From assembly GCF_029714365.1 (NCBI RefSeq), contig NZ_CP121659.1, positions 372,001-436,000 of the forward strand: 64,000 bases of DNA. Reading direction: 5' to 3'. Below are positions 1-64,000 of the stretch, piece by piece. The stretch is from Sinorhizobium terangae. Its GTDB lineage: Bacteria > Pseudomonadota > Alphaproteobacteria > Rhizobiales > Rhizobiaceae. The position numbers and the translations under genes are program-made. The notes under the pieces are model-generated. The model saw nothing but the letters and a program-made list of their open reading frames with translations. It made no database searches and was not told where the DNA came from. Position 1 is the first letter of the stretch. The number at the start of each line of letters is the position of its first letter.

Positions 1-2
1 CA

Positions 3-893
3 ACAAGCCCCATATCGACCGATCCGTCCCGCCGGGCGAGGCTCGCCGAATTCTGGTACTATTTTTCGGAGAACCGTGGCGCCGTCATCGGTTTGGTCTT
101 CTTCCTGTTCCTGGTACTGCTTGCCGTATGCGCTCCGCTTATTGCGCCGCATGACCCGACCATTCAGTACCGCGAAGCCGTCCTGCTTCCGCCGTTCTGG
201 GAGGAGGGCGGTCGCGCGGCATTCCTTCTCGGAACCGATGCCGTCGGCCGCGACATGCTCTCCCGCCTGATCTACGGTACGCGGTTTTCGCTGTTCGTCG
301 GCGTCATCGTGACCACATTGTCGCTGATCGGCGGCATCCTCATCGGCGTCATTGCCGGCTATTTCCGGGGATGGGTCGATACTGTCATCATGCGGATCAT
401 GGACATTATCCTGGCGTTTCCGTCGCTGCTGTTGGCGCTGGTTCTGGTCGCCGTGCTCGGTCCCGGTCTTACCAATGCGATGATCGCGATCGCGCTGGTG
501 TTCCAGCCGCATTTCGTGCGGCTGACCAGGGCAGCGGTGATGACGGAGAAGACCCGGGACTATGTCGTGGCGGCCAAGGTCGCTGGCGCGGGCCACCTGA
601 GGCTGATGTTCAAGACCATCCTGCCGAACTGCATGGCGCCCCTTATCGTTCAGGCGACGCTCTCCTTTTCGAGTGCGATCCTCGATGCGGCGGCGCTCGG
701 CTTTCTCGGCATGGGTGCGCAGCCGCCAACGCCGGAATGGGGAACGATGCTTGCTGAAGCGCGCGAATTCATTCTGCGTGCCTGGTGGGTCGTGACGCTT
801 CCCGGCCTTGCGATTCTCGCGACCGTTCTCGCAATCAATCTCATGGGCGATGGCCTGCGTGATGCTCTCGACCCCAAGCTGAAGAGGTCCTGA
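3..893 (+). CDS. dppC: Dipeptide ABC transporter permease, DppC type (5' end outside window)
   Basis: Inner-membrane permease of a peptide-type ABC importer. The frame is open from the left edge, and the residues before the first TTG (position 93) already read like a DppC N-terminus (RLAEFWYYFSENRGAVIG), so the true start lies upstream. The visible part has a first membrane helix, then the LLGTDAVGRDMLSRLIYGTR block that is characteristic of DppC/OppC, further hydrophobic helices, and the cytoplasmic EAA-like loop (VVAAKVAGAGHLRLMFKTIL) that docks onto the ATPase. It is followed one base later by an ATPase gene, so it is cotranscribed. DppC versus OppC cannot be separated by sequence alone; dpp is chosen from remembered Sinorhizobium gene order. 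Confidence 0.85.
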   Translation, partial: TSPISTDPSRRARLAEFWYYFSENRGAVIGLVFFLFLVLLAVCAPLIAPHDPTIQYREAVLLPPFWEEGGRAAFLLGTDAVGRDMLSRLIYGTRFSLFVGVIVTTLSLIGGILIGVIAGYFRGWVDTVIMRIMDIILAFPSLLLALVLVAVLGPGLTNAMIAIALVFQPHFVRLTRAAVMTEKTRDYVVAAKVAGAGHLRLMFKTILPNCMAPLIVQATLSFSSAILDAAALGFLGMGAQPPTPEWGTMLAEAREFILRAWWVVTLPGLAILATVLAINLMGDGLRDALDPKLKRS

Positions 894-894
894 C

Positions 895-1749
895 ATGGCG
901 CTTCTCGAAATTGAAAATCTCGTCGTTGAATTCCAGACGTCCTCCGGGCCTTTTCGGGCCGTCGACGGCGTTTCGCTCAAGGTGCATGAGGGCGAGGTCC
1001 TGGCGATCGTCGGGGAATCGGGCTCAGGCAAGTCGGTGTCGATGCTTGCCGCGATGGGGCTTTTGCCTTGGACCGCGAAGGTGACGGCGAACAAGCTTGC
1101 CTTCAATGGACGGGACCTTCTGAAGATGTCCGCGGCTGACCGTCGCAAGATTGTCGGCAAGGACATCGCCATGATCTTCCAGGAGCCGATCGCCAGCCTC
1201 AATCCGTGCTTCACGGTCGGCTTCCAGATCGAGGAAGTGCTGCGCATCCATATGGGGCTCGACCGCAAGGCGCGACGCAAGCGCGCGATCGAACTTTTCG
1301 AGGCCGTCGGTATTCCTGAACCGGCCGAGCGCCTCGGCCATTTTCCGCATCAGATGTCGGGCGGACAGTGCCAGCGCGTCATGATCGCGATTGCACTTGC
1401 CTGCAACCCGAAGCTCCTCATCGCGGATGAGCCGACGACCGCTCTCGACGTGACGATCCAGAAGCAGATCCTCGATCTTCTGATGAGACTGCAGCAGGAA
1501 TACCGCATGGGCCTCATCATGATCACCCACAACATGGGCGTGGTGGCGGAAACGGCGGATCGTGTCGTCGTTCAATACAAGGGTCGCAAGATCGAGGAGG
1601 CAGATGTGCTGTCGCTGTTCGAGTCGCCGAAGAGCAACTACACGCGCGCGCTTCTTGCTGCCCTGCCGGAGAACGCGACGGGCGACCGCCTGCCGACGAT
1701 CTCCGAACTCTTCAACGACCAGCAGATGCTGGAGGGAGCCACTCGATGA
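895..1749 (+). CDS. dppD: Dipeptide ABC transporter ATP-binding protein, DppD type
   Basis: One of two cytoplasmic ATPases driving the peptide importer. Walker A is GESGSGKS (about residues 40-47), the ABC signature is MSGGQCQR, Walker B is LLIADEPTTALD, and the H-loop is MITHNMG. The C-terminal oligopeptide-transporter tail (YTRALLAALP) is present. At 284 residues it is somewhat shorter than typical DppD proteins of about 320-330. It starts at ATG one base after the permease stop, and its stop overlaps the next start (ATGA), which shows translational coupling in a dppC-D-F operon. Confidence 0.9.
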   Translation: MALLEIENLVVEFQTSSGPFRAVDGVSLKVHEGEVLAIVGESGSGKSVSMLAAMGLLPWTAKVTANKLAFNGRDLLKMSAADRRKIVGKDIAMIFQEPIASLNPCFTVGFQIEEVLRIHMGLDRKARRKRAIELFEAVGIPEPAERLGHFPHQMSGGQCQRVMIAIALACNPKLLIADEPTTALDVTIQKQILDLLMRLQQEYRMGLIMITHNMGVVAETADRVVVQYKGRKIEEADVLSLFESPKSNYTRALLAALPENATGDRLPTISELFNDQQMLEGATR

Positions 1750-2570
1750 CCCATGTTCTCGAAGCCCGCAACCTGGTGCGCGACTATCACATTCCCGGCA
1801 ACCTGCTGCGTAAGGCGCGCACTGTCCATGCGCTCAAAGGCGTAAGCTTCACCGTGGACGAGGGAAAGACGCTGGCGATCGTTGGCGAAAGCGGCTGCGG
1901 AAAGTCAACGCTTGGCCGCATCATCACGCTGATCGATCCCGCGACATCGGGCGAGTTGCTGATCGACGGAAAGAAGGTCGACATCGCGAGAGACGGCCTG
2001 ACATCGGAAATGCGCCGCAAGGTGCAGATCGTTTTCCAGAATCCTTATGGCTCGCTCAATCCTCGCCAGAAGATCGGCGACATCCTGGCGGAGCCGCTCG
2101 TCATCAACACCAAGGCGCCGGCCGACGAGCGCCGTGACCGTGCCATGACGATGCTGAAAAAAGTGGGTCTCGACGAGAAACACTATAATCGCTATCCGCA
2201 CATGTTCTCGGGCGGCCAGCGCCAGCGCATCGCCATTGCGCGCGCCTTGATGCTCAATCCCAGCCTGCTCGTGTTGGATGAGCCGGTCTCCGCGCTCGAT
2301 CTGTCGGTTCAGGCGCAGGTGCTCAACCTGCTCGCGGACCTGCAGGACGAGTTCCACTTAACCTATGTCTTCATCAGCCATGATCTCTCGGTGGTGCGCT
2401 ACATCGCCGACGACGTGATGGTGATGTATTACGGCGAAGCGGTGGAATACGGCGGCCGCGACGAGGTCTTCGCGGATCCCAAGCACAGCTATACCAAGAC
2501 CCTGTTTGCCGCCACACCGCGCGCAGACATTGCCAGCATCAAGGCGCGTCTTGCAAAGAAAGCGGCTTGA
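1746..2570 (+). CDS. dppF: Dipeptide ABC transporter ATP-binding protein, DppF type
   Basis: Second ATPase of the peptide importer. Walker A is GESGCGKS (about residues 47-54), the signature is FSGGQRQR, Walker B is LLVLDEPVSALD, and the H-loop is FISHDLS. The C-terminal segment (KHSYTKTLFAATP) is the usual substrate-family tail. The start ATG overlaps the preceding stop by four bases. At 274 residues it is a short family member. It is the last gene of the operon; no clear terminator follows in the 190-base gap, in which I see no gene. Confidence 0.9.
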   Translation: MTHVLEARNLVRDYHIPGNLLRKARTVHALKGVSFTVDEGKTLAIVGESGCGKSTLGRIITLIDPATSGELLIDGKKVDIARDGLTSEMRRKVQIVFQNPYGSLNPRQKIGDILAEPLVINTKAPADERRDRAMTMLKKVGLDEKHYNRYPHMFSGGQRQRIAIARALMLNPSLLVLDEPVSALDLSVQAQVLNLLADLQDEFHLTYVFISHDLSVVRYIADDVMVMYYGEAVEYGGRDEVFADPKHSYTKTLFAATPRADIASIKARLAKKAA

Positions 2571-2760
2571 AGCCTGCTCGGGTCAGGACGGAATCTGCCG
2601 TTCGATCAGGGATATTCGATGTGGGGGACAAGGGCGGCTCCTTGGCCTCGATCTGCCTTTGGTGTAGAGCTTCTGCGCCGCCACCGACTCGCCTTCAGGC
2701 GGCGGGCGGACGCTATCGGCCGGCCGGAAGAGCGCCGGCCCAAACTTCAGGATGATGACA

Positions 2761-3105
2761 ATGGAAATCAAGCGCTTTGAAACCGGCCCGCGTATGAGCC
2801 AGGCCGTGGTCTATAACAACACGGTTTACCTGGCCGGCCAGGTCGGCAACGCCGGTGACGACGTCGTCACCCAGACGAAGCAGGCGCTCGCCGAAGTCGA
2901 TCGTCTTCTCGCCCTCGCAGGCACGGACAAGACGCGCATCCTGTCGGCAACGATCTGGCTCGCGGACATGGCCGACTTCGCCAAGATGAATTCCGTTTGG
3001 GACGCCTGGGTGCCGCAGGGCCATACGCCCGCCCGTGCGACAGGCGAAGCCAAGCTCGCAACACCGGAATACCTCGTCGAAGTCATTGTCACTGCTGCCG
3101 CGTAA
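2761..3105 (+). CDS. RidA/YjgF/YER057c-family protein
   Basis: Small (114 residues) cytosolic protein of the RidA family, whose best known members hydrolyse reactive enamine/imine intermediates from PLP enzymes. Family features visible are the VYLAGQVG segment near residue 20, the TKQALAEVDRLLALAG helix, and the C-terminal ARATGEAKL segment containing the conserved Arg that contacts the substrate carboxylate. Three ATGs lie close together (2752, 2755, 2761); 2761 is chosen because AGGA at 2749-2752 sits eight bases ahead of it. Some members of this subgroup lack demonstrated deaminase activity, so the exact substrate is open. Confidence 0.85.
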   Translation: MEIKRFETGPRMSQAVVYNNTVYLAGQVGNAGDDVVTQTKQALAEVDRLLALAGTDKTRILSATIWLADMADFAKMNSVWDAWVPQGHTPARATGEAKLATPEYLVEVIVTAAA

Positions 3106-3134
3106 GTCCTTCCTTTTTCGGCTGAATGAATGCG

Positions 3135-3161
3135 CGCCGTCGTGCCTTGTGCACGGCGGCG
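3135..3161 (+). terminator. Terminator-like hairpin after the RidA gene
   Basis: Eleven-base-pair stem (CGCCGTCGTGC with GCACGGCGGCG, one G-T pair) with a five-base loop, followed by TTTCGCTTC. It lies 30 bases after the RidA stop. The weak T run makes it a likely but imperfect intrinsic terminator. Confidence 0.5.
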
Positions 3162-3198
3162 TTTCGCTTCGGCCGGGCGGACTTACCGCCTTACGGGG

Positions 3199-3291
3199 GC
3201 GCGCGTCCTATCGGGCGCAAAGGACACTGTAGCACTTTGAATTTTTACATGTTTTATCCCTGAATCGGCGACGATTTAAGGGAACCTGTAG
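3199..3291 (+). repeat. Two-palindrome intergenic repeat (RIME-like), forward copy
   Basis: Member of the dispersed element seen throughout this window. It has a first palindrome around GCGCGTCCTATCGGGCGC, the linker AAAGGACACTGTAGCACTTTGAAT, and a second palindrome built on ATCCCTGAATCG and CGATTTAAGGG. The arrangement resembles published rhizobial intergenic mosaic elements; that name is used by analogy. Confidence 0.75.
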
Positions 3292-3293
3292 TA

Positions 3294-3318
3294 GGAACCA
3301 AGCACTCGCTCGGGCGTT
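3294..3318 (+). promoter_or_regulatory. Putative EcfG/RpoE2 (general stress) promoter
   Basis: GGAAC at 3294-3298, 16 bases, then CGTT at 3315-3318. This fits the alphaproteobacterial general-stress promoter (GGAAC-N16/17-CGTT). The CGTT ends 32 bases before the ATG of the small membrane protein at 3351, the same geometry as at three other sites nearby. Confidence 0.7.
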
Positions 3319-3350
3319 TATCGGTCATTCCTAACGGAAGGAAATGACCA

Positions 3351-3521
3351 ATGCTCTACTGGCTGCCCCGCTTTTTCGTGCTGGCGCTCGCAGGGATCGT
3401 AATCGGTTTCGGCCTCCTCCCGCAGACAACGGATGAAGTGGCGCGCATGCTGCTGATAATCGTTCTGGGGTTGGGCCTGCTCTCCCTGACGCTCCATCTA
3501 TTCCCACCCGGACAACGCTGA
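3351..3521 (+). CDS. Small two-helix membrane protein, probable stress gene
   Basis: A 56-residue protein that begins MLYWLPRFFVLALAGIVIG and contains two hydrophobic segments (about residues 4-22 and 33-50) separated by a short polar linker with acidic residues (TTDEVARM). A good ribosome site (GGAAGGAA, 8-10 bases upstream) supports the ATG. A stress-type promoter lies just upstream, and the AI-2E-family transporter gene begins 84 bases downstream in the same direction, so the two may be cotranscribed. I do not recognise a named family; the function is unknown. Confidence 0.75.
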   Translation: MLYWLPRFFVLALAGIVIGFGLLPQTTDEVARMLLIIVLGLGLLSLTLHLFPPGQR

Positions 3522-3605
3522 GCGACGCCTTTGTGAAATGCGAATGTGTCGGGTGCGGGAGCGGGGGCGGAATGTTCCGGATTGCAGTCTGAAAAGAAGG
3601 ATGCG

Positions 3606-4724
3606 ATGCAAATTACGACTGACCGCAAACCGGAACGCAGCGTGGGCAAGAATATCGCCCTGGCCGAATCGCCGACGGTCGTCGTGCGAAAGCGCAACGG
3701 GATTGAGGCTTTGGTCGCGCTAAGCACGGTGGGCCTCTTCGTCATCGCCTGCTCGGCGGCCGTCTATTCCATGGAAGCAATCCTCATGCCGATCACGCTG
3801 GCGATTATCGTTGGCATCGTGCTTGGCAGGGCGGCCGACGAATTGGAGAGATTCGGCCTGCCGCCGATCTTCGGCGGCCTTTTGCTGGCGCTTGTCTTCG
3901 TGCTCGGGCTGTCTTCGCTGGTGAATGCACTTCTCGGCCCCATCACCGACATCGCGCGTGAGGCACCCCGGCTGGCCGAGGGCGTCGTGGATCGGATATT
4001 GCCGTTCATCGAGCGGTTCACCTGGTTGAGAATGGCACTGATACGCAATGCCGACCCGAATGCACTTGCCGACGCGCTCGTAAAGAACGCCGGCCCCATG
4101 CTTGGAACCGTTGCAGCAGGCTTGACGCCGGCACTCATCCAGACACTGATCTTTCTGGCAGCCCTTGTGCTTTTCCTTCTCGGCCGCCTACAACTGCGCA
4201 ACAGCATTATCCTTGCCTTTGCCAGCAGGGATCGTCGCTTGAACGCGATCCGGATCATGAACGCAACCGAGGATGCCCTCGCCCAGTATTTTTCGACTGC
4301 GAGCCTCATCTATCTGGTGCTCGGCGTGATGACGATGGTGATCGCGTTTGTCGGCGGGTTGACCATGGCGCCGCTGTGGGGGTTGTTTGCCTTCGTCTCG
4401 AGTTTCATCCCCTATCTGGGTGTGACTTTCATGACGCTGTCGCTTCTCGTCGGCGGATTGATGACGCACGACGCGCTGCTGCTCGGGATTGCGCCCGCTG
4501 TTGCCTTCTTCGTCGTGCATCTGCTCATGGAAAATCTCGTCGTCCCAGCGGTCGTGGGGCACCGCTTCGCGGTCAATCCATTCCTGATTTTCATCGCGAT
4601 CATTTTCTGGACCTGGATGTGGGGCGCCGTTGGCGCGCTTCTGGCGCTACCCCTGTCACTTATCGCCATGACCGTTTTCGAGCAGGTGCGCGAACCGCCT
4701 GCCGAGCGGCAGTTGCCGGAGTGA
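3606..4724 (+). CDS. AI-2E family (PerM/TqsA-like) membrane transporter
   Basis: Polytopic inner-membrane protein of 372 residues in the PF01594 family, which includes putative autoinducer exporters and Na+/H+ antiporters. After a polar N-terminus there are paired helices (IEALVALSTVGLFVIACSAA and following), a central periplasmic region rich in charged helices, and a C-terminal membrane block with the family-typical WGLFAFVSSFIPYLG and MENLVVPAVVGHRFAVNP segments. The ATG at 3606 is chosen because AGAAGG lies six bases upstream; the longer frame to 3546 lacks a ribosome site. It may be coexpressed with the stress-promoter gene at 3351. The substrate is not predictable. Confidence 0.85.
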   Translation: MQITTDRKPERSVGKNIALAESPTVVVRKRNGIEALVALSTVGLFVIACSAAVYSMEAILMPITLAIIVGIVLGRAADELERFGLPPIFGGLLLALVFVLGLSSLVNALLGPITDIAREAPRLAEGVVDRILPFIERFTWLRMALIRNADPNALADALVKNAGPMLGTVAAGLTPALIQTLIFLAALVLFLLGRLQLRNSIILAFASRDRRLNAIRIMNATEDALAQYFSTASLIYLVLGVMTMVIAFVGGLTMAPLWGLFAFVSSFIPYLGVTFMTLSLLVGGLMTHDALLLGIAPAVAFFVVHLLMENLVVPAVVGHRFAVNPFLIFIAIIFWTWMWGAVGALLALPLSLIAMTVFEQVREPPAERQLPE

Positions 4725-4762
4725 GGTCGGATCCGATACCGGGTAGCTGGCGGCGCGGGCCG

Positions 4763-4864
4763 CTACGGCACCGCGCGTCTTTCAGACGCGCAAAGCTCGC
4801 TGTGGCACTTTGAATTGCCGCATGCCTTTACCCTTGAATCGGCTGCGATTTAAGCAAGCATGCA
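4763..4864 (+). repeat. Two-palindrome intergenic repeat (RIME-like), forward copy
   Basis: Same element as at 3199. CGCGCGTC pairs across TTTCA with GACGCGCA, followed by the TGGCACTTTGAATTGC linker and the second palindrome ending GCATGCAG. It lies between the convergent AI-2E and phyR genes, six bases from the phyR stop, where its stems could act as a transcription end. Confidence 0.75.
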
Positions 4865-4869
4865 GTGGC

Positions 4870-5667
4870 TTAGGGGCGCCCGGTGCGCGCCTGCTCGTCG
4901 AAGAACAGGGCTTGGCTGATCAGCGCCTTCACCATTTCCGGATTGAAGGGCTTCGTTACCAGAAAAGCCGGCTCAGGCTTCTTGCCTGTCAGGAGCCGCT
5001 CGGGGAAGGCCGTAATGAAGATCACCGGCACGGTGGTTTCCGCCAGGATATCGTTGACGGCGTCGATACCCGAACTGCCGTCGGCGAGCTGGATATCGGC
5101 AAGAACCATTTTCGGCGAAGTCGTCCGATAGAGTTCGAGCGCCTCGCGATACGTTCGAGCAATCCCGGTGACGCGATGTCCGAGGCTTGTCACCATGTCC
5201 TCGATATCCATGGCGATCAGCGGTTCGTCTTCGATAATCATGACCTCGGTCGCCACCTGACGGGAAATGTCCTGTGACGCCCCGGCGAGCAGAGTGGTCA
5301 AGGCGCCCGGGTCAAGGTTCATGATTTCGGCCGCCTCGCTCGTGGAAAAGCCTTCGACCGCGATCAGCAGGAATGCCTGGCGCGGTGCCGGTGCGATCAG
5401 CGACAGATTGGCTGCGGCCTGGCGCTCCCAGGCGAAGGGTGATGTCAATTGCGTGCGATCGATTTCGAGCCTGTCGAACAGGCTGCAGAACAGCTTGTAG
5501 AGAGCGATTCGGTCGTCGGAGGCGGTCGGAAACAGGCTGACGTCCTCGATCAGCGCCTCGAGCACGGCGGCAACATAGGCGTCTCCTGCGGCTTGCGAGC
5601 CCGTGACGGCGCGGGCATAGCGTCGCAGATAGGGAAGATGTGGCGCAATCCTGGTCGAAAGTGACAT
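4870..5667 (-). CDS. phyR: PhyR-type general stress response regulator (anti-anti-sigma)
   Basis: PhyR proteins hold an EcfG-like sigma domain that, once the receiver is phosphorylated, captures the anti-sigma factor NepR and so releases EcfG. Here residues 1-140 form the sigma-like domain (sigma2-like LRRYARAVTG start; sigma4-like FLLIAVEGFSTSEAAEIM) and residues 141-260 the receiver, with acidic pair E146-D147, phosphoacceptor D191 (VLADIQL), the FITAFPERLL segment typical of this receiver class, and conserved K239. Length 265 matches the family. A ribosome site (AGGAAA) precedes the ATG. nepR lies divergently. In Sinorhizobium these genes are called rsiB/rsiA, and two pairs exist; the missing EcfG gene suggests this is the pair not linked to rpoE2. 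Confidence 0.93.
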   Translation of the reverse strand: MSLSTRIAPHLPYLRRYARAVTGSQAAGDAYVAAVLEALIEDVSLFPTASDDRIALYKLFCSLFDRLEIDRTQLTSPFAWERQAAANLSLIAPAPRQAFLLIAVEGFSTSEAAEIMNLDPGALTTLLAGASQDISRQVATEVMIIEDEPLIAMDIEDMVTSLGHRVTGIARTYREALELYRTTSPKMVLADIQLADGSSGIDAVNDILAETTVPVIFITAFPERLLTGKKPEPAFLVTKPFNPEMVKALISQALFFDEQARTGRP

Positions 5668-5798
5668 TTAGGGTTTCCTAAACTATTGTGCCGGTATGGT
5701 CCCGGTCTTGCGGACAATGGGCGTGCAGCAGGATACGTCAATGTTTTGAGCACGTCTTTCGGATAATGGAAAGCCTAGAGTAGACAGATGACGGGCAT

Positions 5799-6038
5799 AT
5801 GGGACAGGAATGGCCGGAACAGGGGGATACGGCCTTCGGCGCGCGGAAGCGGAAAATGAACGGGCCTTCCGGACGGCGCAAGGCGCCGGGCGCTGCCTCG
5901 ATGAACGATCCGAGCGCACAGATCGCATCGAAATTGAAGGCGCTTTACCAAGCCTTGGAAAACGAACCAATTCCGCGGCAGTTTATTGATTTGCTTGAGC
6001 GGCTTGACGCGGCCGAGAGCGCGCAGTCACGGCGCTGA
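5799..6038 (+). CDS. nepR: NepR-type anti-sigma factor of the general stress response
   Basis: Small protein that holds the EcfG sigma factor inactive until bound by phosphorylated PhyR. The C-terminal half carries the NepR core: IASKLKALYQALENEPIP followed by RQFIDLLERLD, the two helices that wrap the sigma factor. From the ATG at 5799 it is 79 residues. That ATG has no clear ribosome site, whereas ATG 5856 (60 residues) follows GGAAGCGGAA, so the shorter form is plausible. It is divergent from phyR across a 131-base gap in which I could not find a GGAAC/CGTT promoter. Confidence 0.85.
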   Translation: MGQEWPEQGDTAFGARKRKMNGPSGRRKAPGAASMNDPSAQIASKLKALYQALENEPIPRQFIDLLERLDAAESAQSRR

Positions 6039-6137
6039 TCCCGCCGTTCGATTGAGGGCTTCGCACGGGAACGTCAGATAGGCGCGAGCTTGCAGGGAGC
6101 GTGCGTGCCAATTGCGTGCCAACTCGGCGGCATAACT

Positions 6138-6240
6138 CCAGCGCTGCGCGTCCAATCGGACGCGCAAGGTCGCTGTAGCACTCCGAATTGCTGCATGATC
6201 TTACCTTGAATCGATTCCGATTTAACGGATCATGCGGCAG
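6138..6240 (+). repeat. Two-palindrome intergenic repeat (RIME-like), forward copy
   Basis: GCGCGTCC-AATC-GGACGCGC stem, CTGTAGCACTCCGAATTGC linker, then the second palindrome from CTGCATGATC to GATCATGCGG with ACCTTGAATCG and CGATTTAACG arms interrupted by one base pair. It lies between nepR and the convergent lipoprotein gene. Confidence 0.75.
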
Positions 6241-6269
6241 CCGGCCGGGTTTCGCGCTGGCTACCCCGA

Positions 6270-6518
6270 TCAGCAACGCGCAGTGTAGCGGCGGCCGTAT
6301 TGGTCGCGATAGTAACAATAGCCGGGCTCGTTCGCACGACCGATAAGGGCGCCGGCCACACCACCGATGCCGGCGCCAACGGCTGCTCCGCGAACATTTC
6401 CAGTGGCTGCCCCGCCGATGATCGCGCCAGATGCGGCACCGATGCCGGCGCCCCTTTCCGTTGCCGTGCAGGCTGCAAGGGGAAGGATCAGGCTGGCGAC
6501 GAGAAGTATCTTCTTCAT
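6270..6518 (-). CDS. Small glycine-zipper lipoprotein
   Basis: An 82-residue envelope protein. The N-terminus (MKKILLVASLILPLAAC) is a lipoprotein signal peptide with the lipobox LAAC, Cys at residue 17. It is followed by a glycine-zipper stretch (GAGIGAASGAIIGGAATG and a second block to about residue 62), the kind found in outer-membrane 17-kDa-antigen/SlyB-like proteins, and a short aromatic C-terminus (YCYYRDQYGRRYTARC). AGGA eight bases before the ATG supports the start. It is probably anchored in the outer membrane; a specific role cannot be assigned. Confidence 0.8.
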   Translation of the reverse strand: MKKILLVASLILPLAACTATERGAGIGAASGAIIGGAATGNVRGAAVGAGIGGVAGALIGRANEPGYCYYRDQYGRRYTARC

Positions 6519-6862
6519 GATGCGTTCCTATCCGAGGTTTGGTTGCTGAACTGCGGGATGAAGCAAGCCGTGTCGTGCGACCGGACACAGCCTTTAAGAT
6601 GTCATGAGAAGGGCTCTCGTCCCAACCTCTCGGGATGCCGGCGATCACCGGGCGTTTCGGCCGTCTTGGGGCTGGTCACACCAATCACTGTCGGCCCTCT
6701 CATTCGTATCTCCTAAAATATCGCCACTGCCACGACGCTCGTTAGTTGTTGCGCAAACGCTGATTGCCGCCTTTTTGTTCCGCCTATGCACCGCCAACGC
6801 GCGTGATGGTTGCTCTGCGCTCAAGATTGATGCCGGTCGGCGGAAGGCGATGGCCCAGCCAT
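6519..6862. other. No gene seen
   Basis: This 344-base gap holds no ORF with protein-like composition or a ribosome site. It separates the lipoprotein gene from the next rightward unit, whose promoter begins at 6863. Confidence 0.5.
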
Positions 6863-6888
6863 GGAACCGCCTAGGGGCCTCCGCCGTT
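6863..6888 (+). promoter_or_regulatory. Putative EcfG/RpoE2 (general stress) promoter
   Basis: GGAAC at 6863-6867, 17 bases, CGTT at 6885-6888. It ends 28 bases before the ATG at 6917 and would drive the 6917 gene together with the CsbD-like gene 33 bases behind it. Confidence 0.7.
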
Positions 6889-6916
6889 TGTTCTGCGTGT
6901 CGAAGGAGCGCGGAAA

Positions 6917-7237
6917 ATGGAACATGTTGCCGCCATCATGGTTCTTGTCGGTTGCATGCAGAATACGACAGCGTGCCGGGAGGTGCCGTCGCCGGTCGTT
7001 GCCTTCGAAACCATGGAGGAATGCCAGGCCTTGCTTCCTCCCGCGATGGGGGAAGTGGGCAAGGTTTTCAAGTCGGCATACGGCAAGTGCGCCGAGGTTG
7101 ATCCTGCGCTCATCGTCGAAAGTGCGGTGATCGAATGGGCGATCACACCAGCGGGCAAGCTTGAAGTGAGCGTGACGCCCGATGAAGAACCTTATGCGGT
7201 TGCAGGCCGTGCCCGTCCTTCGGCTGGCGATGAGTGA
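6917..7237 (+). CDS. Hypothetical small protein, likely exported, stress-promoter unit
   Basis: A 106-residue protein of no family I recognise. The N-terminus is moderately hydrophobic (EHVAAIMVLVGC) and could be a weak signal sequence. Four cysteines (MLVGCMQ.., TTACREV, EECQALL, GKCAEV) are spaced in a way compatible with two disulfides in the periplasm. The C-terminus is polar. AAGGAG lies about ten bases before the ATG, and a GGAAC/CGTT stress promoter lies just upstream. The following CsbD-like gene is 33 bases away, suggesting a two-gene stress operon. Confidence 0.7.
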   Translation: MEHVAAIMVLVGCMQNTTACREVPSPVVAFETMEECQALLPPAMGEVGKVFKSAYGKCAEVDPALIVESAVIEWAITPAGKLEVSVTPDEEPYAVAGRARPSAGDE

Positions 7238-7270
7238 CTTTCCGCATCAAGAATTGAAAGGAGCGCATTC

Positions 7271-7468
7271 ATGAACTGGGACATCATCGAAGGCCGGTGG
7301 AAAGAATTCAAGGGCAAGGCCCAGGTGCAGTGGGGAAAGCTTACCAAGGATGATCTCGACATCATCAACGGCAATCGGAAGGAGCTCGCCGGGCGCATTC
7401 AGGCGCGCTACGGAATTGCCAAGGACGAGGCGGAGCGCCAGATCGACGAATGGGCATCACGCCATTAG
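7271..7468 (+). CDS. CsbD-like stress protein
   Basis: A 65-residue hydrophilic protein of the CsbD family. Hallmarks are the start MNWDIIEGRWKEFKGKAQVQ, the WGKLTKDDL centre and the C-terminal GIAKDEAERQIDEW helix. Members are abundant stress-induced proteins of unknown biochemistry, often under general-stress sigma control. AAAGGAG lies eight bases before the ATG. It is probably cotranscribed with the gene at 6917 from the stress promoter at 6863. Its TAG stop is formed by the first bases of the repeat that follows. Confidence 0.88.
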   Translation: MNWDIIEGRWKEFKGKAQVQWGKLTKDDLDIINGNRKELAGRIQARYGIAKDEAERQIDEWASRH

Positions 7469-7569
7469 AGCGGGATGCGTTTACGTGCGTTCGCGCCGCT
7501 GCTCTATCTGTTTGTTTTTGCCGCATTTGTGCGGCGTCAGGTGATTCCACCTGACTGCAGAATGCTCTA
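7466..7569 (+). repeat. AGAGCGGGATG-type dispersed repeat, copy 1
   Basis: Begins TAGAGCGGGATGCG and ends ATGCTCTA, with internal CTGCTCTATCTGTTTGTTTTTG. I recognise this pattern as a common rhizobial intergenic repeat. Its first three bases are the stop codon of the CsbD-like gene. Confidence 0.6.
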
Positions 7570-7634
7570 CCGGGCTGGCGAAACGCGTCTAACGCGACGC
7601 ACGTGCGTCTGGTGACGACGGACGTCGCCCGTCA

Positions 7635-7826
7635 TCAGTGGATATCGCGTTCGGCTTTTTCCAGAGCCTCGAGAAGAGCCTGGAGACGTTGGTTGCGCTT
7701 CTCTTCCGTGTGGATGTGAAGATCGCGGATCGTCCTGCCAATATGCAGATTATGGCTGCGCACGGCTGCGTTGTGCCGGGCGACCTCCGTTACCGATTTC
7801 CATATATGTCGAGACGGAATCTTCAT
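7635..7826 (-). CDS. Small helical hypothetical protein with stress promoter
   Basis: A 63-residue basic protein with no recognised family. The second half (EEKRNQRLQALLEALEKAER) is predicted to be a single amphipathic helix, and the first half is rich in His, Arg and Asn. GGGA lies five bases ahead of the ATG. On its own the ORF would be doubtful because a larger frame covers it on the other strand, but a GGAAC-N16-CGTT stress promoter faces it with the same 30-base distance to the start codon as in the three neighbouring units. Confidence 0.55.
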   Translation of the reverse strand: MKIPSRHIWKSVTEVARHNAAVRSHNLHIGRTIRDLHIHTEEKRNQRLQALLEALEKAERDIH

Positions 7827-7856
7827 CGCGTTCCCAAGAGCGTTCGTTACCGGAAC

Positions 7857-7881
7857 AACGCCAAGCCCTATCGAAGGTTCC
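7857..7881 (-). promoter_or_regulatory. Putative EcfG/RpoE2 (general stress) promoter, leftward
   Basis: On the minus strand: GGAAC (7881-7877), 16 bases, CGTT (7860-7857). CGTT ends 30 bases before the ATG at 7826. It faces away from the rightward promoter at 7998, giving a divergent pair. Confidence 0.65.
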
Positions 7882-7997
7882 TGGCGAATTTTGTCCCCTC
7901 GTGCCGATCCTGGTGCGTTTGCCGTTTCTTGGTTAACGAAAGGTTTTCTTTCGCCTCACAGGTCTTTCGCGGTCTCGGCGTGAGCAATATGGAGCCC

Positions 7998-8023
7998 GGA
8001 ACAAAGGCGACGAGCCGCGCGTT
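7998..8023 (+). promoter_or_regulatory. Putative EcfG/RpoE2 (general stress) promoter
   Basis: GGAAC at 7998-8002, 17 bases, CGTT at 8020-8023. The end of CGTT is 33 bases before the ATG of the DUF1328 gene. Confidence 0.75.
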
Positions 8024-8056
8024 ACAATTTCACCAACGCAGACATTGGAGATATCC

Positions 8057-8221
8057 ATGCTCTACTATGCACTCGTCTTTCTGATCGTTGCCATCATCGC
8101 CGGCATTCTCGGCTTTGGTGGTATTGCCGGAGCTTCGGCGGGCATTGCCCAGGTCTTGTTCTTCCTGTTCCTCGTATTCTTGGTGATTTCTCTTATTGCC
8201 GGACTCATGCGCAGGACCTGA
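8057..8221 (+). CDS. DUF1328 small membrane protein
   Basis: A 54-residue protein with two hydrophobic helices (about residues 3-24 and 30-50), starting [20 protein letters not shown]. That start, the [14 protein letters not shown] turn and the C-terminal LMRRT are typical of the DUF1328/YtjA family of tiny inner-membrane proteins of unknown function, often stress-induced. GGAG lies six bases before the ATG. A stress promoter is upstream and a strong terminator starts 30 bases downstream, so it is a single-gene unit. Confidence 0.88.
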
Positions 8222-8250
8222 CGCGACAAGTCCGTGGGCTCATGAACGAA

Positions 8251-8281
8251 AAAGGGGCGAAGCGCGATGCTTCGCCCCTTT
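8251..8281 (+). terminator. Rho-independent terminator after the DUF1328 gene
   Basis: Perfect 13-base-pair stem (AAAGGGGCGAAGC with GCTTCGCCCCTTT) with a five-base loop; the 3' arm ends in T bases. It is positioned 30 bases after the DUF1328 stop. Confidence 0.8.
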
Positions 8282-8373
8282 CCGTTGTAAGCCGTGTTCA
8301 GTTCCCTTGCTCTGGCCAATGCGCTTGGCTATTCATGCGGGTACCCGCCACTGGTCAGGAACAGAACAAACTC

Positions 8374-8874
8374 ATGAAGTCCCTGGAACTCATCGTCGAG
8401 CGCATCATCCTGTCGAGCCGTTGGCTATTGGTTCTCTTTTATCTCGGGCTGGTTGCGGCGCTTGCTCTCTACGGCATTTCCTTCATCTACAAGTTCCTGA
8501 AGGTTGCGGGCTTGGTCTTCGTTTACGACGATGCCCAGATGATCTTGGCAATGCTCGGGCTGATCGACGCCGCGCTCGTCGCAAGCCTGATCGTCATGGT
8601 GATGATTTCCGGATACGAAAATTTCGTCAGCCGCTTCGACGAGGGGGAAGGCGAGGTCTCATTCCTGGGCAAGCTTGATTCCGGCAGCCTGAAGATCAAG
8701 GTCGCCTCCTCCATCGTGGCGATCTCGTCGATCCATCTTCTGCAGATCTTCCTTAATGCCCAGCAGTTCACCAGCGAGAAGCTGATGTGGGCGACGATCA
8801 TGCATCTGGCTTTTGTCGTTTCCGCCGTGCTCCTCGGTTCGCTGGAGCAGATCATGAGCAAGTTGAAAAAGTAA
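8374..8874 (+). CDS. UPF0114 (YqhA-like) inner-membrane protein
   Basis: A 166-residue polytopic membrane protein. It starts MKSLELIVERIILSSRWLLV, as this family does, then shows helices at about residues 15-40, 50-78, 103-122 and 133-155, with the conserved VMVMISGYENFVSR segment between helices two and three. The ATG at 8374 is taken rather than the upstream in-frame ATG at 8242, which lies within the terminator of the preceding gene. The family is widespread but its biochemical role is unknown. Confidence 0.88.
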   Translation: MKSLELIVERIILSSRWLLVLFYLGLVAALALYGISFIYKFLKVAGLVFVYDDAQMILAMLGLIDAALVASLIVMVMISGYENFVSRFDEGEGEVSFLGKLDSGSLKIKVASSIVAISSIHLLQIFLNAQQFTSEKLMWATIMHLAFVVSAVLLGSLEQIMSKLKK

Positions 8875-8942
8875 AGGCGCAACTGCTGCAGCGAGCCTCC
8901 GGCACCTGCGGCGGATTTGTGAGCGAGTAGGGGCAGTGGCAC

Positions 8943-10196
8943 ATGAAGACTGACGTAGTGGTTCTGGGCGCCGGCATTGTCGGCATTTCCGCCGCCATCC
9001 ACCTGGCGCGGCGCGGGAAGTCGGTGGTGCTTCTCGATCGGCGCGGTCCCGGGGAAGAGACCTCCTACGGCAACGCCGGCCTTATCCAGCGCGAAGGCGT
9101 CTTTCCCTACGGCTTTCCGCATGATTTCGGCGCGCTCTTCCGCTACGCGCTGAACAACACCATCGACGCCAGCTATCACTTTCGCGCGCTGCCGGGGCTG
9201 GTGCCGTTTTTGGCGCGCTATTGGTGGCACTCCGGCTTCACCCAGCACCAGAGGATCGCGCATCTCTATGCGCCGCTGATCGAAAACTCGATCGCCGAGC
9301 ACCAGGACCTGATCGAGGCCTCCGGTGCCGGGGACCTCATCCGCAAGGACGGCTGGATGAAGGTGTTTCGCACGGAAAAGGAGCGCGACTCCGCCTACAA
9401 GGATGCGGAAAAACTCTCCGCCGGTTTTGGCGTCAACCACCAGAAGCTTTCGACGAGCGAACTCAAGACCATCGAACCATCCATCCGCGTCGAACTCGCC
9501 GGCGGGCTGCGCTGGACCGACCCCTGGTCGATCCGCGATCCGCACAGCCTCAACAAGGCCTATCTTACCTATTTCCAATCGCTGGGCGGCCGGCTCGTCT
9601 CGGGCGATGCCGCGACATTGGAGCACATTCTGGAGGGCGCCGGCTGGCGGGTCGCGACACCGGAAGGTCCGCTCGAAACCCGCGAGGTGGTGGTGGCGCT
9701 CGGCCCCTGGGCGGATACGGTGACGCGCAAGCTCGGCTATCATTTTCCGCTCGCGGTCAAGCGCGGCTACCATATGCATTATGGCGCCCAGGAAGGGGCA
9801 ATGCTCAACAACTGGGTGCTCGACGCCGAAAAGGGCTATTTCCTGGCGCCGATGCTGCGTGGGATCCGCTTGACGACAGGCGCAGAATTCGCACTGCGCG
9901 ATGCGCCGAAAACGCCGGTACAGTTGACCCGGGCCGAAAGGGTCGCGCGCGAGTTCTTCCCGCTGGCTGAACGGCGCGACGAGGAGCCCTGGATGGGGGC
10001 GCGGCCCTGCACGCCCGATATGATGCCGATCATCGGCAAGGCACCGCGGCACGAGGGCCTCTGGTTCGCCTTCGGCCATGCGCATCACGGCATGACCCTC
10101 GGCCCGGTCACCGGCCGGGCGCTGGCCGAGGCGATGACCGGCGAAAAGACCGTAATCGACATCGCTCCCTATCGGCCTGAGCGCTTCCTCGCCTAA
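8943..10196 (+). CDS. FAD-dependent D-amino-acid dehydrogenase-like oxidoreductase
   Basis: A 417-residue flavoprotein of the DAO/DadA family. The N-terminal Rossmann motif is VVVLGAGIVGISAAIHLARRG, followed at the second strand by an acidic residue (LLDR) and the conserved ETSYGNAGLI segment of DadA-type enzymes. The C-terminal part has ARPCTPDMMPIIG and FAFGHAHHGMTLGP, which close over the flavin. DadA-type enzymes oxidise D-amino acids to 2-oxo acids and pass electrons to the respiratory chain. The neighbours do not identify the substrate. Its TAA stop is formed by the head of a dispersed repeat. Confidence 0.85.
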   Translation: MKTDVVVLGAGIVGISAAIHLARRGKSVVLLDRRGPGEETSYGNAGLIQREGVFPYGFPHDFGALFRYALNNTIDASYHFRALPGLVPFLARYWWHSGFTQHQRIAHLYAPLIENSIAEHQDLIEASGAGDLIRKDGWMKVFRTEKERDSAYKDAEKLSAGFGVNHQKLSTSELKTIEPSIRVELAGGLRWTDPWSIRDPHSLNKAYLTYFQSLGGRLVSGDAATLEHILEGAGWRVATPEGPLETREVVVALGPWADTVTRKLGYHFPLAVKRGYHMHYGAQEGAMLNNWVLDAEKGYFLAPMLRGIRLTTGAEFALRDAPKTPVQLTRAERVAREFFPLAERRDEEPWMGARPCTPDMMPIIGKAPRHEGLWFAFGHAHHGMTLGPVTGRALAEAMTGEKTVIDIAPYRPERFLA

Positions 10197-10291
10197 AGCG
10201 GGGCGCGTTCAATCGCACTCATGCGACGCGCTTCAGGTCCTTGCCTTTTTGCATGTCGTTGTCCCAAACCGCTGCACACTTTTGGGCGACA
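10194..10291 (+). repeat. AGAGCGGGATG-type dispersed repeat, copy 2 (degenerate)
   Basis: Starts TAAAGCGGGGCGCG (compare TAGAGCGGGATGCG at 7466) and continues to TTGCATGTCGTTGTCCCAAA and CCGCTGCACACTTTTGGGCG, where GCATGTCG and CGACATGC form a stem around CCCAAA/TTTGGG. The first three bases are the stop codon of the oxidoreductase gene. Confidence 0.55.
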
Positions 10292-10511
10292 TGCATGAGG
10301 CAATTCCAGGGGAAGCGCGCCTCCCTGCCGCCGACGATAATTTTCCTCGCCGATGGCGGCATCGTCGTGCCGATTTATTCTCGCGATGTGGAACCAAACG
10401 GCCGCTCAGGTGTTTCATCGGTGGCTGAAGGCGAGGGTTCGGTTCGTTGGCGCCTGCCCAGCGAAAATTTACCCGTCGCTCCACGAGCCGCCGGGAGGGA
10501 GTTTCACACCT

Positions 10512-10796
10512 ATGAGTAAGCAGACGATAGAATTCGCTGGCGAGGCGGTCGGCGCACTGATGCCTGACAACGGACAATTGCGTTTTGTCGCTGTCAAATA
10601 CAGTGTGTGGCCGCTGGACGGCCAGGTATTCCAAACGCCCGAAGATGCCCGCCGGGCGGTCGCCATGCTGCAGGCACACCGACAGAGAGGGCCGGCCGTG
10701 CGGAGGAATCCGCGCGCAGGCCCAGCACCCGTTGCCGGCCGTCCCGAGCCGGAAGTTCCATATGCCTTTCCCGGCGCTGTAGGCCAAACGCCATGA
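10512..10796 (+). CDS. Hypothetical protein, small rhizobial type
   Basis: A 94-residue protein. Residues 1-55 look like a folded domain (QTIEFAGEAVGALMP, LRFVAVKYSVWPLDG, TPEDARRAVAMLQAHR), after which the sequence turns Arg/Pro-rich. The ATG at 10512 follows GGGAGGGAG. I know similar short rhizobial proteins only as hypothetical. A weaker stress-like site (GGAAC at 10390, 16 bases, TGTT at 10411) lies 97 bases upstream. Function unknown. Confidence 0.6.
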   Translation: MSKQTIEFAGEAVGALMPDNGQLRFVAVKYSVWPLDGQVFQTPEDARRAVAMLQAHRQRGPAVRRNPRAGPAPVAGRPEPEVPYAFPGAVGQTP

Positions 10797-10821
10797 GTAG
10801 CGCGCAACGGCTTTTCGGGGG

Positions 10822-10912
10822 AAGAGCTGGAGCAGCATGAGGTGTGTGCGGTTTTCCGCCCGCGTTCTGGGTCACGTTGAGGTCGATTAGACCTGGAGTC
10901 ATCGTGATCTAG
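10822..10912 (-). repeat. AGAGCGGGATG-type dispersed repeat, copy 3 (degenerate)
   Basis: Contains GTGTGCGGTTTTCCGCCCGC and ends in TCATCGTGATCTAG, matching the copy at 40363 (GGTTTTCCGCCCGC, TCATTGTGATCTAG). The terminal CTA is the reverse complement of the MgtC stop codon, so the repeat end supplies the stop. Confidence 0.6.
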
Positions 10913-11430
10913 TTCTGCTTCGAAACGCGCTGTCCGCCTTCGGACGGCTCCGGCGACTTCCAGTGGAGAGCGACCTCCAACCGCCAGAGGATGAAAAGCA
11001 CGGCGAGGCTGGCGCAGGAAGCAAATGCGGCGATAGGCCAGAATCCGAAGCCGACGGCTAGGCCTGCCGCGCCCGCGAGCCACATCCCGGCCCCCGTGGT
11101 CAGCCCTTTGACCTCGCCCTTGGAAAACACGATCAAGCCGGCCGCGAGAAAGGCCACGCCCGCGGTGACGGCTTCGACGACGCGTATCGGGTCGATCCGC
11201 ACTTCAGGTCCCGAGAGGCTCGCCATATGCACGCTTTCAACTGCGATCACGGCGAAGATCGCGGAGGCGAGGCTGACCAGAATGTGCGTCCTCAGGCCGG
11301 CTGGCCTCTGCCGCCTTTCCCGCTCGACGCCGATCAGCGCACCAAACAGGATGGCGCCGCAGAGCCGCGCAAATATCACCGGATAGGGAACCTGCGTCGG
11401 AGCAAGCATATCGGCGAGGATCTGTTCCAT
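10909..11430 (-). CDS. MgtC/SapB family membrane protein
   Basis: A 173-residue inner-membrane protein. The N-terminal RLCGAILFGALIGVERERR and the adjacent RPAGLRTHILVSLASA are the defining MgtC/SapB signature; four to five hydrophobic helices follow, including the VEAVTAGVAFLAAGLI and LTTGAGMWLAGAAGLAVG segments. It lacks the long cytosolic C-terminal ACT-like domain of Salmonella MgtC, so it is the short SapB-like form. MgtC proteins help cells cope with low magnesium or acid; a magnesium transport role is not established for the family. It stands alone, leftward. Confidence 0.88.
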   Translation of the reverse strand: MEQILADMLAPTQVPYPVIFARLCGAILFGALIGVERERRQRPAGLRTHILVSLASAIFAVIAVESVHMASLSGPEVRIDPIRVVEAVTAGVAFLAAGLIVFSKGEVKGLTTGAGMWLAGAAGLAVGFGFWPIAAFASCASLAVLFILWRLEVALHWKSPEPSEGGQRVSKQN

Positions 11431-11441
11431 GAGCAGCGATT

Positions 11442-11490
11442 CAGTGCTCCAGTGTCCCTTGCGCGTCTGATTAGACGCACGGCGCTGCAG
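11442..11490 (-). repeat. Partial two-palindrome repeat (RIME-like), reverse, first palindrome only
   Basis: CAGTGTCCCTTGCGCGTCTG followed by ATTAGACGCACGGCGCTGCAG matches the reverse-complemented first palindrome and linker of the full copies; the CTGCATG...CATGCAG half is absent. It lies just upstream of the mgtC-like gene. Confidence 0.6.
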
Positions 11491-11572
11491 TCAATATTTG
11501 CCCCTCTCCTAACCCGGTCCCCGCGACGAGGAGAACCGGTCCTCCTCGTTTATGATAATCCTTAGCCAGATC

Positions 11573-11881
11573 TTATTGTGCCGGTTGTGCCGGTTGCGCC
11601 GGCGTGGTCTGCGGCTGTGGTGCCGTTGGCGGCGTCGTTTGTCCGGCCGGAGGCGTTGCCTGGCCCGTTGCCGGTGGCGGCGTCGCCTCTTCCGTGTCCC
11701 TGGTCAATTCTGCGGGCAGCCAGGCGATCAGCGCCAGCACCAGCCCCGCGAGCAGAATGATCAGCAAGGGCCAACTGCTGCGGCCTGACGTTTTGCCGCG
11801 CATCTCGGGTTCCCGGGGCGTCGGCTGGCCGGTCACGGGATCGATGAGTGGCTTGTCCTTCAGTTCTTCATGCTGATTCAT
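11573..11881 (-). CDS. Single-pass membrane protein with Pro/Gln/Thr-rich tail
   Basis: A 102-residue protein. Residues 1-36 are polar (HEELKDKPLIDPVTGQPTPR), one membrane helix follows (WPLLIILLAGLVLALIAW), and the remainder is a low-complexity tail of Pro, Thr, Gln and Ala (about residues 65-102) that would lie in the periplasm. The ATG at 11881 follows AAAGGA at about ten bases; an in-frame extension to 11908 is less likely. No family recognised. Confidence 0.65.
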   Translation of the reverse strand: MNQHEELKDKPLIDPVTGQPTPREPEMRGKTSGRSSWPLLIILLAGLVLALIAWLPAELTRDTEEATPPPATGQATPPAGQTTPPTAPQPQTTPAQPAQPAQ

Positions 11882-12389
11882 CGCATTCACATCCTTTCTG
11901 GACGTCATTCATTGCCGGCGCCAAGCAAAGCAGTTGCAGGCATGTGCTCCCTAAATCTGCAGAGACCTAAGGAGTGACTCCGTACCATCGCAAGTATAAT
12001 CGCGACTTCGCCTCGGCCGGTCAGAGCCACGGTAAAATATTAAAACGTTCCAGATCTTGCTAAGTTCCGATACCGGCGGCCAGAGCTACAATTTGCCTCG
12101 CAAAGGTGCTTTACCGATACGTGGTGTAACTGCGAAAGGCTCGTTTGAATGCCGCGAAAACGCTGCATGCATCGGGAGCTGGGAAGTGGCTGCTGCATAT
12201 CAATCGAATGCCCGCCATGGCATTCCACACAACGGCGCTGATCAGCAATCTGTCGAAACGCAGATTGCTGGAGGCACGGAAAACATTCGCTGTTTGCGAA
12301 GATGCCGGGCGGCTTGCGTGAGCGCCCGGTTACGCGCAATCTTGCGCGTGCCGAATGATCGGTTCGTTCGAAGTGGGGTTGGGATCGCA
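11882..12389. other. No gene seen
   Basis: About 500 bases without convincing coding sequence. A rightward frame from 12057 runs through here into the gene at 12390, but its first 111 codons have no protein-like pattern. The part 11980-12060 is noticeably AT-richer than the surroundings and could hold a promoter. Confidence 0.5.
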
Positions 12390-12755
12390 ATGAAAGTCGC
12401 TGCCGTGTGGATTCTGGCGAGCTTATTCCTCGTCACCGCGAGGGGTCCGTCCTGGGCGGAGCCGCTGCAGACCGTCGAGGATGTGGGCAACGCGCTTGGC
12501 AAATGCTGGACCCCGCCATCCGGCATCAAGGATTCCTTCGTCACCTTGAAGTTCGGCTTCAAGGGCAACGGAACGCTGATGGGCCCCCCGCAACCGACCG
12601 CGATCCGCGTCACCGGAGATGAAACGCAACGCAAAGCCTTCGTGGCAGCAGCGACCGAGGCGCTGCAGGGCTGCATGCCGCTGGAGTTTTCAAAGGCACT
12701 CGCCGACGAGATCGCCGGGAACGTGTTCACGCTGCAGTTCAGGTCGGCGGAGTAG
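12390..12755 (+). CDS. Small secreted protein, TonB-C/TolA-C-like
   Basis: A 121-residue protein with a Sec signal peptide (MKVAAVWILASLFLVTARGP, cleavage probably after SWA near residue 24). The mature part begins EPLQTVEDVGNALGKCW and ends with a segment (RKAFVAAATEALQGCMPLEF, then NVFTLQFRSAE) that resembles the C-terminal periplasmic domain of TolA/TonB-type proteins, with two Cys that could form the disulfide seen in such domains. The start at ATG 12390 is set by the signal peptide. The similarity is by eye and moderate; role unknown. Confidence 0.65.
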   Translation: MKVAAVWILASLFLVTARGPSWAEPLQTVEDVGNALGKCWTPPSGIKDSFVTLKFGFKGNGTLMGPPQPTAIRVTGDETQRKAFVAAATEALQGCMPLEFSKALADEIAGNVFTLQFRSAE

Positions 12756-12826
12756 CGGGGCTGTCACGCAATGCCGCAAACTGCGTTGTGAGTTGCAGAT
12801 TGTCGTCAAACGGTGATCTTGGAGAT

Positions 12827-12900
12827 TGGCTGGGGAACCTGGATTCGAACCAGGACTAACGGAGTCAGAGTCCGCTGGTCTACCGTTAACCTATTCCCCA
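12827..12900 (-). tRNA. tRNA-Gln (anticodon CTG)
   Basis: On the minus strand the cloverleaf reads: acceptor TGGGGAA pairing with TTCCCCA, D-arm GGT..GACC, anticodon stem GCGGA/TCCGT with loop CTCTGAC (anticodon CTG, reads CAG), T-arm CCTGG-TTCGAAT-CCAGG, discriminator G and encoded CCA. All stems close, so the gene appears intact. It stands alone between a secreted-protein gene and a repeat. Confidence 0.95.
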
Positions 12901-13110
12901 AGGCTCGCTGGCGGAGCGTGGCCGCCGCGTCGGTGTGGCGGGCTTATAAACAAAAGAACGGCCGATGCAAATACCTTTTGGCAAAAAAATGCGACTGGCC
13001 TGTGGCCAGCCACTCTTTTCGACGCGCCGACGACGGGCAGGAGGCGAAAAAGGGAACCGGCGGTGAGCTGTCCGCCGGTAAGCCTGGTAGTGGCTCGGCT
13101 CGCCGGCCCA
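12901..13110. other. No gene seen
   Basis: Gap between tRNA-Gln and the repeat at 13111. No plausible ORF. An AT-richer stretch at 12940-12990 (ACAAAAGAACG, GGCAAAAAAATG) lies upstream of the leftward tRNA and is where its promoter should be. Confidence 0.45.
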
Positions 13111-13212
13111 CAGCGCCGTGCTTCTCATCAGTCGCGCAAAGGACGCCGTAGCACTTGAAATCGCTGCATGTTTTTATCCTTAAGGCGATTTCGATTGAAC
13201 GAGCCATGCAGC
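13111..13212 (+). repeat. Two-palindrome intergenic repeat (RIME-like), forward copy, degraded
   Basis: CAGCGCCGTGC, GTCGCGCAAAGGACGCCGTAG and GCACTTGAAATCGCTGCATG match the consensus; the second palindrome is imperfect (TTATCCTTAAGGCGATTTCG) and ends CCATGCAGCAG. Confidence 0.65.
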
Positions 13213-13324
13213 AGCCGCGACGTCAAAAAAAGTTTGGCGAAAAGGGGCGGCGCTGGTACAGTCGCGCCAACGCAAAATCGAGAGAGCGCCTTGAGCGGCC
13301 GTCAGGCTTCGCGCGGCGCCATGG

Positions 13325-14950
13325 TTGAGACAAGTGAGAGACCCCGATCACGGCGAAAAGCCGTCTGAATCCGGGGCGTCGGCAGCAGGTCGTGGCGAGG
13401 CGCGCAAGGTCGTGCCGCGCGGCGGAAAGGGCAAGCGGAGGCGGCGCAGACCGTCCGGCTCGCCGTCTGCAGTTGCCAGCCAATTCGGCCAGGCCGGAGA
13501 AGCAGGGCGTCCCGCAGGAGTAGATGTGGCGGAGCCAGCGCGCAAGCGCAAACGGCGCCGGCGCACGAAAGTAGCCAAACCGCAGGGCCAGGTCGTAGCC
13601 GCCGTTTCCGGCGGAAACGTCGAGCTTTTCGAAGCGGCGATCACCGACAAGAAGGGCCACAAACGCAGCAAGAAGGCGCGCCATCGGCGCGGGCTTCAGG
13701 GACGGCCGCTTGCGTCGAACGGCAAATCGCATGCTGCCGACCGGCCGGGCGATCCACGCGGGGCCGAAGCCGCCGCGGCTGCGCAGCCGGCACAGGCACC
13801 TCGGCCGCAAAATCTGCGCGCACCCTTTGTTGCGGCGAGCGAGGCACCGGCACCGCTTTATGCGGCGCTCGACCTCGGCACCAACAATTGCCGCCTCTTG
13901 GTTGCGCAGCCGACCCGGCCAGGCCAGTTTCGCGTGGTCGACGCGTTCTCGCGCATCGTTCGGCTCGGCGAGGGGCTCGGCGCGAGCGGGCGCCTGTCCG
14001 ACGACGCGATGGAGCGGTCCGTCGAGGCACTCAAGATTTGTGCCGCGAAACTCAATGCCCGTTCGATCCGCCGCCGCCGGCTGATCGCGACGGAGGCGGC
14101 GCGTTCGGCCGCCAACGGCGAAACCTTTCTGAAGCGCGTGGCGGAGGAAACCGGGCTGGAGCTCGAGATCATCGATCGCGAGACCGAGGCGCGGCTGGCG
14201 GTTTCCGGCTGCTCGTCGCTGGTCGATCGCGAGACGAGATCCGTCGTCCTCTTCGATATAGGCGGCGGCTCGTCCGAGATCGCCATCATCCGCATCGGCG
14301 ACAACCGGTCGAGCCGGCTTGCCAACCACATCACCCATTGGACGTCGCTCCCCGTCGGGGTCGTCACCCTTTCGGAACGCCATGGCGGCGAGCACGTGAC
14401 GCCACAGAGCTTCGAGGCGATGGTGCGCGAGGTCGAGGGCATGCTTGCCCGCTTCGACAGCCCTCCGGTCGAAGCCCTTGCGAATGGCGGCGACGGCTTT
14501 CACCTGATCGGAACCTCGGGAACGGTGACGACGCTTGCCGGCGTCCATCTCGATCTGCCGCGTTACGACCGGCGCAAGGTCGATGGGTTGTGGCTGTCCG
14601 ACGACGAAGTTTCGGCGATGCAATCTCGCCTGCTTTCCTGGGATTTCGCGGCTCGCGCCGCAAATCCCTGCATCGGTCCGGACCGCGCCGATCTGGTGCT
14701 CGCCGGCTGCGCGATCCTCGAGGCGATCCGCCGTCGCTGGCCGTCGACGCGCATGCGCGTGGCCGACCGCGGCCTGCGCGAGGGCCTGTTGACCGATATG
14801 ATGGCTGACGACGGCGCCTGGCGCCGTGCGCGCCCGCGCCGGCACCAGCGCAGCTTCAATGGCGGATCGGCGAACCTGGAAGGAAACAAGGCCCACGAAG
14901 GGAACAGGACCCACGAGGGGAACAAGGCCCACGAGGGGAACAAGATATGA
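13325..14950 (+). CDS. ppx: Exopolyphosphatase/guanosine pentaphosphate phosphatase with basic N-terminal extension
   Basis: Member of the Ppx/GppA family that hydrolyses inorganic polyphosphate or pppGpp. The catalytic core begins near residue 178 with the actin-fold motif [15 protein letters not shown]; further on are IATEAARSA, the phosphate-binding [14 protein letters not shown] and [13 protein letters not shown]. Residues 1-170 are a low-complexity extension with KGKRRRRRP and [10 protein letters not shown] clusters, not part of the enzyme fold. The C-terminus has three imperfect copies of a six-residue unit (HEGNKA type) encoded by 18-base tandem repeats. The start is uncertain: TTG 13325 is listed, GTG 13334 is equally possible. 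It overlaps rlmE by four bases. Confidence 0.85.
14882..14944 (+). repeat. 18-base tandem repeat, 3.5 units, inside ppx
   Basis: Units at 14882-14899, 14900-14917 and 14918-14935 plus a half unit to 14944, consensus GGGAACAAGGCCCACGAG. It encodes the repeating Gly-Asn-Lys-Ala-His-Glu tail of the ppx product just before the stop. Confidence 0.85.
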
Positions 14951-15684
14951 CGAAATCGCCGATCGGCGGCAACCGCAGCGGCCGTAAGCTCGGCCAGAAG
15001 GTGAAGAAGGGCAAGCTCAAGGCTTCTTCGCGCCGCTGGCTGGAGCGCCACATCAACGATCCCTACGTCCAGCGGGCTCAGCTTGAGGGCTATCGCGCCC
15101 GCGCGGCCTTCAAACTTCTCGAAATCGACGAAAAGCACAAGATCCTTGCCGGTGCCCGGCGCATCATCGACCTTGGCGCCGCGCCCGGAAGCTGGTCGCA
15201 GATCGCCGCCAAGGTGACGAATTCGACCGATGCCGACCCGCGTGTGGCCGCAATCGACTTTCTTGAGATGGACCCGATCCCCGGCGTCCGCTTCCTGCAG
15301 ATGGATTTTCTCGATCCTGAGGCGCCCGACAGGCTGAAGGAAGCGATCGGTGGAACGCCCGATCTCGTGATCTCCGACATGGCGGCGCCGACGACCGGCC
15401 ATCGCCAGACCGACCATCTGCGCACGATGCATCTTTGCGAGGTCGCGGCTCACTTTGCCGTCGATGTGCTCGCCGAGGGCGGCCATTTCCTGGCAAAGAC
15501 GTTCCAGGGCGGCACGGAACGTGAGCTCCTCAACATGCTGAAGCAGAATTTCCGCCAGGTGATCCATGTCAAGCCGGCCTCGTCTCGCGCCGAATCGGTC
15601 GAGATGTTCCTGCTCGCCAAGGGCTTCAAGGGACGGCGGGCGACAGAGCCAGGAGCGCCGGCGGAAGACGCCGCAACGGAGTAG
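14947..15684 (+). CDS. rlmE: 23S rRNA (uridine-2'-O-)methyltransferase RlmE (FtsJ)
   Basis: SAM-dependent enzyme that methylates the A-loop uridine of 23S rRNA (U2552 in E. coli). The Rossmann motif I is [16 protein letters not shown]; the K-D-K-E catalytic set is visible in [31 protein letters not shown] and [10 protein letters not shown]. An N-terminal basic tail ([20 protein letters not shown], about 30 residues) is longer than in E. coli RlmE and is usual for alphaproteobacteria. The ATG overlaps the ppx stop (ATGA), so the genes are coupled. 245 residues. Confidence 0.93.
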
Positions 15685-15687
15685 AAC

Positions 15688-16071
15688 ATGCTGCTTTACG
15701 TGACGCTCGGCACGAACGACCTCGATCGCGCAGGCATCTTTTATGACAGGACGCTCGCGACGCTTGGGCTGAAGCGCCGCAAGCAGGACGAAGTCGAGAT
15801 CGGCTACGGCGCCGAAAGCGATGTCCGCTGCCGCCTCTGGGTGGTTACGCCCTTCAACCGCAAGGCGGCGACGATCGGTAACGGTTCGATGGTCGCGCTC
15901 GAGGCCGAAAACCGTGCTGCCGTCGACGCCTTCTACGCTGCCGCTCTCGCCAATGGCGGCACGGACGAGGGCGCACCCGGCCTAAGGCCGTTCCATCCGA
16001 ATTTCTATGCGGCTTACGTCCGCGATCCGGACGGCAACAAGCTGTCGGCCGTCTGCGAGCGGCCGGAATAA
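15688..16071 (+). CDS. VOC-family (glyoxalase/bleomycin-resistance fold) protein
   Basis: A 127-residue single-module vicinal-oxygen-chelate protein. It shows the expected strand-helix start (LLYVTLGTNDLDRAGIFYDR), the central LWVVTPFNRKAATIGNG segment and the C-terminal AAYVRDPDGNKLSAVCE motif, in which Glu normally binds metal. The subgroup is close to lactoylglutathione-lyase-like proteins of unknown substrate. The start is three bases after the rlmE stop, so it is the third gene of the ppx-rlmE unit. A repeat begins ten bases after its stop. Confidence 0.85.
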   Translation: MLLYVTLGTNDLDRAGIFYDRTLATLGLKRRKQDEVEIGYGAESDVRCRLWVVTPFNRKAATIGNGSMVALEAENRAAVDAFYAAALANGGTDEGAPGLRPFHPNFYAAYVRDPDGNKLSAVCERPE

Positions 16072-16081
16072 ACGGGCTCTA

Positions 16082-16184
16082 CTGCATGTTTCCTTAAATC
16101 GTATCCGATCTAAGGATAAAAACATGCAGCAATTCAAAGTACTACAGCGTCCTTTGCGCGTCTGATAAGACGCGCGGCGCTGCA
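16082..16184 (-). repeat. Two-palindrome intergenic repeat (RIME-like), reverse copy, well preserved
   Basis: CTGCATGTTT and AAACATGCAG arms enclose CCTTAAATCG and CGATCTAAGG; then CAATTCAAAGTACTACAGCG linker and GCGCGTCTGATAAGACGCGC. Located between the convergent VOC and MFS genes, where it can form two strong hairpins. Confidence 0.8.
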
Positions 16185-16193
16185 GGGCCCTCC

Positions 16194-17603
16194 TTACTTG
16201 CCAGCCGTCGTTTCGACTTCGCGCATCTGCAGGCGGTGACCGGAAACGGAAGCGCCGGCATTCTTCGCCATCGTCAGGAAGGGGATCGCTGCCAGCAGGT
16301 TGGCGCCGGCAATGATCATGAAGGCGATGTGGAAGTCTTCCAGATTCAGCGGGCCGCCGCTGATCGACGTTTGGATTTCGAGGATAGCGCCGGCGACGGC
16401 AACCCCAAGCGCGAGGCTGATCTGCTGCAGCACGGCGCTCATCGAGGTCGCCTTGCTGGCGTCCGCATCGTCGATCTCGGCGAAGGAAAGAGCGTTGATG
16501 CTGGTGAAGAAGAAAGACCGGGCGAAGCCTGCAATCAGCAGGATGGAGATCATCAACAGGTAGGGGGTCGCTGGCGTGAAGAAGCTATTGGCGAAGGTCA
16601 TCACCCCGCCGACGACGGCCGCTGCGATCAGCGTAGTGCGAAAGCCGGCAAAGGCGAGAACGCGGCGCGCGAGGAATTTCGTGGTGATCGCCCCAATCGC
16701 GCCGACGAAGGTGATGAGGCCGGACTCGAACGGATTGAGGCCGAACCCGATCTGCAGCATCAGCGGCATCAGGAAGGGGATCGCGCCGACCGAGATGCGG
16801 AAGATCGTGCCGCCGATCGTGGCCGCGCGGAAGGCGCTATTTCTGAATAGCTTCAGATCGAGCACCGGTGCCGGATGCCGCCGGGCATGGACGATATAGA
16901 GGAACGTCGCGGCGATGCCGGCTGAAACGGATGCAATGCCGACCGACGTCGGCAGCGCTGGCAGGCTGATGACCGACAGGCCGAAGACGATGCCCGAGGC
17001 GGCGATGCCGCCAAGCAGGAAGCCGAGAATGTCGACCGGCGGCGGGTTTCGCCGCTCCATCTCGGGCAGGTAGATGCCGGAAAGCACGTAACCGGCAATG
17101 CCGACCGGCACGTTGATCAGGAAGATCCAGTGCCAGGAGAAATAGGTGGTGATGAAGCCGCCGAGCGGCGGGCCGGCGAGCGGTCCGACGAGCGCCGGAA
17201 TGGTCAGCAACGCCATGGCCGAGACGAGCTCGCTGCGCGGCGCGCCGCGGACGAGAACGAGGCGCGCGACCGGCGTCATCATTGCGCCGCCCATACCCTG
17301 CAGGAAGCGCGAGAGGACGAAGGCAATGAGGCTGTTCGAGATGGCGCAGAGCACCGAGCCGACGATGAAGACGAGGATCGCCGCGCGAAAAATGCGCTTT
17401 GCGCCGAAGCGGTCGGCCATCCAGCCGCTCAGCGGTATGAAGATCGCGAGCGCCACCATATAGGACGTCAGCGCCAGTTTCAGGGTGATCGGCCCGACAC
17501 CGATGTCGTGGGCGATTGCTGGCAGTGAAGTCGAAATAACCGTGGAATCCATCTGCTCCATGAAGAGAGCTATGGCAAGGATCAACGGGACGATACGATT
17601 CAT
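16194..17603 (-). CDS. MFS transporter, DHA2-like (multidrug exporter type)
   Basis: A 469-residue inner-membrane protein with about 14 hydrophobic segments. Typical features are the first-helix MEQMDSTVISTSLPAIAHDI (the D-x-T-I-V/S-x-x-A-L-P motif of DHA2 exporters), GWMADRFGAKRIF (MFS loop 2-3 motif), LSRFLQGMGGAMMTPVARL and GPLAGPPLGGFI (motif C of drug/H+ antiporters). It probably exports hydrophobic compounds by proton antiport; the substrate is unknown. It is monocistronic and leftward; 282 bases without a gene follow its start. Confidence 0.88.
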   Translation of the reverse strand: MNRIVPLILAIALFMEQMDSTVISTSLPAIAHDIGVGPITLKLALTSYMVALAIFIPLSGWMADRFGAKRIFRAAILVFIVGSVLCAISNSLIAFVLSRFLQGMGGAMMTPVARLVLVRGAPRSELVSAMALLTIPALVGPLAGPPLGGFITTYFSWHWIFLINVPVGIAGYVLSGIYLPEMERRNPPPVDILGFLLGGIAASGIVFGLSVISLPALPTSVGIASVSAGIAATFLYIVHARRHPAPVLDLKLFRNSAFRAATIGGTIFRISVGAIPFLMPLMLQIGFGLNPFESGLITFVGAIGAITTKFLARRVLAFAGFRTTLIAAAVVGGVMTFANSFFTPATPYLLMISILLIAGFARSFFFTSINALSFAEIDDADASKATSMSAVLQQISLALGVAVAGAILEIQTSISGGPLNLEDFHIAFMIIAGANLLAAIPFLTMAKNAGASVSGHRLQMREVETTAGK

Positions 17604-17885
17604 GCTGAAATGCCCTGGGCGTGAGTGGCGCGGGCGGCGCGACGGTGATGGCCTATAGCATAGTTCGCGTAAAAGCGGACTCGATTTCAGGAATCACGAG
17701 TCGGCTAAGTGCTACCGCAAACTTTTGGGCGTCTAAAAACACGAAAGTCGTCGAAGCGCAAACCAAACCAGCGATTGCAGATCAAAAGCCTGTGATCCCG
17801 CCTGTCCTTTCCCTTCGGAGCCCTAACTCCTGCCTCTCATCGCTTGCGGTGACGCCGGCTTGCTTGCAGTGGAGGAGGGACGGAA

Positions 17886-18869
17886 ATGGCATTTTCGCTG
17901 ACGCGCCGAACTCTGTTCGGAACGGGAGCAGCGGGCGCCTTGGCGGCTCCGGCTTTGTTGACGGACTTCGCCAGCGCTCAAGACGCGACGGAACCACATG
18001 GAATGACGAACGGCACGACTTTCAAAACGCTCAAACTCGGCGCAGCCAAGATCACGGTGATCAGCGACGGCACGCGCATGATGGGAAACCCGCACGAGAT
18101 CTACGGGCTCAATCAGCCGGCCGATGCGGTTTCGAAGCTGCTGACGGATAACTTCCTGCCCGCCGGCGGCTTCGTCAACGGCTTCTCACCGGCCCTGGTC
18201 GACACCGGAAACGATGTCGTACTTTTCGATACCGGCTTTGGCGAGGCCGGCCGGGAAATGGGAACCGGCAAGCTTGTCGATGGGCTGCAAGCCGCCGGCT
18301 ACACGCCCGATCAGGTCTCGGTGGTGGTGATCACCCACATGCATGGCGACCATATCGGCGGTCTCATGACCGCCGGAAAGCCGACCTTTTCGAATGCGCG
18401 CTATGTTGCCGGCCAGGTCGAGTACGACTTCTGGAAGGACGAGGCGAGAGTCGGCACGCCGGCCGAAAACGGCCACAAGGCCGTGCTCGAAAAGGTCGTT
18501 CCACTTGCCGAAAAGACCACTTTCATCGCCGATGGCGCCGAAGTTGTGCCGGGGATCACGGCGCTCGCGGCCTTCGGCCATTCTCCGGGACACATGGTGT
18601 TCCGGCTTGATTCCGGCAACAAGGCGCTGATGCTGACGGCCGACACGGCCAATCATTATGTCCTGTCGCTGCAACGGCCAGATTGGGAGGTTCGCTTCGA
18701 CATGGACAAGGTGGCTGCGATCGCCACGCGCCGCAAGGTCTTCGACATGATCGCCACGGATCGCCTGCCGTTCATCGGTTATCACATGCCGTTCCCGGCG
18801 GTCGGTTTCGTCGAACGCAGCGATCTCGGCTACCGCTTCGTGCCGGCGACCTACCAGTTCGATATTTGA
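17886..18869 (+). CDS. Exported metallo-beta-lactamase-fold hydrolase
   Basis: A 327-residue protein of the MBL superfamily. The N-terminus has a twin-arginine signal (LTRRTLFGTGAAGALAAPAL), implying export of a folded, metal-loaded enzyme. The metal-binding motif THMHGDHIGG gives H151, H153, D155 and H156; later ligands are in AFGHSPGHMVF and LTADTANHY. GGAGGAGGG lies about six bases before the ATG. Related alphaproteobacterial proteins are annotated as lactonase- or quinoprotein-linked hydrolases; the substrate cannot be assigned here. Confidence 0.85.
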   Translation: MAFSLTRRTLFGTGAAGALAAPALLTDFASAQDATEPHGMTNGTTFKTLKLGAAKITVISDGTRMMGNPHEIYGLNQPADAVSKLLTDNFLPAGGFVNGFSPALVDTGNDVVLFDTGFGEAGREMGTGKLVDGLQAAGYTPDQVSVVVITHMHGDHIGGLMTAGKPTFSNARYVAGQVEYDFWKDEARVGTPAENGHKAVLEKVVPLAEKTTFIADGAEVVPGITALAAFGHSPGHMVFRLDSGNKALMLTADTANHYVLSLQRPDWEVRFDMDKVAAIATRRKVFDMIATDRLPFIGYHMPFPAVGFVERSDLGYRFVPATYQFDI

Positions 18870-18931
18870 GCGCAGAGAAATGTTGCTGTGCAACAACAAT
18901 TTCCTGGGTCCGGGAGATTTCCGGGCCCTGA

Positions 18932-20560
<1,629 letters not shown>

Positions 20561-20760
20561 CGGCCTCGCCTGCGTCATCGATCTCAACGGCTAGACTAGG
20601 CAGTGAAACGGGGCGGGGCGGTTCTTCGCTCCGCGCCGCCCGATCCAGTTCTGCCGGTAACGCAGTTTTGTACGCATGCGCGCGCCGGTTGACCTATCTT
20701 GTCTCCGGGCGGCTTTCCTTCCGGTACCGCCTACGGAGAGGACAGCCGAAGGAGGGCGCC

Positions 20761-21636
20761 ATGAACGAACCCGTCATCACCCAAGCGATGATCGATGCCT
20801 ATGACGAGTATACGCATCTGACCCTGGATCGCCGCCGTTTCATGGAGACGCTGACGACGCTGGCCGGTTCCGCCGCGGCCGCTGCGGCAATCGCCCCGAT
20901 GCTGGCCGCAAACAGCGCCAAGGCGGAGATGATTGCCGATACCGATTCGCGCATCAAGGGCGAGGACATCACCTATCCGGGCGCCGACGGCGACATGAAA
21001 GGATATCTCGTCAGGCCTGCCAATGCCTCCGGCAAGCTGCCTGCGGTGATTGTCATCCATGAAAACCGCGGTCTCAATCCGCATATTCGCGACGTCGCGC
21101 GCCGTATGGCGCTGGAGGGTTTTGTCGCCCTTGCGCCCGATTTCCTTTCTCCCGACGGCGGAACGCCGAGCGACGAGGACAAGGCCCGCGAGATGATCGG
21201 TGCGCTTGATGCCGGCGCGACCGCTGACAACGCGGTTGCGACCGTCACCTTCCTGAAGGGTCACGAAGAAAGCACTGGCAACGTCGGTGCCATCGGATTT
21301 TGCTGGGGCGGCGGGCTCGTCAATCGCCTCGCCGTTAACTCTCCGGACCTCAAGGCAGGGGTCGCCTATTACGGTGCTCAACCGAAGGCCGAGGACGTTC
21401 CGAAGATCAAGGCCGCAATGTTGCTGCACTATGCCGGCCTCGACGAGCGTATCAATGCCGGCATCGAAGACTATCGCAAGGCGCTGACCGCCAACGGCAA
21501 GGACTTCACGATCTACGTCTACGACGGCGTCAACCACGCCTTCAACAATGACACGTCTGCCGCCCGCTACGACAAGGCGGCCGCCGATCTCGCCTGGGGT
21601 CGGACGGTCGAGTTCCTGAAGGCGAAGCTCGCCTGA
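20761..21636 (+). CDS. Dienelactone hydrolase-family protein with Tat-like signal
   Basis: A 291-residue alpha/beta hydrolase (carboxymethylenebutenolidase group). An N-terminal segment LDRRRFMETLTTLAGSAAAA resembles a twin-arginine signal placed after about 20 leader residues. The catalytic triad is readable: nucleophile C181 in GFCWGGG, D228 in YAGLDER, and H259 in GVNHAFN. PAVIVIHENRGLNPHIRD is the conserved oxyanion region. GAAGGAGGGC before the ATG supports the start at 20761. The physiological ester is unknown; no aromatic degradation genes are adjacent. Confidence 0.87.
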   Translation: MNEPVITQAMIDAYDEYTHLTLDRRRFMETLTTLAGSAAAAAAIAPMLAANSAKAEMIADTDSRIKGEDITYPGADGDMKGYLVRPANASGKLPAVIVIHENRGLNPHIRDVARRMALEGFVALAPDFLSPDGGTPSDEDKAREMIGALDAGATADNAVATVTFLKGHEESTGNVGAIGFCWGGGLVNRLAVNSPDLKAGVAYYGAQPKAEDVPKIKAAMLLHYAGLDERINAGIEDYRKALTANGKDFTIYVYDGVNHAFNNDTSAARYDKAAADLAWGRTVEFLKAKLA

Positions 21637-21651
21637 CAACCGCATCAATCG

Positions 21652-21687
21652 AGAAGGCCACGCCTCCGTCTGGAAGCGTGGCCTTCT
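21652..21687. terminator. Bidirectional terminator between convergent genes
   Basis: Perfect 12-base-pair stem AGAAGGCCACGC / GCGTGGCCTTCT with a 12-base loop. It lies 16 bases after the hydrolase stop and 23 bases before the leftward LysR stop, so it can serve both. Confidence 0.7.
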
Positions 21688-21709
21688 CTTCGATGAATTG
21701 ACCCGTGTT

Positions 21710-22660
21710 TTACCAGCCGGGCAGCATGTGGCTCTGCCTCAGCCGCGGGTAACGCGGATACCCCTTCAAGTCTCCGTCGAGGTCGTCGTTGACCGTGATC
21801 GGCGTGATGTTGTCGAGGCAGGCCGTGATATGGTTGGTGATCGCGTTCGAGAGCGACGGCGAAAGGCCGGGGCGCTTCATGATGCCGATCTGCACCGGCG
21901 CCAGCGCCGGGAAGCCGTCGGCCAGCGTCAGCACCGTCATGCCAGGTCTCAGCGCCGATTCCGGCAGCACTGAAACCGCCATGCCGGCGAGCACGGCGGC
22001 GGCAACGACGGTCGACGACCAGCTTGTGAACAGGATCTGATATTCCTTGCCCGTCGCATCGAGCGCCGCGCAGGCGGCCTGCCGCCACTGACAATCCCGC
22101 CGGCCGACGGCAAGCGGAATCGGCGCGTTTTCCGGCAGCGGATGGTTGATCGAGCTCACCCAGCAAAGCGGCTCCGTCCGCACAACGTCGGAGGCCCGCG
22201 CCCTTGGATTGTGCGTGACGAGCGCGATGTCCAGGTCGCCCTTTGCCATCTTCTCGGCAAGGTCGACCGAGGGTTCGCAGACGATGTAGAGCTCGACGTT
22301 CGGGTGGGTCTTGGCGAAACGGACGATGATTTCCGGCATGTAGCGATCGGCGTAATCGTCCGGCGTGCCGATCCTGAGCGTGCCCTCAAGGCGGTTGTCG
22401 TCGAAGGATGCAATCGCCTCATTGTTGAGGCGGATCATCCGGCGGGCGAAATTCAGAAGCCTGTCGCCTTCGACCGTCAGCCGGTTGCCGCGCCCGTCTT
22501 TCATGAAAAGCGGCTTGCCGATGCGCTCTTCCAGACGCCGCATCTGCATCGAGACAGCGGACTGGGTCTTGAATACACGATCGGCGGCCTTGGTGAAGCT
22601 GCCCGTGTCTGCGATGGCAACGAATGTTTGCAACTGGTCAATATCGAGCGGTGCTGACAT
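21710..22660 (-). CDS. LysR-family transcriptional regulator
   Basis: DNA-binding regulator of 316 residues. The winged-helix domain covers about residues 4-62 (LQTFVAIADTGSFTKAADRV, QSAVSMQMRRLEERIGKPLF), and the effector-binding domain from about 90 (TLRIGTPDDYADRYMPEII) to the end. The protein resembles the LrhA/HexA-like branch. ATG 22660 is preferred because the helix-turn-helix normally begins within the first ten residues; ATG 22675 is also in frame. It is divergent from the DUF1127 gene, which it may control; that is inference from position only. Confidence 0.87.
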   Translation of the reverse strand: MSAPLDIDQLQTFVAIADTGSFTKAADRVFKTQSAVSMQMRRLEERIGKPLFMKDGRGNRLTVEGDRLLNFARRMIRLNNEAIASFDDNRLEGTLRIGTPDDYADRYMPEIIVRFAKTHPNVELYIVCEPSVDLAEKMAKGDLDIALVTHNPRARASDVVRTEPLCWVSSINHPLPENAPIPLAVGRRDCQWRQAACAALDATGKEYQILFTSWSSTVVAAAVLAGMAVSVLPESALRPGMTVLTLADGFPALAPVQIGIMKRPGLSPSLSNAITNHITACLDNITPITVNDDLDGDLKGYPRYPRLRQSHMLPGW

Positions 22661-22806
22661 GGCCGTAATACCCATAAGATTGTTTGATGAATATCATTAA
22701 AAACATTCGTTGGACTGATCAATAAGCATTTGCGACTAATAGCCTGCAATTCACATCAAGTCCTGTCCGCGAAATTCGTCGCTGACCTCGAAAAATTACT
22801 GCCTGC

Positions 22807-22831
22807 CCCTGCGTATGACCTCCCCGCAGGG
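22807..22831 (+). promoter_or_regulatory. Hairpin in the 5' leader of the DUF1127 gene
   Basis: CCCTGCG (22807-22813) pairs with CGCAGGG (22825-22831). The right arm and its flank (CCCCGCAGGGTGTGGGC, from 22822) recur almost unchanged downstream of the gene at 23286, which suggests a shared function. Confidence 0.4.
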
Positions 22832-22867
22832 TGTGGGCTTCTTCGTGCCTGAAAAAGGAGTAACGCC

Positions 22868-23164
22868 ATGCGCACGACCCAACAGGCCTTCGATATCGAC
22901 CTCGTTGCGGGAAAGCAGACGGTTGCATCCCGTACCGCAGGCGTGACCGGCGTGCTGACGGCTGTCTGGCGCCTGTTCCGCAACCGCTGCCAGATCGCGC
23001 GCCTGCAAGATCTTGATGATCGGCAATTGCTCGACATGGGATTGAAACGCGAAGACCTGCACGAGGCTTTGACCTCCTCGTTCTTCGACAATCCGGGCAG
23101 CTATCTGACGCGCGCGTCCAGAAACCGGGCGAACCTCTTCTACCGGGGGATTCGCCACGACTAA
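22868..23164 (+). CDS. DUF1127 domain protein
   Basis: A 98-residue protein. The DUF1127 module is near residues 38-70 (RNRCQIARLQDLDDRQLLDMGLKREDL, shown here only in part: ARLQDLDDRQLLDMGLKRED); this Arg-rich module occurs in small alphaproteobacterial proteins, some of which bind RNA or affect phosphate and carbon metabolism. Residues after 75 (SYLTRASRNRANLFYRGI) are also basic. AAAAGGAG lies eight bases before the ATG. The gene has a structured leader and is followed by three hairpins and a terminator. Confidence 0.85.
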   Translation: MRTTQQAFDIDLVAGKQTVASRTAGVTGVLTAVWRLFRNRCQIARLQDLDDRQLLDMGLKREDLHEALTSSFFDNPGSYLTRASRNRANLFYRGIRHD

Positions 23165-23170
23165 GCCCTT

Positions 23171-23243
23171 GGCGCATCCCGCCGCCTTGGATGCGCCATA
23201 CGGCATGATCCGCGATCGGTTGCCGCCTTCGCGGATCATGCCG
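23171..23243 (+). repeat. Two perfect inverted repeats downstream of the DUF1127 gene
   Basis: First: GGCGCATCC (23171-23179) with GGATGCGCC (23189-23197). Second: CGGCATGATCCGCGA (23201-23215) with TCGCGGATCATGCCG (23229-23243), 15 base pairs without mismatch. Neither is followed by a T run, so these look like mRNA 3' stabilising or processing structures rather than terminators. Confidence 0.7.
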
Positions 23244-23320
23244 TCGAAATCCGGTTCACGGTGCGCCGACCCGCACTGAAACGTTCCCCGCAGGGTATGA
23301 GCCAATAGACCCTGCCGCTT

Positions 23321-23357
23321 GCCCGGTGCATGACCAAGACATGCACCGGGCTTTTTT
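23321..23357 (+). terminator. Strong rho-independent terminator, rightward
   Basis: Perfect 12-base-pair stem GCCCGGTGCATG / CATGCACCGGGC with a seven-base loop, directly followed by six T. It ends either the DUF1127 transcript or a separate small RNA encoded at about 23250-23357. Confidence 0.88.
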
Positions 23358-23411
23358 ATGTGCAGTTTCTGCAAGGTGCTGTCGTCGGATGAATCCGTTT
23401 GAAAGCGATGG

Positions 23412-24230
23412 TTAGGCCTTGTCGCCCGAACTTTTCTTGTAGCTGTCGAACAGGGCGTCGATGTTCTTCTGGTATTCCTTCTGCATCTCGAGCCCGCTGT
23501 CGAACATCGTGTTCATCATTTCGGTAAATTGCTTGAAGGCCCGGTTCGCTGCGGGCGCCTTTTCGGGTGTGCTCGCACCTCGCTGCATCATGTCCTGAAA
23601 CGCCTTGAAGAAGGGATTGTCGGCGAAGATATCCGGCGTCTTCGGCGTCTCTTCCGTCTTTGTCATGCCGAAGAATCCCTGCATCGCCTGAACGAAGGGA
23701 TTGTCGAAGGTGGTCGGGGCGGGTTCGGGCCTTTTGGCGAGCCCCGTCGCCTCCATCCATTGCTGCATCATCGCCATCATGGGATTGTTGGCGAAGGCAT
23801 CTCCGGACGGGCCGGTCGTTTGTTTGAAGAGACCCCCCATCAGCGTGCTCGCCATGACCGGCAGCATTTGCTTGTAGATCTCCTGGCCAATGCCCGTCAT
23901 CTGCGCGGCCTGTGCGGCGATTGCGCGCGACATCTCCTTGGAGCCGAAGAGCTGACCGAGGATACCGTTGCCATCGGCCATGCCCTGCGGCGTGAAGGCC
24001 TGGCTCATGTCCTCGAAATACTTTGCGTAGTTGCCGGTCGAAAGCGCTCCCAGCAACGCACCGAAATCATAGGGATTGGCGGTGTTGCGTTTGAAGGCCG
24101 TTGAGAAGGCGGGCAAAAGCGCCGCCGTCGCCTTCGTCATCTGTTCCTGGGCGAGGCCGAATTGCTTTGCCATCAACTCGATGGCCTTGCCGTTCTGCGC
24201 CTGCGCGAACATATCAAAAAGCGGTGCCAT
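23412..24230 (-). CDS. DUF937-like / phasin-region hypothetical protein
   Basis: A 272-residue, Met- and Ala-rich, mostly helical protein. The N-terminal half (LFDMFAQAQNGKAIELMAKQ, QFGLAQEQMTKATAALLPAF) resembles the start of DUF937/YidB-like proteins; the C-terminal third (FKQFTEMMNTMFDSGLEMQK) resembles a phasin-like amphipathic helix. No enzyme motif is visible. The ATG at 24230 is chosen because AAGGA lies seven bases upstream; 24260 would lack a ribosome site. Cytoplasmic, function unknown. Confidence 0.78.
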   Translation of the reverse strand: MAPLFDMFAQAQNGKAIELMAKQFGLAQEQMTKATAALLPAFSTAFKRNTANPYDFGALLGALSTGNYAKYFEDMSQAFTPQGMADGNGILGQLFGSKEMSRAIAAQAAQMTGIGQEIYKQMLPVMASTLMGGLFKQTTGPSGDAFANNPMMAMMQQWMEATGLAKRPEPAPTTFDNPFVQAMQGFFGMTKTEETPKTPDIFADNPFFKAFQDMMQRGASTPEKAPAANRAFKQFTEMMNTMFDSGLEMQKEYQKNIDALFDSYKKSSGDKA

Positions 24231-24328
24231 CCCCATTTCCTTCCCGGACGAACGACGCATCTCGCTGCACTATAACGGGAATTGGGGGACTGCAAACCGC
24301 CTTTTTAAGCGAGCGAATGTCTCGCCGC

Positions 24329-25702
24329 TTAATACTGGTATTCGGCGAAGACCGGCTCGACAGAACCGTTCCAGCGGCCGTTGTAGAGCGCCAGCAGGTC
24401 CTCGGCGAGCGTCGCCTTCTTCGCCAGCACTTCGTCGAGCGGTGCCAGGAACTGGCTTTCGTCCACGCCATCGCCGTTCAGTCGATCGCGCCGCTTCAGG
24501 CCTGCGCGTGAAATAGTCAGAACTTCGCGCGCGATGTCAAAGAGCGACGTCGTGCCGAGCTTTGCGGAAAGTGCCTGGGCGGGCACCGCATCGCGCAGCG
24601 CCTGCACGGCCTCGTAGCTCCAGTCGCGGGTCAGCGCCTCGGCTGCCGCGAGCGCCTCGTCATCGTAGAGCAGGCCGACCCAGAAGGCCGGCAGTGCGCA
24701 GATCCGGCGCCAGGGGCCGCCATCGGCGCCGCGCATCTCGAGGAAACGCTTCAGCCGGACATCGGGAAAGAGCGTCGACAGGTGATTGGCCCAGTCGCCC
24801 ATGTTGGGCTGCCATTCGGCGATCTCGCCCTTGAGCGCACCGGCCATGAATTGCCGGAATGTGACATGCGTACAGTCATGGTAATGCCCATCGCGCACGA
24901 CGAAATACATCGGCACATCGAGCGCCCATTCGACATAATCGGCAAAGCCGAATTCCGGCTTGAACGCAGCCGGCAGCAGACCGGCGCGCTGATTATCGGT
25001 ATCGCGCCAGATGTCGCCCCGCCAGGAAAGCAGTCCATTGGGCTTGCCATCGGTAAAGGGAGAGCTTGCGAAGAGAGCGGTGGCGAGCGGCTGCAATTTC
25101 ATCGACACCTGCATCTTGCGCCGCATATCCTCTTCGGAGGAAAAGTCGAGATTCACCTGGATGGTGCAGGTGCGATACATCATGTCGAGGCCTTGGGTGC
25201 CAACCTTCGGCATGTAGCGCGTCATGATGCCGTATCGCGACTTCGGCATGCGCGGTGTCTCGGAAAATGTCCATTTCGGACTGCCGCCGATGCCGAGGAA
25301 ACGAATGCCGAGCGGTTCGGCAATTTCCCGAAGAACGGCCAGGTGCTGGTTGGACTCCTTGCAGGTCTGATGCAGGTTTTCGAGCGGCGCGCCGGAGAGC
25401 TCGAACTGTCCGCCCGGCTCCAGTGAAATCGCGCCATTGCCGGAATGCTCGGCGAGCCCGATGATATTGCCCTCGTCGAGAATCGGTTCCCAGCCGCTTT
25501 TCTCGGCCATCCCGTTCAGAAGCGCCTGAATGCTGGCTTCGCCGAAATAGGGCACGGGACTGTTGTCCGCCTTAAAGAAGGCGAATTTCTCATGCTCCGT
25601 CCCGATACGAAACTTCTCCTTCGGCTTCGATCCCGACTCCAGATAGGCGGTCAGGTCAGCGACAGAGGTAACCGGCGTCTGGTCGGTGGTATCTCGGGCC
25701 AT
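24329..25702 (-). CDS. gshA: Glutamate-cysteine ligase, plant/alphaproteobacterial type
   Basis: First and rate-limiting enzyme of glutathione synthesis (Glu + Cys + ATP to gamma-glutamylcysteine). Length 457 and the segments KFRIGTEHEKFAF, SLEPGGQFELSGAP, FLGIGGSPKW, MYRTCTIQVNLDFSSE and GDIWRDTDNQRAG are those of the plant-like GshA class found in rhizobia, including the conserved cysteines of that class. It is monocistronic and leftward. Rhizobia need glutathione for nodulation and stress tolerance. Confidence 0.94.
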   Translation of the reverse strand: MARDTTDQTPVTSVADLTAYLESGSKPKEKFRIGTEHEKFAFFKADNSPVPYFGEASIQALLNGMAEKSGWEPILDEGNIIGLAEHSGNGAISLEPGGQFELSGAPLENLHQTCKESNQHLAVLREIAEPLGIRFLGIGGSPKWTFSETPRMPKSRYGIMTRYMPKVGTQGLDMMYRTCTIQVNLDFSSEEDMRRKMQVSMKLQPLATALFASSPFTDGKPNGLLSWRGDIWRDTDNQRAGLLPAAFKPEFGFADYVEWALDVPMYFVVRDGHYHDCTHVTFRQFMAGALKGEIAEWQPNMGDWANHLSTLFPDVRLKRFLEMRGADGGPWRRICALPAFWVGLLYDDEALAAAEALTRDWSYEAVQALRDAVPAQALSAKLGTTSLFDIAREVLTISRAGLKRRDRLNGDGVDESQFLAPLDEVLAKKATLAEDLLALYNGRWNGSVEPVFAEYQY

Positions 25703-25824
25703 ATGCGTCTTCTTTGTTTGAGCGGCGCCCGCCGGGCAGCAGGAGCGATGATGGGTGCTTGAACCGTAATTACGTGCGGTGCAAGTGAATTTCTTTCAAG
25801 ATCTCCTCAAAAAAACTCCGGGCT

Positions 25825-25916
25825 CCAGGATTCCCTAAATCAGTGCCGACTTAAGGGCGAATCGTGCAGCAATTCAACGCGCTACAGCGATCTTTGAGCG
25901 TCAGATACGGCGCGGG
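25825..25916 (-). repeat. Two-palindrome intergenic repeat (RIME-like), reverse copy, diverged
   Basis: TTCCCTAAATCAG and CGACTTAAGGG arms, then GTGCAGCAATTCAACGCGCTACAGCG linker parts and TGAGCGTCAGATACGGCGCG as a decayed first palindrome. It lies 30 bases after the rsmE stop. Confidence 0.65.
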
Positions 25917-25946
25917 ACATTCAAGGGCGCTTGCGAGCGCGACGGA

Positions 25947-26684
25947 TCATCGCCAGTCGCCAATTGCCGCCTGGATGACCGCCATCGCCGCGACCGCCGC
26001 CGTATCCGCGCGCAGGATCCGGGGTCCGAGCGGGATCGCGGTCACAAAGTCCAGGCCGCGCAGCAGCGTTCGCTCGGCTTCCGAAAAGCCGCCTTCGGGG
26101 CCGATCAGCAGGGCGAGCTTGCGCTCGGCAATTGCTTGCAGGATCGGCAGCGGATTCTGGCTTTCGTTGCCCTCGTCGCAGAAGATGATACGGCGGTCCC
26201 GCGGCCAGCTCTGAAGAAGGTCTTCGAGTTTTCTCGGGGTGTCTACGGGAGGAATGCCGAGCACGCCGCATTGTTCGGCCGCTTCGATCACATTCGCGCG
26301 CACCCGGTCGAGGCTGCCGATCTTGCCCTGAACATGCTGTGTAATTACCGGTTGCAGTCGTCCGGCCCCCATTTCGACGGCCTTCTGGACGAGATAATCG
26401 AGGCGGCCCACCTTGAGCGGCGCGAAGAGGTAGACGAGGTCTGACGGTGCAGGTTGCGGACGCGTCCGTTCGACCGCGGTGAGAAGGAGGCGTTTCCTGG
26501 ACGGAAGCGAGAGTTCCGCCCGCCACTCGCCGTCGCGGCCGTTGAAGACCAGCAGCGACGCACCCTCGTCGAGGCGCAGCACGTTGACGAGATAATTGTA
26601 GTGCTCCTTGCTGGCCTCGTGTGTCGACCCAGCATGAAGCGGGCTTTCCAAAAACAGGCGCTGCATACGGAAATTGGCACGCAA
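25947..26684 (-). CDS. rsmE: 16S rRNA (uracil-1498-N3)-methyltransferase
   Basis: SPOUT-class enzyme methylating U1498 of 16S rRNA. The N-terminal PUA-like domain ([20 protein letters not shown]) is followed by the knot domain with [24 protein letters not shown] sequence, [16 protein letters not shown], and the SAM-binding [13 protein letters not shown] and [13 protein letters not shown]. The start is TTG 26684, because AAGGTGA sits six bases upstream and many rhizobial RsmE proteins begin (M)RAN.RMQRLF; ATG 26666 is an internal alternative. 245 residues. It lies 11 bases after the Pit gene and is probably cotranscribed. Confidence 0.9.
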
Positions 26685-26695
26685 TTCGGTCACCT

Positions 26696-28192
26696 TCAGA
26701 GGAAAAGGCCGGAAAGGATGAGATAGACGAACGCCGAGAGCAGGGCAGACGCCGGCACGGTGATGACCCAGGCCGCAACGATCGTCAGGAAATGGGAGCG
26801 GCGCACCAGCCGGCGTCGACGCACCTCGGCAAAATTGGCTTCCGCCTTGCTCATGAAATCTTCCTGCCCGGTCTTTCGGCGCACATATTCCAGCCGGCGC
26901 CTGGAGTGGCGCGTGTACCATTCGCGGAAGAAGCCGACGCCGAAGACCGCACCGACCGCCGTGTGCGTGGAACTGATCGGCAGACCAAGCGCGGAGGCAA
27001 GCAGCACGGTGACTGCCGTCGCAAGTGCAACGCAGAAGGCGCGCATGGGATTGAGGCGCGTGATCTCTTCACCGACGACCCGGATCAGGAGCGGCCCGTA
27101 AAGCAGCAGGCCGATGGAGATGCCGAGCGCGCCGATCAGCAGCACCCAGAACGGTGCCCTCGCGCTTTCCGTCGATACGGCGCCATTGACTGCGGAAACG
27201 ATCGCCGACAGTGGACCAATCGCATTGGAAACGTCATTTGCACCGTGGGCAAAGGAAAGCAGCGCCGCTGAGAATATCAGCGGCATGCGGAACAGCTTGC
27301 GCAGCGACTGGTTGCGGTTGTCGAGCCCCTCCGACTGGCGGTGGATCCACGGCTTGCTCGCCACATAACAGACGATGCCCATGAACAGGCCGACCAGGAG
27401 ACCGGTCGAAGGGGAAATGATGGCCACATGAACGAGCGCAAAAACCGCCACATAGGCGGTGAAGGCGCCCGCCGTCACAGCCAGGACGATCGGCATCCAG
27501 CGCCGCGCGGCCTCGATCTTGTCCTCGCGATAGATGATGAATTCCTTGAGAACGGCCAGGAAGATCGCTGCGATGGCGCCGCCAAGCAGCGGTGATATCG
27601 ACCAGCTTGCCGTAATGCCGGCGAGCGCCCACCATTTGACGCTGGAAAGACCGGCGGCGGTCATGCCGGCGCCGACGATGCCGCCGATGATCGAATGGGT
27701 GGTGGATACGGGTGCGCGGGAAAAGGTGGCGATGTTGATCCAGGCTGCGGACGAGATCAGCGCGGCCATCATCACCCATACGAGCGTCTGAGGATCGACG
27801 AGCCCTCCGTCGACGATGCCGGCCTCGATTGTAAGCGTGACCTTCCGGCCTGCGGTCAACGCGCCGGCGATTTCGAAGACGGCAGCGATCGCCAGGGCCG
27901 TCGCCATCGTCATCGCCTTTGCGCCGACGGCGGCGCCGACGTTGTTCGTCACGTCGTTGGCGCCGATGTTCATCGCCATGTAGCCGGCAATCGCCGCTGC
28001 GGCGACGACGATTGCAGCACCCGACGAGCCGACAACGTAGATTGCCGCAAACGCCATGCTGAGAATCAGGAAGAGCAGCGCCAGGCCAGGGGCCGCCAGC
28101 CTGCGCATGACGTGATGAGAGGCCTCTTCGGCAAGGCTGAGCTTGTCGAGGTCCTTGTCCAGGGTCAGCTTTTCCAGGCGCGGCTTTGCCAC
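26696..28192 (-). CDS. pit: PiT-family inorganic phosphate transporter
   Basis: Proton/phosphate symporter of 498 residues with about 11-12 membrane helices. Both PiT signature repeats are visible: [20 protein letters not shown] in the first half and [19 protein letters not shown] in the second, along with [16 protein letters not shown] and [17 protein letters not shown] cytoplasmic N-terminus of about 45 residues precedes helix one. The start is GTG 28192 (AATGGAG eight bases upstream); the longer TTG frame to 28246 has no ribosome site. Low-affinity phosphate uptake is expected. Confidence 0.92.
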
Positions 28193-28327
28193 GGATCGAT
28201 CTCCATTGTCATAATCGCCAGTAACGGTACGGGCGAGCGCGTTCAAGCGGAATTGAAAGGAGAATGACAGCTAGATCGATGCCGGCTTTCCAAGCACGGC
28301 TGATGTTGTCCGCCGACGTTTTGCGGT

Positions 28328-28834
28328 TTAGCCGTTCGCGCTCTTGGGCAGGGATGCGGGTGCCGCCGCCATCCGTTCTCCGAACGCCAGGATAAGGCTT
28401 TTCAGCGAGGGTTCGGCAACGCGGCTCGCCGCCTCCTTGCAGTCGACCCATTCAAGGCGCCGGGTACCCTTTTCAGGGAAGTTCTTGCAGAAGTCATCGA
28501 CTTCGAGCGCGTGTACCTGGACCTTGCAGGAGACCTTCAGGCCATGGTTCATGCGCTTCTGATAGACATAGGCGCCGATCGCGGCTTTCTGCGCCTTGCC
28601 CTTCACACCTGCCTCCTCATAGGCCTCGCGTTCGGCGACCTCATGGGCCCGCTTGCCCTGCATCGGCCAGCCCTTGGGAATGACCCAGCGGCCGGTATCG
28701 CGGCTGGTGATCAGGAGGATCTCCAGCGCACCCGTCTTCTTGCGGATCCGGTAGCAGAGCGCAGCATACTGCATGCGCGCCGGGCGACGCAGCATCAGAT
28801 GCACATCAGCAGCTAACCGGTTCAGGAAGTTCAA
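28328..28834 (-). CDS. NUDIX hydrolase
   Basis: A 168-residue protein containing a complete Nudix box, GKRAHEVAEREAYEEAGV, at about residues 60-77, preceded by the strand VIPKGWPMQ. These enzymes cleave nucleoside diphosphates linked to another group, including (di)nucleoside and inositol polyphosphates. The subgroup (RDTGRWVIPKGWPM) is close to rhizobial diphosphoinositol/ApnA-type hydrolases. The start is TTG 28834; ATG 28795 is an alternative, and the N-terminal 20 residues are poorly conserved by eye. Confidence 0.83.
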   Translation of the reverse strand: MNFLNRLAADVHLMLRRPARMQYAALCYRIRKKTGALEILLITSRDTGRWVIPKGWPMQGKRAHEVAEREAYEEAGVKGKAQKAAIGAYVYQKRMNHGLKVSCKVQVHALEVDDFCKNFPEKGTRRLEWVDCKEAASRVAEPSLKSLILAFGERMAAAPASLPKSANG

Positions 28835-29074
28835 TGGGTCGATGCTCCTGCGAATCGATAGACATCAATTACTGCACAAGTATGGCGCGCCTATCTTGTC
28901 TGTAAATGACCTCAGACCAGCGATAAACTGGCGAGACCGCGTTGCGGTTCCGACAGTATCGCCCCGTCCAATGCCAAATATATGTACGCGCTTTAATTTC
29001 GCCAAAAAGCGAGGCTCGGCCTGGGTCGCATCCGGCGGATTTCATCGAGATCACGGGGGCGGCCGAGCCCGATA

Positions 29075-29914
29075 TTAGGACCCGGCACGATCCCGCTGCT
29101 GAAGACGCAGCCGCGCGATGCGCGCCCATTCGCCGGTGCGCTCCGCTTCGTATGCCGCGGCGGCGACGAAGTCGATATGGCTTTGCGCCGCCGCCTTGGC
29201 GGCCTCCGGGTCACGAGCCATGATGGCATCGTAGATCGCCTCATGCTGTGCGAGAAGCCGGTCGCGCGCGCCCGGAGCGCCGAACACCGACGTGCGGTGA
29301 AAGAATATCCCCTGGGTCAGGAGCCGGTAGCAGGCGCGCAGCGTATGCAGGAGGATGATGTTGTGCGCGCTTTCGCCGATCGCGTTGTGCAGCTCGATGT
29401 CGGCTGAGAGCTCCTCGTCGAAATCGCCGTTGCGGTGTGCGGCCCGCATCCGCTCGATGACGCGCGTGAGAATGTCGCGGTCGAAATCGGTGGCGCGGCT
29501 TGCTGCAAGCTCCGCAGTCAGGCCCTCGAGCTCCCGCCGGTACTCCAGGTAGTCCTGTGTCGCCTTGTGGTGGCGCCCGATAAGCTCGATCAGCGGCTTG
29601 GAGAAGATCTGGCCGACCACGTCGGCGACGAACGTGCCGCCGCCATGCCGGCTTTCCACGAGTCCGCGTGCCTCCAGCTCCTTGAGGGCTTCGCGCAGGA
29701 TCGGCCTCGACACGTCGAAACGCTTCGACAGCTCCCGCTCACCCGGCAACCGGTCGCCGTCGCGCAACACGCCTTCGAGGATCAGAAGCTCGATCTGCTG
29801 CACGACCTCGTCCGCCGTCCGGCTGTGGCTGATGCGTGCATAGAGGTCGAGCTGGTCTTCGGTCACGGCAATGTCTCCCGATGGAGGGAGACGCTTCCCG
29901 CTTTTCTCCTCCAT
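29075..29914 (-). CDS. GntR-family regulator, FadR (FCD) subfamily
   Basis: About 279 residues. An N-terminal winged helix (GDRLPGERELSKRFDVSRPI, LREALKELEARGLVESRHGG, GTFV) is followed by a helical FCD effector domain with metal-ligand residues (IELHNAIGE, QHEAIYDAI, SHIDFV). Such proteins respond to organic acids: glycolate, lactate, pyruvate, gluconate. The ATG 29914 is chosen over the TTG at 29989, because the region between carries an inverted repeat that looks like its own operator. The glycolate oxidase genes start 2.5 kb away, so a GlcC-like role is possible but not shown. Confidence 0.83.
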   Translation of the reverse strand: MEEKSGKRLPPSGDIAVTEDQLDLYARISHSRTADEVVQQIELLILEGVLRDGDRLPGERELSKRFDVSRPILREALKELEARGLVESRHGGGTFVADVVGQIFSKPLIELIGRHHKATQDYLEYRRELEGLTAELAASRATDFDRDILTRVIERMRAAHRNGDFDEELSADIELHNAIGESAHNIILLHTLRACYRLLTQGIFFHRTSVFGAPGARDRLLAQHEAIYDAIMARDPEAAKAAAQSHIDFVAAAAYEAERTGEWARIARLRLQQRDRAGS

Positions 29915-29944
29915 GTCCGGCCGCAATCTAGCAGGCTCGGGAAA

Positions 29945-29965
29945 GTGGTCAAATTGATTGTCCAC
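29945..29965. promoter_or_regulatory. Putative FadR-type operator upstream of the GntR gene
   Basis: GTGGTCAA (29945-29952) and TTGTCCAC (29958-29965) form an inverted repeat around five bases (one mismatch per arm). It lies 31-51 bases upstream of the chosen start and would allow autoregulation. Confidence 0.5.
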
Positions 29966-30058
29966 TTCGTCACGGGTAGCGACTGACAAAAGTCAAACTG
30001 CGTCAATGCGTCCTGTTCAATTTGCTCGACTGGTTGATAAGAAAGTGGTGATGAACGC

Positions 30059-31354
30059 GTGAGGGGGATGAAGCGCTTCATGGCAAAGGGCAGTTTTGCA
30101 TTTCCGTCCGCGCCGCTGCGTGCGCAGGTTCTCGGTGAGGTTCACTCGCGCCCCTATGCGCTGGTGACGACGCCTCGCGTCATTTTTCAGCTTGCCTTCA
30201 TGACTGAAGGCGGCTCGATCGTGGATCACGCAGTCTTGTCCGAGCTGTCGCGCTCACGCGGCATCGCGCCGCCCGGTCGTGATGCCAATCACCATGCCAT
30301 GCCTTGGGGGCAGGGCACGCTGCGCTGGGAACGGCACACGGAATTCTCCACCTATTTCTGGGACGCTCCGGCGCCGGACCATTTCGGCGGCGAGGTGCCC
30401 ATCCACCCGTTCGGTGACGGGTTTTCGCCGCCGGGAACCCTGATTTCCGGTATTCGGCTCGAAATCCGGCCGGACACGCCGGAGACGCGCGAGGCGATCA
30501 AGGCCTTCGACCCGACCAGCCTCTGTTACAGCGAAACCAAGAACGGGCAGGCGGTACTCGTGACCGATTTTCGCCAGAACGGCGACGGGCTGACGCAGAT
30601 TCTCGTCATCGACCGCGGCCTGACGGAAGCGGGTACGGGCGCGCTGGTGCAGCGCCTGCTCGATATCGAGACCTATCGCACGCTCGCCATGCTCGGCCTG
30701 CCGCTGGCGCAATCGCTGTCGCCGGAAATCCGCAGGACGGAGGACGGCCTGACCGGAATCACCCAGCGGATGAAGGAAAACGTCCGCGAAGAGGCCGACG
30801 AGATGCTCTCCGAAATCACCCGGCTTGCGGCCGACGTCGAGGCCGGTGCCGCCCTCAGCCTCTATCGTTTCGGTGCCAGCCGCGCCTATTACGGCATCGT
30901 GCAGGAGCGCATTCGCACACTGGCCGAGACGGCCGTGCCCGGCTACGAAACGATCGGCACCTTTCTCGAACGTCGGTTGGCGCCGGCGATGCGGACCTGT
31001 CAATCGGTCGAGGAGCGTCAGGCAAACCTGTCTCGCAAGCTGGCGCGTGCCACGGCGCTTCTCAGAAGCTGGATCGATGTCGAACTCGAAAAACAGAACA
31101 GCGCCCTGCTGAACTCGATGGATCGCCGGGCCAAGCTGCAGTTGCGCCTCCAGCAGACCGTAGAAGGCCTGTCGGTTGCCGCCATTTCCTACTATGTGGT
31201 CGGGCTGTTCGGCTATCTCGCCAAGGCCGTGAGCCACGAACTGCCGGTCGATCCCAACCTTCTGACCGGCCTTGCCGTCCCATTTGCTGTCCTCGGCGTC
31301 TGGCTCGTCGTCCGCCGCATCCGTCGCCACCACGAGGAAAGCGCGCAGAAATAA
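30059..31354 (+). CDS. DUF3422 family membrane-anchored protein
   Basis: A 431-residue protein of the DUF3422 family, common in alpha- and betaproteobacteria. Family features are ALRAQVLGEVHSRPY near residue 20-33, HTEFSTYFWDAP and the long helical central region with VQRLLDIETYRTLAMLGLPL. The C-terminus carries two membrane helices (ISYYVVGLFGYLAKAV and LLTGLAVPFAVLGVWLVV), so the bulk lies in the cytosol and is tethered to the membrane. GTG 30059, ATG 30068 and ATG 30080 are all possible starts. Biochemical role unknown. Confidence 0.85.
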   Translation: MRGMKRFMAKGSFAFPSAPLRAQVLGEVHSRPYALVTTPRVIFQLAFMTEGGSIVDHAVLSELSRSRGIAPPGRDANHHAMPWGQGTLRWERHTEFSTYFWDAPAPDHFGGEVPIHPFGDGFSPPGTLISGIRLEIRPDTPETREAIKAFDPTSLCYSETKNGQAVLVTDFRQNGDGLTQILVIDRGLTEAGTGALVQRLLDIETYRTLAMLGLPLAQSLSPEIRRTEDGLTGITQRMKENVREEADEMLSEITRLAADVEAGAALSLYRFGASRAYYGIVQERIRTLAETAVPGYETIGTFLERRLAPAMRTCQSVEERQANLSRKLARATALLRSWIDVELEKQNSALLNSMDRRAKLQLRLQQTVEGLSVAAISYYVVGLFGYLAKAVSHELPVDPNLLTGLAVPFAVLGVWLVVRRIRRHHEESAQK

Positions 31355-31364
31355 CGCCGCGCGG

Positions 31365-32261
31365 CTATTGCTCCCAATAGGGCACCGGCCCGTAAAGCGC
31401 GGCGAGGTAATCGATAAAGAGACGGACCTTGGCGGGCAGGAATTGCCGGCTTGGATAAACGGCCGAGAGCGCCAGGTTGCGGGAACCTTCCCATTGCGGC
31501 AGCACCTGGACCAACTGTCCGGAGCGCAGTTCCTTGCCGATGTCCCAGGTGGAGCGCAGCGCGATTCCGGCCCCGGCGATCACCGCCTCGCGGATGATCT
31601 CCGATGAGTTGGTGACGAGCGGCCCCTCCGGGCGATAGGTGAGGCTGCCGCCGGGCCCTTCCAGCTTCCAGTTGTCGTTATTGTGGGCCGGCAGGCAGAC
31701 ATGATTCGCGAGATCGTCGATTTCACGCGGGAGACCGTGGCGGGCGACATAGCTCGGTGCGGCGCAGAGGAGGCGACGGACAGGCGCGAGCTTGCGCGCG
31801 ACGAGGCTCGAATCCGTGAGTTCGCCGATCCTGACGGCAAGATCGAAACCCTCAGCGACGATATCGGCGAAATCGTCGCTGAGAACGATGTGGAGTTTGA
31901 GGTCCGGATGATCCTTCATGAAGCCCGTCAGATGCGGTGCGATATGCATGCGCCCGAAGGACGTCGGCGCGCTGATCCGGAGTGTTCCCTGCGCCTGCGA
32001 CGAGCGCCCGGAGGCGTAGGCTTCCGCGTCCTCGATACCGGCGAGAATGCCGAGGACGCGGTCGTAAAAACCTTGTCCGGCCTCCGTCAGCGAAATTTGC
32101 CGCGTGGTCCGCTGGAGAAGCCGCGTGCCGAGCCTGTCCTCCAGCCGCTTGACGCGCTTCGAGATCACCGCCGGAGATAGACTGAGCAGGCGTCCTGCCG
32201 CCGACATGCTGCCGGATGAGACGACCCGCGCAAAGATCTCGAGATCGCCGAGATTTGTCAT
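31365..32261 (-). CDS. LysR-family transcriptional regulator
   Basis: A 298-residue regulator. Helix-turn-helix at about residues 5-60 (LEIFARVVSSGSMSAAGRLL, SLSPAVISKRVKRLEDRLGT), effector domain from residue 92 (LRISAPTSFGRMHIAPHLTG). The form resembles the large CrgA/DmlR group. ATG 32261 is used. It converges with the DUF3422 gene (10-base gap), and a repeat separates its start from the rightward glcD gene, so control of glcD from here is possible but unproven. Confidence 0.87.
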   Translation of the reverse strand: MTNLGDLEIFARVVSSGSMSAAGRLLSLSPAVISKRVKRLEDRLGTRLLQRTTRQISLTEAGQGFYDRVLGILAGIEDAEAYASGRSSQAQGTLRISAPTSFGRMHIAPHLTGFMKDHPDLKLHIVLSDDFADIVAEGFDLAVRIGELTDSSLVARKLAPVRRLLCAAPSYVARHGLPREIDDLANHVCLPAHNNDNWKLEGPGGSLTYRPEGPLVTNSSEIIREAVIAGAGIALRSTWDIGKELRSGQLVQVLPQWEGSRNLALSAVYPSRQFLPAKVRLFIDYLAALYGPVPYWEQ

Positions 32262-32321
32262 CAATCTTGACCATTATTGCCGAAAACGAAAAGATCCCTA
32301 GCATCTGCCGGGTGTCGATCC

Positions 32322-32414
32322 TAGTGCATTCCGCTTTCACAAAGCGAATAAGATGCTCTAGATACAAAGTTCTACGGCGTTCTTTACGCGTTCATTTGAA
32401 CGCGTGGCGCACTA
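32322..32414 (-). repeat. Related two-palindrome repeat, diverged variant
   Basis: CTAGTGCATTCCGCTTTC and GAATAAGATGCTCTAG replace the usual second palindrome, but the other half follows the reverse consensus: AAAGTTCTACGGCGTTCTTT then ACGCGTTCATTTGAACGCGT and GGCGCACTAG. It is a mosaic of the two repeat types in this window. Confidence 0.55.
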
Positions 32415-32465
32415 GTGGTAAAGAAAAAATACCACTCGGTGGGCTGTATTGCTTGGGAGGATCCT

Positions 32466-33905
32466 ATGCCGGAGACGATCGGGTTTCTGAAACCGAAACA
32501 AGCCGTTCTGGATCGCCGGCAGGAAATTGTTGCCGATCTCAAGGATCTCCTGCCCAAGGGCTGCCTGATCAGCGAGGAGCGCGAGCTGAAGCCCTTCGAG
32601 ACCGATGCGTTCCTGGCCTATCGGCGGTTGCCGCTTGCCGTCGCCCTGCCGGAGACGACGGAACAGGTTTCTGCCGTGCTCAAATATTGCAGCCGCTACG
32701 GCGTTCCGGTCGTGCCGCGCGGCGCCGGCACGTCGCTCTCGGGCGGCGCCATCCCGCAGGAGGATGCCGTCGTCATCGGTCTTTCGAAAATGTCGCGCAT
32801 TCTCGACATCGACCTCTTCAACAGGACGGCCACGGTTCAGGCGGGCGTCACCAACCTTAACATCTCCGAGGCGGTCTCGGCGGACGGCTTCTTCTATGCG
32901 CCCGACCCCAGTTCGCAGCTCGCCTGCACCATCGGCGGCAATATCGGCATGAACTCCGGCGGCGCCCATTGCCTGAAATACGGGGTCACCACCAACAACC
33001 TCATGGGCGTGAAGATGGTGCTTTTCGACGGCACCGTGATCGAACTCGGAGGCAAGGCGCTGGACGCGGCCGGATACGACCTGCTCGGACTCGTCTGCGG
33101 TTCGGAAGGCCAGCTCGGCATCGTCACGGAAGCAACGGTGCGCTTGATCGCCAAGCCGGAAGGTGCGCGGCCGGTGCTCTTCGGATTCGCCTCGTCCGAG
33201 GCGGCCGGCGCCTGCGTTGCCGACGTCATCGGAGCGGGCATCATTCCCGTTGCCATCGAATTCATGGACAAGCCGGCGATCGAGATCTGCGAAGCCTTCG
33301 CGCATGCCGGTTACCCGCTCGATGTCGAGGCTCTGCTGATCGTCGAGGTCGAGGGGTCCGAGGCGGAGATGGACGCCATGCTTCAACGCATCATCGAGGT
33401 CGCTCGCCGCCACGGCGTCACCACGATCCGGGAATGCCAATCCGCATTGGAGGCGGCGCTGATCTGGAAGGGTCGGAAATCGGCTTTCGGCGCGACGGGC
33501 CGCATTGCGGACTATATCTGCATGGATGGCACCGTGCCGCTAAGCCAGCTTTCACATGTGTTGCGCAAGACCGGCGAGATCGTCGCCGGTTATGGCCTGC
33601 GCGTGGCAAACGTCTTCCACGCCGGTGACGGCAACATGCATCCGCTGATCCTCTACAACATAAACGATCCGGAGGATGCGGCGCGAGCCGAGGCGGCGGG
33701 CAACGACATCCTCAAGCTTTGCGTCGATGCCGGCGGCTGCCTGACGGGCGAGCATGGCGTCGGCATTGAGAAGCGTGATCTGATGCTGCACCAGTACAGC
33801 CGGGCCGATCTCGCCCAGCAGATGGCCGCGCGCTCGGCCTTCGATCCCGAGTGGATCCTCAACCCGTCGAAGGTTTTTCCGCTCGAAGGGCGTCCGACAG
33901 CATGA
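32466..33905 (+). CDS. glcD: Glycolate oxidase FAD-binding subunit GlcD
   Basis: Catalytic flavin subunit of the membrane-associated glycolate oxidase (glycolate to glyoxylate). It is 479 residues with an FAD PCMH domain (VVPRGAGTSLSGGAIPQEDA) and the CTIGGNIGMNSGG motif, and a C-terminal FAD-oxidase domain with NVFHAGDGNMHPLI and the GCLTGEHGVGIEKRDLM motif. GGGAGGAT lies five bases before the ATG. Its stop overlaps the glcE start (ATGA). Confidence 0.94.
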   Translation: MPETIGFLKPKQAVLDRRQEIVADLKDLLPKGCLISEERELKPFETDAFLAYRRLPLAVALPETTEQVSAVLKYCSRYGVPVVPRGAGTSLSGGAIPQEDAVVIGLSKMSRILDIDLFNRTATVQAGVTNLNISEAVSADGFFYAPDPSSQLACTIGGNIGMNSGGAHCLKYGVTTNNLMGVKMVLFDGTVIELGGKALDAAGYDLLGLVCGSEGQLGIVTEATVRLIAKPEGARPVLFGFASSEAAGACVADVIGAGIIPVAIEFMDKPAIEICEAFAHAGYPLDVEALLIVEVEGSEAEMDAMLQRIIEVARRHGVTTIRECQSALEAALIWKGRKSAFGATGRIADYICMDGTVPLSQLSHVLRKTGEIVAGYGLRVANVFHAGDGNMHPLILYNINDPEDAARAEAAGNDILKLCVDAGGCLTGEHGVGIEKRDLMLHQYSRADLAQQMAARSAFDPEWILNPSKVFPLEGRPTA

Positions 33906-35110
33906 TCGTCCACTTCGAACCGGCCAGCGCGGAGGGCATCGCCTCCGTCGTGCGCTCCGCAGCAGCAGAACGCGTCACCTTGGCAATCATCGGCGGTGGC
34001 ACGCGTGCGGGACTCGGCAATCCGGTGCGGACCGATCGGACGCTCTCGACGCGTCGCCTCTCCGGCATCGTCAGCTACAATCCGGCGGAAATGACCATGA
34101 GTGCGCTCGCCGGAACGCCGCTTGCCGAGGTCGAAGCCGCGCTGCGAGCCAAGGGTCAGATGCTTTCATTCGAGCCGATGGATCATAGGCCGATCTTCGC
34201 CACGTCCGGCGAACCGACGATCGGCGGAGTATTCGCCGCCAATGTTTCCGGTCCGCGGCGCTACGTCGCCGGTGCGGCGCGCGACAGCCTGCTCGGCGTG
34301 CGCTTCGTCAATGGCGCCGGTGACCTGATCAAGGCCGGCGGCCGGGTCATGAAGAACGTCACCGGGCTCGACCTCGTCAAGCTCATGGCGGGCTCCTACG
34401 GCACACTCGGGATCCTGACGGAAGTCACGTTCAAGGTGCTGCCCATTCCGCCGGCGGCCGCGACGGTGGTGGTTTCGGCCCTCAACGACGCCGAAGCTGC
34501 TGCGGCCATGGCCGAGACGATGGCACAGCCGGTGGAGGCTTCCGGCGCGGCACATCTGCCCGAGAGCGTGCGCGGGCGCTTCCTGGATGGCGCACTTCCC
34601 GACGGCGCGGCAACCGTGCTGAGGCTCGAAGGCTTGGCGGATTCCGTCGACATGCGTGCCGAGAGACTCAGCGCGGCCCTTTCGCGCTTCGGGCCGGTCT
34701 CACGGCTCGACGCTGACGCGACGCGTCTCTTGTGGGGGGAAATTCGCGACGTGAAACCCTACGCCGACGGTACGAGGCGGCCATTGTGGCGGGTGTCGGT
34801 CGCGCCGTCCGCCGGGCACCAGCTCGTCGCTGCGCTGCGCCTTCAAACGGGCGTCGATGCCTTTTATGATTGGCAGGGCGGGCTCGTCTGGCTGCGGATG
34901 GAGGCGGATGCCGAGGCGGAACTCGTGCGTCGCTATGTCGGCGCGCTCGGTGGGGGACACGCAAGCCTCGTGAGGGCTGGCGACGACGTGCGGGCCCGCA
35001 TTCCGGCTTTCGAACCGCAGGCACCGGCCGTCGCTCAGCTGACGGAGCGCATCCGCGCTCGGTTCGATCCAGCGCGGATTTTCAATCCGGGGCGCATCGC
35101 GGCGCCGTAG
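33902..35110 (+). CDS. glcE: Glycolate oxidase FAD-binding subunit GlcE
   Basis: Second flavin-fold subunit of glycolate oxidase, 402 residues. The FAD-binding PCMH part has LAIIGGGTRAGLGNPVRTDR and GGVFAANVSGPRRYVAGAAR, then VMKNVTGLDLVKLMAGSYGT, which is typical of GlcE. The C-terminus RIRARFDPARIFNPGRIA is conserved. The ATG overlaps the glcD stop, so the two subunits are made together. The frame continues upstream to 33851 inside glcD, but that extension is not GlcE-like. Confidence 0.93.
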   Translation: MIVHFEPASAEGIASVVRSAAAERVTLAIIGGGTRAGLGNPVRTDRTLSTRRLSGIVSYNPAEMTMSALAGTPLAEVEAALRAKGQMLSFEPMDHRPIFATSGEPTIGGVFAANVSGPRRYVAGAARDSLLGVRFVNGAGDLIKAGGRVMKNVTGLDLVKLMAGSYGTLGILTEVTFKVLPIPPAAATVVVSALNDAEAAAAMAETMAQPVEASGAAHLPESVRGRFLDGALPDGAATVLRLEGLADSVDMRAERLSAALSRFGPVSRLDADATRLLWGEIRDVKPYADGTRRPLWRVSVAPSAGHQLVAALRLQTGVDAFYDWQGGLVWLRMEADAEAELVRRYVGALGGGHASLVRAGDDVRARIPAFEPQAPAVAQLTERIRARFDPARIFNPGRIAAP

Positions 35111-35152
35111 GCGCCACCGCGATCCGTTCGAGAGATGCCAAGGGGGAATTCG

Positions 35153-35533
35153 ATGAGCGATACCGGTCCACAGGCACCGCTTTCCGGCCAGACCGATCGC
35201 TGGCTGGAACCGGGCAAGGTCAATATTCAGATCATCTACGTGCTTTACCTGATCGCATTTGTCATCGGCATCACGGCGCTCATCGGGATCGTGCTCGCCT
35301 ATCTCAACCGCGACAAGGCGGAGCCATGGGCGAGGACCCATTATATCTGGGCCATCCGTACCTTCTGGATCGCCTTGCTTTTCTGCATCGTCTCGGCCCT
35401 GCTCACGGTTTTGGTCATTGGCGTTCTAGGCTTTGTCGCCACGGCGGTGTGGATCGTCGTCAGATGCGTGATCGGCCTGCAGAAAGCGGCGCGGGAGGAG
35501 GCGATCACCAATCCCGAGAGCTGGCTCGTCTAG
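35153..35533 (+). CDS. DUF4870-like small membrane protein
   Basis: A 126-residue protein with three hydrophobic helices (about residues 24-48, 68-92 and 94-104) in an arrangement typical of the DUF4870/TIC20-like family. Conserved bits are the first-helix VLYLIAFVIGITALIGIVLAY, ending in the NRDKAEPWARTHYIWAIRTF loop. AGGGGGAA eight bases before ATG 35153 fixes the start. It sits within the glc operon, between glcE (42 bases upstream) and glcF, which is unusual. Its role in glycolate oxidation is unknown and may be accidental. Confidence 0.8.
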   Translation: MSDTGPQAPLSGQTDRWLEPGKVNIQIIYVLYLIAFVIGITALIGIVLAYLNRDKAEPWARTHYIWAIRTFWIALLFCIVSALLTVLVIGVLGFVATAVWIVVRCVIGLQKAAREEAITNPESWLV

Positions 35534-35638
35534 CTTTGGGGAGGCGAAATGCAGCAGGCGCTGAGATCTTCCCGCATTCCGCCCTAAATTATAGGAATGG
35601 TTCGACGGCTACGGATCGGCCGATCCGAATCGTCGCGG

Positions 35639-35742
35639 TCTACAGCGCCGCGCGTCCTATCAGGCGCGCAAAGGACGCTGTAGCACTTTGAATTGCTGCA
35701 TGTTTTGTCCTTAAATCGGCTAGGATTTAACGAAACATGCAG
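35639..35742 (+). repeat. Two-palindrome intergenic repeat (RIME-like), forward copy inside the glc locus
   Basis: GCGCGTCCTATCAGGCGCGC, AAAGGACGCTGTAGCACTTT, GAATTGCTGCATGTTTTG, CCTTAAATCGG / GGATTTAACG, AAACATGCAG. It stands between the membrane-protein gene and glcF, 35 bases before the glcF start. Confidence 0.8.
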
Positions 35743-35776
35743 TGGGCCCGCAGGGCCTGCCAGTTGGAGTATTCGG

Positions 35777-37072
35777 TTGCAGACCAATTTCACACCCGCG
35801 CAGCTCGCTGATCCGCATGTCGCCGAATCCGAGAAGATCCTGCGCAAATGCGTGCACTGTGGTTTCTGCACGGCCACCTGCCCGACCTATGTCGTCCTCG
35901 GCGACGAACTCGACAGTCCCCGCGGGCGGATCTACCTGATCAAGGATATGCTTGAAAACGGCCGGGCGGCAGACCGCGAGACCGTTACCCATATCGACCG
36001 CTGTCTTTCCTGTCTTTCGTGTCTCACGACTTGTCCGTCCGGCGTCGACTATATGCATCTGGTCGACCATGCCCGCATCCACATCGAGAAGACCTACAAA
36101 AGGCCGTTCAAGGATCGCTTGGCGCGCGCCGCTCTCGCCGCGGTGCTGCCTTATCCCGGACGATTCCGTTTCGCGCTCCGCGCGGCCGGCGTTGCCCGCC
36201 CGCTGGCGGGGCTGGCGAAGCGGGTCCCTTGGCTGAAGACTTTTGGCATCATGCTCGACCTTGCTCCGAAGGCGGTGCCGCCGGCGTCCGCAGGGACAAG
36301 ACCCGCCACTTACGCGACGAAGGGCGAGCGTCGCGGCCGGGTCGCGATCCTGACCGGCTGCGCGCAGCCGGTCTTGAAGCCGGAGATCAACGAAGCGGCG
36401 ATCCGGCTGCTGACCGGGCAGGGGATCGAGGTTGTCGTCGCCGCTGGCGAGGGCTGCTGCGGTTCACTGGTGCACCACATGGGACGCGAGGAGCGGGCGC
36501 TCGAGGCTGCGCGCCGTAACGTCGATATCTGGCTGAAGGTCGCCGAAGAAGACGGTCTCGATGCGATCGTCGTGACCGCCTCGGGCTGCGGCACGACGAT
36601 CAAGGATTACGGCCATATGCTGCGGCTGGATCCGGGATATGCGGAAAAGGCCGCGAAAGTGTCCGCATTGGCAAAAGACATCACCGAATATCTGGCCGGG
36701 CTCGAGCTGCCGCAGCGGGAGCCGCAGAAAATGGCCGTTGCCTATCATTCCGCCTGCTCGATGCAGCATGGCCAGAGGATTACGACGGTGCCGAAGGAGC
36801 TGTTGAAGCGAGCGGGATTCACGGTTCGCGAGCCGGCGGAAGGCCATCTCTGCTGCGGCTCGGCCGGCACCTACAACATCCTGCAGCCGGAGATATCGGC
36901 GAAGCTCAAGGCGCGCAAAGTCCGCAACATCGAGGCGACGAAACCGGACGTGATTGCGACCGGCAACATCGGTTGCATCACGCAGATCGCGACCGGGACG
37001 GCGATTCCGATCGTGCACACCGTTGAGCTGCTGGACTGGGCCTATGGCGGACCTAGGCCGGCCGGGCTGTAA
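35777..37072 (+). CDS. glcF: Glycolate oxidase iron-sulfur subunit GlcF
   Basis: Electron-transfer subunit of 431 residues with two ferredoxin-like [4Fe-4S] clusters: CVHCGFCTATCP and CLSCLSCLTTCP. Two CCG domains follow (GEGCCGSLVHHMG and EGHLCCGSAGTYN), which likely bind further iron-sulfur or quinone-linked centres. The start is TTG 35777: GGAG lies seven bases upstream and the frame MQTNFTPAQLADP is the family N-terminus. The nominal start at 35693 lies inside the repeat and is rejected. Separated from glcD-glcE by a membrane gene and a repeat. Confidence 0.93.
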   Translation: MQTNFTPAQLADPHVAESEKILRKCVHCGFCTATCPTYVVLGDELDSPRGRIYLIKDMLENGRAADRETVTHIDRCLSCLSCLTTCPSGVDYMHLVDHARIHIEKTYKRPFKDRLARAALAAVLPYPGRFRFALRAAGVARPLAGLAKRVPWLKTFGIMLDLAPKAVPPASAGTRPATYATKGERRGRVAILTGCAQPVLKPEINEAAIRLLTGQGIEVVVAAGEGCCGSLVHHMGREERALEAARRNVDIWLKVAEEDGLDAIVVTASGCGTTIKDYGHMLRLDPGYAEKAAKVSALAKDITEYLAGLELPQREPQKMAVAYHSACSMQHGQRITTVPKELLKRAGFTVREPAEGHLCCGSAGTYNILQPEISAKLKARKVRNIEATKPDVIATGNIGCITQIATGTAIPIVHTVELLDWAYGGPRPAGL

Positions 37073-37108
37073 TGGGCGAAGCGTGCTCCTTATCCGGCCT
37101 GCCGGCCA

Positions 37109-37185
37109 CCTTCTCCCCGCAAGCGGGGCGAAGGCGACTGGCGGCGCCCCCTTAAAACCCCCTCTTCCCGCAAGCGGGGAGGGGG
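37109..37185. repeat. Two copies of a CCCCGCAAGCGGGG palindromic repeat
   Basis: CCTTCTCCCCGCAAGCGGGG (from 37109, continuing CGAAGG) and CCCTCTTCCCGCAAGCGGGG (from 37160). Each forms a tight stem with a GCAA-type loop. The gap holds no gene; the hairpins lie between convergent glcF and an L,D-transpeptidase and could end both transcripts. Confidence 0.7.
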
Positions 37186-37219
37186 CTGGGGTGAGGGACA
37201 AACTGCCCCGCCGATCCGA

Positions 37220-37915
37220 TCAGCCGCCAAAGATCTGACGGAAAATGTCCACGCCGCGATCGTCGTAGGTAACATCGCCGTGCTTGTTGCCTGGGCCTAT
37301 GACGATCACTTTCGTGCCGACGTCGGCGCGATCGTAAAGGTGCTCGACGTCCTCGTTCATCATCCGGATGCATCCCGACGACATGTTCTGGCCGATCGTC
37401 CAGGGCTGGTTCGTTCCATGGATGCGGAAGATGGTGTCGCGGCCACCCTGGTAGAGATAAAGCGCGCGGGCACCGAGCGGATTGTCGATACCGCCTTCCT
37501 GGGTGATCGGCAGGACGCGGCCCTTCGCCCGTTCGCGCACGCGCATTTCCGCCGGGGGCGTCCAGGCTGGCCACTCGGCCTTGCGGCCGACCTTGACGAC
37601 GCCGGACCAGCCGAAGCCTTCGCGGCCGACGCCAATGCCGTAGCGCGTCGCACGGTTCGGGCCGTCGATGTAATAGAGATATTTGTTGTTGGTATCGACA
37701 ATAATGGTGCCGGGAGCCTCATTCGTCCGGAAACGGACCTTGGTGCGCCAATATTTTTGTGGCGGACGCTTTTGATGGGCGACCAACAGAACGTCGGAAC
37801 GCTTGGCGGCGGCCTCCGGTGCGTTCGCCGGCGTGAACGCCGATGCATTCGTCACGGCAAACAGCACCGTCGCCGCGGCAGCGAACGCCACCACCTTGCT
37901 GGCATGAATTCTCAT
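37220..37915 (-). CDS. L,D-transpeptidase (YkuD), periplasmic
   Basis: Peptidoglycan cross-linking or protein-anchoring enzyme, 231 residues. A Sec signal (KVVAFAAAATVLFAVTNASA) precedes a YkuD domain starting near residue 68 (GTIIVDTNNKYLYYIDG). The catalytic motif HGTNQPWTIGQNMSSGCIRM gives H166 and nucleophile C182, with NEDVEHLYDR behind. It is one of a tandem pair on this strand; the paralogue at 38104 shares the domain but has a longer Pro/Gln-rich N-terminus. Rhizobia use mainly 3-3 cross-links made by such enzymes. Confidence 0.9.
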   Translation of the reverse strand: MRIHASKVVAFAAAATVLFAVTNASAFTPANAPEAAAKRSDVLLVAHQKRPPQKYWRTKVRFRTNEAPGTIIVDTNNKYLYYIDGPNRATRYGIGVGREGFGWSGVVKVGRKAEWPAWTPPAEMRVRERAKGRVLPITQEGGIDNPLGARALYLYQGGRDTIFRIHGTNQPWTIGQNMSSGCIRMMNEDVEHLYDRADVGTKVIVIGPGNKHGDVTYDDRGVDIFRQIFGG

Positions 37916-38023
37916 TAACGATTCCCTCTCAACCCTAATCGCGTGCAGGTTCTCAAATTACCCGCAAGATTTCGCCCACGCCATATCCGATAGAACATCG
38001 GCATCGGCGTAACTTGTATCTCC

Positions 38024-38071
38024 GGGAACAGCTGTTGCGTTTGCACCACTGTTCCCCAGTGCAAACGCAAC
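38024..38071. promoter_or_regulatory. Overlapping inverted repeats between the two transpeptidase genes
   Basis: Perfect 13-base-pair repeat GTTGCGTTTGCAC (38034-38046) / GTGCAAACGCAAC (38059-38071). A second pairing, GGGAACAG (38024-38031) with CTGTTCCC (38049-38056), overlaps the loop, so the two hairpins exclude each other. No T run follows on either strand. Confidence 0.5.
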
Positions 38072-38103
38072 TTGTGCGCGGGCTATTGAGATAATATGCG
38101 ATT

Positions 38104-38865
38104 TTATATCACGATAACCTTGGTGCCGACGTTCACGCGTTCATAGAGATCGACGACATCCTCGTTGCGCATGCGGATGCAGCCGGACGAAACGCCATAG
38201 CCGATCGTCCAGGGCGCGTTGGTGCCGTGGATGCGGTAGAGCGTCGAGCCGAGATACATCGCCCGGGCGCCGAGCGGGTTTGCGGGGCCGCCCTCCATGC
38301 GGGCCGGCAGATAGTGTCCCTTCGCGGCTTCCCGCGCGATCATTTCCTGTGGCGGGGTCCAGCTCGGCCATTCTGCCTTCCGCGTAATCCGGTGGGCGCC
38401 GGCCCACTCGAAGCCCGGCTTGCCGACCCCGACACCATATCGACGGGCTTCGCCCTTGCCGGTGACGAGATAGAGAAAGCGGTTGTTGGTGTCGATCACG
38501 ATCGTGCCGGGCTTTTCCGGACCTCCATAGGCCACGGTTTGCGGCAGGAACTGCGGATCGAACTTCGTCTTTACCGACTTTTGCGGACGTACTGCCGCAA
38601 CCGGCTGTACCAATGCCGGACCGGACTTGCGGCTTACCTGGCGTTGTTCGAACTGTTTTCGGGTGGCCGCCGGCATCTGCGGACGGTAAGCGACCGGACG
38701 CGCCTGGCCACCGGGCTGCATCACCCCAAGCTGCGTCAACCAAGGGGCCGTCAGGTCCGGGCTGACGATGACCGGCGGCCGGTTGTGATACCGGTCGCGC
38801 GCTCCGGCCTCACCGGCAACGACACAGAGGAGGGATACGGCAAGAAAAAGGGATTTCTCCATCAT
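38104..38865 (-). CDS. L,D-transpeptidase (YkuD), periplasmic, second copy
   Basis: A 253-residue paralogue of the gene at 37220. It has a signal peptide (KSLFLAVSLLCVVAGEAGA), then about 90 residues of Pro/Gln/Arg-rich linker, then the YkuD domain (GTIVIDTNNRFLYLVTGKG). The active site RIHGTNAPWTIG with SSGCIRMRNEDV places H213 and C229. The protein ends directly after the conserved GTKVIVI strand, so it lacks the short C-terminal tail of its neighbour. Substrate preference between 3-3 cross-linking and anchoring outer-membrane proteins to peptidoglycan cannot be judged. Confidence 0.9.
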   Translation of the reverse strand: MMEKSLFLAVSLLCVVAGEAGARDRYHNRPPVIVSPDLTAPWLTQLGVMQPGGQARPVAYRPQMPAATRKQFEQRQVSRKSGPALVQPVAAVRPQKSVKTKFDPQFLPQTVAYGGPEKPGTIVIDTNNRFLYLVTGKGEARRYGVGVGKPGFEWAGAHRITRKAEWPSWTPPQEMIAREAAKGHYLPARMEGGPANPLGARAMYLGSTLYRIHGTNAPWTIGYGVSSGCIRMRNEDVVDLYERVNVGTKVIVI

Positions 38866-39115
38866 GAGGCGGACTCGCTACATTACGCCAAAAATCTTCA
38901 ACAACGGCTTCGCGGCCGGGAAAGCGGCGCTTTCACCTGCCGAGATGCCTGGCAATGGCCGGATCGTGGCACCGCGTTGCCACCGAAAGGTAAACGGCCA
39001 TTCATTAAAAGGCCGGCGCGTAGATAAAGCTCCGGGTAGGGTTATCGGCCACTTTATGAAAGTGGTTTCAGAGTGGTAAACAGAACAAAAGAGCAACTGA
39101 AGCGAGAAAGAGACA

Positions 39116-39760
39116 ATGGCCGCGAAAGGCTTGATTACCGGAGATGATGGACTTGATCGTTGCGCCTGGCACGGCAATCTCGAGGACTATCGGCGCTATC
39201 ACGACGAGGAGTGGGGCCGGCCTGTTACGGACGACCACCGGCTGTTCGAGAAGATCTGCCTGGAGGGTTTTCAGTCCGGGCTATCGTGGTTGACGATCCT
39301 GCGGAAGCGCGAAGCGTTTCGCGCGGCATTCGCCGGCTTCGATTTCGACCGGGTTGCCGAATTCGGCGCGGACGATATCGAGCGTTGCCTCGCCGACACC
39401 GGCATCGTGCGCCACCGCGGCAAGATCGTCTCGACCATCAACAACGCGCGGCGCGCCAAGGAACTGCGCGCGGAATTCGGATCGCTTGCCTCCTATTTCT
39501 GGTCCCATGAGCCGGACCAGAGCGAGCGTCCGAAGATCGTGAGCTACGAGGCCTTGATCGCCAATCCGACGACCGCCACGTCGACGCGCATTTCGAAGGA
39601 TTTGAAGAAACGCGGCTGGACCTTTGTCGGACCGACGACGATCTATGCCTTCATGCAGGCGATAGGCCTCGTCAACGACCATATCGAAGGCTGCTTTTGC
39701 CGCGCGAACATCGAGGATATGCGGCAACAATTCAAAAGGCCGGCGCGCCAGTCCGCGTAA
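39116..39760 (+). CDS. tag: DNA-3-methyladenine glycosylase I
   Basis: Base-excision repair enzyme that removes 3-methyladenine. Length 214. The start RCAWHGNLEDYRRYHDEEWG and the following GRPVTDDHRLFEKICLEGFQ with SGLSWLTILRKREAF are diagnostic of Tag, including the zinc-binding Cys near the N-terminus and the C-terminal His/Cys pair (DHIEGCFCR). ATG 39116 follows GAGAAAGAGACA. It stands alone, convergent with the DUF305 gene. Confidence 0.94.
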   Translation: MAAKGLITGDDGLDRCAWHGNLEDYRRYHDEEWGRPVTDDHRLFEKICLEGFQSGLSWLTILRKREAFRAAFAGFDFDRVAEFGADDIERCLADTGIVRHRGKIVSTINNARRAKELRAEFGSLASYFWSHEPDQSERPKIVSYEALIANPTTATSTRISKDLKKRGWTFVGPTTIYAFMQAIGLVNDHIEGCFCRANIEDMRQQFKRPARQSA

Positions 39761-39842
39761 ACCGAGGCGCCGGCAACCTCTCCCGTCAGGTACTTGCCTT
39801 GTTCAAGAGCAGAGTGTGCCGGCGGGAAACCCCTTTCTTCGT

Positions 39843-40220
39843 TTAGCCGCCGTTCTTGGCGAGCCATTCCTTCATCACCTTGATCTCGGCTTCCTGGGCT
39901 TTGATGATGTTTTCCGCCAGCTTGCGGATTTCTTCATCCTTGCCGTGTTCCAATTCGATCTTTGCCATGTCGATCGCTCCCTGGTGGTGGGCAATCATGC
40001 CGCGCACGAAGTCGAGGTCGGTTTTGCCGGTGAAGGCAATGTCCATGTCTTTGTGCATCTTGGCGTTTGCTATGGCGAAGGCCTTGCTGGACGGTGACGT
40101 GTCGCCCGTCGTGTTTGGGGCTTCCATTGAGCCATGCACGTGGCCGCTCTCCTGTGCGAACGAAGGAGCGGCGGCAAGTGCCGTCAACATCAAGGCGGCG
40201 GTGATGGTTTTCAGGGGCAT
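39843..40220 (-). CDS. DUF305 (CopM-like) secreted protein
   Basis: A 125-residue periplasmic protein. A signal peptide (KTITAALMLTALAAAPSFAQ) is followed by a four-helix DUF305 domain with the family motif DLDFVRGMIAHHQGAIDMAK (His-His and Met residues) and the matching helix MHKDMDIAFTGKT. Family members such as CopM bind copper. GAAAGGAAAA precedes the ATG. The neighbouring His-rich secreted protein (40478) supports a shared metal-handling role, but the pair has not been tested. Confidence 0.87.
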   Translation of the reverse strand: MPLKTITAALMLTALAAAPSFAQESGHVHGSMEAPNTTGDTSPSSKAFAIANAKMHKDMDIAFTGKTDLDFVRGMIAHHQGAIDMAKIELEHGKDEEIRKLAENIIKAQEAEIKVMKEWLAKNGG

Positions 40221-40362
40221 GATGTTTTCCTTTCGAAATCTTATCCGTTATTCGCGGATGCTCGTCCGCGATTTGCGGGTTTGTCCGTTTCCCGGCGGAG
40301 GCGCCGAAAAGCGGAGAGATGTTTCAGACGTCCTCGGGGGGGGGGTCGAACAACCGCGGCGT

Positions 40363-40481
40363 TCTAGAGCGGGATGAGGAAAAGTGTGGACGGTTTTCCG
40401 CCCGCATTCCGCTCTAACTCATTAGAATCGATCACGTTTATGGATTTTAGGTCGATTCGACCTAAAATCATTGTGATCTAG
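40363..40481. repeat. AGAGCGGGATG-type dispersed repeat, copy 4, best preserved
   Basis: Begins CTAGAGCGGGATGAGGAAAA, continues GGTTTTCCGCCCGCATTCCG and GAATCGATCACGTTTATGGA, and ends GGTCGATTCGACCTAAAATC then ATTGTGATCTAG. The final CTA is the reverse complement of the stop codon of the leftward gene at 40478. Confidence 0.75.
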
Positions 40482-40861
40482 GCTGAAAGGAAGGGCTTGG
40501 GCGGCGGGACCGGCGGTCTCGCGTTTACGTCGTCGGGCGCCGCGTAGTGGCGCAAGGAAAAGCGACTGGACGGGGTTTCCGGCGGCGTCACTTTGGACTG
40601 TGCGGGGCTGATTGCCAGACACGCCGCGCAAAGCACGGGATGCAGCAGCTTTGTTGGAAGGTTGCAGCGCTCCCCCGCCGCGCAACGCACGTCATGGCCC
40701 GAAGCGTGATGGCCGGAAGCGTGATGATCCGCGGCAACGGCCGCCAGATGATGGTGCCCCATGCCCGCGGTAGCGACATCCCGGGCCTGTGTCGCGGCCG
40801 ACAGGGCGCCGACCAAGGGCGCGGACAGGAACAGCAGAACGAGGGCGAGGCGGCGCAGCAT
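40478..40861 (-). CDS. Secreted His-rich protein, DUF2946-like
   Basis: A 127-residue protein. It starts MLRRLALVLLFLSAPLVGAL, a Sec signal peptide, followed by a His cluster (GMGHHHLAAVAADHHASGHH) and two Cys-containing stretches (DVRCAAGERCN and HPVLCAACLA). The layout resembles the DUF2946 group of small secreted proteins often found by copper genes. The ATG 40861 is chosen because the signal peptide starts there; the frame continues upstream to 41236 without protein-like sequence. Likely periplasmic metal binding; inference only. Confidence 0.6.
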   Translation of the reverse strand: MLRRLALVLLFLSAPLVGALSAATQARDVATAGMGHHHLAAVAADHHASGHHASGHDVRCAAGERCNLPTKLLHPVLCAACLAISPAQSKVTPPETPSSRFSLRHYAAPDDVNARPPVPPPKPFLSA

Positions 40862-40914
40862 GCCTGTAAGATAGGTTAAGTTGCAGCAAGTGGAAGAGGT
40901 GTTGGCGGGCGCCG

Positions 40915-41343
40915 TCACACCCCCAACGCATCCGCGCGCCGAGGAAAAGCAAATACGCCCTCCAGCGCGCCGTCTCCAACTTCGCTGGCAAGCGTCGAAT
41001 TTCCGACGCAACAGAGCGGCGCCGACTGGCCAGATGGACCACGCACGAGCGTGGCGAAGCAGAAGGAGGAGGCTGCCCCGGTCGCCTGCTCCAGTATGTT
41101 CAGAATTATCGATCTGTCGTCTCCGTCGTGGACGCGCAACAGGTCGACGATGCCGCACGGATTTCGCGACGCGCCGAGAAGCGCGAGCGTTCGCGGTCCC
41201 AGAAGGAATGTGCCGCTGGCAAGGTGGCAGCGCCACGGCTCGACGAGATAATCCCCGCGCTCCAGATCGCGCGTCCAGCCTTCATGTGCCTGCAGATGGG
41301 CGGGCTTGACGGCCCCGTCACCGGGATTCACAAATTTCAGCAT
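40915..41343 (-). CDS. Orphan 142-residue protein, PAS-like, paralogue of the gene at 50291
   Basis: No family recognised. Residues 30-142 line up by eye with the gene at 50291: EGW..DL near residue 21-26, then CGIVDLLRVHDGDDRSIILN (compare CGLLNFVRCYDPADRNHVLE), LEQATGAASSFCFAT (FEQAATSSSTFCFST) and the ending EGVFAFPR (LGVFFFPR). The LLRxHDGDDR segment resembles the histidine/aspartate turn of PAS domains (VHPDDR). ATG 41343 is selected because it gives MLKFV, matching MFKIA of the paralogue and an identical length. It may be a soluble sensor module; the ligand is unknown. Confidence 0.65.
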   Translation of the reverse strand: MLKFVNPGDGAVKPAHLQAHEGWTRDLERGDYLVEPWRCHLASGTFLLGPRTLALLGASRNPCGIVDLLRVHDGDDRSIILNILEQATGAASSFCFATLVRGPSGQSAPLCCVGNSTLASEVGDGALEGVFAFPRRADALGV

Positions 41344-41468
41344 GCCGCCAAAATCTCCACTGAAACCCTTGCGTCGCAGTGCCGGACAACCCGACCGACC
41401 AGCGCTTAACCTATAGGAGAACATAGCGACAAGTACAATCACGGATGTGTTATTGGGGAGGCCGTACC

Positions 41469-41570
41469 ATGCGACAGAACGCCGTAGAGCGGGGACACGC
41501 GTCGAAGGGGCTCTCAGTGGGCCGGTATGCGCGCGCTTTGTGCCCGCTGCCCTTGCCGCCCTTGACGTGA
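41469..41570 (+). CDS. 33-codon ORF upstream of hisS, possible leader peptide
   Basis: ATG with the strong ribosome site GGGGAGG seven bases upstream. The peptide begins MRQNAVERGHASKGLSVGRY and ends ARALCPLPLPPLT. It stops 48 bases before the hisS ATG. It has a single His, so a classic His-rich attenuator peptide is unlikely; the Pro/Leu-rich end (CPLPLPPL) could stall ribosomes. No clear terminator or antiterminator pair was found between it and hisS. Confidence 0.4.
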   Translation: MRQNAVERGHASKGLSVGRYARALCPLPLPPLT

Positions 41571-41618
41571 TCCGGTAGGGAATGCACCGACCGAATTTGA
41601 CAGTCCGGAATACTCTTC

Positions 41619-43133
41619 ATGAACGAAAAGCAGAAGAAACCGCAGAAGCTCAAGGCGCGCCTGCCGCGCGGCTTTGTCGATCGTTCGGCGGCGGATATCC
41701 GCGCCGTCGACGAAATGATTGCCAAGATCCAGGAGGTCTACGAGCGCTACGGTTTCGATCCGGTGGAAACGCCGATGTTCGAATATACAGATGCACTGGG
41801 AAAATTCCTTCCCGACAGCGATCGGCCGAACGAAGGCGTCTTCTCGCTGACGGACGACGACGACCAGTGGATGAGCCTGCGCTACGACCTGACGGCGCCG
41901 CTGGCGCGCCACGTGGCGGAGAACTTCAACGAGATCCAGCTTCCCTATCGGACCTATCGGGCGGGCTACGTCTTCCGCAACGAGAAGCCGGGACCGGGAC
42001 GCTTCCGCCAGTTCATGCAGTTCGACGCCGACACGGTCGGTGCGGCGGGCGTCCAGGCCGATGCCGAGATGTGCATGATGATGGCCGACACCATGGAAGC
42101 GCTCGGCATTCAGCGCGGCGACTATGTGATCCGTGTCAACAACCGCAAGGTTCTCGACGGTGTGCTCGAGGCGATCGGTCTTGGTGGTGACGAGCATGCG
42201 AATGCGCGTCTGACGGTTTTGCGTGCAATCGACAAGCTCGACAAGTTCGGCCCCGAAGGTGTGCGACTGCTGCTCGGCGAAGGCCGCAAGGATGAGAGCG
42301 GCGATTTCACCAAGGGTGCGGGCCTGAATGACGAGCAGATCCGCAAGATCCTGTTTTTCGTTGGCATCACTGACTATGCGAAGAGCGCCGCCGAGCTCGC
42401 CGAACTCGTTGCCGGAACCGCCAAGGGCGGAGAGGGCGTCGACGAACTCAATACGATCCGCAGCCTCGTGCTCAGCGCAGGCTATGAAGCGGACCGCATC
42501 AAGATCGACCCCTCGGTCGTGCGTGGCCTCGAATACTATACCGGCCCCGTCTTCGAGGCCGAGTTGCAGTTTGCGGTGACGAACGAGAAGGGCGAGAAGG
42601 TCGTCTTCGGCTCCGTTGGCGGCGGCGGCCGCTATGATGGCCTCGTCTCGCGCTTCATGGGGCAGCCGGTGCCGGCAACCGGCTTCTCGATCGGTGTATC
42701 GCGACTGATGACGGCGCTGAAAAACCTTGGCAAGCTTGGGACCGAGGACGTGATCGCGCCCGTGGTCGTCTGCGTCATGGATCGTGACATCGAGAGCATG
42801 GGCCGCTACCAGCGCTTCGTCCAGGAGCTGCGCCACGCCGGCATCCGGGCCGAGATGTACCAGGGCAACAAGAAGAATTTCGGCGATCAGTTGAAATATG
42901 CCGACCGCCGCGGTTCCCCGCTGGCGATCATCCAGGGCGGCGATGAACGCGCTTCGGGGGTCGTGCAGGTCAAGGACCTGATCGAAGGCAAGCGTCTCTC
43001 GGGCGAAATCCAGGACAATGTTACCTGGCGCGAGGCGCGTGTTGCCCAGATTTCCGTGCCGGAGAGCGATCTGGTAGAGAAGGTGCGGGAGATGCTGGCG
43101 GCGCAGGCTGAGGACCGAACGAAGGCGAACTGA
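41619..43133 (+). CDS. hisS: Histidyl-tRNA synthetase
   Basis: Class II aminoacyl-tRNA synthetase, 504 residues. Motif 2 region [20 protein letters not shown], histidine-specific [14 protein letters not shown], and motif 3 in [14 protein letters not shown]. The anticodon-binding domain occupies the C-terminal 100 residues ([20 protein letters not shown]). The eukaryote-like form with an elongated insertion is usual in rhizobia. hisZ begins five bases after its stop, so hisS-hisZ-hisG form one operon linking tRNA charging and His biosynthesis. Confidence 0.95.
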
Positions 43134-43138
43134 ACGCG

Positions 43139-44281
43139 ATGCCTCTGATCAACCTCCCCGCCTTTGCTGGCGACCTGCTTGCCGATTTCGAGCGGATGGA
43201 GACCCTGCGCGTCGATACGCCGGTGATCCAGCCGGCCGAACCCTTTCTCGACATGGCAGGCGAAGACCTGCGGCGTCGCATTTTCCTGACCCAGAGCGAG
43301 ACGGGCGAGAGCCTTTGCCTTCGTCCTGAATTTACGATCCCCGTTTGCCTTCGTCATATCGAGACGGCGACCGGCACGCCGCAGCGCTATGCCTACCTCG
43401 GCGAAGTGTTCCGCCAGCGGCGCGAGGGGTCGAGCGAGTTCTATCAGGCGGGCATCGAGGATCTCGGCGAGCCGGACACCGCGCGGGCGGACGCGCGGGC
43501 CGTGAGCAACGCGATGCAGGTTCTTGCGAACAGGTTGCCGGGACGGCGCCTTAAGGTGACGCTGGGCGACCAATCGGTGTTCGAAGCGGTTGTCGGAGCC
43601 TGCGGGCTGCCTGGCGGCTGGCAGAAGCGGCTGATCCATGCCTTCGGCGAGCCGAAGCAGCTGCAGAAACTTCTGGCGGAACTCGCCGATCCGAAATCCG
43701 CAGGTGTCTTCGGTCACGAGGTCGAGCGGCTTGCGATCATGGGCATGCTGGAGGACGAGGATCGGCTCGTTGCCCTTATCGGCGAGACCATGGAGGCAAC
43801 CGGCTACTCCACCAATGCCAGCCGGTCGCCGCGCGACATCGCTCGCCGCCTGAAGGAAAAAATGGAACTGGCGAACACGCGGCTGGACAAGGTCACGCTC
43901 GCCGTCATGCGCGAATTCCTGACGCTGAACCTGCCGCTCGCCGATGCGCCGGCCGCACTTTTCCGCTTCGCTGCAAAGTCGGGGTTGAAGATCGAAGCCG
44001 CATTGGCGCTTTTCGACGCGCGCGTCGCTGCACTTTCTCAGGCGGGCGCCGACATCAGTCTCGTCCGCTATCGCGCCGCCTTTGGTCGTCCGCTCGACTA
44101 TTATACCGGCCTCGTCTTCGAGATCGAGGTCGAAGGCATGGCGGCCGTTCTCGCCGGTGGTGGACGCTTCGACCGCCTGCTGACGCTTCTGGGCGCCCGT
44201 GAACATATTCCGGCAGTCGGCTTCTCCCTGTGGCTTGACCGGATCGAGCAGGCGGTTTCTGCCGCAGGGGGCGCGAATTGA
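43139..44281 (+). CDS. hisZ: ATP phosphoribosyltransferase regulatory subunit HisZ
   Basis: A HisS paralogue that has lost charging activity and serves as the histidine-sensing, activating partner of short HisG. It is 380 residues and keeps class II folds ([55 protein letters not shown]) but has no anticodon-binding domain. Present only with the 231-residue HisG next to it, as expected. Its stop overlaps the TTG start of hisG. Confidence 0.93.
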
Positions 44282-44973
44282 CGGTGACGATTGCACTGCC
44301 TTCGAAGGGGCGGATGAAGGATGATGCTTCGGCGATCTTCGAGCGGGCCGGAATGAAGATTGTCGCGGTCGGCAACGATCGTTCCTACCGGGGCCGGGTC
44401 GAAGGCTGGGACGACGTCGAGATTGCCTTTCTTTCGGCCTCGGAAATCTCTCGCGAGATCGGCAGCGGCGCCGTCGATTTCGGCGTCACCGGTGAAGACC
44501 TCGTTCGCGAGGGCTTGGCCGACGCGGATGCGCGTGTGGAATTCTGCGCCCGGCTCGGCTTCGGCCATGCCGATGTCGTCGTGGCCGTACCGGAAATCTG
44601 GTATGACGTCGATACCATGGCGGACCTCGGCGACGTCGCCGCCGATTTCCGTGCACGTCACGGCCGCAGGCTGGCAATCGCCACCAAATACTGGCGCCTG
44701 ACCCAGCAGTTTTTCTCCGGAAGCCATGGCATCCAGCTCTATCGTATTGTCGAAAGTCTGGGCGCGACCGAAGGCGCGCCGGCTTCCGGTTCCGCGGACA
44801 TCATCGTCGACATCACCTCGACCGGTTCGACGCTGAAGGCGAACCATCTCAAGATCCTTTCGGACGGTGTGATCCTGCGGTCGGAAGCCTGCCTCGTCAG
44901 GGCGCGGAAGGCGGCCCATGCGGGCGATCCCGTCATTGACCGGATCGTGGCAGCCGTCCGCGCCGCGCTCTGA
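44278..44973 (+). CDS. hisG: ATP phosphoribosyltransferase, short catalytic form
   Basis: First step of histidine biosynthesis: ATP + PRPP to N1-phosphoribosyl-ATP. Length 231 (short form), lacking the C-terminal regulatory domain, consistent with HisZ next door. Motifs are [32 protein letters not shown], and the PRPP loop [19 protein letters not shown]. The start codon is TTG, overlapping the hisZ stop by four bases (TTGA), so translation is coupled and initiation is probably weak. Confidence 0.93.
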
Positions 44974-45097
44974 GAGCCCGCGGCGAGCCTCAGGTGTCAC
45001 GCAGGAAATTTCACCTCGGGTGCTGACAATTGCAATTGCGACGACCTATGTAGGGGCGGCACATCCCACCTTCGCCATCCCACCTCGAGGCATCCTT

Positions 45098-45805
45098 ATG
45101 GCTGATCTTTCCTCTTTCCCGATCACGACCCGCTGGCCGGCAACCAACCCGGATATCATCCAGCTCTATTCGCTGCCGACCCCGAACGGCGTGAAGATTT
45201 CCATTGCCCTGGAAGAACTGGGCCTGCCCTACGAGCCGCATCGCATTGCGTTCGATGCCAACGAACAGAAGTCGCCCGAATTCCTGTCGCTCAACCCGAA
45301 CGGCCGCATCCCGGCGATCATCGATCCGAACGGGCCCGGCGGAAAGCCGATCGGTCTTTTCGAATCCGGTGCGATCCTGGTTTATCTGGCAGAAAAGACG
45401 GGAAAGCTTATCCCGGCGGATGCCGCCGGCCGCTACGAGACGCTTTGCTGGGTGATGTTCCAGATGGGCGGTGTTGGTCCGATGCTCGGTCAGTTCGGGC
45501 ATTTCTTCAAGTTCGCGGCCGAAAGGGTTGCCAACAACTCCTATCCGATGGAGCGGTACCGCGATGAATCGAAGCGCCTGCTCGGCGTGCTCGAGACGCG
45601 GCTGAGAGGCCGGCAGTGGCTGATGGGCGACGAATACACGATCGCCGATATTGCCACCTACCCCTGGGTCGAGGGCGCGCGCAGATTCTATGGCGGCGCG
45701 GAAGTGCTCGAATACGAGAGTTTCCCGAATGTCATGGCCTGGGTCGATCGCGGCCTCGCGCGGCCGGCCGCGCAGAAGGGGATGGAAATCCCGCGCAAGC
45801 CCTGA
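45098..45805 (+). CDS. Glutathione S-transferase-like protein (YfcG/YghU group)
   Basis: A 235-residue GST. Thioredoxin-like N-domain: LYSLPTPNGVKISIALEELG, SLNPNGRIPAIIDPN, ESGAILVYLAEKTGKL (glutathione site). All-helical C-domain: WVMFQMGGVGPMLGQFGHFF and the N-capping box GDEYTIADIATYPWV. The asparagine in TPNG fits the disulfide-bond oxidoreductase (YfcG/YghU/Ure2-like) type. ATG 45098 is used; the frame extends upstream into the hisG end but is not GST-like. It stands outside the his operon by about 120 bases. Confidence 0.88.
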   Translation: MADLSSFPITTRWPATNPDIIQLYSLPTPNGVKISIALEELGLPYEPHRIAFDANEQKSPEFLSLNPNGRIPAIIDPNGPGGKPIGLFESGAILVYLAEKTGKLIPADAAGRYETLCWVMFQMGGVGPMLGQFGHFFKFAAERVANNSYPMERYRDESKRLLGVLETRLRGRQWLMGDEYTIADIATYPWVEGARRFYGGAEVLEYESFPNVMAWVDRGLARPAAQKGMEIPRKP

Positions 45806-45880
45806 TCCCCTGGCGGTCCTGCCATTCCGCCCGAGTTGACGAAGCTCGGGCGGAAAGGGTACGGCTTGCTAAAGCAGTGT

Positions 45881-45981
45881 CTACAGCGCCGTGCGTTTCC
45901 GAGGCGTGCAAAGATCGCTGTAGCGCTTTGAATCGGCATGATTTTATCCTCACATCGATACCGATTTGAGGAATCATGCAG
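45881..45981 (+). repeat. Two-palindrome intergenic repeat (RIME-like), forward copy
   Basis: CTACAGCGCCGTGCGTTTCC, GAGGCGTGCAAAGATCGCTG, TAGCGCTTTGAATCGGCATG, ATTTTATCCTCACATCG / CGATTTGAGG and ATCATGCAG. It ends 18 bases before the GTG start of the reductase gene. Confidence 0.75.
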
Positions 45982-45998
45982 TAGAGACGGGGAAGCAG

Positions 45999-47216
45999 GT
46001 GTCGGGAAGACTTGTTGTTATCGGCGGCGGTCAGGCCGCCTTCGCGTTGGTTGCCAAACTTCGCGCTTTGAAGGACGAGCGGCCAGTGACGATCGTGTCT
46101 TCTGAGGCAAGCCTTCCCTACCAGCGGCCACCCCTTTCCAAGAAATATCTGCTCCGCGAAATGACGCTCGACCGGCTGCTCTATCGGCCGGAGGCCTGGT
46201 ATTCGGAGCACGACATCGACATTCGCCTTTCGACCACCGTCACACGCATCGACCGCGGGCAAAAGCAGGTGAGTTTGGGCGACGGATCGGTGCTCGGTTA
46301 CGAGACGCTTGCCTTCGCGACCGGGGCGGCGCCGCGGCGGCTGCCGGCCTCGGTCGGTGGCGATCTTGCCGGCGTCTACGTCGTGCGGGATTTCAAGGAT
46401 GCCGATCTGCTCGCCGAGGAGATGCGCCCCGGTCGCCGTGCACTGGTGGTGGGCGGGGGCTATATCGGCCTTGAGGCCGCCGCGGTCGCCCGCACCTGCG
46501 GCATGGAGGTGACCGTCATCGAAATGGCGGACCGTATCCTGCAACGGGTGGCCTCGGCCGCGACATCCGCGATCGTTCGCGAGATTCATCGCGCCCGCGG
46601 CGTCGAAATCCGCGAGGGCATGGGCCTCCACCGCCTGATCGGCGACAATGGGCGCGTGACGGCCGCTGAACTGGCGGACGGCTCAACGATCCCGGTCGAC
46701 GTGGTGATCGTCGGCATCGGCGTCAGCGCCAACGATGCTCTGGCGCATGACGCGGGCTTGGAGACCTCCAACGGCATCATCGTTGACAGCTACGGCCGAA
46801 CTTCCGATCCTGCGATCTTTGCCATGGGTGACTGTGCGGTCCTACCGTGGCAAGGCATGCGGATCCGCCTGGAATCGGTTCAGAACGCCGTTGACCAGGC
46901 GGAGGCGATTGCCGCCATCCTCGCCGGCAGCTCCGAGCCCTACGATCCGAAGCCCTGGTTCTGGTCGGACCAGTACGACGTGAAGCTCCAGATCGCCGGC
47001 TTCGGTCTCGGCCACGACGAAACGCTGGTCCGTCCGGGCCAGCGCGAAGGCAGCGTATCGGTCTGGTATTTCCGCCAGGGCAAGTTCATCGCCGTCGATG
47101 CCATAAACGACGCCAAGGCCTATGTGACGGGAAAGAAGCTGCTCGAAAGCGGAACAACACCGGATCGAGCGAAACTCGCCGATCCTGACACTGACCTCAA
47201 GTCACTGCTCATTTAG
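45999..47216 (+). CDS. NAD(P)H-dependent ferredoxin/rubredoxin reductase-like flavoprotein
   Basis: A 405-residue FAD/NAD-linked disulfide-oxidoreductase-fold enzyme, similar to rhodocoxin and putidaredoxin reductases. FAD motif LVVIGGGQAAFALVAKLRAL; NAD motif ALVVGGGYIGLEAAAVARTCG with acidic end at VIEM; the FAD-binding SYGRTSDPAIFAMGDCA; and C-terminal reductase domain with VQNAVDQAEAIAA and FWSDQYDVKLQIAG. The GTG 45999 start follows GGGGAAGCA and removes the part inside the repeat. It probably feeds electrons to a ferredoxin and P450 or dioxygenase; no partner is adjacent. Confidence 0.86.
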   Translation: MSGRLVVIGGGQAAFALVAKLRALKDERPVTIVSSEASLPYQRPPLSKKYLLREMTLDRLLYRPEAWYSEHDIDIRLSTTVTRIDRGQKQVSLGDGSVLGYETLAFATGAAPRRLPASVGGDLAGVYVVRDFKDADLLAEEMRPGRRALVVGGGYIGLEAAAVARTCGMEVTVIEMADRILQRVASAATSAIVREIHRARGVEIREGMGLHRLIGDNGRVTAAELADGSTIPVDVVIVGIGVSANDALAHDAGLETSNGIIVDSYGRTSDPAIFAMGDCAVLPWQGMRIRLESVQNAVDQAEAIAAILAGSSEPYDPKPWFWSDQYDVKLQIAGFGLGHDETLVRPGQREGSVSVWYFRQGKFIAVDAINDAKAYVTGKKLLESGTTPDRAKLADPDTDLKSLLI

Positions 47217-47386
47217 CCGGCGACATCGCCCGGAATTCTCGATCTGTTAACGAAGAAAGCACCGTTCCGTTTCGGAATGGCCCTCTTCGTCGGGTTTTCA
47301 CGCTTCTTTAAACCGCGAAACGTCAACAGATGGCGAGCCGGAGCAGGTGACCTGCGTCCGTGCAGTGGTTATTTGGGCGATCTGTT

Positions 47387-50185
47387 ATGTTCAAGATCCT
47401 GACATGCCTCGTGGTGGAACACGATCCGCGAATGGTCGTGCTGGCGGCGTTGATTTGCTTCCTGTCGAGTTTCGGCGCTGTCACCTTGCTTCAGCGTGCG
47501 CGCGCTGCGGTCGGTGGGCCACGGGCGACCTGGATCGCCGCCGCCGGCATCGCCAGCGGCTTCGGGATATGGGCAACCCACTTCATTGCGATGCTTGCCT
47601 ATGATCCGGGTGTCTTGGTCGGCTATCAGACGAACCTCATGATCCTGTCGCTGGCGGCGGCAATTGTGCTGACGGTATCGGCCCTCGGCATCGCGACCTA
47701 TGTGGCGGGGCGCGCCGGCTGGCTGTTCGGCGGGCTGGTGCTTGGCGCCGGCGTTGCCTCCATGCATTTTCTCGGCATGGCTGCGCTGGACGTCCCCGGC
47801 TTCATTCGCTGGGACGCGACGCTCGTCGTCTCTTCGATCCTTGCCGGATCGCTGTTCGATGTGGCCGCGCTTTTCGCAGTCGCCCGCGGCGACCAGCCGC
47901 TGAGGGCCAAGTTGCTTGCGACGTCCGCGATGACGCTTGGGATCGTGACGCTGCATTTTACGGCGATGGCCGCCGTGACGATCGAAGCCGGCCCCGTGGC
48001 TGAGGCGGGCATAGGCATGCTGCAGCCGCATCTCTTGGCCTTCGTCATTGCAGGAACGGCATTCTTCCTGCTGTCGATCGTTCTGACTGCGGCCGGTTTC
48101 GCCCGTCAGGCGGAGGTCCTGGCGGCCGCGTCGGAGAAGGAGTTTTCCCGCTTCGTCCGGAGCGTCAAGGACTATGCGATCTGCATGCTCGACATCGATG
48201 GCCACGTGACCAGTTGGAATGCCGGTGCTGAGGCGAACAAGGGATACACTGCCGCGGAGATCATCGGCAAGAATTTCGCCTGCTTCTACGCACCGGAAGA
48301 AAGGCAGGCCAACCTGCCGCAACAGGCGCTGCGTCTCGCCCTTCTCGATGGAAAATACGAGACGGAAGGCTGGCGCTATCGCAAAGATGACACCCGCTAC
48401 TGGGCGCACGTGGTGATCGAACCGATCATCGATGAAGCCGGACGGCACGGCGGCTTCATCAAGATTGCCAAGGACATTTCCAAGGAAAAGGCGAACGCCG
48501 ATCGTATCGCCGAAGTCAGCAAGAATCTCGACATCGCGCTGGAGAACATGACGCAGGGCATATGTCTGTTCGACAAGGCCGACCGCCTGCTGATTTCGAA
48601 CAGGCGTTGCCTCGAGATCTTCAATCTCTCCGAATCGATGGCCGGCAAGGGCGTGACTTTCCGGGAAATTCTCGAGCGGGCATCTGCCAGCGCCTATCCT
48701 GACCCGGCGGTGGCCAAGGCCAGAGCCGATGCGGCTTATCAGAAACACCGCATCGACATTGTCGGCACGGGCGGAGCCGACCTTGTCGAGAAGCTGCCGA
48801 ACGGACGTTCCATCCTGACGAAGCACCGCATGTTGCCGGATGGCGGCTGGGTCTCCACCTATGAGGACATCACCGAGCGACTGGACTCCGAGGAACAGAT
48901 TTCGTTCCTCGCCCGACACGACAGTCTGACGGGGCTACCCAATCGGCTGCAGTTCAACAGCTACCTCGAGGAGGAGCTCGATGCCGCTGCCTGGTTCTCG
49001 CGCAAGGTGGCCGTCATCGGCCTTGACCTGAACAAGTTCAAGGAAGTCAACGATTTGCATGGTCATGCCGCGGGCGACTTCGTGCTGGTCACGATCGCGC
49101 AGCGGATGAAGGCGCTACTTCAGGAGGGCGAGTTCGTTGCCCGTTTCGGCGGCGACGAGTTTGCGGCGGTGAAGCGCTTCGAGGAACTCACCGAGCTCCA
49201 TGATTTCCTGCGGCGCATTGAAAATTGCCTGCACGAGGAAATGCGCTTCGGTGATTTCGAGCTGAAATCCGGCGGTAGCATGGGCGTTGCGATCTATCCG
49301 CAGGACGCCGAAACCGCCGACACGCTGATCAACAATGCCGATCTCGCCATGTATCGCGCCAAGGCGGCATTGAACCAGGCGGTCTGCTTCTACGAGGTCT
49401 CGATGGACGAGGCTGCCCGCAAGCGCCGGGCTCTTGCAAACGATCTCTGGGACGCGGTCGAGAAGGGCCAGCTGGCGCTTCACTATCAGGTGCAGAAATC
49501 GGTGATGACCGGCGACGTCACCGGCTATGAAGTGCTGCTGCGCTGGCATCATCCCGAACGCGGCATGGTCCCGCCGAATGAATTCATCCCGCTGGCCGAA
49601 GAATGCGGTGCGATCCTGCCGATCGGTGAATGGGTCCTGCGCGAGGCATGCCGCGAGGCGGCCGGATGGGGTGGCCAACACAAGATTGCCGTCAATATCT
49701 CGCCGGTGCAGTTGGCCAATGGTGACATCGTCAGCCTCGTCCAGCAGGTGCTCGCGGAAACCGGGCTCAGCCCGAAGCGGCTCGAACTCGAAATCACCGA
49801 GTCCACCATTATCGACGACAAGGAGCGCGCGCTGCTGACGCTCCGCCAGATCAAGGAGCTTGGAGTCACCATCGCCATCGATGACTTCGGCACCGGTTAC
49901 TCGTCGCTCGAAACATTGCGGTCGTTCCCCTTCGACAAGATCAAGCTCGACAAGAGCTTCATGTGGGAGGTCGAAGGAAGCCCCCAGGCCAAGGCGATCG
50001 TCCGGGCCATCCTCGCCCTCGGGCAAAGCCTCTCCGTGCCGGTCCTTGCCGAGGGCGTCGAAACGCAAAAACAGCTCGACATCCTTCAAGCGGAGGGTTG
50101 CGACGAGGCTCAGGGCTATCTGCTCGGGCGCCCAGCGCCCATCGCCGCAGCCCCGGGCACGCGAGTACAAGCTGCCGTCGCTTGA
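47387..50185 (+). CDS. MHYT-PAS-GGDEF-EAL cyclic-di-GMP protein
   Basis: Inner-membrane signalling protein of about 932 residues. An N-terminal MHYT sensor (repeats ATHFIAMLAY, ASMHFLGMAALD, VTLHFTAMAAVT) spans about residues 10-230 with seven helices. Two PAS segments follow (WNAGAEANKGYTAAEIIGKN; LENMTQGICLFDKADRLLIS). Then GGDEF (VARFGGDEFAAVKRF) and EAL (TGYEVLLRWHHP, LELEITEST, AIDDFGTGYSSLETLRSF, LAEGVETQKQL). In the EAL motif the middle residue is Val, which is common in active enzymes. MHYT domains are proposed to sense O2, CO or NO through metals. It could make or break c-di-GMP. Start ATG 47387 is chosen over GTG 47360. Confidence 0.93.
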   Translation: MFKILTCLVVEHDPRMVVLAALICFLSSFGAVTLLQRARAAVGGPRATWIAAAGIASGFGIWATHFIAMLAYDPGVLVGYQTNLMILSLAAAIVLTVSALGIATYVAGRAGWLFGGLVLGAGVASMHFLGMAALDVPGFIRWDATLVVSSILAGSLFDVAALFAVARGDQPLRAKLLATSAMTLGIVTLHFTAMAAVTIEAGPVAEAGIGMLQPHLLAFVIAGTAFFLLSIVLTAAGFARQAEVLAAASEKEFSRFVRSVKDYAICMLDIDGHVTSWNAGAEANKGYTAAEIIGKNFACFYAPEERQANLPQQALRLALLDGKYETEGWRYRKDDTRYWAHVVIEPIIDEAGRHGGFIKIAKDISKEKANADRIAEVSKNLDIALENMTQGICLFDKADRLLISNRRCLEIFNLSESMAGKGVTFREILERASASAYPDPAVAKARADAAYQKHRIDIVGTGGADLVEKLPNGRSILTKHRMLPDGGWVSTYEDITERLDSEEQISFLARHDSLTGLPNRLQFNSYLEEELDAAAWFSRKVAVIGLDLNKFKEVNDLHGHAAGDFVLVTIAQRMKALLQEGEFVARFGGDEFAAVKRFEELTELHDFLRRIENCLHEEMRFGDFELKSGGSMGVAIYPQDAETADTLINNADLAMYRAKAALNQAVCFYEVSMDEAARKRRALANDLWDAVEKGQLALHYQVQKSVMTGDVTGYEVLLRWHHPERGMVPPNEFIPLAEECGAILPIGEWVLREACREAAGWGGQHKIAVNISPVQLANGDIVSLVQQVLAETGLSPKRLELEITESTIIDDKERALLTLRQIKELGVTIAIDDFGTGYSSLETLRSFPFDKIKLDKSFMWEVEGSPQAKAIVRAILALGQSLSVPVLAEGVETQKQLDILQAEGCDEAQGYLLGRPAPIAAAPGTRVQAAVA

Positions 50186-50290
50186 TGCGACTGCGGCGGC
50201 CGGCCGGAGGTCGAAGGAAAGTGCATACCCCAAGGCTTGCGTAGTTTCAGAGAGTTAGGCCATCTGCTGTTTCAATGAAGCAGTGAATGA

Positions 50291-50719
50291 TTATTGCCGC
50301 ACCATCGCCTGCGGGCCCTCGATCAGAAAGCGCGGGAAAAAGAAGACCCCAAGCATCGAGCCGGAATAGCGCTCTTCAAGTCCAGACGACTCGCCGATGC
50401 AGAAGAGCGGCTGCCTTTGCCCGGTTTCGAGGATGATCGTCGTGGAAAAGCAGAAGGTCGAGGAAGACGTTGCCGCCTGCTCGAAAAGTTCGAGCACGTG
50501 ATTGCGATCGGCCGGATCGTAACAGCGGACGAAATTGAGCAATCCGCACTCGTTCTCTCGCAGACCGTGAATCGCTGCGGCCTTGTCGCCGAGTACGAAG
50601 AGACCCGTGGTGAGATCACCGGACCAGCCCTCGGAAACGCAGAACTGCGCAGGTATTTCCTGATGTGGCAAGCCGTGAATGCCGGAGGACAGGGAATTTG
50701 TTCTTGCGATCTTAAACAC
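50291..50719 (-). CDS. Orphan 142-residue protein, PAS-like, paralogue of the gene at 40915
   Basis: Same length and fold pattern as the protein at 40915. Shared blocks are EGWSGDL, ECGLLNFVRCYDPADRNHVL, LFEQAATSSSTFCFST, QRQPLFCIGESSGL and MLGVFFFPR. Unrelated parts are the N-terminal 25 residues. It sits convergently beside the c-di-GMP signalling gene, which makes a sensory role plausible, but its partners are unknown. The start is clear from ATG 50719. Confidence 0.68.
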   Translation of the reverse strand: MFKIARTNSLSSGIHGLPHQEIPAQFCVSEGWSGDLTTGLFVLGDKAAAIHGLRENECGLLNFVRCYDPADRNHVLELFEQAATSSSTFCFSTTIILETGQRQPLFCIGESSGLEERYSGSMLGVFFFPRFLIEGPQAMVRQ

Positions 50720-50738
50720 GACTTGCCCCAGATATGCC

Positions 50739-50840
50739 CTGCAACGCGGCGCGTCCTATCAGACGCGCAAGGCCGCTATAGCACTTTGAATTGCCGGATG
50801 TTTTATCCTTGAATCGGCAACGATTTAAGGAAACATGCAG
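50739..50840 (+). repeat. Two-palindrome intergenic repeat (RIME-like), forward copy
   Basis: CTGCAACGCGGCGCGTCCTA, TCAGACGCGCAAGGCCGCTA, TAGCACTTTGAATTGCCGGA, TATCCTTGAATCG / CGATTTAAGG, AAACATGCAG. Confidence 0.78.
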
Positions 50841-51257
50841 AGCGAACAGCCGGTATCTAAGTCCGGACAGACGCATTCGAAAAAGGACCGCTCGCTGCCG
50901 TTGATCCGAGGGCCAAGCCACTCGTGCCATGCTGATCTCTTGGTCGATTGGTTCGACGCGGGAAAGACAGCCCGTCAAGCGAAATCATTTCGCAAGAAGG
51001 TCGGCCATGTTGCGAGCAAATATCAAAAAAGCTTTGGCGATGATGTTCTTTACTCGGACCAGGTACACAAGCCAAAAGCGAGCAGATGCTCGTTCAGTTC
51101 GTGGCCGCTCTCCACCTTCGCGTGAATCTGGTGTTCACTTGGCGCGTTGTTATAGTTCGTTTTTTTACAACTTCAACGGTTTTTTGCACTGTTTTGGGCT
51201 GCCGTTTCTTTTTCGCAGTGCCTTGTTCGAGATGCATCATTTGGTTTGACGAAAAGC
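50841..51257. other. No gene seen
   Basis: 417 bases after the repeat, lying downstream of groEL on the other strand. Rightward frames (50835-51125, 50929-51249) start in or near the repeat and lack ribosome sites and protein-like pattern. The stretch 51120-51240 is unusually T-rich (GTTCGTTTTTTTACAAC, GGTTTTTTGCACTG) for this genome. Confidence 0.5.
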
Positions 51258-51282
51258 AAAAAGGGCGGCTCGAAGCCGCCCT
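51258..51282 (-). terminator. groEL terminator
   Basis: Stem AGGGCGGCT / AGCCGCCCT with a three-base loop; on the minus strand it is followed by TTTTTGCTTTTC. It begins about 48 bases after the groEL stop. Confidence 0.85.
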
Positions 51283-51329
51283 CTCAGTTCCGGTACCGGA
51301 AACATCGCTGTGCTAAGGCTTTCGCCTTA

Positions 51330-53015
<1,686 letters not shown>

Positions 53016-53042
53016 TTACGGAAGTTGGAGGGTGCCGGCCGA

Positions 53043-53339
53043 TCAGCCGATGATGCCCATGATGTCGGCTTCCTTCATGATCAGAAGGTCTTCGCCGTTG
53101 ATCTTGACTTCGGTGCCGGACCACTTGCCGAACAGGACGCGGTCGCCAGCCTTGACATCGAGCGGAACAACCTTGCCGCTTTCGTCACGGGCGCCCGAAC
53201 CGACAGCCACGATTTCGCCTTCTTGCGGCTTTTCCTTTGCGGTGTCCGGAATGATGATGCCGCCCTTGGTCTTTTCCTCAGACTCGACGCGGCGGACGAC
53301 AACGCGGTCGTGCAGCGGACGGAAGTTGGTGCTTGCCAT
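53043..53339 (-). CDS. groS: Co-chaperonin GroES (10 kDa)
   Basis: Lid of the GroEL cage, 98 residues. The start [20 protein letters not shown], mobile-loop region [19 protein letters not shown] and the ending EADIMGIIG are diagnostic. The unit is transcribed leftward from a promoter at about 53432-53460 with a CIRCE operator between promoter and gene. Confidence 0.97.
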
Positions 53340-53397
53340 TGTCTAATCCCTCGATCAAATGACATTGCGGATCGTTCATCGACCCGGTGGATGAGTG

Positions 53398-53424
53398 TTA
53401 GCACTCATATCTCACGAGTGCTAG
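53398..53424. promoter_or_regulatory. CIRCE operator (HrcA site)
   Basis: TTAGCACTC, nine bases, GAGTGCTAG. It matches the CIRCE consensus TTAGCACTC-N9-GAGTGCTAA except for the last base. It lies about 60 bases upstream of the groES start, so HrcA is expected to repress the operon until heat shock. Confidence 0.93.
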
Positions 53425-53431
53425 CGTCGCC

Positions 53432-53460
53432 GAAATAGGACCGTGCGCTGAACGAGTCAA
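53432..53460 (-). promoter_or_regulatory. Promoter of groES-groEL
   Basis: On the minus strand: TTGACT (53460-53455), a 17-base spacer, TATTTC (53437-53432). This looks like a vegetative sigma-70 promoter. The CIRCE operator begins eight bases downstream of the -10 box, covering the transcription start. Confidence 0.6.
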
Positions 53461-53844
53461 GGATCGGTCGAGAGAATTTTTGCCGGTTGTGATCGTTGAT
53501 GGGCCGCGAGCCCTTTGTTGTTCAATTGCATGGGGAGAGGGACGGCCCACGCGAGGCATCGCGCCAAAATCCGCATCCAATGGCAACCATGCAAAGACGT
53601 CAACGGTGGCCTCGTTCAATTCCATTTCCCCAGACAAACGGGTATCGCGACGGCCCGGGTAATCTTCGACGTGTGCAATGACGACGAATTCGCCGCCGAC
53701 GCGCTCCTCAGGTTTTTCTGAGATCGCTGGCTGCATTGTGCGTCTGAATTCTTGGGAAGCGCCGCGTTTTTCTGAACGCGAGACTTGTATTCTTTGCCCT
53801 TCCTTGCGATGTGAGCCGAGAAGCCGAGTTTGCGGGAAGCCGAT
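53461..53844. other. No gene seen
   Basis: 384 bases between the groES promoter and the HAD gene. Several short frames on both strands (for example 53515-53721) lack ribosome sites and protein-like composition. It must hold the promoter of the rightward HAD-ribF genes, but I cannot place it. Confidence 0.45.
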
Positions 53845-54693
53845 ATGGCCGTAAGGATCAACAGTTTTCGGGAAATCACCAGCCGGTACGACGTGGTGCT
53901 CTGCGATGTCTGGGGCGTGCTCCACAATGGCGTCCAGGCCTTCGCTTCGGCTTGCGAGGCTCTCGCAGAGGCGCGCGCAAAAGGCCTGACTGTCGTCCTC
54001 ATTACCAATTCGCCGCGGCCGCATCCCGGCGTCGTGGTGCAGATCCGCGGCCTTGGCGTTCCCGACGAAGCCTACGATCGCATCGTTACATCAGGGGACG
54101 TCACGCGGGCGTTGATCTCGCAAGCCGCGAAACGCATCTTCTTTATCGGAGCCGAGCGCGACCTGCCTCTGCTCGAAGGTCTAGGTACCGAGATCGTTTC
54201 GGCGGAGGACGCGGAGACGATCGTCTGCGCCGGCTTTTATGACGATGAGACCGAAACGCCCGAACACTATCGCGCGACATTGACGGGACTCGCCAAGCGC
54301 AAGATCCCGTTCATCTGCGCCAATCCCGACCTCGTCGTGGAGCGCGGGCATCGGCTGATCCCCTGTGCCGGTGCGATCGCCAAGCTCTATGAGGATCTGG
54401 GCGGCGAGGCGCGCATTGCCGGCAAGCCCTACATCGCGATCTACCGCGCCGCCCTGACTGAGGCAAAGGCCGTGCGCGGTGCGTTCGATCTCTCCCGCGT
54501 CATCGCGATCGGTGACGGCATGCCGACCGACGTCAAGGGGGCGCAGGACGCGGGCTTCGACCTGCTCTATATCAGCGCCGGAATTCATGCCCAGGAATAC
54601 ATGCATGAAAGCCGCACCGACGAGGCGAAACTTGCCGCCTTCCTGAAAAGGGAAGGGGCCGCGCCGAAGTGGTGGATGCCGCGGCTTGGCTGA
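53845..54693 (+). CDS. HAD-superfamily class IIA hydrolase
   Basis: A 282-residue putative phosphatase of the TIGR01459 (HAD-IIA-like) group. HAD motif I is VVLCDVWGVLHNG (nucleophile D), motif II VVLITNSPR, and motif III-IV region VIAIGDGMPTDVKGAQDAGF. A cap domain lies between. The substrate is unknown, but sugar or nucleotide phosphates are typical. ATG 53845 is chosen because GGGAAG lies about five to eight bases upstream. ribF begins 13 bases after its stop, and the pairing of this HAD gene with ribF could indicate a flavin-related phosphatase. Confidence 0.87.
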   Translation: MAVRINSFREITSRYDVVLCDVWGVLHNGVQAFASACEALAEARAKGLTVVLITNSPRPHPGVVVQIRGLGVPDEAYDRIVTSGDVTRALISQAAKRIFFIGAERDLPLLEGLGTEIVSAEDAETIVCAGFYDDETETPEHYRATLTGLAKRKIPFICANPDLVVERGHRLIPCAGAIAKLYEDLGGEARIAGKPYIAIYRAALTEAKAVRGAFDLSRVIAIGDGMPTDVKGAQDAGFDLLYISAGIHAQEYMHESRTDEAKLAAFLKREGAAPKWWMPRLG

Positions 54694-54706
54694 CGGGAAG
54701 ACGGAC

Positions 54707-55690
54707 ATGACGGTTTTTCATCGCAACGAAACCCGTGATCCGCTTCCGGAGCGCCTGCGCGGCGGCGTCATCGCGATCGGCAATTTCGATGGCGTTCACC
54801 GCGGACATCAGTCGGTGTTGAACCGGGCGCTGGACGAAGCGGCGAAACGCAGCGTTCCCGCGCTCGTCCTGACCTTCGAGCCGCATCCACGCACCGTCTT
54901 CAGGCCGGACACGCCGGTCTTCCGCCTGACGCCCGCCCCGCTCAAGGCCCGCATCCTCGAAGGCATGGGCTTCGGCGCCGTCATCGAATACCCCTTCGAC
55001 CGGACCTTCTCTCAGCTTTCCGCGTCCGATTTCATCCATCGCATCCTGCGCGAATGGCTGCATGCATCCCACGTGGTCACCGGCTTCGACTTCCATTTCG
55101 GCAAAGGGCGCGAAGGCGGCCCGGCATTCCTGATGGCGGCCGGCGAGCGGGAGGGTTTTGGCGTCACGCTCGTCGATGCCTTCCGCGATGAAAACGCTTC
55201 GGTGATCTCGTCGAGCTTCATCCGTTCCCTGCTCGCCGAAGGGGATGTTGCGCACGCGGCAGGACTGCTCGGTTACCGTCACACGGTCGAGGCGGAAGTG
55301 ATCGGCGGCAAGAAGCTTGGACGCTCGCTCGGCTTTCCGACCGCCAATATGAGGCTGCCGCCCGAAGCGGAACTCAAGAACGGCATCTACGCCGTGCGGT
55401 TCCGCCGCGCCGATGGCTCTCTTTACGACGGCGTCGCAAGCTACGGCCGTCGCCCGACCGTCGACAGCGATGGCGAGCCGCTGCTGGAGACTTTCGTCTT
55501 CGACTACTCCGGTGAGCTTTACGGCGAAGTCTGCAGTGTCTCCTTCTTCGGCCATCTCCGCGATGAGCTCAAGTTCGATGGATTGGAGCCGCTGATGGCG
55601 CAGATCAAGCGCGACGAGGAGGAGGCGCGCCAGCTCCTTTCCGGCGTCCAGCCCCTGAGCGAGATCGACCGGAGACTCAATTTCGCCTGA
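54707..55690 (+). CDS. ribF: Bifunctional riboflavin kinase / FAD synthetase
   Basis: Makes FMN and FAD from riboflavin. It is 327 residues. The N-terminal FAD-synthetase domain shows IAIGNFDGVHRGHQSVLNRA, LTFEPHPRTVF, VTGFDFHFGKGREGG and SSSFIRSLLAEG; the C-terminal kinase domain shows GRSLGFPTANMRLP and GVASYGRRPT. GGGAAG precedes ATG 54707. It is the second gene of the HAD-ribF unit. Confidence 0.94.
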   Translation: MTVFHRNETRDPLPERLRGGVIAIGNFDGVHRGHQSVLNRALDEAAKRSVPALVLTFEPHPRTVFRPDTPVFRLTPAPLKARILEGMGFGAVIEYPFDRTFSQLSASDFIHRILREWLHASHVVTGFDFHFGKGREGGPAFLMAAGEREGFGVTLVDAFRDENASVISSSFIRSLLAEGDVAHAAGLLGYRHTVEAEVIGGKKLGRSLGFPTANMRLPPEAELKNGIYAVRFRRADGSLYDGVASYGRRPTVDSDGEPLLETFVFDYSGELYGEVCSVSFFGHLRDELKFDGLEPLMAQIKRDEEEARQLLSGVQPLSEIDRRLNFA

Positions 55691-55695
55691 GCTCT

Positions 55696-55712
55696 GCCGG
55701 GAGGCGCCCGGC
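55696..55712 (+). terminator. Possible weak terminator after ribF
   Basis: GCCGGG (55696-55701) pairs with CCCGGC (55707-55712) across a five-base loop, followed by CTTTCG. Six base pairs and a short T run make it a weak candidate. Confidence 0.35.
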
Positions 55713-55974
55713 CTTTCGCAGCCAAAGAATTCGGCCATGCGACGTTGGCGGACCTTTTCAAAAGGCTGAAAACGCCTTAAAGAACCGGCCACTATGACCC
55801 GGCACCGTCGATTGATCGTCGATCAGCGAATTATTGGCCCGGCCCTCCGCGCGCGCTAGACCGCCGGCGGGTCCGGGATTTCGGCGTTTCCACGCCCCCC
55901 AAAGTCATCTTCGAGACAGAGACCCGTTCCGCATGCGTGACGATACCCGCGCGGAAAAGACGAACGCAAAGACC

Positions 55975-58884
55975 ATGACAGAAACCGCTGAAAAGATCGA
56001 TTATTCTTCTACCCTCTATCTGCCGCAGACGGAGTTTCCGATGCGCGCCGGTCTGCCGCAGAAGGAACCGGAGACGGTTGCCCGCTGGCAGAAGATGGGC
56101 CTCTACAAGAAGCTCCGGGCGTCGGCTGCCGGCCGCGAGAAGTTCGTGCTGCACGACGGTCCGCCCTACGCCAACGGCAACATCCATATCGGCCATGCGC
56201 TGAACAAGATCCTCAAGGACGTGATCAACCGATCGTTCCAGATGCGTGGCTTCGACGCCAACTACGTTCCCGGCTGGGACTGCCACGGCCTGCCGATCGA
56301 GTGGAAGATCGAGGAAAAGTACCGCGAGAAGGGCAAGAACAAGGACGAGGTTCCGGTCAACGAGTTCCGCAAGGAGTGCCGTGACTTCGCCGGCGGCTGG
56401 ATCGAGGTCCAGACCGAGGAGTTCAAGCGCCTTGGCATCGAGGGTGATTTCGAGCGGCCCTACACGACGATGAACTTCCATGCGGAAGCCCGCATCGCCG
56501 GCGAATTGATGAAGATCGCCAAGGCCGGTCAGCTCTATCGTGGTTCGAAGCCGGTCATGTGGTCGGTGGTCGAGCGCACGGCGCTCGCCGAGGCCGAGGT
56601 CGAGTATGCCGATGTCGAGAGCGACATGATCTGGGTAAAATTCCCGATCACCGAGGGCCCGGACGCACTCGCAGGCGCTTTCGTCGTGATCTGGACGACG
56701 ACGCCCTGGACGATCCCCGGCAACCGCGCGATCGCCTATTCGTCCCGTTACGCTTATGGCCTCTATGAGGTCGCGACCGCCGAAAACGACTATGGTCCGC
56801 AGCCCGGCGAAAAGCTGATCTTTGCCAAGCGCCTTGCCGAAGAGTCGGCTGCCAAGGCGAAGGTGACGTTCAGCTTCGTCCGCGACGTCGAAGCGGACGA
56901 GCTTGCGGCGATCACGTGCGCCCATCCGCTCCACGGTCTCGGCGGCGGCTATGCCTTCCACGTGCCGCTGCTTGACGGCGATCACGTGACGGATGATGCC
57001 GGCACGGGCTTTGTTCACACGGCCCCCGGTCACGGCCGCGAAGACTTTGACGCCTGGATGGACAGCGCCCGCGCACTCGAAGCGCGCGGCATCTCCTCGG
57101 CGATCCCGTTCACGGTCGACGATGCCGGCTATTTCACCGCCGATGCGCCCGGCTTCGGTCCGGATGCGGAAGGTGGAGCCGGTCGCGTCATCGACGACAA
57201 GGGCAAGAAGGGCGACGCCAATGATCGCGTCATCAAGGCGCTGATCGCCCGCCACACGCTATTTGCTCGTGGCCGCTTGAAGCACTCCTATCCCCATTCC
57301 TGGCGGTCGAAGAAGCCGGTCATCTTCCGCAACACGCCGCAATGGTTTGTCTACATGGACAAGGACTTCGGCGACGGCACGACCCTGCGTTCGCGCGCCC
57401 TGAAGGCGATCGACGGCACGCGCTTCGTGCCCGGCGCCGGCCAGAACCGCCTGCGTGCGATGATCGAGCAGCGGCCGGACTGGGTGCTTTCGCGCCAGCG
57501 TGCCTGGGGCGTGCCGATCGCGATCTTCGCCGACGATCAGGGCGAAATCCTCATCGATGACGCCGTCAACGCCCGGATCCTCGAAGCCTTCGAGAAGGAG
57601 GGCGCCGACGCCTGGTTCGCCGAAGGCGCCAAGGAGCGTTTCCTCGGCAACGACCATGACCATGCCAAGTGGCATCAGGTCATGGACATTCTCGACGTCT
57701 GGTTCGATTCCGGTTCGACCCATACCTTCACGCTGGAGGATCGCCCCGACCTGAAGTGGCCGGCCGACGTTTATCTCGAGGGCTCGGATCAGCACCGCGG
57801 CTGGTTCCACTCGTCGCTGCTCGAAAGCTGCGCGACGCGCGGCCGCGCGCCGTACAACGCCGTTGTCACCCATGGCTTCACCATGGATGAGAAGGGCGAG
57901 AAGATGTCGAAGTCGAAGGGCAACACCGTCACCCCGCAGGAGGTGATGAAGGATGCCGGCGCCGACATCCTGCGCCTCTGGGTAATGACGACGGACTATT
58001 GGGAGGATCAGCGTCTCGGCAAGACGATCATCCAGACCAACATCGACGCCTACCGCAAGCTCAGGAACACGATCCGCTGGATGCTCGGCACGCTCGCTCA
58101 TGACAAGGGCGAGGTGATCGCGCTTTCCGACATGCCGGAACTCGAACAGTTGATGTTGCACCGTTTGGCCGAATTGGACCGGCTGGTGCGCGACGGCTAC
58201 GACGCCTTCGACTTCAAGCGGATCGCCCGTGCGCTTATCGATTTCTCGAATGTCGAGCTGTCGGCGTTCTACTTCGATATCCGCAAGGACGCGCTCTACT
58301 GCGACGCACCGTCCTCGATCCGTCGCCGCGCCGCGCTGCACGTCATCCGAACGATTTTCGATTGTCTGGTTACCTGGCTCGCTCCGATGCTGCCTTTCAC
58401 CACCGAGGAAGCCTGGCTCTCCCGCAACCCGGAAGCCGTCTCGGTGCATCTGGAGCAGTTCCCGACCGTGCCGGCGGAGTGGCGTAACGACGCGCTCGCC
58501 GAGAAGTGGCGCAAGATCCGCGAAGTCCGCAAGGTCGTGACCGGTGCACTCGAAATCGAGCGCAAGGAAAAGCGCATCGGCTCGTCGCTGGAAGCGGCGC
58601 CCGTCGTCCATGTTGCGGATGCGGATTTGCGCCAGGCGCTCGAAGGCCAGGACTTTGCCGAGATCTGCATCACATCGGCGATCGAGGTCGTCGGCTCCGA
58701 GGGACCGGCCGATGCCTTCGCGTTGCCGGACGTCGCCAAGGTCAGTGTCGTGCCGAGGCTGGCCGAGGGGCAGAAATGCGCTCGTTCCTGGCGAATCACC
58801 ACGGATGTCGGTTCCGACCCGCTCTATCCGGACGTTTCCGCCCGCGATGCTTCGGCTCTGAGGGAGCTTGGATTCAAGCCTTGA
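55975..58884 (+). CDS. ileS: Isoleucyl-tRNA synthetase
   Basis: Class I aminoacyl-tRNA synthetase, 969 residues. The HIGH motif is [16 protein letters not shown], the KMSKS motif [17 protein letters not shown]. The editing (CP1) domain lies between, with [17 protein letters not shown]. The C-terminus lacks a zinc-binding tail, as in many alphaproteobacteria. The start is uncertain: ATG 55975 ([17 protein letters not shown]) is the usual one, and ATG 55933 is also in frame; neither has a clear ribosome site. Confidence 0.95.
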
Positions 58885-59017
58885 CGCACCGTTTGGCCGG
58901 GTGAATTGCGCTTGTCGCGTTCATCCGGTACAACCTGCCCGAAATTTGGCGGATTTTTCGGCCAAGGGGCGCTGAGTGGCCGCGGCATGTGGGGTGCGGC
59001 TGGCTGGAAGGAAATTC

Positions 59018-59638
59018 ATGGAAATGACGCGAGAGTTGCGAGTTGTCGCCAGCATTGCCGCCATCGTGGCGGGCGGTTTGGTGCTTTCGGGCTGCATCGG
59101 TGGTCCAACCTACGGTACGGACAAGTCGGCAGGCGAACAACTGCTTGACGACCTCGGCAGCGCCGTGAGCCTTGCCCCGCCGAAGCGCGATCCGGTCAAA
59201 TATCAACCCCGCCCGGCGCTCGTGCTGCCGCCGCAGGGACAGCAGACAGCTCTGATCGAGCCGCAGCAGTCAATGGCGAACCGCGAAACGAACCCGCAGT
59301 GGGTCGAGTCGCCGGAGGAGGTCCGTGAGCGCCTGCGTGACGAGGCGGACGCCAACAAGAACGATCCCAACTATGTCTCGCCTCTGGCGAAGGCGAGCGC
59401 CAATGGCCGCCGCCTTTCGGCCAAGGAGCAGCAGGAGGCCTATCGCGAGGCCCGCAAGATCGAGCAGGGCGCGTATTCGGACAAGCGTCGCTTCCTGAGC
59501 GATCCGCCGATCGAATATCGTCGTCTCCCGGAAGGTGCCGAAACGGATCTCGGCGAGCCGGAAAAGGTGAAGGAACGCCGCCGCAAGAAGGAGGCGCAGA
59601 TCGCCAATTCCGGCACCAAGTGGTACTGGCCGTTCTAA
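59018..59638 (+). CDS. Lipoprotein, DUF-type, outer membrane
   Basis: A 206-residue protein. A hydrophobic segment (VVASIAAIVAGGLVLSGC) carries the lipobox LSGC. The mature part is hydrophilic, Pro-, Arg- and Glu-rich (SPEEVRERLRDEADANKNDP) and ends with an aromatic tail (KWYWPF). GGAAGGAA lies five to ten bases before ATG 59018, which fixes the start. I know similar rhizobial proteins only as hypothetical lipoproteins. It is followed three bases later by a GNAT gene and probably cotranscribed. Confidence 0.78.
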   Translation: MEMTRELRVVASIAAIVAGGLVLSGCIGGPTYGTDKSAGEQLLDDLGSAVSLAPPKRDPVKYQPRPALVLPPQGQQTALIEPQQSMANRETNPQWVESPEEVRERLRDEADANKNDPNYVSPLAKASANGRRLSAKEQQEAYREARKIEQGAYSDKRRFLSDPPIEYRRLPEGAETDLGEPEKVKERRRKKEAQIANSGTKWYWPF

Positions 59639-59641
59639 GCC

Positions 59642-60121
59642 ATGAAGCCCAGCATTCGCAACGCCGTCCCGGAAGACGCGGAGACGATTCTGCGCTTCAT
59701 CACGGAGCTCGCGATCTACGAAAAGGCGGGGCATGAGGTCGAAGCGACCATCGAGCTCTTGCAATCTTCGCTCTTCGGTCCGAACGCCGTCGCCCACGCG
59801 GTGATTTGCGAGATCGACGGCGTGCCTGCCGGCTTCGCCATCTGGTTCTATAGCTTTTCCACCTGGCAAGCGCGCAAGGGTCTTTATCTCGAAGACCTCT
59901 ATGTCACACCTGAATACCGCGGTTCGGGTGCCGGCAAGCTGCTTCTGAAACATCTTGCGCGCATCGCCCTTGCGCAAGGTTGCGGCCGCTTCGAATGGAG
60001 CGTGCTCGATTGGAACGAGCCGGCCATCCGGGTTTATGAGGCAGTCGGCGCGGAGCCCATGGCGGAATGGAAGCGCTACCGGCTTGCGGGGGCGGCGCTC
60101 AAGGCCCTTGCCGACAGTTAA
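59642..60121 (+). CDS. GNAT-family N-acetyltransferase
   Basis: A 159-residue acetyltransferase close to the SSAT/diamine acetyltransferase branch (IRNAVPEDAETILRFITELA, YEKAGHEVEAT, FYSFSTWQARKGLYLEDLYV). The acetyl-CoA loop is VTPEYRGSGAGKLLLKHLA. The C-terminal motif WNEPAIRVYEAVGAEPM is also typical. The exact substrate is not determined; polyamines or amino-acid side chains are candidates. Confidence 0.87.
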   Translation: MKPSIRNAVPEDAETILRFITELAIYEKAGHEVEATIELLQSSLFGPNAVAHAVICEIDGVPAGFAIWFYSFSTWQARKGLYLEDLYVTPEYRGSGAGKLLLKHLARIALAQGCGRFEWSVLDWNEPAIRVYEAVGAEPMAEWKRYRLAGAALKALADS

Positions 60122-60133
60122 CCGCTCGACCGT

Positions 60134-60583
60134 TCAGCGCTTGCCGGCAAAGAAATCGCGAAGGATATCGGCGGCTTCCCGCTCGGAAAGGCCGGAATAG
60201 ACATCCGGAACATGGTGGCAGGTGGGCGATGCATAGAACCTGACGCCGCTATCCACCGCGCCGCCCTTCGGATCTTCCGCACCGTAATAGAGGCGGCGTA
60301 TTCGGGCGAAGGAGATCGCCGCGGCGCACATGGTGCAAGGTTCCAGCGTGACGTAGAGATCCGCACCGGTCAGCCGTTCGCCGCCTACAATCGCGGCGGC
60401 CTTCCGGATCGCCTCGATCTCGGCATGGGCGGTGACGTCGTTCAGTTCGCGCGTGCGGTTTCCGGCAGCGGCGACGATCTTGCCGTCGAGCACGACGACA
60501 GCGCCGATCGGCACTTCCCCGCGTGCTGCCGCTTGCCGGGCCTCCTTGAGGGCCGCATCCATGAAGCGTGTCGTATCCGTCAT
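60134..60583 (-). CDS. tadA: tRNA-specific adenosine deaminase TadA
   Basis: Zinc enzyme that converts A34 to inosine in tRNA-Arg. It is 149 residues. The zinc motif is HAEIEAI followed by PCTMCAAAI, and the alpha-helical start EARQAAARGEVPIGAVVV is typical. The start is ATG 60583 (MTDTTRFMDAALKEARQAA); the frame extends upstream, but only antisense to the next gene. It converges with the GNAT gene and diverges from the pseudouridine synthase gene. Confidence 0.9.
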   Translation of the reverse strand: MTDTTRFMDAALKEARQAAARGEVPIGAVVVLDGKIVAAAGNRTRELNDVTAHAEIEAIRKAAAIVGGERLTGADLYVTLEPCTMCAAAISFARIRRLYYGAEDPKGGAVDSGVRFYASPTCHHVPDVYSGLSEREAADILRDFFAGKR

Positions 60584-60656
60584 CGCTCGATCAATAATTT
60601 CTCTTAACCCACGGCGCTTGACCTGATAGGACAGCCGCAAAAGGCAGGCAACACAA

Positions 60657-62444
60657 ATGACATCCAAAGACAAGTCCACGCGGCCCGGCGGCAAGACCAA
60701 CGGCCGGGAAAAGAAACCTCGTTCCGGTGAGAAGAAGACGGGCGCCACCCCGTCCGCCAACATTCGGCCGGCTGCAAGCGCGCCCGGTGCGGATGAGCCG
60801 CAGCGCATCTCGAAGATCCTCTCGCGCGCCGGCGTTGCCTCCCGCCGCGATGTCGAGCGGATGATCATGGAAGGGCGCGTCAAGCTCAACGGCGTCGTGC
60901 TCGACACGCCTGTCGTCAACGCAACGCTTGCCGACAGCATCGAGGTCGACGGTCACCCGATCCGCGGCATCGAACGTACGCGCCTCTGGCTTTATCACAA
61001 GCCCGCTGGGCTGGTGACGACCAACGCCGATCCGGAAGGCCGGCCGACGGTTTTCGAGAACCTTCCGGAGGGGCTGCCGCGCGTGCTTTCGATCGGCCGC
61101 CTCGACATCAACACCGAAGGCCTGCTGCTCTTGACCAATGACGGGGGGCTCGCTCGCGTGCTCGAGCTGCCGTCCACCGGCTGGCTGCGTCGATATCGCG
61201 TGCGCGCTCACGGCGAGATCGATCAGGAAGCGCTCGATCGGCTGAAGGACGGCATCGCCGTCGACGGTGTCCTCTACGGAGCCATCGAGGCGACGCTCGA
61301 CCGGGTTCAGGGATCGAACGTCTGGATCACCATGGGTCTGCGCGAAGGCAAGAACCGCGAGATCAAGAACGTGCTCGGCGCGCTTGGTCTTGATGTGAAC
61401 CGACTGATCCGCATCTCCTATGGTCCCTTCCAGTTGGGCGACCTGCCGGAAGGCCAAGTTCAGGAAATTCGTGGTCGCACGCTGCGGGACCAGCTCGGCC
61501 CTCGCCTGATCGAGGACGCGAAGGCGAATTTCGACGCGCCTCTCTACAATGATCAGCCGGCGGCCGAGAGGGGTGATCGTGACGAGGTTGCCGAGGATGC
61601 CGGCAAGGCGGAGCGCGCCGGGCGGCGCGAAAAGCCGGAGGACAAGCGCGAGCGTGCGCTTGCACGCCTCGACACGCGGCGCGACGAAGGCCGTTCGCGC
61701 GATCGTGGCGAGCGTTCCGGCGGCCGACCTGCCGACCGCCCGGCTCGGGTGCCGGCAAAGCGCAGCCGCACCGCCAACGTCTGGATGGCGCCGGGCGCAC
61801 GCCCGATAGCCGAAAAGAAGCCGAAGTCGGCGGATGATCAAGCGGCGACTCCCGTGCGCCGCGAGCGTCCGGAAGGCGCACCGAAGACGAAACGCTATGG
61901 CCGCACCAAGGATGGCCTGGCGACGAAGACATCGGGAAAGTTCGATCCCGACCGCAAAGGCGCAGCAGCCAAGGGCGCTGTCCGCCCGGAGCGCGCTCCG
62001 CGGTCGGTCGTCAAGCGCGGCGATGAAGATGGAGACTGGATCAGCGCCAGCGAACCTGTGCGCCGCAAGGACGACGCGCGCGAAGGTGGCTTCGGCCGAC
62101 GCCGGCCTGACCCAGCAGAACGGAAATCGCGGGATCATGGCGATCGCCCGCCGCGGCGCGAAAGCAGTGAACGCACGCGCGCTGAGCGCCCGGCACGCGC
62201 CGGGGGCGAAAATCGCGCATTCTCCGGAAAGCCGCGCACAAACCGCAGCGAAGGCGATCGGCCTCAAGGTCGTGAGGGCGGCAACCGCCCTTCCGGCGAC
62301 CGCCCGCGCGGAAAGCCGGCCGGCAAGCCCAGTCAAGGGAAATCGCCAGGCCAGCGCTCCGGCGGCCCCCGCGGCGGCAAGCCGGGCGGTGGCAAGCCGG
62401 GCGGCCGCCCCGGCGGCGGCAAGCCCCGGGGCAAGGGGAAGTAA
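60657..62444 (+). CDS. RluB/RsuA-type pseudouridine synthase with very long basic tail
   Basis: A 595-residue protein. Residues 1-45 are polar, 48-98 form an S4 RNA-binding domain (RISKILSRAGVASRRDVERM), and 105-280 are the catalytic domain with WLYHKPAGLVTT and the catalytic Asp in VLSIGRLDINTEGLLLLTND, plus REGKNREIKNVLGALGL. The remaining 300 residues are low complexity: Arg/Asp/Glu/Lys-rich, then GGKPGGGKPGGRPGGGKPRG, unlike RluB of E. coli, which lacks such a tail. It is expected to act on 23S rRNA; rsmD starts seven bases later. Confidence 0.88.
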   Translation: MTSKDKSTRPGGKTNGREKKPRSGEKKTGATPSANIRPAASAPGADEPQRISKILSRAGVASRRDVERMIMEGRVKLNGVVLDTPVVNATLADSIEVDGHPIRGIERTRLWLYHKPAGLVTTNADPEGRPTVFENLPEGLPRVLSIGRLDINTEGLLLLTNDGGLARVLELPSTGWLRRYRVRAHGEIDQEALDRLKDGIAVDGVLYGAIEATLDRVQGSNVWITMGLREGKNREIKNVLGALGLDVNRLIRISYGPFQLGDLPEGQVQEIRGRTLRDQLGPRLIEDAKANFDAPLYNDQPAAERGDRDEVAEDAGKAERAGRREKPEDKRERALARLDTRRDEGRSRDRGERSGGRPADRPARVPAKRSRTANVWMAPGARPIAEKKPKSADDQAATPVRRERPEGAPKTKRYGRTKDGLATKTSGKFDPDRKGAAAKGAVRPERAPRSVVKRGDEDGDWISASEPVRRKDDAREGGFGRRRPDPAERKSRDHGDRPPRRESSERTRAERPARAGGENRAFSGKPRTNRSEGDRPQGREGGNRPSGDRPRGKPAGKPSQGKSPGQRSGGPRGGKPGGGKPGGRPGGGKPRGKGK

Positions 62445-62450
62445 TCGGCC

Positions 62451-63011
62451 TTGCGGATCGTCGGGGGAGAGTTTCGCGGCCGCGTCCTGGCCACGCCCAA
62501 GTCCAACGATATCCGTCCGACGACCGATCGGACGCGTGAAAGCCTGTTCAATATCTTGAGCCACGCCTATCCGGAAGCGCTCGACGGCACCCGCGTGCTC
62601 GATCTCTTTGCTGGTACCGGTGCGGTCGGCCTCGAGGCCTTGTCGCGCGGCTGTCGGCAGGCGCTCTTCGTCGAGCAGGGTGTCGAGGGCAGGGGGCTGC
62701 TCCGGGTGAATATCGAGACGCTCGGACTTCAGGGGCGCGCCAAGATTTTCCGTCGCGACGCCACCGATCTTGGGCCGGTCGGGACGATGGAGCCGTTTCA
62801 TCTGGTTTTTGCAGATCCGCCCTATGCCAAGGGGCTCGGCGAGCGTGCACTTGCGGCGGCCGCTGCGGGCAAGTGGCTCGTCCCCGGCGCTCTGGCAATT
62901 CTCGAGGAACGGGCCGACATTGAGCCGCGGCTGCCGGCAGAGTTCGAGCTGCTTGATGTGCGCGTTTTTGGCGACACGCGGATGCATTTCTACCGATTCC
63001 GCGGCGAGTGA
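62451..63011 (+). CDS. rsmD: 16S rRNA (guanine-966-N2)-methyltransferase RsmD
   Basis: SAM-dependent rRNA methyltransferase, 186 residues. Start MRIVGGEFRGRVLATPKSND, motif I VLDLFAGTGAVGLEALSRG, catalytic DPPY motif in HLVFADPPYAKGLG. The start codon is TTG at 62451, with AAGGGGAAG about 12 bases upstream. It is cotranscribed with the pseudouridine synthase upstream, giving a ribosome-modification pair. Confidence 0.92.
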   Translation: MRIVGGEFRGRVLATPKSNDIRPTTDRTRESLFNILSHAYPEALDGTRVLDLFAGTGAVGLEALSRGCRQALFVEQGVEGRGLLRVNIETLGLQGRAKIFRRDATDLGPVGTMEPFHLVFADPPYAKGLGERALAAAAAGKWLVPGALAILEERADIEPRLPAEFELLDVRVFGDTRMHFYRFRGE

Positions 63012-63013
63012 CT

Positions 63014-63084
63014 ACTGCATGATTCCCTTAAATCGGAATCGATTTAAGGACAAAATCGTGTAGCAGTTCGACGTGCTAAAGCGG
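63014..63084 (-). repeat. Two-palindrome repeat (RIME-like), reverse, partial
   Basis: CTGCATGATTCCCTTAAATCG and CGATTTAAGGACAAAATCGTG form the second palindrome, followed by GCAGTTCGACGTGCTAAAGC; the first palindrome is missing or degraded. It starts two bases after the rsmD stop. Confidence 0.7.
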
Positions 63085-63122
63085 CCGATCGGGTGCCCGT
63101 CGGATGAGCGGAGACGAGCGTG

Positions 63123-64000
63123 ATGCGGAAGGATACCTTGTCTGAAGTCGTGCAACCGACCGCGGGGCAGAGCCCCTCGGTTGCCTTGGCGCTCGGAGGC
63201 GGAGGCGCGCGGGGACTTGCACATATCCACATCATCGAGGCCCTCGACGAGATGGGCATCCGGCCCGTGGCGATCGCTGGCTCGTCGATCGGTGCGCTCA
63301 TGGGCGCCGGCATGGCGGCCGGGATGCGCGGGGAGGAGATCCGGCACCATGTGCTGTCGACCGTCGGCCATCGCGGCGAAGTGCTCAACCGGCTGTGGCG
63401 ACTGAGGCCGACGACCCTTTCCGAGGCGGTGTCGAACGGGCTCCATTTCGGCCGGTTCAACATTGAGCGCGTCCTGAACGCCTTTCTGCCCGAAGCGATT
63501 CCCAGCCGCTTTTCCGATCTGTTGATCCCGCTGAAGGTCACGGCGACGGACTACTACGGTCAAACAGAACGCGTTTGTGAAAGCGGTGACCTGCGTAAGG
63601 CGCTTGCCGCCTCCGCTGCCCTGCCGGCCGTATTCATGCCGGTGAAGATCGATGGCCGAGTCATGATCGACGGCGGCATCTACAATCCGATCCCATTCGA
63701 TCACTTACGCGGCCTGGCGAATATTCTGGTCGCTATCGATGTCGTCGGTGGTCCGGATGGCGACGGGCGAACGATACCGAGCCGGATCGACAGCCTGTTC
63801 GGCACGAGCCAATTGATGATGCAATCCATCATTGCGATGAAAATGAAAGACGGCGCGCCCGACATATTGATGCGTCCCGATGTCGGGCGCTTCCGGGTTC
63901 TCGATTTCCTGCGCGCCCACGAGGTCCTGGCCGCGACGGCAAGTACCAAGGAGCAATTCAAGCGTGCGCTTTCCGAGCGGATCGAGAGCTGGAAGGAGAT
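63123..64000 (+). CDS. Patatin-like phospholipase family protein (3' end outside window)
   Basis: Rightward gene running past the right edge; 292 codons are visible without a stop. It carries the patatin fold: glycine-rich oxyanion loop ALALGGGGARGLAHI, nucleophile in the GSSIGA (GxSxG) elbow, and the catalytic Asp in VMIDGGIYNPIP (DGG). Bacterial members resemble RssA-like serine hydrolases. GGAG about nine bases upstream supports ATG 63123. It is a real but truncated gene. Lipid substrate is unknown. Confidence 0.87.
   Translation, partial: MRKDTLSEVVQPTAGQSPSVALALGGGGARGLAHIHIIEALDEMGIRPVAIAGSSIGALMGAGMAAGMRGEEIRHHVLSTVGHRGEVLNRLWRLRPTTLSEAVSNGLHFGRFNIERVLNAFLPEAIPSRFSDLLIPLKVTATDYYGQTERVCESGDLRKALAASAALPAVFMPVKIDGRVMIDGGIYNPIPFDHLRGLANILVAIDVVGGPDGDGRTIPSRIDSLFGTSQLMMQSIIAMKMKDGAPDILMRPDVGRFRVLDFLRAHEVLAATASTKEQFKRALSERIESWKE

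Follow-up and report, generated by a model that had tools for sequence, protein, structure and literature searches.

The general stress sigma factor EcfG/RpoE2 is controlled by an established partner switch in which phosphorylated PhyR binds NepR and the sigma factor is released (PMC3616915, PMC6180224). In Sinorhizobium meliloti, more than 100 genes are apparently activated directly by RpoE2 (PMC3616915, PMC6180224). In this species rsiA1 and rsiB1 depend on RpoE2, unlike rsiA2 (PMC3616915, PMC4814048). The contribution of the second rhizobial phyR-nepR copy has been stated to be unknown (PMC4814048). In Sphingopyxis granuli, the promoter motif was given as GGAAC-N16-CGTT with a flexible -10 box, and csbD proved EcfG-dependent in expression measurements (PMC7083833).

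The DNA analysed here, a stretch of 64,000 nt from the nitrogen-fixing soil bacterium Sinorhizobium terangae (the window), carries a second phyR-nepR pair with matches to this motif on both sides. With a probability of roughly 0.93, judged from sequence comparison, these sites are general-stress EcfG/RpoE2 promoters which would form a conserved target island next to an orphan pair of regulators that stands apart from the feedback loop. Such promoters are of a known kind; it is their arrangement that is of interest.

Candidate promoters and the genes behind them

Six sites combining a -35 GGAAC with a -10 CGTT box 16-17 nt away lie within 8.8 kb (Table 1), and leaving the first -10 base free in the scan adds one variant with TGTT. 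The first-pass annotation had listed only four sites in this region. These four recur with the positions, strands and distances to the start codons that it gave; the minus-strand site at 6756-6781 had been overlooked. Strict matches in the window number seven, against 1.04 in shuffled sequences, none of which reached seven in 100 shuffles. Five of them fall within 3294-8023, a sixth (12044-12068) just beyond it, and the last (55379-55403, minus strand) is distant from the cluster. The uniform geometry claimed for the sites holds for the four originally listed, whose spacing of 28-33 nt is that expected from a short leader that includes a Shine-Dalgarno site; at the other three, the next candidate ATG follows after 52-237 nt.

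A motif match by itself proves little because the strict motif occurs 161 times in the genome against 142 times for a backwards control, an excess confined to the 16-nt spacing (94 versus 74 backwards; 67 versus 68 for 17 nt). The genome scan proposed in the first-pass annotation does show clustering here beyond chance: simulated against uniformly scattered positions, five sites in 4.7 kb have a P of about 0.0009 and six in 8.8 kb a P of about 0.00025. This is the densest cluster of the genome at both scales, and at 20 kb it is tied with one on contig C2.

Table 1. Candidate promoters and genes of the island (positions in the window)
Feature	Position	Strand	Remarks
Candidate EcfG-type promoter, GGAAC-N16-CGTT	3294..3318	+	32 nt before ATG of 56-aa membrane protein
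Two-helix membrane protein, 56 aa, divergent DUF1328 relative	3351..3521	+	profile searches
AI-2E family transporter gene	3606..4724	+	PF01594, E 2.6e-35
Second phyR (RsiB2 type)	4870..5667	-	PF22029, PF22233, PF00072
Second nepR (RsiA2 type)	5799..6038	+	PF18557, E 1.5e-12
Glycine-zipper lipoprotein	6273..6518	-	PF13488, E 2.4e-9
33-aa ORF in leader behind site 6756-6781	6605..6703	-	open reading frame
Candidate EcfG-type promoter, GGAAC-N17-CGTT	6756..6781	-	52 nt before 33-aa ORF, 237 nt before glycine-zipper gene
Candidate EcfG-type promoter, GGAAC-N17-CGTT	6863..6888	+	28 nt before ATG of 106-aa gene
106-aa protein	6917..7237	+	no Pfam/NCBIfam family
CsbD-like protein	7271..7468	+	PF05532, E 7e-17
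63-aa protein	7635..7826	-	no Pfam/NCBIfam family
Candidate EcfG-type promoter, GGAAC-N16-CGTT	7857..7881	-	30 nt before ATG of 63-aa gene
Candidate EcfG-type promoter, GGAAC-N17-CGTT	7998..8023	+	33 nt before ATG of DUF1328 gene
DUF1328 protein, 54 aa	8057..8221	+	PF07043, E 9.9e-16
Candidate variant EcfG-type promoter, GGAAC-N16-TGTT	10390..10414	+	97 nt before ATG of 94-aa gene
94-aa protein (MSKQ...)	10512..10796	+	no Pfam family
111-aa Pro/Thr-rich ORF	11573..11908	-	one hydrophobic stretch; no family in NCBIfam search
Candidate EcfG-type promoter, GGAAC-N16-CGTT	12044..12068	-	135 nt before 111-aa ORF

The products are less uniform than first described. They are not all small, since a 372-aa AI-2E family transporter is encoded behind the first gene, and the label of envelope or stress protein given to all four first-gene products is unsupported for the 106- and 63-aa proteins, which match no Pfam or NCBIfam family. 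It is nevertheless probable that the island specifies membrane, envelope and stress-survival proteins. The 56-aa protein matches Pfam DUF1328 (E 0.0041) and NCBIfam PRK13682-type models (E 1.7e-5), in both cases below the cut-off. The transporter gene lies 84 nt downstream on the same strand and is possibly co-transcribed; among its 56 orthologues, 24 are located behind the 56-aa gene with no site of their own, 7 have their own site and 25 have neither. The glycine-zipper protein carries a lipoprotein signal (PF08139) at 20.4 bits, marginally above the cut-off of 20. Four cysteines of the 106-aa protein are invariant across 27 aligned sequences, as are, besides Met1, H28, G30, T32, L36, L51, L52, L55 and E59 across 26 sequences of the 63-aa protein. 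The 111-aa ORF possibly starts at its second or a later ATG.

The distance of 237 nt from the site at 6756-6781 to the glycine-zipper gene led us to consider a GsrN-like small RNA there. A lost or diverged leader ORF is likelier: the position of the 33-aa ORF is occupied in Rhizobium-type relatives by a DUF3309 gene (Pfam-confirmed in L089 only, the other loci sharing its sequence type), and what is left of the interval in Sinorhizobium/Ensifer is mostly a start region whose short ORFs are poorly conserved. A search of the whole window with Rfam at gathering thresholds returned one tRNA and nothing else. Elsewhere in the genome, a DUF1328 copy (locus L130) has no strict site and a DUF3309 copy (locus L128) has its sole strict site on the minus strand.

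Conservation of the sites among relatives

The sites were compared across 80 phyR loci of relatives, which are mutually related and include one (L045) nearly identical to the window, so that the counts are not independent. Within 130-140 nt upstream of the four genes reported first, the strict motif is present for 47/48 orthologues of the 56-aa gene (130 nt; an initial figure of 63/64 still contained the window and 15 cross-hits to the DUF1328 paralogue), 47/51 of the cysteine gene, 48/48 of the 63-aa gene and 70/75 of the DUF1328 gene. At the single miss for the 56-aa gene (L107) the motif lies at 112 nt. Cutting the stretch to 75 nt leaves 45/51, 47/48 and 70/75 for the last three. The S. 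meliloti counterpart of the DUF1328 gene is SMc00796.

The remaining sites recur as well. A strict motif stands at most 320 nt upstream of 60 of the 65 glycine-zipper orthologues, a few of these matches possibly being a neighbour's site (L054, for example); two of the five misses come from loci with a duplicated gene (L046, L050), where the site precedes the first copy by about 250 nt. For the 111-aa ORF the count is 31/34 within 180 nt. Of 36 orthologues of the 94-aa gene, 34 carry an A/C/T-GTT motif no more than 160 nt upstream, and 18 the strict CGTT. The csbD gene lies 33 nt downstream of the cysteine gene, and 42 of its 43 orthologues are either behind that gene or have a site of their own; nine of the ten that are not behind it have such a site. 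Access of csbD to EcfG thus appears to be maintained despite changes in gene order.

In a control with permuted motifs, covering the six genes other than that for the 94-aa protein, not one of 200 permutations scored in half of any gene's orthologues, and the maximum count was 6. Within Sinorhizobium/Ensifer, base-by-base comparison of the four sites reported first gives 97-100% identity to the window for the boxes, 50-75% for the spacers and 35-51% for upstream DNA: the boxes are kept between species while the spacer varies. Neighbouring genes lacking a close site score 0/36 (UPF0114) and 2/56 (AI-2E) at 130 nt; a 350-nt stretch reaches into a neighbour's site and makes these controls less clean (7/37 and 26/57, window included). 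Together, the orthologue counts and the permuted-motif control indicate that the four sites first proposed as EcfG/RpoE2-type promoters behave as such and are under selection. The motif matches may then be regarded as well-supported putative promoters for the four-cysteine, 63-aa, 94-aa, 111-aa and DUF1328 proteins, which would place these functionally uncharacterised proteins in the general stress response.

The second phyR-nepR pair

The proximity to phyR and nepR emphasised in the first-pass annotation is real in that the sites cluster there, but the pair is a second copy with neither a sigma gene nor a site of its own. PhyR, with its sigma-like and receiver domains, is encoded beside NepR as in an RsiB2-RsiA2 type pair, and is 83% identical to the copy of S. 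meliloti 4H41 and 69% to the first PhyR of its own genome. The genome has six PhyR_sigma2-like matches, of which phyR2 alone is found here, and ecfG/rpoE2 is absent from the locus; about 2.2 Mb of the contig separate it from the main phyR-nepR-rpoE2 locus (rpoE2 at 2623 kb of C1).

In the window, neither a strict nor a relaxed EcfG site occurs within 200 nt upstream of phyR2, and no EcfG site was found within 200 nt of nepR2. Among relatives, one of 62 nepR orthologues has a strict site within 200 nt, and a strict site lies at most 350 nt from phyR at 1/68 loci without ecfG (L120, an 8.5-kb contig) versus 10/12 loci with it. The absence of a recognisable EcfG promoter implies that phyR2-nepR2 would not be autoregulated by EcfG and should not depend on the sigma factor, to which its neighbours would respond. 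RpoE2 may still have some influence close to rsiB2: the signal of an intergenic probe located 5' of SMc00794 (rsiB2) in S. meliloti increased with RpoE2, whereas that of the gene itself showed no such increase (PMC3616915).

Under stress, phosphorylated PhyR and NepR would bind each other and leave EcfG/RpoE2 free, and RNA polymerase carrying this factor would initiate at the GGAAC-N16/17-CGTT sites. We infer seven short transcripts, encoding the DUF1328-like 56-aa protein (possibly with the AI-2E transporter), the glycine-zipper lipoprotein, the 106-aa cysteine protein with CsbD, the 63-aa protein, the DUF1328 protein, the 94-aa protein and the 111-aa protein. Expression of csbD would, by homology with the Sphingopyxis granuli gene, be lost without EcfG. 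The putative target island around the RsiB2/RsiA2-type pair is conserved in Sinorhizobium/Ensifer and altered in order in other Rhizobiaceae. The second phyR-nepR copy of rhizobia is linked to a conserved group of putative EcfG targets and yet seems not to be part of the EcfG feedback loop. The island is a concrete, testable starting point for the role of this copy.

Alternative readings and known systems

The clustering could be merely historical, the island being the target half of an ancestral general stress locus left after duplication and splitting, with a linkage devoid of functional meaning. We lean somewhat towards this view, which is compatible with the preferred explanation, the promoters still being real. 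Twelve of the 80 loci contain ecfG, and 10 of them also have a DUF1328 gene no more than about 4 kb from phyR; four loci (L106, L111, L118, L122) pack phyR-nepR, a weak match to the cysteine protein (28-38% identity), DUF1328, a second nepR and ecfG within about 5.5 kb. However, linkage of the island genes to phyR2 has survived rearrangement in loci of Sinorhizobium, Ensifer, Shinella and the Rhizobium type, which might mean selection. That phyR2-nepR2 and the island are one inherited functional module, a feedback-free pair kept next to a constant group of small stress genes, seems improbable. Were it so, the pair might set the stress threshold for these neighbours in particular or maintain a standing pool of regulators, and the retention of a second sigma-less pair in rhizobia would be explained.

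It also seems improbable that the sites, as genuine ECF promoters, are served partly or wholly by a sigma factor other than RpoE2. Contig C2 encodes a paralogue, presumptively rpoE5-like, whose product is 40% identical to RpoE2 and whose region holds 7 strict sites in 19.4 kb, and the two EcfG factors of Rhizobium etli share part of their targets (PMC3892343, PMC6180224). In S. meliloti, however, overexpressed RpoE5 yielded a single putative target, whereas RpoE2 raised the expression of 320 genes (PMC6180224). Chance matches in a GC-rich genome, coincidentally clustered, would suit the small genome-wide excess and the even 17-nt counts, but this reading is rejected as practically excluded by the orthologue counts, the conservation of boxes over spacers, the permuted-motif control and cluster P values below 0.001.

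The preferred reading, of EcfG/RpoE2 promoters around an orphan pair, has its closest parallels in the same genus. The S. meliloti RpoE2 regulon likewise comprises promoters before mostly uncharacterised genes (PMC3616915, PMC6180224); it belongs to another species, and the consulted sections of these two papers do not mention its sites as clustered around rsiB2-rsiA2. RsiB2-RsiA2 of S. meliloti is likewise a phyR/nepR pair without an adjoining sigma gene. Its protein interactions and partial redundancy were demonstrated in that species, whereas the pair in the window is known by sequence; binding to RpoE2, and phosphorylation and NepR binding, of the second pair are reported for S. meliloti only (PMC4814048). 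Finally, phyR-nepR-ecfG core loci with the neighbouring EcfG-driven RNAs GsrN or ReC64 also place EcfG targets near the core regulators (PMC5869019, PMC3892343). The target found next to those sigma loci is a small RNA, whereas in the window mostly small protein genes stand beside a sigma-less pair.

EcfG-type sites and their clustering

The four GGAAC-N16/17-CGTT sites that the first-pass annotation had placed around phyR and nepR were re-found by a motif scan of the window at the same coordinates and on the same strands, and the distances it gave from the end of CGTT to the ATG were also correct (table). The window holds seven strict matches, against 1.04 expected in shuffled sequence; one of the additional sites lies inside the reported interval and had been overlooked. 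When any base was allowed before GTT, scanning the first 13.5 kb added two variants. The GGTT variant, overlapping the start of the Cys gene, looks like a chance match. Judged by sequence, the conserved sites around phyR and nepR can with high confidence be assigned to a known kind, predicted promoters of EcfG type.

Sites and regulator genes in the window
Feature	Position	Strand	CGTT to ATG (nt)	ATG	Remark
Site of 56-aa gene	3294-3318	+	32	3351	strict
Site of 106-aa Cys gene	6863-6888	+	28	6917	strict
Site of 63-aa gene	7857-7881	-	30	7826	strict
Site of DUF1328 gene	7998-8023	+	33	8057	strict
Extra site	6756-6781	-			strict; inside reported interval
Extra site	12044-12068	-			sixth strict match
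Seventh match	55379-55403	-			strict; distant from island
TGTT variant	10390-10414	+			relaxed scan
GGTT variant	6919-6943	+			relaxed scan; overlaps start of Cys gene
phyR	4870-5667	-			pair without sigma gene
nepR	5799-6038	+			pair without sigma gene

Genome-wide (6.63 Mb, 3 contigs), 161 strict matches were counted (76 forward, 85 reverse), and the pattern read backwards gives 142 (strict versus backwards, 94 and 74 for N16, 67 and 68 for N17). Since these counts barely differ, the motif alone adds little support to any single site. The proposed clustering beyond chance was borne out: the densest clusters of the genome at their scales, 5 sites in 4.7 kb and 6 sites in 8.8 kb, both lie here; equally dense or denser clusters came up with frequencies of 0.0009 and 0.00025 in 20,000 simulations scattering 161 positions uniformly. 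At the 20-kb scale the region around these sites (7 sites) ties with a region of contig C2 that has 7 within 19.4 kb (frequency 0.0016). Two further three-site clusters occur, one of 1.1 kb at the main general stress response (GSR) locus and one of 1.9 kb on C2.

The seven strict sites of the C2 region (G000 C2:1821208-1840596; L125, L126) surround a sigma gene encoding a protein with 40% identity to RpoE2; this is possibly a second stress island, and the sigma locus is perhaps rpoE5-like. Four more strict sites, three of them in 1.9 kb, are found in L127 (G000 C2:1592000-1606500).

Conservation of sites and genes among relatives

A scan of genome contigs with the window PhyR provided the loci compared, the best 80 of 446 relatives (L045-L124), in which orthologues were located by tblastn (coverage >= 50%). 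All counts in this section refer to these best 80 of 446 loci and are not independent, since the loci are related and L045 (S. terangae USDA4894) is practically identical to the window. Within 130-140 nt, the strict motif was found near the projected start of 47 of 48 orthologues of the 56-aa gene (15 DUF1328 cross-hits dropped), at 47/51 for the Cys gene, at all 48 for the 63-aa gene and at 70/75 for the DUF1328 gene. It also precedes the glycine-zipper gene in 60/65 orthologues (<=320 nt), where a few matches may be a neighbour's site, e.g. in L054; of the five orthologues lacking the motif there, two (L046, L050) belong to loci in which the gene is duplicated, with a site ~250 nt before the first copy. 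The 111-aa gene has it in 31/34 (<=180 nt) and the 94-aa gene in 18/36, or 34/36 with A, C or T opening the -10 box.

As a control, 200 permuted motifs were counted for six genes (all but the 94-aa gene); every one stayed below half the orthologues of each gene, the maximum count being 6. Control genes of the same loci had the strict motif within 130 nt in 0/36 (UPF0114), 2/56 (AI-2E) and 10/80 cases (phyR), and within 200 nt in 1/62 (nepR). A reach of 350 nt, with the window itself included, gave 26/57 for AI-2E and 7/37 for UPF0114; in window-like layouts the AI-2E matches stem from the 56-aa gene's site, which is 287 nt away in the window. Within Sinorhizobium/Ensifer, identity to the window is 100, 99, 100 and 97% over the nine box bases of the four reported sites, compared with 56, 50, 75 and 65% over their spacers and 35-51% in the upstream DNA.

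The predicted promoters follow their genes when gene order changes, as exemplified by csbD. In the window this gene has no site of its own and starts 33 nt after the Cys gene; 27 of its 43 orthologues likewise follow the Cys gene and lack a site, 6 have both arrangement and site, 9 lie elsewhere with their own site, and one (L098) has neither. Membership of the AI-2E gene in the promoter-driven set is only possible, because 25 of 56 orthologues have neither arrangement nor site (24 behind the 56-aa gene, 7 with their own site). Sites also precede other genes in the five Rhizobium-type loci inspected (L089, L102, L104, L105, L107), including in L089 those for a PRC-barrel and a DUF3309 protein (Pfam).

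In Rhizobium-type and Shinella loci (L073-L121; Pfam for L089 only), a DUF3309-type gene follows the counterpart of the site at 6756-6781. This promoter is kept in Sinorhizobium, where the gene is absent, and seems to have outlived it (window 6605-6781, -); what is left ahead of the glycine-zipper gene is a start region whose short ORFs are poorly conserved. In the window (11573-12068, -), 135 nt separate the 12044 site from the downstream 111-aa ORF, whose leader holds a 12-codon ORF behind GGGAG; counterparts of the site stand ~50 nt before an MNQR start (48 nt in L104, 52 nt in L110). A dispersed intergenic repeat has direct copies at 3215-3292, ending just before the promoter at 3294, 4788-4866 and 6161-6238, and an inverted part at 11443-11491. 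It had no Rfam match at gathering thresholds and presumably resembles rhizobial intergenic repeats.

Family assignments are clear for the DUF1328 protein (54 aa), CsbD, the AI-2E transporter and the glycine-zipper lipoprotein; the 56-aa protein is a divergent DUF1328 relative scoring below cut-offs. The 106-aa protein (four cysteines invariant across 27 sequences) and the 63-aa protein (invariant core across 26) matched nothing in Pfam and NCBIfam, nor did the 94-aa protein in Pfam or the 111-aa protein in NCBIfam.

A regulator pair without sigma gene

The other phyR-nepR pair of the genome, with rpoE2, lies ~2.2 Mb off on the contig (C1:2623-2625 kb). The window PhyR is of RsiB2 type, since it is closer to the S. 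meliloti 4H41 copy (83% identity) than to the first PhyR of its own genome (69%). No EcfG site, strict or relaxed, was found within 200 nt of window phyR or nepR. An ecfG gene (>45% identity to RpoE2) is present in 12 of the best 80 of 446 loci; a strict site lies within 350 nt of phyR in 10 of these 12 versus 1 of the other 68, namely L120, an 8.5-kb contig from which ecfG was possibly cut off. The sigma-less phyR copy thus seems to lack feedback.

Among the 12 ecfG-holding loci, 10 have a DUF1328 gene no more than ~4 kb from phyR. In four Ciceribacter/Rhizobium loci (L106, L111, L118, L122), one phyR, two nepR and ecfG, with DUF1328 between, share ~5.5 kb with a weak Cys-protein match (28-38%), possibly an unsplit ancestral or tandem-duplicated arrangement. 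It is plausible that an ancestral locus of regulators and targets was duplicated and then split, and that its targets remained with the part lacking the sigma gene.

Comparison with known stress regulons

No description of a conserved island around a sigma-less regulator pair was found in the open-access article text searched; the island may already be known. The csbD gene of Sphingopyxis granuli is EcfG-dependent (PMC7083833). SMc00796 of S. meliloti, listed as counterpart of E. adhaerens DUF1328 proteins (PMC6637203), has a locus tag two numbers away from that of rsiB2 (SMc00794), which fits the presence of this island in that species; in L062 (S. meliloti 4H41) the motif precedes the DUF1328, 63-aa and 56-aa genes. 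Upstream of SMc00795, the tag next to rsiB2, is a sequence that matches the site of the cAMP/cGMP receptor Clr perfectly and showed weak binding in vitro (PMC10127613).

What the additional GSR regulator copies of S. meliloti do was described as unknown (PMC4814048). RpoE2 dependence was reported for rsiA1 and rsiB1 and not for rsiA2; an intergenic probe 5' of SMc00794 rose upon RpoE2 overexpression (PMC3616915), which counts against a clean feedback-free picture. The main GSR locus has a third strict site (L039:9101-9125, -), situated behind phyR1 and directed towards it. An automatic ORF search found no ORF behind this site, a weak negative since the search also overlooked nepR1; the position of the site is reminiscent of the EcfG-driven sRNAs ReC64 and GsrN of relatives (PMC3892343, PMC5869019).
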